From Saprospiraceae bacterium (GTDB lineage Bacteria > Bacteroidota > Bacteroidia > Chitinophagales > Saprospiraceae), in NCBI GenBank assembly GCA_029263015.1, contig JAJCYI010000088.1, positions 1-34,737 on the forward strand: a DNA stretch of 34,737 bases, written 5' to 3'. Below are positions 1 through 34,737 of this stretch, one piece after another. The notes below the pieces were generated by a model. It had not been told where the DNA came from. It saw only the letters and a program-made list of their open reading frames with translations, and searched no databases. The translations under genes were made by a program, and so were the position numbers. Within the stretch, counting starts at the first letter, position 1; every line of letters starts with the position of its first letter.

Positions 1-536
1 TTCTTTTTATAATAATTCACGCCAGCGCCATACACCCAGCCGATGGTGCCCCTTTTGGTTTTTACTTTCACATAAGGTTCGCTGGCGACGTCTTTTCCGA
101 GGCTCAAGGTATAAATGGAGTCGGTCACTTCTTCCATGAAAAACACTTCTGAAAATAGGGACAGCTCTCCCAATATTTTACTTTCCAAGCCTGGCTCCGA
201 GCGGAGTTTTAATTTGTCAATGGTGATATAAAGTTTTCCAGTAGGAGAAGTTGAAGAACTTGCAGCCGATGAAGTTGAAGTTTCAGCTGTTTCGGTTTTC
301 GACTTGGCGGCTATTTCATCTTTCTTTTTGCGGAGTGCTTCTTCCAGCGTATTATTGGAGGATTTTTTTTGTGCCGTTGTGCTATTGGTAGTGAGGCTGT
401 CTTCCACGGATTCGGCAATTACTTCTTCTTGTAAGCTGACTTTTGTTTCTTTGCACCTGGAGCCTGCCCACATCAAGAAGGCTAGCAAAAAAACAAGGAC
501 GATGAGGATTTCGATTCTCGAAAGTAAACCTTTCAT
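1..536 (-). CDS. Membrane-anchored SH3-like domain protein, C-terminus cut by window edge
   Basis: Reading the minus strand from an ATG at 536 gives an open frame of 178 codons that runs off the left edge without a stop. The first 30 or so residues form a short charged start and one hydrophobic segment (IEILIVLVFLLAFLMWAG), so the protein is probably anchored in the inner membrane or exported. Residues about 33-95 are a low-complexity linker rich in Ser, Thr, Glu and Lys. From about residue 97 the sequence (KLYITIDKLKLRSEPGLES, later RGTIGWVYG) has the pattern of a bacterial SH3 (SH3b) domain: a short beta strand, then LRSEP, then a GWV motif. SH3b domains often bind peptidoglycan or other cell-wall ligands; that role here is inference. 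It is divergent from dprA, with a large inverted repeat between them. Confidence 0.75.
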   Translation of the reverse strand, partial: MKGLLSRIEILIVLVFLLAFLMWAGSRCKETKVSLQEEVIAESVEDSLTTNSTTAQKKSSNNTLEEALRKKKDEIAAKSKTETAETSTSSAASSSTSPTGKLYITIDKLKLRSEPGLESKILGELSLFSEVFFMEEVTDSIYTLSLGKDVASEPYVKVKTKRGTIGWVYGAGVNYYKK

Positions 537-592
537 TTTATTTATAGTGAACTTAGTGAATAGTGACCAGTGAATGGTTTCTGCTGTAAATA

Positions 593-836
593 TAACGTGA
601 GTTATGGATAGCAATCTTATTGTCCCGTTAGGGACGGAACATGGGTAGCCAAGCATTTGCAGGGGTTTTTCGTCGTGCCGTAGGTACGCAACGTGGAAAA
701 TGTTACGTACCTGCGGCACGAAAAATACCGTTGGTTTGGCATTGCTACCCATGTTCCGTCCCTAGCGGGACAACCAAAGGACAGAAACCGCCATAAGCTC
801 TTGATTGTCAAGGATTATTATCCAGAACTCACGTTA
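593..836. repeat. Nested inverted-repeat element (outer 18-base arms, inner REP-like hairpin)
   Basis: The outer arms 593-610 (TAACGTGAGTTATGGATA) and 819-836 are reverse complements at 17 of 18 positions. Inside, 620-649 and 744-773 form a second inverted pair starting TTGTCCCG. Inside that, 666-688 and 706-725 pair around a short loop near 695-700. Both inner arms are themselves near-palindromes (GTCCCGTTAGGGAC; CGTACCTGCGGCACG). The region 620-773 can therefore fold almost completely, while 774-818 has no partner on the left side. Nothing in it looks coding. It fills the gap between the divergent SH3-like gene and dprA, where promoters would be expected. The remainder of the gap (537-592 and 837-965) shows no feature I can name. 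Confidence 0.8.
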
Positions 837-965
837 ATCTAGGGTTAGGGATAGTTTTACTTGATTTTCATCTGGCCGCAGAATATATTTAGCCAATTCC
901 CTACCTTCGGAAATCTGACTCCTTAATACCTGACCCCTATTAAACTCCAAAACCCCAACAAAACT

Positions 966-2069
966 ATGAAAGACCTTTTGTACAAAGTAGCTCTCACCAA
1001 AATACCCCTGGTCGGAGCTGTGACCGCAAAAAACCTGGTGAGTTATTGCGGAGGCGCACGTGCCATTTTTGAGGCTCGGAAAAACGGGCTGATGAAGATA
1101 CCGGGCATCGGCATTCAGACCGCCAGCAATATTGTGAACCAATCGATTTTAAGTGAGGCCGAAAAAGAACTTTCCTTTATTGAAGAAGAAAACATTACGC
1201 CACTTTTTTACCTCGACAAAGATTATCCACAGCGTCTTCGCCACAACGACGATGCGCCCATCATGCTGTATTTTAAAGGTACTTGCAACCTCAACCATCA
1301 CCGCACCATTGGTATCGTTGGCACAAGGACACCTACCCCACAAGGCATTTCCCTTTGTGAAACCCTAGTGGACGAACTCACCCCCTACAAACCTCTGATT
1401 ATTAGTGGCTTGGCTTATGGAATTGATGTATCTGCCCATCGAAGAAGTTTGGGAAAAGGCCTTGAAACCTTGGCTGTTTTGGGTCATGGCCTCAAAAGGA
1501 TATATCCGGCCCAACATCGAAAAACCGCTTTCGCAATGGCAGGACAAGGTGGCCTGCTTACTGAATTTGCCAGCCACGTAGCTCCTGAACGGGAAAACTT
1601 TCCGATGCGGAATCGGATTGTGGCTGGCCTGTGCGATGTGGTGGTCGTGGTGGAAACTGCGAAGAGGGGCGGCTCCATCATCACTGCTCAATTGGCCAGT
1701 GGCTACAACAAGGACGTTTTCGCATTTCCCGGAAGGGTGAAGGATAAATTTTCGCAAGGCTGCCATTATCTGATCAAAAGCAATATTGCATCGTTGACAG
1801 TTGGTGCCGAAGATATTGCCACGGTGGTTGGCTGGGACAAAAAAGAGGAGGCTGGCAAAGAAAGCACCAGACAACGCGAGCTGTTTTATGCACTTACCAA
1901 GGAAGAAAATAGGGTGGTCAACACCATTCAGCAATCTGAGGAAATTGGAATCGATCAATTGAGTTACCTTTTGAAACTCAGCAACAGCGAATTGGCTGCT
2001 CTTTTGCTAAACCTTGAATTTCGCGGCGTGGTACGTTCCCTTCCGGGAAAAAGATATGTATTGACTTGA
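966..2069 (+). CDS. dprA: DNA-processing protein DprA (Smf)
   Basis: DprA protects incoming single-stranded DNA during natural transformation and loads RecA on it. The 367-residue product has the expected order of parts: an N-terminal helix-hairpin-helix region (PGIG, residues 46-49), then the Rossmann-like core with GTRTPTPQG (119-127), SGLAYGID (147-154), the arginine-containing FPMRNRIVAGL loop (212-222) and an acidic VVVVE strand (226-230). A C-terminal winged-helix segment runs from about 305 to 367 (IDQLSYLLKLSNSELAALLL). Length is normal for the family. The ATG at 966 follows an A-rich leader, and no earlier in-frame start fits better. The next gene starts 76 bases after the stop, so the two could be co-transcribed. 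Family assignment is firm; active competence in this organism is not shown. Confidence 0.96.
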   Translation: MKDLLYKVALTKIPLVGAVTAKNLVSYCGGARAIFEARKNGLMKIPGIGIQTASNIVNQSILSEAEKELSFIEEENITPLFYLDKDYPQRLRHNDDAPIMLYFKGTCNLNHHRTIGIVGTRTPTPQGISLCETLVDELTPYKPLIISGLAYGIDVSAHRRSLGKGLETLAVLGHGLKRIYPAQHRKTAFAMAGQGGLLTEFASHVAPERENFPMRNRIVAGLCDVVVVVETAKRGGSIITAQLASGYNKDVFAFPGRVKDKFSQGCHYLIKSNIASLTVGAEDIATVVGWDKKEEAGKESTRQRELFYALTKEENRVVNTIQQSEEIGIDQLSYLLKLSNSELAALLLNLEFRGVVRSLPGKRYVLT

Positions 2070-2145
2070 AATGGTTTTAATATCTTTGGCGATTGTTGCT
2101 CTTGGCTTTTGCCAATTCAAACGGCCTCTTGAACAAAAGATTAAT

Positions 2146-3318
2146 ATGAATAAACTTCTCGTTATAGCGCTCTTTTTTTCGGTTTGGTCTTGCACACCTA
2201 AACAGGGCTCGTCTGATAAGAAGCAAGTGCCCATTTTACCTTCGGATACGGTAAGTTTTACTGCTCCCAAAAATATCATCCTGATGATCGGCGATGGCAT
2301 GGGCCTCACCCAAATCACTGCGGGAATGTATATCAATGGCAACAAACTGAACCTGGAAGAATTCAAGTGCATTGGCCTGCACAAGTCCTACGCGAGCGAC
2401 GATCTCGTCACTGACTCGGCTGCTGGAGCAACGGCCTTCGCCAGCGGTATCAAAACCTACAATGGAGCCGTTGGTGTTGATGACAATGGCAATCATGTCC
2501 CCACCATCATGGAAGAAGCTAAAGCAGATGGAATGTCAACAGGGCTGGTGGTCACCTCCTCTATCGTGCACGCAACACCTGCTTGTTTTTACGCTCATGA
2601 AAAAATACGCAGTTTCAAAGAACAGATCGCAGAAGACCTGCTCGAATCGGGTGTTGATTTTTTTGTCGGCGGTGGCAAAAAATATTTTGACAGACGTATG
2701 GCCGATGAAAGAAACCTCATAAACGAATTTTGGAAAAAAGGCTATTACATTGGCGATTTTTTTGAAAAAGATTACGCGGACATTACGATGAATTTCAAGA
2801 AAAAATTCGGCTATTTCACCTCCGATGATGAGCCTATCCCATACATGCAGGGCAGGGATTATTTTGTAGAAGCATCCAAAGACGCCACTACTTTTTTGTC
2901 GCGCCACAGCAAAGCTGGCTTCTTCCTCGTAATTGAGAGTTCTCAGATCGACTGGGGTGGGCATGCCAATAATTCCGATTATATTGTCACTGAAATGATC
3001 GAATTTGACGAAGCCATTGGCGAGATAATGGATTTTGCCAAAAAGGATGGGGAAACGTTGGTGATCGTCACAGCTGACCACGAGACAGGAGGGTATGCCA
3101 TCAACCCCGGCTCAAAAATGGATAGCATCGTCCCTGCTTTTACCACAGACAAACATACCGCTGCCCTGATCCCTGTATTTGCTTGGGGCCCTGGCGCTGA
3201 ACTTTTCAGGGGCATTTATGAAAACACCGCTATTTACTATAAAATGAAAAAGGCACTTGGCCTTGGTGAAAAAGAGGCAGGGCATAGCGGAATTGATGAG
3301 GTACAGAACGGTGGATAG
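2146..3318 (+). CDS. Alkaline phosphatase, probable lipoprotein
   Basis: This 390-residue protein belongs to the PhoA-type alkaline phosphatase family, metal-dependent enzymes that release phosphate from monoesters outside the cytoplasm. Visible signature segments are IGDGMG (metal-binding Asp50), the nucleophile segment TDSAAGATA (Ser91), HATPACFYAH (142-151), DWGGHANN, TADHETGG and a late HTAALIPVFAWG stretch. I chose the ATG at 2146 rather than an in-frame ATG at 2071, because it gives a clean signal peptide ending at Cys16 (LFFSVWSC). The lipobox is slightly atypical (Trp two before Cys), so secretion by ordinary signal peptidase is an alternative. It lies downstream of dprA on the same strand and ends before an inverted-repeat element. 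Confidence 0.93.
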   Translation: MNKLLVIALFFSVWSCTPKQGSSDKKQVPILPSDTVSFTAPKNIILMIGDGMGLTQITAGMYINGNKLNLEEFKCIGLHKSYASDDLVTDSAAGATAFASGIKTYNGAVGVDDNGNHVPTIMEEAKADGMSTGLVVTSSIVHATPACFYAHEKIRSFKEQIAEDLLESGVDFFVGGGKKYFDRRMADERNLINEFWKKGYYIGDFFEKDYADITMNFKKKFGYFTSDDEPIPYMQGRDYFVEASKDATTFLSRHSKAGFFLVIESSQIDWGGHANNSDYIVTEMIEFDEAIGEIMDFAKKDGETLVIVTADHETGGYAINPGSKMDSIVPAFTTDKHTAALIPVFAWGPGAELFRGIYENTAIYYKMKKALGLGEKEAGHSGIDEVQNGG

Positions 3319-3385
3319 TAGGCCAACGAAAAGGGTGTCACCTTTAGGAAGGCTATAAATGTAAACTATTGAAATTCAAAGAATT

Positions 3386-3509
3386 AACTTAAGTTGCGAT
3401 GAATTCAATTTTTGGCAAATTCAATGTATAGCGAATCCCCAGATTCGCTGTCTTAGAATGCTTACGGGCGAATCTGGGGATTCGCGATACATTCATCGCA
3501 ACTTGAGTT
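3386..3509. repeat. REP-like inverted pair between convergent genes
   Basis: The arm starting AACTTAAGTTGCGATGAAT at 3386 is matched in reverse complement by the segment ending at 3509. The inner arms GCGAATCCCCAGATTCGC (about 3431-3448) and its reverse complement (about 3468-3485) pair exactly and are themselves short palindromes with 6-base stems. The left arm carries about 20 extra bases (3404-3424) with no partner. The element sits between the convergent phosphatase and desaturase genes. It could stop transcription from both sides, although no T-run follows. Confidence 0.8.
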
Positions 3510-3520
3510 ATTTAATATTC

Positions 3521-4633
3521 TTACGCCTTCGCCAATTTCCTGTCGTACTCTCCTGTCCCCAGCTGATTAAGCATAGTGAAATGACTTTTTAATGCCCCGA
3601 AGAATGTTTTGTGCTGGTAATATGGCACGTTAAATTCTTTTGCAATTTCCTTTACTATTTTGGAAATCCCTTTATAGTGAACGTGACAAATGTTTGGGAA
3701 CAGATGGTGCTCGATCTGAAAATTAAGCCCCCCAACGAACCAGGAAAAAAGCCCACTACCAGTTGCAAAATTAGAAGTGGTCCGCATTTGGTGGATGGCC
3801 CAACTGTTTTCCATGCTTCCATTTTCTCCAGGCACATAAAAATTGGTGTCTTCAACTACATGGCCAGGTTGAAAGATGGAGGCGAGTATCAGCCCACAAA
3901 TAAATTGCATCAATAGAAATCCTATCAAGATTTGCCACCAAGGCAGTTCGATCACGATCAGAGGAAGCACCAGCGTTAGTGCTATATACCAGGTTTTATT
4001 GAATAGGATGTGCGTCAGCGCTTTTTTGAAAGAAATACCTTGTCCTGCCAGCAGGTCTTTTTTATTGTACCGCACCAATTGTTGAAAATCCTTCACCAGC
4101 AACCAATAAATGGTCATTATACCATAGAGGAAAGGTGCGTAATAGACCTGGTACCGAAAAAAGCCTTTGCGCTCCTGATCGGGAGAAAAACGCATGACTC
4201 CCTTATCGATATCTTCGTCGAAACCATGCACATTAGTATAGGAATGGTGCAGCACATTATGCTGGATTTTCCAGTTGACATGATATCCCCCGACAAGATT
4301 GACAATACAACCCAGGGTCTTGTTTACTTTTTGATTGCTGGAATAAGATCCATGATTGGCATCGTGCATGACCGATAAGCCAATGCCAGACATTCCCAAT
4401 CCCATGATTGACCACATCAGTATTACAGGCCAAAATGAAGCAATCACACCTGTCAGCATTAATATCAGGGGCGTTAGGTACAGGCACAGCATAAATGCCG
4501 TTTTGAACTTCATGCTGAAATTGGCATGTCTGGATAAGTTGTTGTCTTGGAAATATTGGTTGACCCTCGCGCGCAATTCCTTGAAAAATTCCGGTCGGTC
4601 TTGTTTGTTAAACTTAACAGATGGTACACTCAT
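3521..4633 (-). CDS. Membrane fatty acid desaturase (acyl-lipid/acyl-CoA type)
   Basis: This is an integral membrane di-iron desaturase that introduces a double bond into fatty acyl chains. Three histidine boxes are visible in the 370-residue product: HDANH (90-94), HNVLHH (125-130) and QIEHH (306-310). The Gln in the last box is typical of front-end and linoleoyl-CoA-type desaturases. Hydrophobic segments occur at about 45-88, 163-180 and 215-255. I chose the ATG at 4633 because the N-terminus SVKFNKQDRPEFFKELRARV matches the usual family start; an in-frame ATG at 4678 would add 15 residues. Substrate and regiospecificity cannot be read from sequence. A role in adjusting membrane fluidity is plausible. 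The gene is divergent from the sulfate-transporter-like gene. Confidence 0.93.
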   Translation of the reverse strand: MSVPSVKFNKQDRPEFFKELRARVNQYFQDNNLSRHANFSMKFKTAFMLCLYLTPLILMLTGVIASFWPVILMWSIMGLGMSGIGLSVMHDANHGSYSSNQKVNKTLGCIVNLVGGYHVNWKIQHNVLHHSYTNVHGFDEDIDKGVMRFSPDQERKGFFRYQVYYAPFLYGIMTIYWLLVKDFQQLVRYNKKDLLAGQGISFKKALTHILFNKTWYIALTLVLPLIVIELPWWQILIGFLLMQFICGLILASIFQPGHVVEDTNFYVPGENGSMENSWAIHQMRTTSNFATGSGLFSWFVGGLNFQIEHHLFPNICHVHYKGISKIVKEIAKEFNVPYYQHKTFFGALKSHFTMLNQLGTGEYDRKLAKA

Positions 4634-4941
4634 AAATTGTATTTTAAACTCTTTGTTTAGGCTGTAAATGAAGCGCAAAGTACTCTATTTAAAAGGACAA
4701 TTTATAACGTGGCCGTTTATTTCCTCTTCTCCTATTTTTACAAAACTTTTTCACCCGCGGGATTTTATTGATAAAAATCTTTACTCTTGCGCCCGCAAAT
4801 GAAAAACAGGTTCTCTACATGCCTTTTTTACCTTTAAATATCCAACCTGATCTTAACAGTAGAGTCCTCTAAATTATGCTTGTTTATTTCTTTTCTCGGA
4901 AACAATACTTCTGGGAATAGTTAATTTGTTTAACAATTTGA

Positions 4942-6471
4942 ATGAAAAGATATTTCAACCTATTTGACCTGTCTCAAAAAGTCGACTACAAAACCGAAGT
5001 TCTATCAGGGCTGACGGTGGCTCTCGCTTTGATTCCCGAAGCTGTAGCATTTGCTTTAATTGCAGGTCTTTCTCCATTGACCGGTCTCTATGCCGCTTTT
5101 GTAATGGGTTTGGTAACGGCTGTTTTGGGCGGTCGCCCCGGAATGATTTCGGGAGCTACGGGAGCGGTTGCCGTTGTGTTGGTTACGTTGGCGCAATCGC
5201 ATGGGGTAGAATATATTTTTGCGACTGTTGTTTTAGCGGGGATCATCCAGGTCTCGGCAGGTATGCTCAGGCTTGGTAAATTAATGCGCCTGGTTCCCCA
5301 CCCGGTCATCTTTGGTTTTGTCAATGGTCTTGCTATCATCATTTTCATGTCCCAACTCGACCAATTTAAAGATGTATCTGGTAATTGGTTGACAGGCGCG
5401 ACCTTATATGTATTGCTCGGCCTGGTGCTGGTGACCATGTTTATTATTTGGGGGTTACCAAAATTGAGTAAGGCGATTCCAGCCTCCTTGGTTGCCATAT
5501 TGGCTGTTTTTGGTGTCGTTCTCTTGTTTGATATTGAAACAAAAACGGTAGGTGACATTGCATCGATCCAAGGAGGGTTTCCACCATTTCATATTCCTAA
5601 TGTCCCTTTTAATTTTGAAACCTTGGTTTTGATTTTACCTTATGCTGCCATTATGGCTGGGGTCGGCTTGATTGAAAGTTTGCTGACGCTCAATATCATT
5701 GATGAGATTACAGAAACAAGAGGCAGGGGGAATAAAGAAGCACTGGCACAGGGAACCGCCAATATTCTTTCTGGTATTTTTTCAGGTATGGGTGGCTGTG
5801 CCATGATCGGTCAGAGTTTGATAAATATATCATCTGGTGCAAGGGCGAGACTATCTGGCATTGTGGCAGCTATTATGCTATTGGTGTTTATCATGTTTGG
5901 TGCAAATTTGATTGAAAAGCTACCTATGGCTGCCCTAACGGGCTTGATGATTATGGTAGCAATCGGCACGTTTGAATGGGCCAGTTTGAGAACCTTGAAA
6001 AGAATGCCGAAGTCGGATATTTTTGTAATGGTATTAGTTACTTTAGTCACGGCTATACTTCACAATCTTGCACTGGCCGTTATCATCGGTGTTATCATTG
6101 CTGCGTTGGTTTTTGCATGGGACAATGCCACGCGGATCAGGGCAAGAAAACGCATTGACGAGGATGGAATAAAGCATTATGAAATATACGGGCCTTTGTT
6201 TTTTGGTTCCGTTTCTGTGTTCAATGATAAATTTGACGTTCTGAACGATCCTGATGAGGTGATTATCGATTTTGAAGAAAGCCGTGTTGTAGATATGTCG
6301 GCCATAGAAGCCCTGAACAAAATAACCGAACGCTATCAAAAGGTTGGTAAGAAAGTTCACTTAAAGCACTTGAGTAAGGATTGCAGAAAGTTGCTAAAAA
6401 ATGCAGCGGAAATTATAGATGTAAATGTGCTGGAAGATCCTACTTACAAATTGGTGGTGGATAAGATATGA
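4942..6471 (+). CDS. SulP family anion transporter with STAS domain
   Basis: The 509-residue protein is a SulP/SLC26-type transporter. The N-terminal segment SGLTVALALIPEAVAFALIAGLSP and the repeated hydrophobic helices through about residue 390 form the membrane domain. GLIESLLTLNIIDEITETRGRGN followed by QGTANILSGIFSGMGGCAMIGQS is the conserved family core. A STAS domain follows from about 400 to 509 (EVIIDFEESRVVDMSAIEALNKI). Members of this family carry sulfate, bicarbonate or other anions, usually with H+ or Na+. No neighbouring sulfate-assimilation or carbonic anhydrase gene points to a substrate, so I leave it open. The ATG at 4942 gives the expected N-terminus. A GC-rich hairpin lies 25 bases past the stop. 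Confidence 0.93.
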   Translation: MKRYFNLFDLSQKVDYKTEVLSGLTVALALIPEAVAFALIAGLSPLTGLYAAFVMGLVTAVLGGRPGMISGATGAVAVVLVTLAQSHGVEYIFATVVLAGIIQVSAGMLRLGKLMRLVPHPVIFGFVNGLAIIIFMSQLDQFKDVSGNWLTGATLYVLLGLVLVTMFIIWGLPKLSKAIPASLVAILAVFGVVLLFDIETKTVGDIASIQGGFPPFHIPNVPFNFETLVLILPYAAIMAGVGLIESLLTLNIIDEITETRGRGNKEALAQGTANILSGIFSGMGGCAMIGQSLINISSGARARLSGIVAAIMLLVFIMFGANLIEKLPMAALTGLMIMVAIGTFEWASLRTLKRMPKSDIFVMVLVTLVTAILHNLALAVIIGVIIAALVFAWDNATRIRARKRIDEDGIKHYEIYGPLFFGSVSVFNDKFDVLNDPDEVIIDFEESRVVDMSAIEALNKITERYQKVGKKVHLKHLSKDCRKLLKNAAEIIDVNVLEDPTYKLVVDKI

Positions 6472-6496
6472 AGTATAACAGGAGAAATTGGGAAAA

Positions 6497-6519
6497 GGGG
6501 CTGACGATAAATCAGCCCC
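6497..6519 (+). terminator. Hairpin after the SulP gene
   Basis: GGGGCTGA (6497-6504) pairs with TCAGCCCC (6512-6519) across a 7-base loop, 25 bases after the SulP stop. No T-run follows, so it may act as a 3' end stabiliser rather than a classical intrinsic terminator. Confidence 0.5.
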
Positions 6520-6672
6520 CAATCGCTAGCAATTGGATTGTAACTTATATAAGAATTTAAAAATCATTTGTTTGAGAGGGGAGGTTTAGGCACTGTGTGG
6601 AAATTTTGAGACTACAGGTATATTTACCAGCTTTGGTTTTTAAACCATTGTAAGTAATGAGGGATTAATAAA

Positions 6673-6813
6673 ATGAACGCAAGGTGCGCCGTTATTTACT
6701 CCTTATTACTAAATATAACTTTGAGAGTTGAAGAATTTGAAAGAGAGGAAGAGAACCTTAAAGAGATTTGCGAAGGTGCAAGAATCAAACCGAAAAGAAG
6801 GTTTTTTAGATAA
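6673..6813 (+). CDS. Possible 46-residue small protein, unknown
   Basis: An ATG at 6673 opens 46 codons ending in TAA at 6811-6813, inside the 488-base gap between the SulP gene and the rpoN 3' end. The product begins MNARCAVIYSLLLNITLRVE, then becomes strongly charged (EEFEREEENLKEI) and ends in a basic tail (IKPKRRFFR). It is too short for family recognition and could be a chance frame or a relic. The rest of the gap (6520-6672 and 6814-6905) shows nothing I can name. Confidence 0.2.
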   Translation: MNARCAVIYSLLLNITLRVEEFEREEENLKEICEGARIKPKRRFFR

Positions 6814-6905
6814 TTTTATTTCGCATATTTCAACTAATACATCTATATGTCAGGGGGATATGAGTAACTCTATTGGCGCAGCGGAGTAGGAAGGGATTTA
6901 AAGAT

Positions 6906-6944
6906 AAAAGACCTGACAGGTATGCAAAACCTGTCAGGTCTTTT
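6906..6944. terminator. Bidirectional intrinsic terminator / common palindrome after rpoN
   Basis: AAAAGACCTGACAGGT (6906-6921) and its exact reverse complement (6929-6944) form a 16-base stem with a 7-base loop. T-runs lie on the 3' side of each strand. It begins 15 bases past the end of rpoN on the minus strand. A hairpin built on ACCTGACAGGT is, from memory, frequent in Bacteroidota genomes; copy number was not checked. Confidence 0.8.
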
Positions 6945-6959
6945 TATTCTCAATAATAT

Positions 6960-8504
6960 CTATAATTCTTTGCGGAGTCTTGCCACGGGGATGTTCAATT
7001 GTTCCCGGTATTTGGCTACAGTACGACGGGCGATGTTATAGCCTTTGTCCAACAGCAGGTTTTTAAGCTTTTCATCAGAAAATGGCTTCCGCTTGTTCTC
7101 GTCCTTGATAATGTCTGTAAGGATTTTTTTGACTTCCAGTGTCGAAACTTCTTCTCCGTCTTGGGTCTGTAAGCTTTCCGAAAAGAAGTCCTTCAGGCGC
7201 TTGGTGCCATATTCGGTCTGCACAAATTTACTGTTGGCTACCCTCGAAACAGTCGAAATATCAAGACCTGTAATATCAGCGATGTCTTTCAATATCATTG
7301 GCCGCAAAGTCTTTTGGTCACCGGTTTCAAAGAAATCATACTGATAGTTCATGATGGCATACATCGTATTGAACATCGTTTGCTGGCGCTGACGGATGGC
7401 ATCGATAAACCATTTTGCTCCATCAATCTTTTGTTTGATGAACATGATTGCCTCTTTTTCATTCTTGGTGGCCCGTCGCCCTTTTGTGGTCGTCTTGTAA
7501 GACCTGAGCATGTCCCGGTAATGGTTGTTGATATGAAGGTCCGGCGCATTGCGGGTATTCAGGCTCAGCTCCAATTCCCCATCGTTATTGATAATGATAA
7601 AATCAGGTACAATATAGTGGACGTTTCTGCTGCTCGATGCATGGCCACTTGCTGGTTTTGGGTTTAGTTTTAATATTTCATCAATTGCTTCTTTCAATTC
7701 CCCTTCGGTCAAACTCAACTGGCGCTGCATGCGCTGGTAGTGTTTTTTGGTAAATTCATCAAAGTGGTTGGAAATAATCTTCCTTGAAATGACCAAGATC
7801 AGCTTGTCTTCATAAGAAATATCTTCCCGCGAGCGCTTGTTGTCGATCTGTAGCAGCAGGCATTCCTGTAAATTCCTAGACCCAATTCCAGGTGGGTCAA
7901 AGCGTTGAACCTTAGAGAGCCATTTTTCTACTTCTTCTTTGGTAGCGTTAACGTTTTGAGAAAAAATTAAATCATCGAGGATAGCGTCGATTTCCCGGCG
8001 GAGGTACCCGTCATCGTCTATACTGCCAATAATTTGATGAGCAATGGCTTCTTCCCTTTCGTCCTTGATATCAAGCATACCAAGTTGCTGTTCGAGGTAC
8101 TCATGAAAGGTGTTTTCGACAGCTATAGGCAGGGTTTTTTGCTCTTCGTCTGCGTTATAATTATCCCCTCTTGTTTTATAGCTGGCCTCATCGTCATCCA
8201 TATAGTCGGTAAGATAATCGTCTAAGGACACCTCTTCATCTGGTGGGGTTTCCTCTCTCTCAAGATCATCTACTTCATCTGATTCAGTAGTCTCTTCAGC
8301 AGGTGAATCGTCAGAACTGCGTGCGATTTCCCCGAGTTCATCTTCTTCTCCGAGTTCTCCCTCTTCAAGGGCTGGATTGGCTTCCATTTCTTCTTGGACC
8401 CTTTGATCCAAAACGGCTGTTGGGATTTGCAACAGCTTCATTAGTTGGATTTGCTGTGGCGAGAGTTTTTGTTGTAGCCTTTGACTAAGTTGTTGTTTAA
8501 GCAT
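6960..8504 (-). CDS. rpoN: RNA polymerase sigma-54 factor RpoN
   Basis: Sigma-54 directs RNA polymerase to -24/-12 promoters and needs an AAA+ activator to open them. The 514-residue protein shows all regions in order. Residues 1-45 are a Gln/Leu-rich region I (LSQRLQQKLSPQQIQLMKLLQIP). Residues about 45-125 are an unusually long Asp/Glu-rich region II. The core-binding domain is at about 130-310 (FDPPGIGSRNLQECLLLQI). A helix-turn-helix follows at about 405-435 (DIADITGLDISTVSRVANSKFVQT), and the C-terminal RpoN box ARRTVAKYRE is at 492-501. The gene stands alone, without the ptsN or hpf neighbours seen in proteobacteria. No bacterial enhancer-binding protein is encoded in the window. Confidence 0.97.
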   Translation of the reverse strand: MLKQQLSQRLQQKLSPQQIQLMKLLQIPTAVLDQRVQEEMEANPALEEGELGEEDELGEIARSSDDSPAEETTESDEVDDLEREETPPDEEVSLDDYLTDYMDDDEASYKTRGDNYNADEEQKTLPIAVENTFHEYLEQQLGMLDIKDEREEAIAHQIIGSIDDDGYLRREIDAILDDLIFSQNVNATKEEVEKWLSKVQRFDPPGIGSRNLQECLLLQIDNKRSREDISYEDKLILVISRKIISNHFDEFTKKHYQRMQRQLSLTEGELKEAIDEILKLNPKPASGHASSSRNVHYIVPDFIIINNDGELELSLNTRNAPDLHINNHYRDMLRSYKTTTKGRRATKNEKEAIMFIKQKIDGAKWFIDAIRQRQQTMFNTMYAIMNYQYDFFETGDQKTLRPMILKDIADITGLDISTVSRVANSKFVQTEYGTKRLKDFFSESLQTQDGEEVSTLEVKKILTDIIKDENKRKPFSDEKLKNLLLDKGYNIARRTVAKYREQLNIPVARLRKEL

Positions 8505-8572
8505 TACTTCTTACGTGGTTTATGTTCTCAATGTAGCCTTATCCAAAGTGATTGTTTTATGAAAATTTTTTC

Positions 8573-8599
8573 CAAAAATACGGAAGATAATATGACAAA
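8573..8599 (-). promoter_or_regulatory. Candidate rpoN promoter (Bacteroidota type)
   Basis: On the minus strand TTTG (8596-8599) and TATTTTTG (8573-8580) are separated by 15 bases, about 70 bases before the rpoN start. They resemble the -33/-7 pair of Bacteroidota promoters, with slightly short spacing. A second candidate lies further upstream: TATATTTG at 8643-8650 with TTG 16 bases before it. The gap 8505-9002 is AT-rich and holds nothing else I can identify. Confidence 0.35.
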
Positions 8600-8954
8600 G
8601 TCCACCCTTAAGTTCCAAAAATGCAAACAATAGTTAATTAATCAAATATAAAATATTTTAATAACTCAATAAAACAAAGGCTCTTTGGGGTAAAATGGCG
8701 GGCGGAAAAAAATGCAATAAAAAACATGCCATTTTTTACTAATCTATTTGCAAAAAGCGTTATTCATCAATTCTAAATTCTATTGGTTCAACCTTGTTTT
8801 TGTTGAGCATTCTCATTCTTTGTCAAGATTGTGAACATTTTAATAGGCTTAAAACAGCCTCAGAATGATTTTAGCTTGGTCAAAAACACCCTGTAGTTTT
8901 TGTGATTCATTAGTTGAGAAAATGCGTATCGTTAAGGAACGTGTATGAAATAAC

Positions 8955-8962
8955 TACATTTG
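8955..8962 (+). promoter_or_regulatory. Candidate -7 element of the yjbQ-like gene
   Basis: TACATTTG fits the TAnnTTTG -7 consensus of Bacteroidota, about 40 bases before the ATG at 9003. I see no TTG at the expected -33 distance, so support is partial. Confidence 0.35.
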
Positions 8963-9002
8963 CTTTTTGGCGGTGGTCAAATGATGATTTCACTAACAGG
9001 GC

Positions 9003-9413
9003 ATGATACAACAAGTTGAATTTTCACTCCCAGCGTTTTCAAGAGGATACCATTTGGTAACCCAGGAAATCTTCCAGCGGATAGGCTCTTTGCCAGATAC
9101 TGGAATTCTCCATTTGTTTATCAAACACACGTCAGCAGGATTGACAATCAATGAAAATGCGGACTCCTCTGTGCGCGTTGATTTTGAAAGTGTTTTTAAC
9201 AGGATTATTCCGGAAAATGAACCTTATCTGATCCACACCCTGGAAGGCCCGGACGACATGCCTGCTCACATTAAATCAACCCTTGTTGGCGCCTCTGTCA
9301 CTATCCCGATTTCAGCCGGAAAACTCAACCTTGGAACCTGGCAAGGAATCTACCTCTGTGAGTTCAGAAATAACGGAGGAAAGCGGATGTTGGTTGCGAC
9401 CGTTTGGAGTTGA
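9003..9413 (+). CDS. YjbQ-like protein (UPF0047 family)
   Basis: The 136-residue product matches the YjbQ/UPF0047 family, small beta-rich proteins with conserved histidines, usually 130-140 residues long. Diagnostic segments are HTSAGLTINENAD (42-54), HTLEGPDDMPAHIKSTL (78-94) and LNLGTWQGIYLCEFR (108-122). His42, His78, His89 and Glu120 are the likely ligand positions. Some members have been reported to have weak thiamin-phosphate-synthase-like activity, but the physiological role is unsettled, so I assign the family only. It is the first of four plus-strand genes; 86 bases separate it from the LysE-type exporter, so a shared transcript is possible but not shown. Confidence 0.92.
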   Translation: MIQQVEFSLPAFSRGYHLVTQEIFQRIGSLPDTGILHLFIKHTSAGLTINENADSSVRVDFESVFNRIIPENEPYLIHTLEGPDDMPAHIKSTLVGASVTIPISAGKLNLGTWQGIYLCEFRNNGGKRMLVATVWS

Positions 9414-9499
9414 AATTACACTGAAGTTATCTAAAATGCTGATAATCAATTTTTTGTAAATATATATTTTTTATAAATTAATTCAAGCGATTTTCCTTA

Positions 9500-10150
9500 A
9501 TGGATTTACTCTGGGATGGCATAAAGTTCGGTTTGGCACTCAGCATTTTAGTAGGCCCATTGTTGTTTGCCCTTATTCAAACAAGTATAGAAGAAGGCTT
9601 CCGTGCTGGTTGGATGGTGGGGCTTGGGATTTGGGTAAGCGACCTGTTTTTTATTGCCATCACTTATTTCGGCATTTCGCTTATTGCAGAGATTACCAAG
9701 TGGGATGGACTTGAGTTCACGCTTGGCATTGTAGGCGGAATTATTCTCATTTTGTTTGGTATTGGCTCATTATTGGGCAAACCTCCGGCCATAGAAAACA
9801 TGGCAAACAAGGCTGTCCGTCAACAACCTTACCTTACCCTTTGGCTGAAAGGGTTTTTACTGAATACAATCAACCCGTTCACTTTTTTCTTTTGGATCGG
9901 GGTCTCAGGAATAGTTTTCACAAATAAGAACCCAAGCGAAACCGATACCCTCTATTTTTATGGGGGGCTGATTGGGACTTTAGTCATAACCGATACGACA
10001 AAAGTAGCGTTGGCCAAACTCATCAGACGTTGGCTGAAACCAACGTACATCCTTTGGCTAAGAAGGATCGTCGGTATTGTTTTTATTGTTATTGGAGTCG
10101 TCCTGATGGTCAGGGTTTGCGTTTTTACAACAGAAGTACCTGATCTCTAA
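9500..10150 (+). CDS. LysE/RhtB family exporter
   Basis: The 216-residue protein has six hydrophobic segments at about 8-28, 38-65, 72-92, 110-135, 150-170 and 185-208, the layout of LysE-type exporters. The N-terminal segment GLALSILVGPLLFALIQTSIEEGFRAG corresponds to the conserved family motif (G-P-G/L-P...G...G). NTINPFTFFFWIGV (about 122-135) matches the conserved LNP..F/W region. The family exports amino acids and similar small molecules. The substrate is not readable here and no regulator sits beside the gene. Start ATG at 9500 follows an AT-rich leader. Confidence 0.88.
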   Translation: MDLLWDGIKFGLALSILVGPLLFALIQTSIEEGFRAGWMVGLGIWVSDLFFIAITYFGISLIAEITKWDGLEFTLGIVGGIILILFGIGSLLGKPPAIENMANKAVRQQPYLTLWLKGFLLNTINPFTFFFWIGVSGIVFTNKNPSETDTLYFYGGLIGTLVITDTTKVALAKLIRRWLKPTYILWLRRIVGIVFIVIGVVLMVRVCVFTTEVPDL

Positions 10151-10184
10151 GGCACACTGATTAAGTTTAAAAGAGTTTAAGATT

Positions 10185-10511
10185 ATGACAAAAGACATCA
10201 TCATAACCACCACAGATTTTATTCCCGGAAAGGAGATTATCGAAATAATAGATGTGGCCAGGGGCAGTACAGTACGTGCAAGAAATATTGGCAAGGATAT
10301 TACTGCCGTCTTAAGATCAATTGCAGGTGGCGAGATTTCAGAATATACTAAATTAATGGCACAGTCGCGGGAACAGGCTATTGATAGAATGGTTGCAGAT
10401 GCGGAACGTATTGGCGCTGATGCCGTTATCAATGTCCGCTTTACTACTTCTATGGTCATGCAGAGTTCTGCGGAAATATTGGCTTACGGAACTGCGGTAA
10501 GGCTGAAGTGA
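10185..10511 (+). CDS. YbjQ-like protein (UPF0145, putative heavy-metal-binding domain)
   Basis: This 108-residue cytoplasmic protein belongs to the YbjQ/UPF0145 family, pentameric alpha/beta proteins of unclear function that databases label as putative heavy-metal-binding. Family landmarks are GKEIIEIIDVARGSTVRARNIGKDI (18-42), a central helix with REQAIDRMVADAERIGADAVINVRF, and the final strand ILAYGTAVRLK. Length is normal. It starts 34 bases after the exporter gene and ends 52 bases before smpB. No metal-binding residues stand out, so the metal role is only a family label. Confidence 0.9.
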   Translation: MTKDIIITTTDFIPGKEIIEIIDVARGSTVRARNIGKDITAVLRSIAGGEISEYTKLMAQSREQAIDRMVADAERIGADAVINVRFTTSMVMQSSAEILAYGTAVRLK

Positions 10512-10563
10512 AATTATTAGGAGTCAGATGTCAGTCTGATCCCTGGCCCTCATAAATTTTCCA

Positions 10564-11019
10564 GTGACTAACACAAAAGAAATAATAAACAGGAAGGCAA
10601 AATATGAATACCACTTCCATTCGAAATACGAGGCAGGCATTGTACTCCAAGGGTCAGAAATAAAGTCTATCAGAAGTGGGCATGTCAACCTTTCGGATGC
10701 TTATTGTTTGTTCGTTGAAGGAGAACTGTTCATCAAAAGCTTGTATATCAAAGAATATGACAATGCCGGTCATTTCAATCATGAGTCCCGCCGTGACCGG
10801 AAACTACTGCTCCGAAAGCAGGAGCTGAAAAAATTGCTCCGCAGGGTGAAAGAGAAAGGGTTTACGATTGTGCCTTACCGGGTTTATTTTTCGGAAAGGA
10901 ATTTAGTGAAAGTAGAAATTGCCCTCGGACAAGGTAAAAAGTCTTATGACAAGCGGGAAAGCATCAAAGAAAAAGACAACAAAAGAGATCTGGACAGAAT
11001 AAAAAAGATCAGATTGTGA
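10564..11019 (+). CDS. smpB: SsrA-binding protein SmpB
   Basis: SmpB binds tmRNA and brings it to stalled ribosomes for trans-translation. The 151-residue product has the full fold: an N-terminal segment INRKAKYEYHFHSKYEAGIVLQGSEIKSIRSGHVNLSDAY (8-47), the central barrel, and a basic C-terminal tail (KEKDNKRDLDRIKKIRL) that enters the ribosomal decoding channel in known structures. The start is GTG at 10564; no in-frame ATG lies nearby, and a start here gives the expected N-terminus. It converges with scpA, with only 5 bases between the stops, so antisense overlap of the 3' ends is likely. No tmRNA gene was recognised in the window. Confidence 0.97.
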   Translation: MTNTKEIINRKAKYEYHFHSKYEAGIVLQGSEIKSIRSGHVNLSDAYCLFVEGELFIKSLYIKEYDNAGHFNHESRRDRKLLLRKQELKKLLRRVKEKGFTIVPYRVYFSERNLVKVEIALGQGKKSYDKRESIKEKDNKRDLDRIKKIRL

Positions 11020-11024
11020 AAGTG

Positions 11025-11813
11025 TCACTCCTCTTCCTCCGTGGTTGAAGGACTTGCTTTGGGCCGGTCATCCAAAGTGATCCAAAAATTATTAGCTCCT
11101 TCTCCCTGCACGATTTCCAACAACTGCAAGTTGAGCATTTCAAGCAAAGCCAAGAAGGTCACAATAGCATGGATTCGGTTTTCGAGTTTGAGGAAAAGCG
11201 ATGCGAAGTCTGTTTTTTTACCGGATTCGAGTTTAGAAAAAATATACTCCCGTTGCTCAACAATAGTATAGTTGAATTTTACAATGGTGTGGACGATGCG
11301 GTTTTTGTCATCTTCCATTTTCCTGACCAGCCGCTCAAATGTTTTCAACAACCCAAAAAGTGTTAAGCTCTCTAATTCCACGTCAACCAGTGCCACCGAG
11401 GCGATTTTCCGCAACTCCCGCGTCACATTGCCGCGGGGCTCCCGTACCGACCGCTCTTCTTCTAAACTTCGCATTTCTTCCAGGATACTCTTGTAGCGTT
11501 TGTATTCCAACAGCCGCCGCACGAGCTCTTCCCTCGGGTCAATTTCATTACCTTCCTCATCAACAGGTTTCCTGGGGATCAACATTTTGGCTTTTATACG
11601 GCACAAGGTTGCCGCGACAAGGATAAACTCGCTGGCCAAGTCAATATTGAGCGCTTCCATTTTACGGATGTACCCAAGAAAGTCATCCGTTATTTTAGCA
11701 ATGGGAATATTATAAAGATCCAACTCGTCCCTTTCGATGAAAAAAAGCAACAGGTCGAACGGGCCTTCAAACTGGGGAAGCTTTATGGTATAAGCAGCGG
11801 CAGGTTTGTTCAT
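11025..11813 (-). CDS. scpA: Segregation and condensation protein ScpA
   Basis: ScpA is the kleisin that closes the SMC-ScpAB condensin ring. The 262-residue protein begins with the typical segment YTIKLPQFEGPFDLLLFFIERDELDLYNIPIAKITDDFL (8-46), followed by LASEFILVAATLCRIKAKMLIP (59-80). It has a charged middle (EEERSVREPRGNV) and a C-terminal winged-helix region (about 190-245; IHAIVTFLALLEMLNLQLLEIVQ). ScpB and Smc are not in the window. Start ATG at 11813. The acidic tail TEEEE is encoded right beside the smpB stop. The gap to glyA (11814-11976) shows no recognisable signal. Confidence 0.95.
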   Translation of the reverse strand: MNKPAAAYTIKLPQFEGPFDLLLFFIERDELDLYNIPIAKITDDFLGYIRKMEALNIDLASEFILVAATLCRIKAKMLIPRKPVDEEGNEIDPREELVRRLLEYKRYKSILEEMRSLEEERSVREPRGNVTRELRKIASVALVDVELESLTLFGLLKTFERLVRKMEDDKNRIVHTIVKFNYTIVEQREYIFSKLESGKKTDFASLFLKLENRIHAIVTFLALLEMLNLQLLEIVQGEGANNFWITLDDRPKASPSTTEEEE

Positions 11814-11976
11814 TAAGAAAAAAGACTGATAGTGATTTGTTGATTAGAGATTCGTTACATAACATCCTGTAAATAAGTCGTTTGTCAAGACAACCCGTCG
11901 CGATCTGAAGGGTCATCTGAATGTTACCCTCCACTCCTCACCATACTCAAAACCCTCTAACTCAAAACAGATTTTT

Positions 11977-13263
11977 CTAAGCAACCAATGAATTGGCATA
12001 CAGGGGAAACCGCTCCATAAACCTGTTCACGGTCTCGCTTGTATGTTTGATAACCTCTTCGTTACTCACATTGCAAATAACTTCATCCATCCAATCTACC
12101 ACTTTTATGCAATCCTCTTCATCGAAACCCCTGGTCGTGACAGCTGCTGTGCCAATCCTGATCCCAGAAGTGACCATTGGCGATTCAGTATCGAAAGGCA
12201 CCATATTCTTGTTGACTGTGATATCGGCTCTGACGAGGGATTCCTCTGCCTGTTTGCCAGTAACTCCTTTTGAACGAAGATCAATCAACATCAAATGGTT
12301 GTCTGTGCCTCCTGAAATGATTTTATAACCTTTATCCAAAAAGGCCTTGGCCATAGCCTGGGCATTATTGATGACCTGCTGGCAATATACTTTGAAACCA
12401 GGATCCATAGCCTCTCCAAAAGCCACTGCCTTAGCAGCAATTACATGTTCCAACGGGCCACCTTGCATACCTGGAAAAACAGCACTATTCATGATACGGG
12501 ACATTTTTATGACTGTGCCTTTGCGGGTTGTTCGCCCCCATGGGTTATCAAAATTTTTACCTATCATGATAATTCCTCCACGAGGCCCTCGCAAGGTTTT
12601 ATGAGTAGTAGATGTTACTATATGGCAGTATTCCATTGGGTTATTGAGCAAGCCTGCAGCAATCAAACCTGCTGGGTGGGCTATGTCGGCAAGCAACAAT
12701 GCACCTACTTTATCCGCTATTTCACGAAATCGTTTATAGTCCCAATCACGCGCATAGGCCGATGCCCCGCACACAATCAATTTGGGGTTTTCCCGCAAGG
12801 TAATCTGTTCCACTTTATCCATGTCGATCGTACCGGTAGCTTCTTCAACACCATAAAATACTGGTCGGAACATTTTGCCAGAAAAGTTGACTGGCGAACC
12901 ATGTGAAAGATGGCCACCGTGGGCTAGGTCAAGACCAAGCAATGTATCGCCTGCCTGCAAGCAAGAAAGGAAAACTGCTGCGTTGGCCTGGGCTCCTGAA
13001 TGGGGTTGCACATTTGCATATTCTGCACCAAAAAGTTCTTTCAGCCGATCAATGGCCAATTGTTCTATTTCATCCACCACTTCACAGCCGCCATAATAAC
13101 GTTTGCCGGGATAGCCTTCTGCATATTTATTGGTGAGGCAACTGCCCATTGCATCTAATACGGCTTGGCTGGTAAAATTTTCCGAGGCAATTAATTCAAC
13201 GCCATTACGCTGGCGTTCGAGTTCTTTATTGATGAGGTTGGAGACGACAGAATCTGGTGTCAT
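11977..13263 (-). CDS. glyA: Serine hydroxymethyltransferase GlyA
   Basis: GlyA converts serine and tetrahydrofolate to glycine and 5,10-methylene-tetrahydrofolate and is a main source of one-carbon units. The 428-residue protein is full length and carries the family signatures: [10 protein letters not shown] (23-32), [23 protein letters not shown] (45-67), [13 protein letters not shown] (86-98), the PLP region [16 protein letters not shown] (189-204) and the PLP lysine in [14 protein letters not shown] (Lys222). Start ATG at 13263. A candidate promoter lies about 180 bases upstream, which would leave a long leader containing one hairpin. It points the same way as scpA, but the 163-base gap makes a joint operon uncertain. 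Confidence 0.98.
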
Positions 13264-13396
13264 AATGCTATGTTTTCCTTCTGTGCTACTTTAAAGTTCC
13301 CCAATGTCCGAAAGGCATCGATACGTTGAGGATATTTTTCAAAGCAACTCTTAAGGAATGATGAGGGAATGAAATTTGCAAAACAATCTTCCGGTT

Positions 13397-13428
13397 CATA
13401 CAGTTTTTAGAAGAGAAAAAACCGTATG
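13397..13428 (-). other. Hairpin in the glyA leader
   Basis: CATACAGTTTTT (13397-13408) and AAAAAACCGTATG (13416-13428) form an imperfect stem with a 7-base loop. If the candidate promoter at 13445-13452 is used, this is near the 5' end of the glyA transcript. I see no known riboswitch consensus, such as glycine or tetrahydrofolate. Confidence 0.4.
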
Positions 13429-13444
13429 CGCCAAAAAAGAGCGG

Positions 13445-13452
13445 CAAATTTA
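13445..13452 (-). promoter_or_regulatory. Candidate -7 element of glyA
   Basis: On the minus strand the site reads TAAATTTG, matching TAnnTTTG. No good -33 TTTG is present at standard spacing. The implied leader is about 175 bases. Confidence 0.35.
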
Positions 13453-13557
13453 CAATAAAACCTCTTGGAATTTCTTTCTAAAGATCGGTGATTAAATAAA
13501 TGTGTATTCTTGGCTGCTTATTTTGTCGCCGTTCCTTAACCTTGCACTTCCTATTTT

Positions 13558-13585
13558 TTTGCTTATTGATATAACCTTACTTTTG
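13558..13585 (+). promoter_or_regulatory. Candidate promoter of the secreted phosphatase gene
   Basis: TTTG (13558-13561) and TACTTTTG (13578-13585) are separated by 16 bases and match the Bacteroidota -33/-7 pair. The predicted transcript would start near 13592, about 80 bases before the ATG at 13671. Confidence 0.45.
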
Positions 13586-13670
13586 TTTGCATCGGCTTTG
13601 GTCATTGATATTTACCTCCTTTAGTGACCAATGCCATTACCCATGTATTCTTTTTTAAAACACGTACTGG

Positions 13671-15299
13671 ATGTCGAGCAACTATCTCAAGTTAATCTAC
13701 TCTTCCTTATTACTAATTTTTGCAGTCACCCAGCTGATTGCAAAGGCTGACAGGTTTAGGGTAGTATGGCAAAGCGACCCATCCACTTCTGCCACAATAG
13801 CTTGGGATCAGGTTTCCGGTGACAACCCAACACTGCACCTTGACATTAACGATTACGGGAATGATGCAATAAGTTATGCCGTAAAAAGAAACCCCGACCG
13901 AAGTGAGTTTGCCAAGCAGATGAACAACCAGTATGTAAGGCTTTCAGGATTGATTCCTAATACTTCTTACTATTTCTTGATAACAGATAGCGAGGGGCAA
14001 AGCAGACAATTGTTTTTCACAACTGCCCCGAACACGCCTGACGAACGTCTTTCGATTATTGCTGGTGGCGATAGCCGCAACCACCGAAATGCAAGGCAGG
14101 ATGCTAACCTGCTCGTGGGAAAACTCCGGCCGCATTGTGTGATGTTCGGGGGCGATTTCACAGCTGGAGATAGTGCAGCCGAATGGGAGGAATGGTTGGA
14201 TGACTGGCAGCTCACCATTGCAAAAGACGGGCGGGTCACCCCCATTGTTCCAGCTAGGGGCAACCACGAAGCAAGTAATCAGAGCCTGATCGATATCTTT
14301 GATCTGCAATCGCCCAATGCAACTTATGCATTCAATTTCGGAGGCGATCTCCTTCGCGTCTATACTTTAAATTCGATGATGCCCATCAGGGGCGAACAGC
14401 AGGATTGGCTTGAAAGGGACTTGCGACGCAACGCTCCTGTACAATGGAAAATGGCTCAGTACCACCACCCCATGCGCCCCCATACAGAAAAGAAGCCTGA
14501 AAAACACGACCAGGTTGTTTTCTGGGCGCCATTGTTCCTACAGTATCAAATGAGCCTTGCTATTGAGTGTGATGCCCATGTTGTAAAATCCACCTACCCC
14601 ATCAGGCCCGGAAGAGGCCCTGGGAGCAAGGAAGGATTCATAAGGGATGACAATGCGGGGACGGTTTATGTGGGAGAAGGATGTTGGGGCGCACCGCTCC
14701 GGCAATGCAACGACCAGAAACCTTGGACTCGTGCCAGCGGTAGTTTCAATCAATTCCATTGGATATTTATAGACCAACACAAAATAGAAGTACGGTTTGT
14801 AAAAACGGACGGCGCTGACCGCGTGGCCGATATTGACCCACAAAACATTTTCAAAACACCGATTGGTCTCAATATATGGAGCCCTCCGGCAGGAGATGTT
14901 ATTACTATCACCAAAGGTGACCCTACTATTCCTGGAAGAGGTGAAGAAATCCTAGCAGCCCGTTCTGGTTTCGAATTGAGTCGAGGCCCAACTATCAGAC
15001 CAGCTCCTGTCGTAGATGAAACTGCCAATTGGGAGAAATGCCGCGTTGTGGAAACTGATCATGAAAGTGGTGACGTGAAAGTTAAATATGAGCTGGAAGT
15101 CAAGAGCAATGTTGTCATCCGAATCATCAACAAAAAAGGACAGGAAGTTTCAAGGATCGAACTCTCCAACCAACCTTCCGGCGAATATTTGAAAACCCTT
15201 AGAACGAATCATCTCCCAGCTGGTAATTATTTGGCCATCATCAAAGAAAATGGCCGGGTGGTAAAACGCTATAGGGTAACGAAGCGGCCAGGTCGTTGA
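13671..15299 (+). CDS. Secreted purple-acid-phosphatase-like metallophosphoesterase with C-terminal sorting-like domain
   Basis: The 542-residue protein starts with a signal peptide (hydrophobic residues about 7-24, LKLIYSSLLLIFAVTQLIAKA). Residues about 27-118 form a fibronectin-III-like purple acid phosphatase N-domain (LSGLIPNTSYYFLITD). The metallophosphoesterase core follows with GGDSR (Asp134), FGGDFTAGD (Asp162) and RGNHE (Asn198, His199). Later come YHHPMRPH and CDAHVVKSTYP in place of the usual GHxHxYER, so the last metal-ligand motif is degenerate. The final 75 residues (VVIRIINKKGQEVSRIELS... PAGNYLAIIKENGRVVKRYRV) resemble a type IX secretion C-terminal domain. Likely role: extracellular or surface phosphate-ester hydrolysis; the exact substrate is unknown. 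The stop is 14 bases from the stop of the convergent decarboxylase gene. Confidence 0.88.
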   Translation: MSSNYLKLIYSSLLLIFAVTQLIAKADRFRVVWQSDPSTSATIAWDQVSGDNPTLHLDINDYGNDAISYAVKRNPDRSEFAKQMNNQYVRLSGLIPNTSYYFLITDSEGQSRQLFFTTAPNTPDERLSIIAGGDSRNHRNARQDANLLVGKLRPHCVMFGGDFTAGDSAAEWEEWLDDWQLTIAKDGRVTPIVPARGNHEASNQSLIDIFDLQSPNATYAFNFGGDLLRVYTLNSMMPIRGEQQDWLERDLRRNAPVQWKMAQYHHPMRPHTEKKPEKHDQVVFWAPLFLQYQMSLAIECDAHVVKSTYPIRPGRGPGSKEGFIRDDNAGTVYVGEGCWGAPLRQCNDQKPWTRASGSFNQFHWIFIDQHKIEVRFVKTDGADRVADIDPQNIFKTPIGLNIWSPPAGDVITITKGDPTIPGRGEEILAARSGFELSRGPTIRPAPVVDETANWEKCRVVETDHESGDVKVKYELEVKSNVVIRIINKKGQEVSRIELSNQPSGEYLKTLRTNHLPAGNYLAIIKENGRVVKRYRVTKRPGR

Positions 15300-15313
15300 G
15301 TGATATACCGTTC

Positions 15314-16756
15314 CTAAGGCATATTTGCGACGAGCCGTATTTTTTTTATCAGCAGCTCCATTTCATTAGTGGTGGTAAACGGATTCATAAATGCCGTCCT
15401 CAAAAATAAACGGCCTTGCACTTTTGTTTGCACAATGAAAAATTCGCCATCCCTTACCACTCTTTCCCTAATATTTGAATTAACTATTTCTATTTTTTCC
15501 TCAGACCAATTTTCCATCATGAGGCGAAAACACACGATGTTGGACTCTGGCTTTTTCACGGCTACTTCAAAATCTGGCTGCTCCAAAAGTATGTTGGTGA
15601 AAGTCATGGCTAAGCCATAAAGCCTATCCACATTTTCCGCAAAGAATGCCTCTCCATAAGTCCTCCAGAGTGCATATACGCGAATGCTCATGCAGCTTTT
15701 GGTAAGTTCAAAAGTCCGTTTTGCCAAATTGTACCATTCACGGCTTTCTTGTTTGTCCCAGAGATAAGAGGCCTTTTGGGCAAACGTTTGATAGGAATGC
15801 TCCCCATTTTTGAACAGCACCGAAGTTACCAACGCTGGCGTCATCAACATTTTATGAAAATCCATGATGACACTGTCTGCTCTTTCGATACCTGCTAACA
15901 AATGTTTGTGTTTTTTTGAAAAAAGGACACAAGCTCCATGAGCGCCATCCACATGCAGCCATAATTTTTTCGCTTCGCAAAAATCGGCAACAGGCCCTAT
16001 GGGGTCGTAACTGCCCGTGGCCGTGGCACATGAGCTTGTAACCACACCGATCACCTCCACCCCATCTTCTTTTGCCTTATTGAAACATGCTTCCAGTTTA
16101 TCAGGCCGCATTCGGAAATGGCTATCAACAGGAACCGTGACAACCCCTTTGCTTCCCAACCCCATCACCTTGATTGCTCGTTCCACTGAATAATGTGCCT
16201 CCGAAGACACCATAAAAGCATATTGTTTCCTACCATAGCCATTCTCCCAAACATCAACTTCGACCAACAACTGACGGGCGCAGAGCAGGGCAGTGAGGTT
16301 GCCCAATGTGCCACCAGAAGTGAGAAATCCATCGCAATTATCATCCCATCCGATCATAGCGCCCAATTTTTTTGAGAGCACTCGCTCCAAAACTACAGCT
16401 GCATTGCCCTGTTCGTAAACCCCCATTCCTGGGTCGAGCGTAGCACCGAGCAATTCAGCGAGTGCAGACAATGGGGCGACGTTGGAAATCTGGTGCCCCA
16501 TATACTTTGGGTGGTGCATATGGATGGTGCTTTGGATGATTTCTTCAAAAAAATCTTTTTCTCCATCATCCAGTGAACCGTTCAAATCCTGCTGCCAATG
16601 GGAGTACATCGCTTCTGGCGTAACATAATCAAGGACTTTTTCCGAGGGAGAAATATGCTGCATATCTGCCAGGTAATTCGCCAACTTATCAACAAGTTGG
16701 TGGCCTTGCTGCCGAAACTTCTCTGGGTCATATGCCTGGGAAATCAAGTTTGTCAT
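15314..16756 (-). CDS. PLP-dependent group II decarboxylase (aromatic amino acid / diaminobutyrate type)
   Basis: The 480-residue protein belongs to the group II PLP decarboxylases, which include aromatic-L-amino-acid, glutamate and L-2,4-diaminobutyrate decarboxylases. Visible features are LTSGGTLGNLTALLCAR (phosphate-binding loop, about 145-161), SSEAHYSVERA with the stacking His188, LWLHVDGAHGA (Asp270 pairing with the pyridine nitrogen) and the Schiff-base lysine in MDFHKMLMTPA (Lys302). The ATG at 16756 is preferred over an in-frame TTG two codons upstream. Overall style (HPKYMGHQISNVAPLSAL near 82-99) recalls the diaminobutyrate/cysteine-sulfinate branch, but substrate is not decidable by eye. 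No siderophore or polyamine genes are adjacent. It is divergent from the NTF2-like gene, with only 68 bases between the starts. Confidence 0.92.
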   Translation of the reverse strand: MTNLISQAYDPEKFRQQGHQLVDKLANYLADMQHISPSEKVLDYVTPEAMYSHWQQDLNGSLDDGEKDFFEEIIQSTIHMHHPKYMGHQISNVAPLSALAELLGATLDPGMGVYEQGNAAVVLERVLSKKLGAMIGWDDNCDGFLTSGGTLGNLTALLCARQLLVEVDVWENGYGRKQYAFMVSSEAHYSVERAIKVMGLGSKGVVTVPVDSHFRMRPDKLEACFNKAKEDGVEVIGVVTSSCATATGSYDPIGPVADFCEAKKLWLHVDGAHGACVLFSKKHKHLLAGIERADSVIMDFHKMLMTPALVTSVLFKNGEHSYQTFAQKASYLWDKQESREWYNLAKRTFELTKSCMSIRVYALWRTYGEAFFAENVDRLYGLAMTFTNILLEQPDFEVAVKKPESNIVCFRLMMENWSEEKIEIVNSNIRERVVRDGEFFIVQTKVQGRLFLRTAFMNPFTTTNEMELLIKKIRLVANMP

Positions 16757-16824
16757 AAACAAGAGGTTTGTATTTGCCGGAAAATTCGGATTTTCGGGGC
16801 AAATTCACCCGAAATATTATTTCA

Positions 16825-17691
16825 ATGAAAAAGACATTCCCTTTTTTACTTCTTTTTATCTGTTCGTTACTCCATGCACAAACCGAGGAATTATCGGCTG
16901 TACATGAAACCATCAACAAGCTTTTTGATGGCATGAGGGCTGGTGACAGCACAATGGTACGCTCGGTTTTCGATCCTTCTGCCCGGTTGCAAACTACTTT
17001 TACTGACCGAGAAGGAAATCCAGTATTAAAATCAGAAACCATTGATGGCTTTGCTGCGGCGGTCGGCTCACCACACGATGAGGTTTGGGATGAAAAAATA
17101 TGGTCGTTCGATGCGCATATCGATGGCAACTTGGCCACCGTCTGGACCGATTACACCTTTTACGCTGGCGATAAAATGAGCCATTGCGGGGTCAATGCAT
17201 TCCACTTGTACAGAAGTGGAGAAGGCTGGAAAATAACACAGATTACCGATACCCGCCGCCGCACGGATTGCCAAACCGAATCTACCGGCGATGATTTGGT
17301 CATCAACAATTTACTCGATGCCTGGCACAGGTCTGCTGCTGTTGCTGACGAAGACATCTTCTTCGGAAGCATGACCGCTGATGCTATTTATTTGGGCACG
17401 GATGCTTCCGAAAAATGGCTTCGGGACGAATTAAAAGCATGGTCAGAAAAATACTTTGCCAGGGAAAGCGCTTGGAACTTCAAACCCAAAAAACGAGAAG
17501 TTTATTTTTCTAAAAATAAGCAGACTGCCTGGTTCGATGAACTACTTGATACATGGATGGGAGATTGTCGCGGCAGCGGTGTTTTACGAAAAGAAAAAGG
17601 GGAGTGGAAGCTTGCCCAATACAACCTTTCCATGATGATACCCAACGATCAGGTGAATGGCATTATCAAACTGATCGCTGAAAAGAAATAA
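16825..17691 (+). CDS. Secreted protein with two NTF2-like (DUF4440/SnoaL-type) domains
   Basis: The start at 16825 gives a classic signal peptide (MKKTFPFLLLFICSLLHAQ, cleavage after about residue 19). The mature part holds two similar alpha+beta halves. The first (about 22-150) has VHETINKLFDGMRAGDSTMVRSVFDPSARLQTTF and later GNLATVWTDYTFYAGDKMSHCGVNAFHLYRSGEGWKITQITDTRR. The second (about 158-288) has NNLLDAWHRSAAVADEDIFFGSMTADAIYLGTDASEKW and GEWKLAQYNLSMMIPN. Each fits the cone-shaped NTF2-like fold (SnoaL/DUF4440). Such domains bind small hydrophobic ligands or act as enzymes; no catalytic assignment is possible. It precedes the SemiSWEET gene by 22 bases, so the two are probably co-transcribed. 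Confidence 0.85.
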   Translation: MKKTFPFLLLFICSLLHAQTEELSAVHETINKLFDGMRAGDSTMVRSVFDPSARLQTTFTDREGNPVLKSETIDGFAAAVGSPHDEVWDEKIWSFDAHIDGNLATVWTDYTFYAGDKMSHCGVNAFHLYRSGEGWKITQITDTRRRTDCQTESTGDDLVINNLLDAWHRSAAVADEDIFFGSMTADAIYLGTDASEKWLRDELKAWSEKYFARESAWNFKPKKREVYFSKNKQTAWFDELLDTWMGDCRGSGVLRKEKGEWKLAQYNLSMMIPNDQVNGIIKLIAEKK

Positions 17692-17713
17692 TCCAGTAAC
17701 CATTTGTTCATAT

Positions 17714-17986
17714 ATGGAAACCACCACTATAATTGGATTTGTCGCTGCCGTGCTGACCACCAGTGCCTTTGTCCCACAAGCAGTGAAGACGTGGAAAACC
17801 CGCTCAACCAGCGACCTTTCCCTCCCGATGTACTTGATGATGTTTATTGGAATTTCCCTTTGGTTGATTTACGGACTATCGAAAAATGATTGGCCGATCA
17901 TCTTGGCCAATGGGGTCAGTTTTTGCCTGGCTTTTGTTATTTTGTATTTTAAAATAAGAGAAGTACTTGGCGTCAAAAACAAGTAA
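17714..17986 (+). CDS. SemiSWEET sugar transporter (PQ-loop)
   Basis: This 90-residue membrane protein has three hydrophobic helices (about 5-22, 37-56 and 62-82) and the PQ-loop signature TTSAFVPQAVKTWKTRSTSDLSLPMY (15-40). That is the layout of bacterial SemiSWEETs, which dimerise to carry small sugars such as sucrose or glucose down their gradient. WPIILANGVSFCLAFVILYFK matches the conserved third helix with its Asn. Length is normal (85-100). The stop codon TAA at 17984-17986 is also the first three bases of the palindromic element that follows. The gene lies 22 bases after the NTF2-like gene. Confidence 0.93.
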   Translation: METTTIIGFVAAVLTTSAFVPQAVKTWKTRSTSDLSLPMYLMMFIGISLWLIYGLSKNDWPIILANGVSFCLAFVILYFKIREVLGVKNK

Positions 17987-18146
17987 GTAGTCGAGGTTAA
18001 ATAATTTCCGAATTTTAGCGAGTTGATTTTTTCGTATAGCAAGGCAAAAAAAGTGAGCATAGCCTGGCTACGTAAACTTTTTATTAACGCAGCTATATGG
18101 AAAAAGCAGCCGATAAAAACGGAAAGTATTTAGGCTCGACTACTTA
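17984..18146. repeat. Long palindromic hairpin element, copy 1
   Basis: The terminal arms TAAGTAGTCGAG (17984-17995) and CTCGACTACTTA (18135-18146) are exact reverse complements. Pairing continues inward with few mismatches: TAAATA and TTTCCG blocks, then TATAGC with GCTATA, then AAAAAGT with ACTTTTT, and a centre GCATAGCCTGGCTACGT. The whole 163 bases can fold as one hairpin. Interior blocks (CTTTTTCC read on the minus strand, and GCATAGCC) recur in the elements at 18213 and 34256. No reading frame is visible. The left end supplies the SemiSWEET stop codon. Confidence 0.85.
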
Positions 18147-18212
18147 AATGCCAATAAACGTCATAAACGGCCAACTGCTGCTTTCGCACAAAAGTTTACC
18201 TTTGACACTCTT

Positions 18213-18400
18213 TTTAAGTAACAAAGGTTAATTATTTGGGTAAATTTTGAGGACAAGATTTTTTCGATAGTTTTCTTGAAAAAATCAGTGCATAGCCAAG
18301 TTAAGGACTTATTTTTTCGAGGAAAACCTGCCTGCCGGCAGGCAGGTAGCGGAAAAAGATATTCTCAAAATACCTAAATAATTAGGCTTTGTTACTTAAA
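18213..18400. repeat. Long palindromic hairpin element, copy 2 (contains a GC-rich palindrome)
   Basis: TTTAAGTAACAAAG (18213-18226) pairs exactly with 18387-18400. TAATTATTT, GGTA and TTTTGAG blocks then pair with little loss. Further in, GTTTTC...GAAAAAAT pairs with ATTTTTTCGAGGAAAAC. The interior GTGCATAGCC and AAAAAATC blocks match copies 1 and 3, but the terminal arms differ from theirs. One side is lengthened by the perfect palindrome at 18326-18347. It lies 66 bases from copy 1 and upstream of the secreted protein gene at 18474. Confidence 0.85.
18326..18347. repeat. 22-base perfect GC-rich palindrome
   Basis: The site is two 11-base halves, ACCTGCCTGCC followed directly by its reverse complement GGCAGGCAGGT. 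From memory, the CCTGCCTGCCGGCAGGCAGG palindrome is scattered in many bacterial genomes. Here it sits inside hairpin copy 2 and has no counterpart in copies 1 and 3, which suggests a later insertion. Confidence 0.85.
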
Positions 18401-18473
18401 CCTTGTTAATAAATAAATTCCAAGGGTTTGATTTGGTTTTTCACCCGACCGGACAAACACTAACATTCTGACC

Positions 18474-19589
18474 ATGAAAAAATTAATGCTCTTTTTCTCT
18501 CTGATCTTCTCAAGTTTTTGGCTTGCGGCACAAATTACGGTGACCGATGCGACCTTCCCAGTAACGGGGGATACTTTAAAAACTGCCACTGATCTTGTCC
18601 CTTCAGGTATTGAAATAACCAACGCAGGTGGCCCATTTGACTGGGACTTCACAAGTTTAAATGTTGGTACTCAGTCCGAATCTGTATTCTTGGATGCTAG
18701 CGAAGGGGATGCTTTCGACGAGGCTCCCAATGCTACCCATGTCGTCATAAATGAGTTTGATGTGACCGAAAGTTATTTCAAAATATCAAGCAGTAAAGTA
18801 GAACTCATCGGTGCAAGTGGCAACGACCCCACTGGATTTGGGATCGGTGCTTTTTTGAAGTTCACCCCTCCCATCATACAACGCCGGGCACCCATGAATT
18901 TCATTGACAACAATTTATCAGAGTCAGACGTGAGGCTTGCACTTGCATGGGATGACCTGCCTACTGTCCTGACCGATAGTCTCGGCTTTGCTCTTGCCGA
19001 TTCAATTGCAGTAGCCGTTAATTCAACCCGCAATGACTTGGTGGATGCTTACGGCACGTTGGCCATCCCTGGCGGGACCTACGAGGTGCTGCGCGAAAAG
19101 CGTACCGAGTTCAGGGAAACGAGGATCGAGGTATTGGTCCCGTTCTTGGGCTGGATCGATGTCACTAACCAAATTGGGGACTTTGGTATGGAGACCATCA
19201 TCACTTATCAATATTTCAGCAACACCGAAAAAGAAGTGATCGCTTCAGTAACAGTTGACGCTGACGATCTACCAATCTCTGTCACCTTTAAAGACAATGG
19301 AATTTTAACTGCTAATGAAGAAGTTTTGTCGGCACGACCATTTGTTCAAATTAACCCAAACCCGATCAATGAAATAGCGAATTTTGAATTCAGCAACATC
19401 CCTGATGGGGAATACCAGTTGGTTATCAATGGCCTGAATGGCAACATGGTGGCTCACAGGCAATTTCAGTTAAGCAGCTATCAGGTCGAACAAATTATTC
19501 TGTCCCATCTTTCCAAAGGGACTTATTTCTTTAGTTTAAAAGATAACTCAGGAAATATGGTCTCGGGAGGTAAATTGATAAAACTTTAG
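18474..19589 (+). CDS. Secreted protein with type IX-like C-terminal sorting domain, function unknown
   Basis: The 371-residue product begins with a signal peptide (MKKLMLFFSLIFSSFWLAAQ, cleavage about residue 20). The body (about 21-280) is beta-rich, with no enzyme motif I recognise. The last 85 residues (PFVQINPNPINEIANFEFSNIPDGEYQLVINGLNGNM... LSKGTYFFSLKDNSGNMVSGGKLIKL) fit the Bacteroidota Por secretion (T9SS type A) tail: NPNP near its start, then an ordered set of beta strands, a G-Y-F motif and a KLIKL end. The protein is therefore likely surface-exposed or released. A palindromic hairpin just after the stop may end the transcript. Confidence 0.87.
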   Translation: MKKLMLFFSLIFSSFWLAAQITVTDATFPVTGDTLKTATDLVPSGIEITNAGGPFDWDFTSLNVGTQSESVFLDASEGDAFDEAPNATHVVINEFDVTESYFKISSSKVELIGASGNDPTGFGIGAFLKFTPPIIQRRAPMNFIDNNLSESDVRLALAWDDLPTVLTDSLGFALADSIAVAVNSTRNDLVDAYGTLAIPGGTYEVLREKRTEFRETRIEVLVPFLGWIDVTNQIGDFGMETIITYQYFSNTEKEVIASVTVDADDLPISVTFKDNGILTANEEVLSARPFVQINPNPINEIANFEFSNIPDGEYQLVINGLNGNMVAHRQFQLSSYQVEQIILSHLSKGTYFFSLKDNSGNMVSGGKLIKL

Positions 19590-19610
19590 GGAGTGTTTAA
19601 ATAGCATTTT

Positions 19611-19643
19611 AGAAGTGACATTTTTTCAAAAAGTGTCACTTCT
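19611..19643. terminator. Hairpin after the secreted protein gene
   Basis: AGAAGTGACA (19611-19620) pairs exactly with 19634-19643. The 13-base interior (T-run then A-run) can extend the pairing. It starts 22 bases after the stop at 19589. No T-run follows the stem, so terminator function is tentative. Confidence 0.45.
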
Positions 19644-19667
19644 CGTCCCAACTATTTTCTTTTCCAT

Positions 19668-20312
19668 ATGGCTTTTCGCACTCCACATCAAAGAAGGACA
19701 AGGGCTGCTGCCCTTGAGCGCACAGCGAAAGAACTCGGCCTGGAGTTCAGTGAGAAGGACGAATGGGGCCTGCGGGCATTGCTTCGGGATTTTGAACTTT
19801 TCCAGAAAGGTGGCCGCCGGCGTATCACCAATATGATGAGTAAAACAACGGGGCTATTGGAGGAGAAAATCAATATCTGCGATTACCAATACACCATTAG
19901 CACGGGCAAGTCCTCCTCCACGTATTACCAGACTGTTTTTTTCATCCAATCAAAAGAACTTGGGTTGCCAGAGATGCTCATTTACCCAGAACATTTTTTC
20001 CATAAAATAGGCAGCTGGCTCGGAATACAGCAAGATATTGATTTTGAGCAATGGCCTGAGTTTTCCAAAAAATTTCTGGTGCAGGGGGACGACTGGGGCG
20101 TGCGCCGATTGATGAACGAAGAACTGACCAAATTCTTTTTGGTGGAGCGGCATTGGTGCGTAGAAAGCTTGGGTTACTACCTCGTTTTTTATAGAAGAAG
20201 GGCACTAGTCAAGCCTGCGTCAATCAAGTTACTTTACCAGAAAGGAATGTCTTTGTTTGAAAATTTAAAGAACAATGATTGGCATTTGCCAGATACGACC
20301 AATGGCAAATAG
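19668..20312 (+). CDS. Conserved-looking protein of unknown function
   Basis: The 214-residue product is probably cytoplasmic, with no signal peptide and no membrane segment. It starts with a basic stretch (MAFRTPHQRRTRAAALERTAKELGLEF). It continues through EKDEWGLRALLRDFELFQKGGRRRITNMM, a beta-rich segment with YQTVFFIQSKELGLPEMLIYPEHFFHKIGSWLG, and VERHWCVESLGYYLVFYRRRALVKPASIKLLYQKGMSLFENL. The alternating strand and helix pattern with many aromatic residues looks like a real folded protein. It is reminiscent of DUF3137-type proteins, a weak impression only. The competing frame at 19615-19836 has poorer composition, and I regard it as a shadow. Function unknown. Confidence 0.75.
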   Translation: MAFRTPHQRRTRAAALERTAKELGLEFSEKDEWGLRALLRDFELFQKGGRRRITNMMSKTTGLLEEKINICDYQYTISTGKSSSTYYQTVFFIQSKELGLPEMLIYPEHFFHKIGSWLGIQQDIDFEQWPEFSKKFLVQGDDWGVRRLMNEELTKFFLVERHWCVESLGYYLVFYRRRALVKPASIKLLYQKGMSLFENLKNNDWHLPDTTNGK

Positions 20313-20350
20313 CAATCGGTCGTTGTCAGCTAAGAATAAATTAAAAAGCT

Positions 20351-20926
20351 GTGAATCAACTATTTCTATTTTGGGGAATAATGTTTTTGTTTGTTGCAGA
20401 TGACGATAAAAATGATTTCTACGGAAAATATCATTTATGTACTGGGGGAAACTCCAAAAGAATAGGATTAAACATAACCTTGACAGAAGATAATAAATTC
20501 TATTATAGGAACCAGACGATAGATGCTTTCTATAATAGTTTCAGTTTTTCCGGCCATTACGAGATTAACAATGACACGATTGAATTGAAAATAGAAAGAG
20601 TTGTACAACAATCTGGACATAGTTCTGCGCATATTAAGGAATTTGGCGAGTATATCGCAAGCACCGATGTCTACATACCAGAAAATAAAAGGAAAGATAG
20701 AAGGAAGGACAGAAAAACACACTTCGGTGATTATTCGGAAAAAAACGTCGGCAAACTCGAATATCACGATATTAAAGAAATGAATGAAAGATACTTTAAA
20801 TGTGAATTCTATTGGAACTGGAAACTGTTTATTACTGAAGATGATGAAGGATTCAGATTAGACCCGTTAGAATCGAATTGGCATAGAAACGGTTTGTTTT
20901 TAAGAAGTTTTTGCAAAAAAGAATAA
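20351..20926 (+). CDS. Small, probably exported, lipocalin-like protein of unknown function
   Basis: The frame starts at GTG 20351 and gives 191 residues. The first 16 (MNQLFLFWGIMFLFVA) could be a signal peptide or membrane anchor. FYGKYHLCTGG... IGLNITLTEDNKFYYRNQ... FSFSGHYEINNDTIELKIERVV follows the strand pattern of lipocalin-like domains. The second half is Lys/Asp/Glu-rich (PENKRKDRRKDRKTHFGDYSEK). The stretch is visibly more AT-rich than its neighbours, with many AAA and GAT codons, which may signal recent acquisition or simply weak expression. No enzyme motif was found. An internal ATG at residue 11 is an alternative start. Confidence 0.6.
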   Translation: MNQLFLFWGIMFLFVADDDKNDFYGKYHLCTGGNSKRIGLNITLTEDNKFYYRNQTIDAFYNSFSFSGHYEINNDTIELKIERVVQQSGHSSAHIKEFGEYIASTDVYIPENKRKDRRKDRKTHFGDYSEKNVGKLEYHDIKEMNERYFKCEFYWNWKLFITEDDEGFRLDPLESNWHRNGLFLRSFCKKE

Positions 20927-21005
20927 AAGGAAAAAAAAGAAGACAGCCAACAACAATGTGTTTTTCATGCTGGCTATAAGCCAGATGCCATTTAGACCAA
21001 CTATT

Positions 21006-21737
21006 ATGTGTACCGTCACCTACGTGCCACAAATCAACAATAACTTTATCCTGACTTCCAATCGGGACGAAGCTGCCCACCGCTCTCCACAAAATTTATC
21101 TAAAACAGAACTTGACGGCGTAGAACTGATATTTCCCAGGGACGAAATGGCTGGTGGCACTTGGGTCGCCACTTCCAACGATGGACGGGTTGTTTGCCTG
21201 TTAAATGGTGCTTTTGAGAAACACAAACACCAACCTCCCTACCGCCGAAGCCGGGGCTTGATGGTACTCGATTATTTTGAGTATAAATCTGCTTTTGATT
21301 TTTATGAAAAATATGACTTCGAGGGAATGGAACCATTTACATTTATCCTTGTGGGGAATAATGAACTGCACGAGTTAAAATGGGATGAAAAAAAGGCACA
21401 TTTAAAAAAACTCGATGCCAATGGTTTTTACATCTGGTCGTCGGCGACTTTATATTCACCGGAAATAAAATTAAGAAGGGAAAGCTGGTTTCAGGAATGG
21501 TTGAAAGATCGAAAGGATTTCAGCTTAAAAGCTGTTCAAGATTTTCATTTTAATGGTGGGGAAAAAGATGATTGGAATGGCTTCGTTATGAACCGGATGA
21601 ACTTGGTACAAACGGTGAGCATTACGAATGTGGTAAAGAAAAATGATCGGATGCAGATGATCTATAATGATTTGTTGCGAGAGAAAAATTTAAAAAGATA
21701 TATTTTTCGGAAAAAAGAAATGACTTCGCCTGGATAG
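21006..21737 (+). CDS. TANGO2/NRDE family protein
   Basis: The 243-residue product matches the TANGO2 (NRDE) family: MCTVTYVPQINNNFILTSNRDEAAHRSP at the N-terminus, with the SNRDE motif at about 18-22. EMAGGTWVATSNDGRVVCLLNG follows at about 48-69, and LVGNNELHELKWDEKKAHLKKLDANGFYIWSSATLYSPEIK later. I chose the ATG at 21006 because the conserved start is Met-Cys-Thr; Cys2 would become N-terminal as in Ntn-type hydrolases, a suggestion only. Eukaryotic TANGO2 is linked to heme and lipid handling, while bacterial roles are unclear. It ends 23 bases before the chitinase-like gene on the same strand. Confidence 0.9.
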   Translation: MCTVTYVPQINNNFILTSNRDEAAHRSPQNLSKTELDGVELIFPRDEMAGGTWVATSNDGRVVCLLNGAFEKHKHQPPYRRSRGLMVLDYFEYKSAFDFYEKYDFEGMEPFTFILVGNNELHELKWDEKKAHLKKLDANGFYIWSSATLYSPEIKLRRESWFQEWLKDRKDFSLKAVQDFHFNGGEKDDWNGFVMNRMNLVQTVSITNVVKKNDRMQMIYNDLLREKNLKRYIFRKKEMTSPG

Positions 21738-21760
21738 TTTCAACCTAACATAAACCCGCC

Positions 21761-22882
21761 ATGCTTTCACACAAACTGCTTATCTTGTTTTTTCCTGTTT
21801 TCATTTTCTTTGCATTATGCAATACGCCATATGAAACGAAAACTCCAGAAAAGCAACCATTCACTATCATCGCTTATTATCCTGGCGATGCAGAAAGCAT
21901 TGATGCTTACCCCATCGAAAAATTGACCCATATCATTTACAGCTTCTGCCATTTGCGCGGCAACAAACTCGTTGTTGATGATGCAAAAGACAGCACCACC
22001 ATCAGGAAACTTGTTTCACTCAAACAAAGAAAACCAGGCTTAAAAGTTTTACTTTCATTAGGTGGGTGGGGCGGCTGCAAAACCTGCTCATCAGTTTTTT
22101 CGGACGAAGCAGCACGAAAAGAATTTGCTTTGTCCGTAAAAAAACTCCAAGAAGAATACCACACCGATGGCATCGACCTCGATTGGGAATATCCTGGCAT
22201 CCCAGGGCCTCCGGGCCATGAATTCATGCCAGCAGATAAACAACATTTCACTTTGCTGATTCAAGAACTTCGACAAGCCTTGGGACCAGGGTCCGAACTG
22301 AGTTTTGCGGCTGGAGGCTTCGATAATTTTTTTGATAACAGCGTCGAGTGGGATAAAGTAATGCCGTTGGTCAACAGGGCCAACTTGATGACTTACGACC
22401 TTAAACACGGATATAGTGACACGACTGGTCACCACACCCCTCTCCATGCAACTCCGCAGCAAAAAGATGCCACAGATCACGCTGTAGAATACCTTGAGTA
22501 TATCGGAGTGCCGTTGAACAAAATGGTGATCGGGGCTGCTTTTTACGGTAGGGTTTGGGAGAACGTGGACAGCACAAACAATGGGCTTTTCCAGCCTGGT
22601 AAGTTCAAACGTGGCGTCTCTTTCAAAACACTCGACAAATACTTGGACGACAATCCTGGCTATATTCAGATGTGGGACGATCAGGCCAAAGCACCTTATG
22701 CCTACAATGAAAATGCTAAACTATTCCTCACCTATGACGACCTCGAATCTGTAAAATTGAAAACGGAATACGCCAAAAAAAAGGGTCTTGAAGGTATTAT
22801 GTTTTGGCAACTTGGCAGTGATAATACAGCAGACGGATTGTTGGAAGCAATTTATAAAGCGAGCCTGGAAACGGTGAAATAA
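21761..22882 (+). CDS. GH18 chitinase-like hydrolase, probable lipoprotein
   Basis: The 373-residue protein is a glycoside hydrolase family 18 member, enzymes that cut beta-1,4-linked GlcNAc polymers or related glycans. The catalytic DxxDxDxE motif is intact as DGIDLDWEYPG, with Glu the acid/base. Other landmarks are IAYYPGD, THIIYSFCHL, KVLLSLGGWGGCKTCSSVFSD, the MTYDLKHGY segment near 211-219, VIGAAFYGRVW and EGIMFWQLGSD near the end. The N-terminus (MLSHKLLILFFPVFIFFALC) is a signal peptide with Cys20 as a possible lipidation site, though FALC is a loose lipobox. The paired Cys in GCKTC is unusual beside the active barrel. It could serve chitin feeding or peptidoglycan/glycan turnover. Confidence 0.92.
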   Translation: MLSHKLLILFFPVFIFFALCNTPYETKTPEKQPFTIIAYYPGDAESIDAYPIEKLTHIIYSFCHLRGNKLVVDDAKDSTTIRKLVSLKQRKPGLKVLLSLGGWGGCKTCSSVFSDEAARKEFALSVKKLQEEYHTDGIDLDWEYPGIPGPPGHEFMPADKQHFTLLIQELRQALGPGSELSFAAGGFDNFFDNSVEWDKVMPLVNRANLMTYDLKHGYSDTTGHHTPLHATPQQKDATDHAVEYLEYIGVPLNKMVIGAAFYGRVWENVDSTNNGLFQPGKFKRGVSFKTLDKYLDDNPGYIQMWDDQAKAPYAYNENAKLFLTYDDLESVKLKTEYAKKKGLEGIMFWQLGSDNTADGLLEAIYKASLETVK

Positions 22883-22917
22883 AAAATCCCTGAATCGAAG
22901 TTCAATTCAGGGATTTT
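22883..22917. terminator. Bidirectional intrinsic terminator
   Basis: AAAATCCCTGAAT (22883-22895) pairs exactly with ATTCAGGGATTTT (22905-22917) around a 9-base loop, directly after the chitinase stop and 19 bases from the convergent thioredoxin-like gene. Each strand has a T-run on the 3' side of the stem. Confidence 0.85.
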
Positions 22918-22936
22918 AGAAATGCTTAGAAAGTAG

Positions 22937-24100
22937 CTACATCTTCTTTATCTCCTCCAACAAAGCATCCGTAGAAGAATGATCCTCGTTTATTTCCTCC
23001 GCCATGGCAATCGCTATTTTGGCCGTTTTCAATGCCTTCCCTTTTTTCCCAAGTCGGTAGTATAGCGCTGCCAATGTATCGTTGTTAAAAAAATTGCTTT
23101 CCATCGCAACGGATTTTTTCGCCCACTTCAACGCCGATTTCAGTTCTTTCTTTCCCTGAACTTCTTCATAAAAAATCCAGGCAATTTCATTTAGCTCGTC
23201 CCAACTTTGGGCAGGATACTTTTTGTAATATGCGTTGGTAGCTTTTGTGAAACCTGACCAATCTTCCCGTTGCGCATAATATCCCATTTTTAAGCGGCCA
23301 GCCATTTCTTCACCTTTTCCAGGGTACATTTTAATGTACAATTTTTCAATACTTTCAAGGTCGTCCTCGCTTTGAGCCTTCGCTACTTGGCCTTGAACCA
23401 ATTCATTTATTTTGGCAGCAACGGCCCGTTCTCCTAAAAGTTCTTCATAGGCATTTTTGTTGTCCACAAAATGCTGGGACATTTTGGAATCGAGGCTGCC
23501 CACCATGCGATAAACAAACGCCATGTTTTCCTTGGTATTCCAATCCTGCTGCGTTTCAAGATATTCGCCGGCAACGGTTTCGTATGTGCCGTCCATTGCA
23601 TCCAATTTTGTCATAGCAAGATTGTAGAGCAGTTCGGGAGAACGATCGCCACTTTCATATTTGGCCATGATGCTACCCATATTTCTATTTGGATCGAGTG
23701 CAGCTTCGCCAAGATCAAGCAACAAATCAGTGGTATGGTAGCCAACTGAGCGGTGTACGACTTTCCCGCTGCCATTCACAAACAACAAAGTAGGATATGC
23801 CATTACACCAAAGTCTTTTGCCAGACCGATGCCTTCCCCTTTTTCCATGTCAATTTTTGCATTCACAAATTGGGCGTTGAAATAATTGCCGACCTCTTTT
23901 TTGGTAAAAACATCCCTTGCCATTTTTTTGCACGGCCCACACCAAGCGGCATAGGCATCCACAAAAATGAGCTTGTCCTGTTTTTCCGCTTTTGCCAACA
24001 GTTTTTCCCAGTTCCCTTTGTCAAATTTAATCCCATCTTGTGTAAATGCATTGCCGCTAAGCAGGAAGGAAAAAGCAAGAAGGGGCAGAATATTTTTCAT
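22937..24100 (-). CDS. Exported thioredoxin-fold protein with helical C-terminal part (paralogue B)
   Basis: The 387-residue product has a signal peptide (MKNILPLLAFSFLLSGNAFTQ) and a thioredoxin domain at about 22-145 with the redox motif WCGPCKKM (Cys54, Cys57) and the cis-Pro segment FGVMAYPTLLFVNGSGKVVHRSVGY. The remaining 230 or so residues are helical. The last part (ESNFFNNDTLAALYYRLGKKGKALKTAKIAIAMAEE) looks like a TPR-type repeat. The ATG at 24100 is preferred to a GTG at 24115. It is closely related in layout to the next gene upstream (24186-25352), so the pair looks like a tandem duplication. Likely periplasmic disulfide reductase or thiol-handling protein; partner unknown. Confidence 0.88.
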   Translation of the reverse strand: MKNILPLLAFSFLLSGNAFTQDGIKFDKGNWEKLLAKAEKQDKLIFVDAYAAWCGPCKKMARDVFTKKEVGNYFNAQFVNAKIDMEKGEGIGLAKDFGVMAYPTLLFVNGSGKVVHRSVGYHTTDLLLDLGEAALDPNRNMGSIMAKYESGDRSPELLYNLAMTKLDAMDGTYETVAGEYLETQQDWNTKENMAFVYRMVGSLDSKMSQHFVDNKNAYEELLGERAVAAKINELVQGQVAKAQSEDDLESIEKLYIKMYPGKGEEMAGRLKMGYYAQREDWSGFTKATNAYYKKYPAQSWDELNEIAWIFYEEVQGKKELKSALKWAKKSVAMESNFFNNDTLAALYYRLGKKGKALKTAKIAIAMAEEINEDHSSTDALLEEIKKM

Positions 24101-24120
24101 GGTGTTTTTTTTCACGGTTT

Positions 24121-24180
24121 CATTGCTTCATGGTTTCATTGCTTCGGAAAACAATGGAACAATGAAACCATGAAGCAATG
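24121..24180. repeat. Perfect 21-base inverted repeat between the thioredoxin paralogues
   Basis: 24121-24141 and 24160-24180 are exact reverse complements with an 18-base spacer. Next to it, a GTTTCATTGCTTC unit is repeated directly (about 24118-24145). Read on the coding (minus) strand the stem is followed by an A-run, not a T-run, so it is not a normal terminator. It starts six bases past the 3' end of the upstream paralogue and covers most of the 85-base gap. Confidence 0.85.
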
Positions 24181-24185
24181 GCATT

Positions 24186-25352
24186 TCAACTTTCCAATCG
24201 TTGGATAAAACTTTGCACTTGTTTTTCGGCATTGCCGCCTTTTACTTTGGCAAGATCAAGCGCTTTGTTGGCTATTTTTTTTGCCTGTTTGGCTTTGCCG
24301 TTTATGTGCAAAATACTAGCGTAAGTTAGGTGGTAGGTATATTCATCGCTTTTGCTTGCTGCTGTTTTGGCAAATTTTTCTGCCATTTTCATGCACCCTG
24401 CATGATCCGAAAAATCCTTCCCCATATCGGCGGCCAACTTGTTCAATTTTTTGGCGTCGCCTTTGGCCACATACTTGGCAAAATCCTCACATGCTTTGCC
24501 GTATTTTTCCGCGTTATAAGTTTTCCTGTAAAAATCCAGGTCAGCTTTAGCTGCAAATGCTTCTGCCTTTTCAGGGTAGTGTTTGCGCATTTTATCCTTG
24601 GCTTCGTTCAGCAGGTCTTCGTATTCATATTCCATCGCCTTCTTGACTGTGTTTCCACAAGCAAGTTCTATCTTGTTACGAAGTGCATCCAGGCCGACCA
24701 GTTTGCCAATCTCGGCTTTGTTTTCGATCATTATTATAAAAATGCGGGAGTCGGCCTCAACAGCAGCTTCATGGACAAATCGGAGATTGAATTCCGTTGT
24801 CATGTTGTCTTGAGTTCGGAGATATTCGTTGGAAACTTTTAGGCTGGGCTTATTGGATTTGTTGAGCGATTTTACATAATCAAACATAAATTCAGGACCT
24901 CTATCGCCTTCCTCATACTTGATAGCATATTCGCGGCTGTAGTCAACTTTGCGCAGCGCAAGGTCGCCGTTGCTGATAAGGCCTCGCACGTCCTGCCCGC
25001 CGACCACTTTGTGCAGCACCTCTCCTTTTTCATCAATAAAAAATAATGTAGGAAATGCTGAAACTGGGTATTTTTTGCGGAACTGTCGTCCCTCACTTTC
25101 CTCCGCATCTATTTTCATGTTTATAAATTTTTCGTTGAAATACTTGCCAGCTTTTTCATCCATGAAGGTTGTCTTGGCCATGCGTTTGCATGGGCCGCAC
25201 CATTTGGCATAAGCATCTACGAAAATGGGCTTGCCAGTTTTGGCCGATTCTTCCAAGGCCTCCTTCCATGTGCCATGGAAAAAATCGATACCCTGGGCGT
25301 TTATTTGTGAAGCGATAAAAATTGTCAAAAAGAAAGAAAATAGAAATCTCAT
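24186..25352 (-). CDS. Exported thioredoxin-fold protein with helical C-terminal part (paralogue A)
   Basis: The start at 25352 gives a 388-residue protein with a signal peptide (MRFLFSFFLTIFIASQINAQ). A thioredoxin domain follows with WCGPCKRM (Cys52, Cys55) and the cis-Pro region YPVSAFPTLFFIDEKGEVLHKVVGG. A long Lys/Glu/Ala-rich helical part ends in HLTYASILHINGKAKQAKKIANKALDLAKVKG, a TPR-like stretch. An in-frame start at 25418 would put 22 unlikely residues before the signal peptide. It shares layout and many segments (FVDAYAxWCGPCK, GDRxPExxxxxxxxLD/NK) with the downstream paralogue, while the C-terminal parts have diverged. A candidate periplasmic or outer-envelope redox protein. Confidence 0.88.
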   Translation of the reverse strand: MRFLFSFFLTIFIASQINAQGIDFFHGTWKEALEESAKTGKPIFVDAYAKWCGPCKRMAKTTFMDEKAGKYFNEKFINMKIDAEESEGRQFRKKYPVSAFPTLFFIDEKGEVLHKVVGGQDVRGLISNGDLALRKVDYSREYAIKYEEGDRGPEFMFDYVKSLNKSNKPSLKVSNEYLRTQDNMTTEFNLRFVHEAAVEADSRIFIIMIENKAEIGKLVGLDALRNKIELACGNTVKKAMEYEYEDLLNEAKDKMRKHYPEKAEAFAAKADLDFYRKTYNAEKYGKACEDFAKYVAKGDAKKLNKLAADMGKDFSDHAGCMKMAEKFAKTAASKSDEYTYHLTYASILHINGKAKQAKKIANKALDLAKVKGGNAEKQVQSFIQRLES

Positions 25353-25492
25353 GATTTGATATGATTTGTTGTTCAAGCAAGAACAAAATAAAGACCTAAA
25401 AAGATGGAATGTCCACAATTGGCGTCAAGAATAGCGTATTCGCAAAGACTTTAACGGTTTTTTATAGTTTGCTTTTAAAAACTGCCCACTGC

Positions 25493-26005
25493 CTACTGCT
25501 CACTTTTAAACTGCTTCACCAAATCCTCAGGCGATATTTCAACGACCTGTAAAAGTTGTTTCACCTGAATAGCCAATGAATCGTTCGGGTAGGTTTTCAA
25601 GAAATCATTATAATACTTGGTTGCCATTTTTGCATCTCGGAGATCACTGTCGAAAGTGAACCCTTGCAGAAAAAGTGCCATAGGTGCTTTTGGGTGGTCG
25701 CCATACGTTCGCCAAAGTTGCCCCCAAAGCTGGATCGCCTTGCCGTAATCTTTAGATCCCCTGGCAACATCCCCAGCTTTAAAAAGGATAGTAGGCGTGG
25801 CCTTATCGTCAGGGAATTTATTTGCGTATTCGGTTGATTTCTCAACCAAAGCCTTGGCTGCGTCTTTTTCTTTTGTGGCATCGCCCGATTCCAGGATCGT
25901 TGTTTCTAGTTGTTCGATTTCTTTCAAAAGAGCCGATTCCTGGTTTTGCTGACAGGAAATTGCCAAACACATTATCAACCCAATAAAAATCTGTCTAATT
26001 TTCAT
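25493..26005 (-). CDS. TPR-type lipoprotein
   Basis: The 170-residue protein starts with a good lipoprotein signal (MKIRQIFIGLIMCLAISCQQ, lipobox AISC, Cys18). The mature part is helical and has tetratricopeptide-like pairs: STEYANKFPDDKATPTILFKAGDVARGSKDYGKAIQLWGQLWRTYGDHPKAPMALFLQGFTF and then DAKMATKYYNDFLKTYPNDSLAIQVKQLL. This resembles the repeat pattern of BamD and YbgF-like envelope proteins, but the protein is shorter than BamD (usually about 240-270), so I do not call it that. It is probably a periplasm-facing scaffold. It lies 140 bases upstream of the thioredoxin-fold pair on the same strand. The region 26006-26256 shows nothing recognisable. Confidence 0.83.
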   Translation of the reverse strand: MKIRQIFIGLIMCLAISCQQNQESALLKEIEQLETTILESGDATKEKDAAKALVEKSTEYANKFPDDKATPTILFKAGDVARGSKDYGKAIQLWGQLWRTYGDHPKAPMALFLQGFTFDSDLRDAKMATKYYNDFLKTYPNDSLAIQVKQLLQVVEISPEDLVKQFKSEQ

Positions 26006-26256
26006 GCTTCAAATTTTTTGCGAAAATAGCACCTCAAGAGGAAATTGGGAATTAGGGATTGGATATTTGGGAAGTGGGAGACATTCAAGACTTTTGCCTT
26101 GCTGTTCATTTTTGAACATATCTCGTTCGTCATTGTACACGATTTATTTAATTTGTCATTTATAAAATCCTGTAAAACAATTTATTAATTCAATGGCACA
26201 CCCGTTGCCAATACCTAAAACGAATATCTATTCACTAATAACCAATCACGAAATTT

Positions 26257-26952
26257 ATGATCACCCTTAAAGGATTAGAAAGATATTACAAAAACGGTTT
26301 GAACAAAACTTTTGTACTTAGGAACATTGACCTGACAATAGAAGAAGGCGAATTCCTTACCATCATGGGGCCGAGTGGCGCTGGCAAATCTACTCTGCTC
26401 AACATCATCGGCATGTTGGAAGAACCTTCAGGGGGCGAATATCATTTCTTCGATGAGCCTGTCCACAAATTCAGGGAACGCAAGCGCAATGAACTGCACA
26501 AGCATTACATGGGATTCGTTTTTCAGGCCTACCATCTTATTGACGAACTGACTGTTTATGAAAACATCGAAACACCATTGCTCTACCGAAAGGTAAAAAG
26601 GGCCGAACGTCAGGTCATGGTCGCCGATACGCTCGACCGTTTCAATATTGTCGCCAAAAAAGACCTCTTTCCCAGCCAGCTTTCTGGTGGCCAGCAACAA
26701 TTGGTTGGCGTGGCAAGGGCCATCATTACAAAACCAAAACTCCTACTTGCCGACGAACCAACAGGCAACCTCCATACTTCACAGGGTGAAAACATCATGG
26801 AACTTTTTAAGGAATTGCACAACGATGGCGTGACCATCGTGCAAGTGACCCACTCGGAAAAAAATGCCCAATATGGCACTCGGATCATTAATTTACTAGA
26901 TGGTTGGGTGGATAGCGATGTGGCATTGGATGGCAAAGTTGCTTCTTCGTAA
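26257..26952 (+). CDS. ABC transporter ATP-binding protein (LolD/MacB-like subfamily), orphan
   Basis: This 231-residue ATPase belongs to the subfamily serving MacB, LolCDE and FtsX-type permeases. Motifs in order: Walker A GPSGAGKST (38-46), Q-loop FVFQAYHLIDELTVYENIETPL (88-108), signature LSGGQQQ (142-148), Walker B LLLADEPTGNL (162-172) and the switch His in VTHS (199). The residues after the signature (LVGVARAI) differ from the usual RVAIARAL, a mild change. EEPSGGEYHFFD also fits the subfamily. No permease gene is adjacent; the next gene is convergent, so the partner must lie elsewhere. Efflux of lipids, peptides or macrolides is possible, but the substrate is unknown. Confidence 0.92.
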   Translation: MITLKGLERYYKNGLNKTFVLRNIDLTIEEGEFLTIMGPSGAGKSTLLNIIGMLEEPSGGEYHFFDEPVHKFRERKRNELHKHYMGFVFQAYHLIDELTVYENIETPLLYRKVKRAERQVMVADTLDRFNIVAKKDLFPSQLSGGQQQLVGVARAIITKPKLLLADEPTGNLHTSQGENIMELFKELHNDGVTIVQVTHSEKNAQYGTRIINLLDGWVDSDVALDGKVASS

Positions 26953-26990
26953 AATGCTAACTCAACATTGTTTTTTAATTAATGCAGATC

Positions 26991-27037
26991 AATAGTCTTG
27001 TTCATATCCTTGATTCTTATTTATGAACAGGACTATT
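26991..27037. repeat. Short (47-base) form of the palindromic hairpin family
   Basis: 26991-27006 (AATAGTCTTGTTCATA) pairs at 15 of 16 positions with 27022-27037, with a 15-base loop. Read on the minus strand it matches the right end of the 34256-34418 element: AATAG, then C.TGTTC, then TAAATAAGA, then GGATATGA. It therefore looks like an internally shortened relative. The TAG stop of the GHMP kinase gene (27033-27035) is inside its terminal arm. It also lies past the ABC ATPase stop and may end both transcripts. Confidence 0.75.
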
Positions 27038-27914
27038 CTATTTTAATAAAATTAAAGCTTGGGTATTTTAATTCCATTCTTTCAAAATCATAAGTCATTC
27101 CCAAGATAAACCCACCTCCCCCTGCGCCACATATTTTTAATTTAAAATAATCACTTTCTATTCCTTCTTTCCATATTTTTAAAAAATTGGTGGGAATCAA
27201 TTCATCTAAATATAGAAACTGAAATTCGCTGATAGTATTAAATTCAGCAAACAATAAAATCCAACTTTTATTTATTAATTTATTTATGGCCGAATCAATC
27301 GCAGGCAAGTAATTGTTTTTTAATTTTTCATTAAATTTCTTTTCTTTATTTTTTTTCAAAAAATATTCGATATAAGGTGTGGCCTGCCTTTTTATGCCCG
27401 TATCTAAAAGAAACAACGTAGCTGAGTTTTGCACTTCTGGCAGTTCTACTTTTATTATTTCTTTATTATGCAAAACAATGGTTTCGTTCAAATAACAAAC
27501 CAACGGATCAATACCACTGCTAGTGCCGTGAAAAAAACCTTCCATTTGGGCAAAAGACTTTTTTAACAATGTTAAATCTTTCCCCTCCCTGACCATGCAG
27601 TATCGGTCGAATATGGCGGCCACCAATGCGCCCGAGCTACCTACACCATATCCTGTGGGAATATCTGATTCAAAAAAAAGTCCTTCCGAAAGTTCTTTTT
27701 TAAAACGTGCAATATCAAGTTTAATAAAAAGCGGCGTCTCGTTTAAAGAATCAGCAAACTCGACCAGCCTCATCTGCTTTTTATTTATGTTGTTTTTATT
27801 TTTCAAAAATCCCCAATGTCCAGAATACAACGGCAACGGCATGGCCAATGCCTGTGAACCAAGGTTCACGGTGTGCTCGCCAAAAAGCAGGAGTTTTGCA
27901 GGATAATTTTTCAC
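27033..27914 (-). CDS. GHMP kinase, mevalonate-kinase-like
   Basis: GHMP kinases phosphorylate small alcohols such as mevalonate, homoserine or sugars. The product has PAKLLLFGEHTVNLGSQALAMPLPLYS at the N-terminus (typical of mevalonate kinases: GEH then A at the substrate pocket), the ATP-binding IPTGYGVGSSGALVAAIFDRY, and the C-terminal glycine-rich ICGAGGGGFILGM. I chose the GTG at 27914 (293 residues). The longer frame from TTG 27965 would add 17 residues encoded by a tandem GTAAAAAGGCAAAA repeat (mostly Phe, Tyr and Leu), which is unlikely to be translated. The gene is more AT-rich than its neighbours. Other mevalonate-pathway genes are not in the window. The stop lies within a hairpin element. 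Confidence 0.82.
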   Translation of the reverse strand: MKNYPAKLLLFGEHTVNLGSQALAMPLPLYSGHWGFLKNKNNINKKQMRLVEFADSLNETPLFIKLDIARFKKELSEGLFFESDIPTGYGVGSSGALVAAIFDRYCMVREGKDLTLLKKSFAQMEGFFHGTSSGIDPLVCYLNETIVLHNKEIIKVELPEVQNSATLFLLDTGIKRQATPYIEYFLKKNKEKKFNEKLKNNYLPAIDSAINKLINKSWILLFAEFNTISEFQFLYLDELIPTNFLKIWKEGIESDYFKLKICGAGGGGFILGMTYDFERMELKYPSFNFIKIE

Positions 27915-27939
27915 CGAAACAAGTAAAAATGAGTAAAAA

Positions 27940-28023
27940 GTAAAAAGGCAAAAGTAAAAAGGCAAAAGTAAAAAGCGGCGAATCCAGCAGGTTGCGCTTT
28001 TACTTTCTACTTTTGCCTTTTTA
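27940..28023. repeat. 14-base tandem repeats folded into a hairpin between divergent genes
   Basis: GTAAAAAGGCAAAA occurs at 27940-27953 and 27954-27967, with partial copies on both sides. The complementary stretch CTTTTGCCTTTTT follows at about 28010-28022, so the region can fold back. It separates the divergent GHMP kinase and oxidoreductase genes and makes the true kinase start uncertain. Confidence 0.75.
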
Positions 28024-28039
28024 ATTACAACAGGAAACT

Positions 28040-29053
28040 ATGCAACGAAAAGCTTACCGCCTCAAAGCCGGAAATGTACGCAATCTGAAAATAATTACCG
28101 AAAGCTTGCCTGACCCAACTGCTGATGAAGTCACGGTGGAAATCAAAGCCATTGGCCTCAACTTCGCTGACATCTTCGCCATCTGGGGACTTTACAGCGC
28201 CACTCCAAAAGGAGAATTCACGCCGGGCCTCGAGTATTCAGGTGTCATTGCCAAGGTAGGGACGAATGTGACCAATGTAAAACCTGGCGATCGTGTCATG
28301 GGCGTGACCCGTTTTGGCGGCTATTGCACTCACTTGAATATTGGTTTTCAGTATGTTATTCCACTTCCAGATGATTGGTCTTTTGAAGAAGGCGCAGCTT
28401 ATTTGGTGCAAGTATTGACGGCCTATTATGGCTTGACCAATCTTGGGGGGCTGGAAAAAGGGCATACTGTTTTGATCCACAGTGCTGCCGGAGGGGTAGG
28501 TACCCTCGCCAACAGGATTGCCAAAAAAATGGGTGCATTCACAATAGGAACAGTCGGCAGCCCTGCCAAATTGGATTTGCTGAAACAAGAAGGTATGGAT
28601 CGAAGCATTGTGCGGGGCGATGATTTTGCGAAAAAACTGGACGAGGCATTGGACGGTCGGGAGTTGAATATGGTGATGGAATGTATCGGCGGAAAAATAT
28701 TGAAACAAGGCTTTGCCAAGCTCGCCCCGCAAGGCCGTTCGGTCGTTTACGGTGCTGCGCAATATGCCTCCAGTGGCGACCGTCCAAATTACCTGCGGCT
28801 GCTGTGGATGTTCCTCCGACGCCCTATGATCGATGCCCAGCAATTGGCAGAGGACAACAAAGGCATCCTCGGTTTTAATTTGATTTATTTGTATGAAAAA
28901 GCAGAATTGCTGCACGAATTATTGGAGGAAATAAAAGCACTGGAAATAGGCAAACCGAGGGTCGGCCATGTTTTTGAATTTGAAAAACTGCCGGATGCCG
29001 TGCGTTTGTTTAAGTCGGGAAAAACGACAGGGAAGGTGGTGGTGGTTGTTTAA
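28040..29053 (+). CDS. Zinc-type alcohol dehydrogenase-like / quinone oxidoreductase family protein
   Basis: The 337-residue protein is a medium-chain dehydrogenase/reductase of the quinone-oxidoreductase or VAT-1 branch. The catalytic GroES-like domain is at about 1-125 (IKAIGLNFADIFAIWGLYSATPKGEFTPGLEYSGVIAKVG). The NAD(P)-binding fold includes VLIHSAAGGVGTLANRIAKKMGA (about 144-166) with the AAGGVG motif typical of zinc-free, NADPH-using members. No structural-zinc cysteine cluster is present. Segment HVFEFEKLPDAVRLFKSGKTTGKVVVVV closes the protein as usual. A likely reductant of quinones, enals or enones; substrate unknown. Start ATG at 28040. The gene is followed by the perfect 55-base inverted repeat. 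Confidence 0.92.
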   Translation: MQRKAYRLKAGNVRNLKIITESLPDPTADEVTVEIKAIGLNFADIFAIWGLYSATPKGEFTPGLEYSGVIAKVGTNVTNVKPGDRVMGVTRFGGYCTHLNIGFQYVIPLPDDWSFEEGAAYLVQVLTAYYGLTNLGGLEKGHTVLIHSAAGGVGTLANRIAKKMGAFTIGTVGSPAKLDLLKQEGMDRSIVRGDDFAKKLDEALDGRELNMVMECIGGKILKQGFAKLAPQGRSVVYGAAQYASSGDRPNYLRLLWMFLRRPMIDAQQLAEDNKGILGFNLIYLYEKAELLHELLEEIKALEIGKPRVGHVFEFEKLPDAVRLFKSGKTTGKVVVVV

Positions 29054-29064
29054 CGGGTCGCTCT

Positions 29065-29190
29065 TTATTCTACTTTAGCACTCTGATTCCTGTTGATCGG
29101 ACGGCATAGCCATCCGATCATATTCTCCCAAATCCGATCGGATGGCTATGCCGTCCGATCAACAGGAATCAGAGTGCTAAAGTAGAATAA
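29065..29190. repeat. Perfect 55-base inverted repeat
   Basis: 29065-29119 and 29136-29190 are exact reverse complements over all 55 positions, with a 16-base spacer (29120-29135). Each arm also contains an inner near-palindrome of 25 bases, GATCGGA...TCCGATC with one central mismatch. The element starts 11 bases after the oxidoreductase stop and ends 43 bases before the next start. No T-run follows it. The perfect identity suggests recent formation, gene conversion between arms, or strong selection. Confidence 0.93.
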
Positions 29191-29233
29191 GAAGATATAT
29201 TCAATCATTCTCTCAAACATTCATCAAATTAGT

Positions 29234-29482
29234 ATGAGCTACAAAACCATGTTCGTAGATGCCCCGCTAATCAAGGAAAAGCAAGGCATTGGTGTTCACC
29301 TAATGGTAGTTAACGGCGACCAGTTTGCGCGTGATATTGATGCGGCTGTTCATGAAAAAGCAAGGGAAGGATATGAATTGATGAACTCCATGCCCATTGA
29401 ATCCTCAAAATCTGTGATGGGTTCGTACACATATAATTTTACCTCTGGCATTATGTTGATTTTCAAAAAGGAAGGCACGTGA
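29234..29482 (+). CDS. Small DUF4177-like protein
   Basis: The 82-residue product (MSYKTMFVDAPLIKEKQGIG, then VHEKAREGYELMNSMPIESS, ending MLIFKKEGT) has the pattern of DUF4177-like proteins: a first strand with aromatic residues, a helix with the G-Y/W-E-L motif, and a last strand with I-L-IFK/RR. Function is unknown across the family. The GTG start of the next gene overlaps its TGA stop (GTGA at 29479-29482), so the two are translationally coupled. No signal peptide was found. Confidence 0.72.
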   Translation: MSYKTMFVDAPLIKEKQGIGVHLMVVNGDQFARDIDAAVHEKAREGYELMNSMPIESSKSVMGSYTYNFTSGIMLIFKKEGT

Positions 29483-29961
29483 CCCGTTTTCTCTGCAAGC
29501 CGTTCTATGAATTGTCCCTTAAAGAATTGTACGACATCATGGCCCTCCGCCAAGAGGTCTTTGTGGTGGAACAGGAATGTCCTTATCTCGATGCCGATGG
29601 CCAGGACCAATCTTCTTGGCATCTCATGGGGTTTGATGAAAATGGAAAACTTATCGCTTATGCCCGCCTCATTCCGAAAGGTATTTCATACAAAAAATAT
29701 CCTTCCTTTGGGCGAGTAGCCACTGCACAGACAAGGCGGGGTACAGGTGTCGGCAGGGAATTAATGGAACAAACATTGGCATGGATGAAAAAACTTTTTC
29801 CGGGAGAAGACATAAAAATTTCAGCGCAATGTTATCTCGAAAAATTTTACGTGAGCCTCGGATTTGAAATCGTCGGGGAGGAATATTTGGAGGATGGCAT
29901 TCCGCATTTCCCGATGTTGCTGAAAAAGGTGTCGGACGCCTCCAAGGCGTCCGACATCTGA
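29479..29961 (+). CDS. ElaA-like GNAT family N-acetyltransferase
   Basis: The 160-residue product matches the ElaA branch of GNAT acetyltransferases: LSLKELYDIMALRQEVFVVEQECPYLDADGQDQSSWHLMG (12-51) is the diagnostic start. GRVATAQTRRGTGVGRELMEQTL (75-97) carries the acetyl-CoA-binding R-x-x-G-x-G. ISAQCYLEKFYVSLGFEIVGEEYLEDGIPHFPML is the conserved end. The GTG start overlaps the stop of the preceding gene. The last ten residues (VSDASKASDI) are encoded by a perfect hairpin repeat and go beyond the usual family end (HFPMLLKK), so the C-terminus appears to have been extended or replaced by the repeat. The acetyl acceptor is unknown. Confidence 0.92.
   Translation: MTRFLCKPFYELSLKELYDIMALRQEVFVVEQECPYLDADGQDQSSWHLMGFDENGKLIAYARLIPKGISYKKYPSFGRVATAQTRRGTGVGRELMEQTLAWMKKLFPGEDIKISAQCYLEKFYVSLGFEIVGEEYLEDGIPHFPMLLKKVSDASKASDI
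29930..29956. repeat. Hairpin repeat inside the 3' end of the acetyltransferase gene
   Basis: TGTCGGACGCCT (29930-29941) and AGGCGTCCGACA (29945-29956) are exact reverse complements with a 3-base loop. The TGA stop follows at 29959-29961. The GTCGGACG motif is close to the TCGGACGG core of the 29065-29190 repeat. It may also act as a transcript-end structure, although no clear T-run follows. Confidence 0.85.
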
Positions 29962-30093
29962 GGTAGAATAATTTGCACAAACTTCTTTTTGTGTTTTTTT
30001 AAAACACCTACCTTCGCAGCCGTTTTCGCAGAATCCCCTGTCGATGAAAGTTCTCCCAACATTAAACTACCAACAATTAACAATCGTATAAAC

Positions 30094-32295
30094 ATGAATA
30101 AAATAGATTTTTCAAAAATCGAAAAAGGTGTCAACGGGTATCTCGACGCCGCATTGAACGATGGTAAAATAGACCGCCAGAGTTATGATATGGCAAAGAC
30201 GAATACCATGACCTACATCAAGTTGTGGCTGACCGATAAGAACTACGAAATATTTTCACCAAACCTTTCCAAAGGCATCATGGCTGCCGTGCGGGCAAAA
30301 AGATGGGAGGACATCGTGAACACCTTCCGCAAAAAAATGAGTTTCGGCACAGGTGGCATTCGCGGGTTCATGGCAGGTGATAAGGCCAGCATCATGAAAC
30401 TCAAAAAACAAGGATTGGATGCTCCCATTTTGAAAGGTCCAAATACGATCAACAATATCGTGCTTTTGCAGACCAGTGCTGGGGTCGCAAAATTTGGAAA
30501 AGAAAAGGGTTTCAATAAAATAGTCATCGGCTACGACAGCCGCATTCGGGGAGGTGATTTTGCAGAAAAAATTGCCGAACTTTTTTTGGCTTATGGTTTC
30601 ACGATTTTTTTGTTCGACGAGGCATGTCCATTCCCTGAAGTGACATTTGCGATACCACACGTGAAAGCGCATATGGGCATCCTGCTTTCGGCCAGCCACA
30701 ATGATTACCGCTATAACGGCTACAAACTCTGCGGCGGAAACGGTTCACAGTTTGACCCTGACGAACGGTCGGATATGTACAATAATTACATCCAAAAAGT
30801 AACTTCAAAAGACATCAAGTTGAAGCCATTGGCAAAAGCAGCCAAGAACAAGCTCGTGTTTTTGGGTGGTGAGAAAAAACTGAAAGGGGTCAAATACCTT
30901 GACCGAAAATTGATCAATATCCACGGAGCGCACCGGGAGCATATCAAACAATTTCTATTGCAGGACACCGCTTCTGCAAAAACCTTGAAAATCGCTTTTT
31001 GTGCTTACCACGGCGCAGGCCGCATCGCTGTGCCAAGGCTGCTGAACGATATTGGTTTTAACGAAATTGACAGTATTCACCACAACGGCCTCAACGACCT
31101 TGATGGCTCTTTTCCTTCTTTTAATAATAACCCAGGTGAGGAGCAACAGCCTGATCCGGGCGACCGCCGTGCTGCTAAAATTGCCGTGGATGGATATATT
31201 GCGGAATATGGTAAGAAAAAATGGAACAGCATTGACATCCTCATCGGTACCGACCCAGATGCTGACCGCTGTGGCGTTACGGTGAAAGTACCAAAAGACC
31301 AGCGGGATATTTATGGAGATTATGCCCTGCTGCCGGCGGACGAGGTGTGGACACTGTTGCTGTGGTACCGCCTCCAATTCGACCAAAGTTTTAAAAGGGA
31401 AGATGCCTTTATCGTGTTTTCGCATACCACGACGGATTCTCTGATGATGTTGGCAAAAAAATATGGCGTGGGCATTATCAAGACATGGGTCGGCTTTGCG
31501 GCGTTGTCTTCTTCAGTGCGCGACAGCTGGGATGGCAAATTGGTGGAAGGACTTTCAGAAGGCCGCTTCAAGCCGAATGATGACCTCTCCCACATGGTGG
31601 TACAGGAAACTTTTGATATGGGCAAGGGCCGTACGTACAACCTCGGTGCATTTGAACAGAGCAACGGTTACTCACTGCTTGGCTACCCACCAAAAGATAA
31701 ATTTTCTTTAGGCGAAAACGGACACGTGCGTGACAAGGACGGTACGTTCGCAGCCATCCTCGTTGCTGAAATTGCCCAGTGGGCCAAAGATCAGGGAACG
31801 AGTATTTTTGAATTGATCGATCAAAAGGTTTTTCTCGATCCAGAAATTGGACTTTTCTACAACCACTACGAACCAGATCCAATTGATGGCGAATACCCCG
31901 GCATAGAAGGAGACCGAATGAAAAAAGCTATTCTTCGTCGTGCCCTCGGCTATTACCAGATTGCGAAAGCTAGCGGCCTGAAAATCGGTGGGCAAGAAGT
32001 GACCGATGTGGTAATGTATCGCACTGGGAAATACGACCATGTTTACCCACCGACACCAGATTGGATTTTCCCAGACGAAGGTATCCGTTTTTATTTCGGC
32101 GATAAATTGAACAACCTCACCGTGCGCCCCTCCGGCACCGGCAACTCCCTCCGCTTTCATGTGCAGATGCACACGTTCAGTGTGACGGAGAAAAATATTG
32201 TCAAACAGAAAAAGGCGCTGCGGAAAAAGGCACTGCGGATCGTAAATGATGTGCGGAAGATTTTGGGCGCGCCACGGAGCAGTGAGTTGGTTTAG
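30094..32295 (+). CDS. Phosphohexomutase (phosphoglucomutase/phosphomannomutase family)
   Basis: This 733-residue enzyme interconverts hexose-1- and hexose-6-phosphates via a phosphoserine. Landmarks: FGTGGIRGFMAGD (84-96), the catalytic loop LLSASHNDYRYNGYKLCGG (198-216, Ser201), the Mg-binding GTDPDADRCGV, a sugar-binding segment LGAFEQSNGYSLLG (normally GFEES.GY) and the phosphate-binding VRPSGTGNSLRF near the C-terminus. Two residues are unusual: the loop reads ASHNDYRYNG rather than ASHNPxxYNG, and the ligand loop has EQSNG in place of EESxG. It is longer than typical PGM/PMM (450-600). I chose the ATG at 30094; an upstream in-frame start at 29989 would add 35 unlikely residues. A strong terminator follows. 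Confidence 0.94.
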   Translation: MNKIDFSKIEKGVNGYLDAALNDGKIDRQSYDMAKTNTMTYIKLWLTDKNYEIFSPNLSKGIMAAVRAKRWEDIVNTFRKKMSFGTGGIRGFMAGDKASIMKLKKQGLDAPILKGPNTINNIVLLQTSAGVAKFGKEKGFNKIVIGYDSRIRGGDFAEKIAELFLAYGFTIFLFDEACPFPEVTFAIPHVKAHMGILLSASHNDYRYNGYKLCGGNGSQFDPDERSDMYNNYIQKVTSKDIKLKPLAKAAKNKLVFLGGEKKLKGVKYLDRKLINIHGAHREHIKQFLLQDTASAKTLKIAFCAYHGAGRIAVPRLLNDIGFNEIDSIHHNGLNDLDGSFPSFNNNPGEEQQPDPGDRRAAKIAVDGYIAEYGKKKWNSIDILIGTDPDADRCGVTVKVPKDQRDIYGDYALLPADEVWTLLLWYRLQFDQSFKREDAFIVFSHTTTDSLMMLAKKYGVGIIKTWVGFAALSSSVRDSWDGKLVEGLSEGRFKPNDDLSHMVVQETFDMGKGRTYNLGAFEQSNGYSLLGYPPKDKFSLGENGHVRDKDGTFAAILVAEIAQWAKDQGTSIFELIDQKVFLDPEIGLFYNHYEPDPIDGEYPGIEGDRMKKAILRRALGYYQIAKASGLKIGGQEVTDVVMYRTGKYDHVYPPTPDWIFPDEGIRFYFGDKLNNLTVRPSGTGNSLRFHVQMHTFSVTEKNIVKQKKALRKKALRIVNDVRKILGAPRSSELV

Positions 32296-32316
32296 AAGAT
32301 ATTGTTTTTAGAAACG

Positions 32317-32351
32317 AAGCCCCGTCACTTGGAAAGTGCCGGGGCTTTTTT
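32317..32351 (+). terminator. Intrinsic terminator of the phosphohexomutase gene
   Basis: AAGCCCCG pairs with CGGGGCTT, with an inner ACTT/AAGT pair, followed by TTTTTT (32346-32351), 22 bases after the stop. The rest of the gap up to 32504 shows nothing recognisable. Confidence 0.88.
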
Positions 32352-32504
32352 GGAAGACAATTTATCAGAGGCACATTTTTTCTGGTCAAATTAGCGTCTA
32401 TTAACTTCGAGATTCCAGCCCAACCTAATAACTCTTTTGACAAGCTTTATCACAGGCGATTTATAGCCCCAATAAAATGGTAAAAACTTGCCTTGATAGT
32501 AGAT

Positions 32505-33269
32505 TTATGCCCCCTTCAATGCTTTCGCCCGCAACCGCTGCAAAAATGGGGAAGCAAAAATAAAACTCTGCAACAGTTCATTATCGCTCTCAAGGACTTC
32601 TGATTTATTGCCCGTCCAGGCGAGGAGGCCTTTGTGCAGGTAGGCGATGTTGTCACCAGTTTCCATCACCGAATTCATGTCGTGGGTGTTGATGATGGTA
32701 ATAATGTTATTCTCGTAAGTAATCTCTTTGATGAGTTCGTCGATGAGGAGAGCCGTTTTTGGATCGAGGCCAGAGTTGGGTTCATCACAGAAAAGATAGC
32801 GGGGGTGCATGACAATGGAGCGTGCGATGCCAACTCGTTTTTGCATGCCACCACTTATTTCAGAAGGGTATTGGTCGTTGACGTTTTCGAGGTTTACCCG
32901 CTCTAGTACTTCGTTGATGCGGTGGAGTTTTTCCTTCTTGGTTCGTGTGGTAAACATATCAAGGGGGAAACCCACGTTGTCTTCCACAGTCATAGAATCG
33001 AACAAAGCAGATCCCTGAAAGAGCATCCCAACTTTCATCCTGATTTCCCGAACTTCTTTTTTACTTAAGGAAAAGAAATCTACGCCATCATACCAAACGT
33101 GGCCAGAAGTTGGCTCAAACAAGCCAACAAGTATTTTAAGAAAAACCGTTTTCCCTGCACCACTTTTACCAATTATAAGGTTGGTTTTTCCGGGAAGGAA
33201 GTCCATGGACACACCTTTCAGTACCTCCGCACCATCAAACGACTTGAATATATTTTCTGCTCGGATCAT
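32505..33269 (-). CDS. MlaF-like ABC transporter ATPase
   Basis: MlaF powers the MlaFEDB complex, which moves phospholipids between the inner membrane and periplasmic MCE proteins. The 254-residue protein has Walker A GKSGAGKT (34-41), the Q-loop region KVGMLFQGSALFDSMTVEDNVGFPLDM typical of MlaF (LFQ.gALFds..V.eNV.fpL), signature ISGGMQKRVGIARSI, Walker B YLFCDEPNSGLDP (normally DEPtsGLDP) and INTHDMNS as the switch His. The mlaE permease gene lies 56 bases upstream on the same strand, so the two form an operon. The MCE substrate-binding gene (mlaD) is not directly downstream. Confidence 0.93.
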   Translation of the reverse strand: MIRAENIFKSFDGAEVLKGVSMDFLPGKTNLIIGKSGAGKTVFLKILVGLFEPTSGHVWYDGVDFFSLSKKEVREIRMKVGMLFQGSALFDSMTVEDNVGFPLDMFTTRTKKEKLHRINEVLERVNLENVNDQYPSEISGGMQKRVGIARSIVMHPRYLFCDEPNSGLDPKTALLIDELIKEITYENNIITIINTHDMNSVMETGDNIAYLHKGLLAWTGNKSEVLESDNELLQSFIFASPFLQRLRAKALKGA

Positions 33270-33325
33270 TGTATATTTCTATTGGTTTCAGGAGGGTGTT
33301 TTAAAACCCTCTTTGTGCAGGTTGA

Positions 33326-34072
33326 TCAGCCCATCAAAAGCATAGCGACCAAATAATCAGCTAAGAGGATCAGGATGTTGCTGTACACCACGGCATTGGT
33401 ACTGGCTTTACCGAGTTCAATGCTGCCCATTTTTACAAAGTATCCTTGAAAGCAAGAAACCGTTGTGAGGATAAATGCAAATACCAGCGATTTGATGTAC
33501 ATCATTTCCACGTTCCGGGGCACAAAAAAAGCTCGTAAGCCCCGCTCGTATTCATCTGCCGACATTTCGCCTCCAGGAACGACTGCAAGATAACCACCAA
33601 CGATAGCGACATATGCAGAAATGGTAACAAGCAAAGGGATAACCGTAAGAGCGGCCATCAGCTTGGGCATTATAAGATAGGCGCTGGTGTTGACACCCAT
33701 GATCTCCATGGCGTCGATGTGCTCTTTTTGTCGCATCCCTCCCAGTTCTGCTGCCATATTGGAACCAACCTTGCCCGCCAATACGAGGCAAGTTATAGTA
33801 GGCGCTGACTCAATGATGGCCAGGTCTCGCACGATATAGCCAATGTAATAGCGTGGCACAAGCGTGCCATCCAATTGGTAGGCAAATTGTACGGCAGCCA
33901 CCGCGCCCATAAAAACGGAAATCAGGCAGACAATGACCAAAGATCCAATGCCGATGTCTTCCATCTGCCGGAGGGTTTCTTTCCAGTACATTGACCATTT
34001 TTCAGGCCTGGAAAAAGCCGATTTTAACAGGAGGACATAACGCCCGACGTGATATAAAATGTTGAATTTCAT
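33326..34072 (-). CDS. MlaE-like ABC transporter permease
   Basis: The permease forms the inner-membrane channel for lipids together with MlaF. The 248-residue product has the family layout: an amphipathic N-terminus (ILYHVGRYVLLLKSAFSRPEKW), first helix IGSLVIVCLISVFMGAVAAVQFAYQL, the conserved GKVGSNMAAELGGMRQKEHIDAMEIMGVN (coupling-helix region), then PKLMAALTVIPLLVTISAYVAIVGGYL and a final helix pair. I chose the ATG at 34072. In-frame starts at 34096 (ATG) and 34108 (GTG) would add 8 or 12 residues not expected for the family. A candidate promoter and an inverted repeat lie in the 120-base leader. It is transcribed together with the MlaF-like gene. Confidence 0.93.
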   Translation of the reverse strand: MKFNILYHVGRYVLLLKSAFSRPEKWSMYWKETLRQMEDIGIGSLVIVCLISVFMGAVAAVQFAYQLDGTLVPRYYIGYIVRDLAIIESAPTITCLVLAGKVGSNMAAELGGMRQKEHIDAMEIMGVNTSAYLIMPKLMAALTVIPLLVTISAYVAIVGGYLAVVPGGEMSADEYERGLRAFFVPRNVEMMYIKSLVFAFILTTVSCFQGYFVKMGSIELGKASTNAVVYSNILILLADYLVAMLLMG

Positions 34073-34109
34073 GTGGTATTCGACTGGCACATGCATATTG
34101 CTTGCCACT

Positions 34110-34167
34110 TAGTAATGCTCAAATAATAAGCAGCCTAAATCGTTGAGTTATTTTTTGAGCATTACTA
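34110..34167. repeat. Inverted repeat in the mlaE leader
   Basis: TAGTAATGCTCAAA (34110-34123) and TTTGAGCATTACTA (34154-34167) are exact reverse complements with a 30-base loop; AAATAA and TTATTT can add to the stem. It lies between the candidate promoter and the mlaE start, so the transcript would carry this hairpin near its 5' end. Confidence 0.75.
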
Positions 34168-34195
34168 ACCGAAAGTTTTTTTTTCAAAAGAGCAG

Positions 34196-34203
34196 CAAAA
34201 GTA
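34196..34203 (-). promoter_or_regulatory. Candidate -7 element of mlaE-mlaF
   Basis: On the minus strand the site reads TACTTTTG, matching TAnnTTTG and identical to the candidate at 13578-13585. A TTTA stands about 20 bases upstream in place of TTTG. The predicted leader is about 115 bases. Confidence 0.4.
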
Positions 34204-34255
34204 GGTAAAATGGTGGTTAGTGATAAATGGAGGAATGTCAGTGAACAGTGATGAT

Positions 34256-34418
34256 TAGACTTGTTCGCAAATAAGGATCTTGAATATGAAAAAATCTTTT
34301 TCCGTCTGGCGCACTATTTTTTCTCGTCCGTAGCTACGGCTATGCACTCAAAAAAATAGACCATCAGACTAAAAAACCTAATTCTCATATCCTAAAATCT
34401 TATTTACGAACAAGTCTA
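34256..34418. repeat. Long palindromic hairpin element, copy 3
   Basis: TAGACTTGTTCG (34256-34267) pairs with 34407-34418 without mismatch. AAATAAG, ATATGA, GTCTG and CTATTTTTT blocks then pair inward. The centre is the perfect palindrome CCGTAGCTACGG. The interior blocks CTTTTTCCG, CGTAGC and GGCTATGC recur in copies 1 and 2, and the outer part recurs in the short form at 26991. Length is 163 bases, as in copy 1. It lies in the gap between mlaE and the right edge; 34419-34679 is AT-rich, with only a small GACGG/CCGTC hairpin near 34660-34675. Confidence 0.85.
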
Positions 34419-34679
34419 TTGAATAGTTGAAATTAGAACTTTGTACAACCAATGCCTACCGACGGTAAATCATTTCACAACTAAGGAGCGATTAGAGGGC
34501 AAGATGAATAGTCAGCACCTACTCATTTCGCAATAGTAACCTGTTTCGGGACTGGAAAGACAATTTGTAAAATAAAATATGTTTTCCATTGGAAGGCAGC
34601 AATTCTCGCTATTAGCAAAAAATAAATATGAGAGCTAAAAGCATAAAATTTTATTTTAGCCGTCAAAAGAGACGGTTTT

Positions 34680-34737
34680 ATGGTTGACAAATTAATACAA
34701 AGCATTAAATCAGCATTTGGGTCGGTGTCGGAACACC
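34680..34737 (+). CDS. Start of an unidentified gene, cut by window edge (possibly a transposase)
   Basis: An ATG at 34680 opens 19 codons to the right edge with no stop (MVDKLIQSIKSAFGSVSEH). The helix-like start followed by SVSEH is loosely reminiscent of the N-terminus of some DDE transposases of IS4/ISNCY type, but 19 residues cannot settle this. A small GACGG/CCGTC hairpin lies just upstream. Confidence 0.3.
   Translation, partial: MVDKLIQSIKSAFGSVSEH

Follow-up and report, generated by a model that had tools for sequence, protein, structure and literature searches.

Three palindromic elements in the window

The window, a stretch of 34,737 nucleotides on contig JAJCYI010000088.1 of a Saprospiraceae bacterium, carries three long hairpin elements. 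Element A (17984–18146, plus strand, 163 bp, arm family TAAGTAGTCGAG) has a left arm that starts with TA (17984–18015, plus strand) and a right arm with TA at its end (18115–18146, plus strand). Its interior holds a conserved internal loop, with CAAGGC on the left side (18040–18045) and AACGCAG on the right (18086–18092), and an apical stem-loop, GCATAGCC..GCTACG (18057–18072), all on the plus strand. The first three bases of the element (17984–17986) also supply the TAA stop codon of a PQ-loop ORF (17714–17986). Element B (18215–18398, plus strand, 184 bp, arm family TAAGTAACAAAG) consists of 164 bp plus a nested 20-bp palindrome, CCTGCCTGCCGGCAGGCAGG (18327–18346, plus strand). Element C (34256–34418, 163 bp, arm family TAGACTTGTTCG) has its core on the minus strand, where the apical stem-loop GCATAGCC..GCTACG lies at 34329–34345.

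The sequence-only reading had described three hairpins that fold end to end, with interior blocks held in common and outer arms that differ while each pairs with its own partner, and this description stands. An inverted-repeat search of the window gave arm complementarities of 84% (A), 90% (B), and 81% (C), and the end-to-end folds scored z values of −9.0, −13.6, and −10.3, respectively, with none of 200 shuffles as good in each case. All three elements have TA...TA limits; those proposed earlier hold for A and C, and element B, first drawn at 18213–18400, included two extra flanking bases per side. Once element C is turned to its minus strand, the shared blocks follow the same order in all three: every element has GGAAAAAG and the apical GCATAGCC, and A and B also have GATTTTTTCG in common. 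Elements B and C are without the CAAGGC/AACGAAG loop, so not all families keep all motifs.

A covariance model built from 28 elements of the same genome detects A, B, and C on both strands; apart from these, the window has just three rows at E ≤ 1, all weak and 60–69 nt long (best E 0.0045, at 27955–28023). Rfam 15 gave no window match at the gathering threshold; for eight related loci, its 16 matches at E ≤ 5 all fell short of that threshold and were mostly to microRNA models. Two further palindromes lie in the window. One, at 593–836, is also long and TA-ended (z −15.6) and is multicopy, with 94.5–96.6% matches at five contig ends, one of which adjoins a Y1 transposase gene (L096). The other, at 29065–29190 between two ORFs, is a near-perfect 126-nt hairpin with 60-nt arms 97% complementary and a partial relative in L131 (84% over 68 nt).

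Copies, arm families, and hosts

The host genome (6.95 Mb in 245 contigs) holds many further copies. Element A recurs in at least 12 other places at ≥94% identity over at least 141 of 181 nt, element B in at least 8 at ≥94% over at least 180 of 204 nt, and element C in at least 5 at ≥93%. The corresponding blastn rows number at least 82 (A), 87 (B), and 60 (C), counting both strands and partial matches, with 40 candidates scored for each element. With the covariance model we obtained at least 149 rows at E ≤ 0.01 from 150 scored candidates, a figure that includes opposite-strand and cut-off matches and is not a census. Many of these rows sit at contig ends, and the repeats may therefore be what breaks the draft assembly.

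We extracted 74 elements of this genome; stripped of the nested 20-bp palindrome by pattern matching, they fell into 18 clusters at 85% identity. Element length is ∼160–165 bp, and the arm families include TAAGTAGTCGAG, TAAGTAACAAAG, TAGACTTGTTCG, TAGTCTTGTTCA, TAAGTGCCACGTA, and TAGACATCTTTCC, with TAAGTACCTTGA, TAAGTAGGTG, TAAGTAGTCGGAC, TAAGTGCCTGAG, and TAAGTGCCTCGG as further ones. Altogether, 61 sequence families were distinguished among 100 elements read out (101 minus one containing N).

Relatives carry the elements too. By the covariance model, with 72 candidates per genome scored, 20 of 40 sampled genomes, the host genome included, have a match at E ≤ 0.001, and 12 of the 14 genomes of the genus carry elements; a few rows in relatives (L188, L189) lack the core sequence. 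A search of named genomes with the core sequence pattern returned at least 112 stretches. Aquimarina sp. RZ0 accounts for many of these, and others come from Flammeovirga, Marinilabilia, Saccharicrinis, Mariniphaga, Saprospiraceae, and a gammaproteobacterial bin. We ran the model on 84 of these 112 loci and obtained 147 rows (both strands counted); among the 28 loci not submitted, most hairpins were short or of poor quality, but some looked good (e.g., Aquimarina copies L288, L297, and L330). From the pattern loci, 55 elements of 155–183 nt were read out, with boundaries taken from the model. Some other pattern matches, for example in Nitratifractor, scored weakly with the model and may be due to chance. 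Seven pattern matches in viral contigs were likewise read as chance, the reverse strand folding better in all seven, and a plasmid collection held no match for two superfamily members. The inner hairpin is conserved across genera, and further copies whose core is shared and whose arms covary, expected if the three hairpins formed a family, are thus found by the model in numbers in both the host genome and its relatives. The three hairpins belong to a high-copy superfamily of non-autonomous mobile elements.

The nested palindrome of element B has a distribution of its own. This GC-rich 20-mer (CCTGCCTGCCGGCAGGCAGG or a one-base variant) lies at differing positions inside families A, B, and G; its carriers are 18327–18346 and L023, L024, L146, L150–L152, and L155–L157, and it is absent from B copies L040, L041, and L043. 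By eye, against copies without the insert, it is an exact insertion without a duplicated target, and it is apparently a still smaller mobile palindrome. Two family A copies, L015 1241–1619 (C219:51258–51636) and L149 (C96:18450–18759), are interrupted by unrelated small inverted-repeat elements; the one in L015 has CTGGACTTTTGACG at its ends, and a 9-bp duplication, TTCCATATA, is visible by eye.

Strand-specific folding and the decay of inserted copies

In a set of 62 diverse elements, both partners have changed in 74 of 77 base pairs. Paired cells amount to 77.0%, against 53.9 ± 0.5% in shuffles and 41–51% (at most 50.5%) in a control with the structure slid, a control that flatters the structure because the latter was derived from folds of the same sequences. 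Since palindromic transposon ends alone would yield covariation, we used a strand test, in which a G·T mismatch on one strand is an A·C mismatch on the other. The core motif set the orientation; relatives were oriented with the model, whose call agrees with the motif wherever the latter occurs. Integron attC is a known instance of DNA that folds as one strand.

The arms of the 61 families hold 135 G·U and 23 A·C mismatches (78 versus 9 when isolated ones are counted), and G·U is in excess in 49 families, with the reverse in 4 and ties in 8. Over whole elements, G·U exceeds A·C in 48 families, with the reverse in 11 and ties in 2, and the core strand is the more stable one in 60 of 61 families. 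These biases are to be read with the common ancestry of the core in mind and with a sample picked in part by a G·U-tolerant model. Within the whole core, G·U and A·C are close (184 vs. 155, p 0.13), A·C being concentrated in loop columns 57–63 and 75–78 and scarce at most helical positions. Conserved unpaired motifs include CAAGGC/AACGAAG in many families and an A·C mismatch adjoining TAGC..GCTA. The arms are not short of transversion mismatches (183 “other” next to the 135 G·U), which is unexpected under plain pairing selection. Fold-back copying from arm to arm, one origin that the sequence-only reading offered for the elements, may contribute, but it would give Watson–Crick arms, and on its own it leaves the G·U excess unexplained.

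A simpler account would make these ordinary IS630-type MITEs, palindromic because the same transposase acts at both ends and because quasi-palindromes are corrected arm to arm, with the strand bias left by ancestry and by the way the elements were searched for. We judge this account unlikely. The recurrence of G·U at positions 13–15 in many families fits it, but the 61 families have largely different arms and still show the excess of 49 to 4.

A second line of evidence on this account comes from comparing mutations private to single copies with those that have spread. In eight clusters of at least three copies from the host genome, private changes at Watson–Crick pairs comprised 20 G·U, 13 A·C, and 35 transversions, whereas variants shared by at least two copies comprised 7, 2, and 2 (pair-keeping G·U or not, shared vs. 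private, p 0.039). Zone-matched contrasts with the differences between families point the same way and speak against ordinary MITEs: the G·U:A·C ratio is 11:8 (private) versus 135:23 (between families) in the arms (p 0.0069) and 19:12 versus 284:60 in the helices without loop columns (p 0.0076). With loop columns included, the two do not differ (20:13 vs. 319:178, p 0.71), which fits ordinary MITEs; the loop columns were set aside only after the data had been seen, and the private counts are small. A mutational strand bias as the source of the G·U excess is not supported by the private changes (25 C>T plus A>G vs. 31 G>A plus T>C). In inserted copies, motif sites have changed about as often as other sites (18 of 1344 vs. 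86 of 7109, p 0.69). From these comparisons, inserted copies seem to decay regardless of the fold, and multiplying lineages seem to keep one strand foldable together with its motifs.

The same data bear on whether the elements are structured RNAs with a host function, such as in mRNA stability, termination, or as sRNAs, that were spread by transposition. Strand-specific folding and conserved unpaired motifs would fit such a role, as would the effects on mRNA decay reported for ERIC and Correia elements (PMC10969869, PMC2229807). Against it, motif sites of inserted copies change at the background rate, no Rfam match in the window or the eight related loci reaches threshold, and orientation to neighboring ORFs, called by a simple length rule, shows no significant bias (39 same-strand and 28 opposite among 155 copies, p 0.22). 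We regard a host function as very improbable. Of the earlier suggestion of structured RNAs, what stands is that one strand appears, from the mismatch pattern, to be selected to fold; support for structured RNA is limited to that. Because there is neither a private G·U bias nor an orientation bias, we infer that folding is needed for propagation and not for host function.

Insertion, transposases, and propagation

Most elements of the superfamily, and the families of the host genome, have TA at the start and at the end, and one interrupted gene allows an empty site to be reconstructed. In HyVt-560 (L282), a gammaproteobacterial bin, an element splits a thioredoxin gene. If the element is cut out and a single TA is left between its flanks, the result is a full-length thioredoxin that covers Pfam thioredoxin positions 3–102 of 103 and matches solved thioredoxins over equal lengths (e.g., 1skr_B, query 3–100, chain 5–102). 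With no TA, the frame shifts and the second half is by eye not thioredoxin-like; with two TAs, no open stretch exceeds the cut-off; were 5 nt left behind, the protein would gain one codon. Pfam matches nothing in the product of a second in-frame join (L176 in G002), and for an E copy within a gene (L085) no join stays open for 60 codons on both sides. ORFs spanning the site numbered seven, five, and four among 105 copies for zero, one, and two TAs, and because these counts favor no model, the claim of a TA duplication rests on the single thioredoxin case. Relatives in the genus offered no usable empty sites, their longer matches being too diverged (64–76%).

Aquimarina sp. RZ0 shows a TNA duplication instead. 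This genome has at least 40 copies with ends of the TACGATTTGTGATTA type, and all 40 scored copies are 100% identical; these were the best 40 of 471 first-look candidates, which suggests a much higher copy number. By this identity, the family looks to have been recently active. The same 3-bp TNA stands on both flanks in 28 of 30 copies, and it can be taken as a true duplication because its middle base varies among sites and yet agrees on both sides in these 28. TNA duplications are typical of some IS5-family elements. The difference between TNA here and TA elsewhere implies that transposons of more than one type carry the core. No arms-flanked transposase was found among the matches listed for this strain, which include at least 20 rows for PF01609; hairpin copies do lie near several of its transposase loci (e.g., L409).

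In the host genome, a profile search gave four DDE_3 rows, three above the cut-off, and two transposons with IS630-type DDE_3 and HTH domains have inverted-repeat ends that begin with TAAGTA. These ends agree with family G arms at 28 of 33 and 25 of 33 positions and with family D arms at 25 of 33 for both transposons; for each of the four ends, none of 2000 shuffles reached the best score. Families B, F, and J fit at 23–24 of 33 positions (the window's B arms vs. the second transposon, 23 of 33). Where a comparison is possible (families D and G and, more weakly, B, F, and J), the arms would thus appear from their sequence to act as transposase ends, and the match to the two transposons implies a behavior here like that of the RUP-type MITEs. 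No transposon with arms of family A, C, or E was found in this genome. Behind solitary family B and C arm ends lay just lone ends or internally deleted copies; L415, L421, and L425 are family C derivatives of ∼31–60 bp that consist of two arms without a middle. The proposal of the sequence-only reading that these could be non-autonomous mobile elements is supported by copy number, the TA duplication, and the ends held in common with IS630. TA ends, these common ends, and the RUP precedent would also suit ordinary IS630-type MITEs, but the inner hairpin is kept across genera and the core gave no model row in either transposon among the matches listed. IS630 as a universal driver is not supported: DDE_3 rows occur in just 4 of 14 genus genomes, although 12 of these 14 carry elements, and in 4 of 12 others picked because they carry elements, leaving 10 and 8 without such a row.

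Another candidate mover is a Y1 (HUH/RAYT) enzyme that would transpose a single-stranded hairpin; of the two TAs, one would then be the target dinucleotide and the other would belong to the element. Strand specificity and six Y1_Tnp rows above the cut-off in the host genome agree with this. It is nonetheless hard to credit, since some families have ends that match IS630 inverted repeats, the Aquimarina TNA is a true duplication, and no element arms were noticed beside Y1 loci among the matches listed.

We therefore favor, with a probability of roughly 0.63, a reading in which the elements are MITEs of one superfamily whose arms suit transposases and whose folded core strand is needed in cis for propagation. 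Under this reading, they would be non-autonomous DNA transposons of one deep superfamily, with the outer ∼33 bp on each side as terminal inverted repeats that suit a transposase and with an inner part that forms a shared rod-like hairpin with conserved unpaired motifs. IS630 (Tc1/mariner-like, TA target) would serve several families of the host genome, a transposase with a 3-bp TNA target would serve the Aquimarina elements, and such enzymes would presumably move the elements in trans. New copies would require, in cis, the folded strand bearing GCATAGCC, as RNA or single-stranded DNA. A bolder version, which we offer only tentatively, holds that the core hairpin is a separate mobility module, a folded single strand (RNA or lagging-strand DNA) that acts in cis and swaps outer arms to hijack unrelated transposases (IS630/TA, the TNA type, and perhaps others).

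That no named family fits, as the sequence-only reading had it, agrees with Rfam at its gathering threshold in the window and with the literature searched, mostly without subscription papers, in which we recognized no description of the superfamily; a search with sequence strings found no paper on the subject by title among the matches listed. Inverted repeats of Correia elements are alike between copies, whereas here the arms differ and the core is kept. In the passages concerned, RUP of Streptococcus pneumoniae is a 107-bp element with ∼110 copies and IS630-Spn1 as its proposed mover (PMC2229807, PMC3049150), and the present elements resemble it as short palindromes with TA ends and with ends like those of an IS630 in the same genome. 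RUP is described there as one family without other signatures of structure or function; the present elements have a single inner hairpin common to many arm families, and their folding is strand-specific. Correia/NEMIS of Neisseria (107- and 155-bp forms, with stem-loop transcripts) and ERIC of enterobacteria (127 bp, present in E. coli) share size, TA ends, and an end-to-end stem-loop with our elements, as far as descriptions go (PMC2229807). Blastn of superfamily member L181 against 20,395 E. coli records found nothing. A MITE in a group I intron of Ca. Thiomargarita nelsonii is alike by its description, with a long hairpin, TATA ends, and dispersal in the genome (PMC4853749). The RAYT-mobilized REP/REPIN sequences, described as 20–40 bp palindromes with a GTAG or CGTC tag (PMC3733652), differ from elements of ∼160 bp whose 61 families have no common end tag beyond TA. 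The passages on RUP, Correia, ERIC, and the Thiomargarita MITE describe neither interchangeable arms on a shared core nor strand-specific folding.

For the biology of these elements, the arrangement matters in several ways. MITEs are usually recognized by conserved ends that flank a changeable middle; here, the pattern is reversed, with the middle conserved across genera and the ends changing. Strand-specific pairing that appears between families and not among private mutations is evidence on the mobility step itself, and we know of no described bacterial MITE in which a hairpin step is strand-specific. The long-standing question of how MITEs amplify, and of a folded strand's part in this, becomes testable, and the 40 or more identical copies in Aquimarina sp. 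RZ0 point to a named strain with apparently recent activity. If the core is indeed a folded-strand module that exchanges its arms, it would be a parasite of many transposons.
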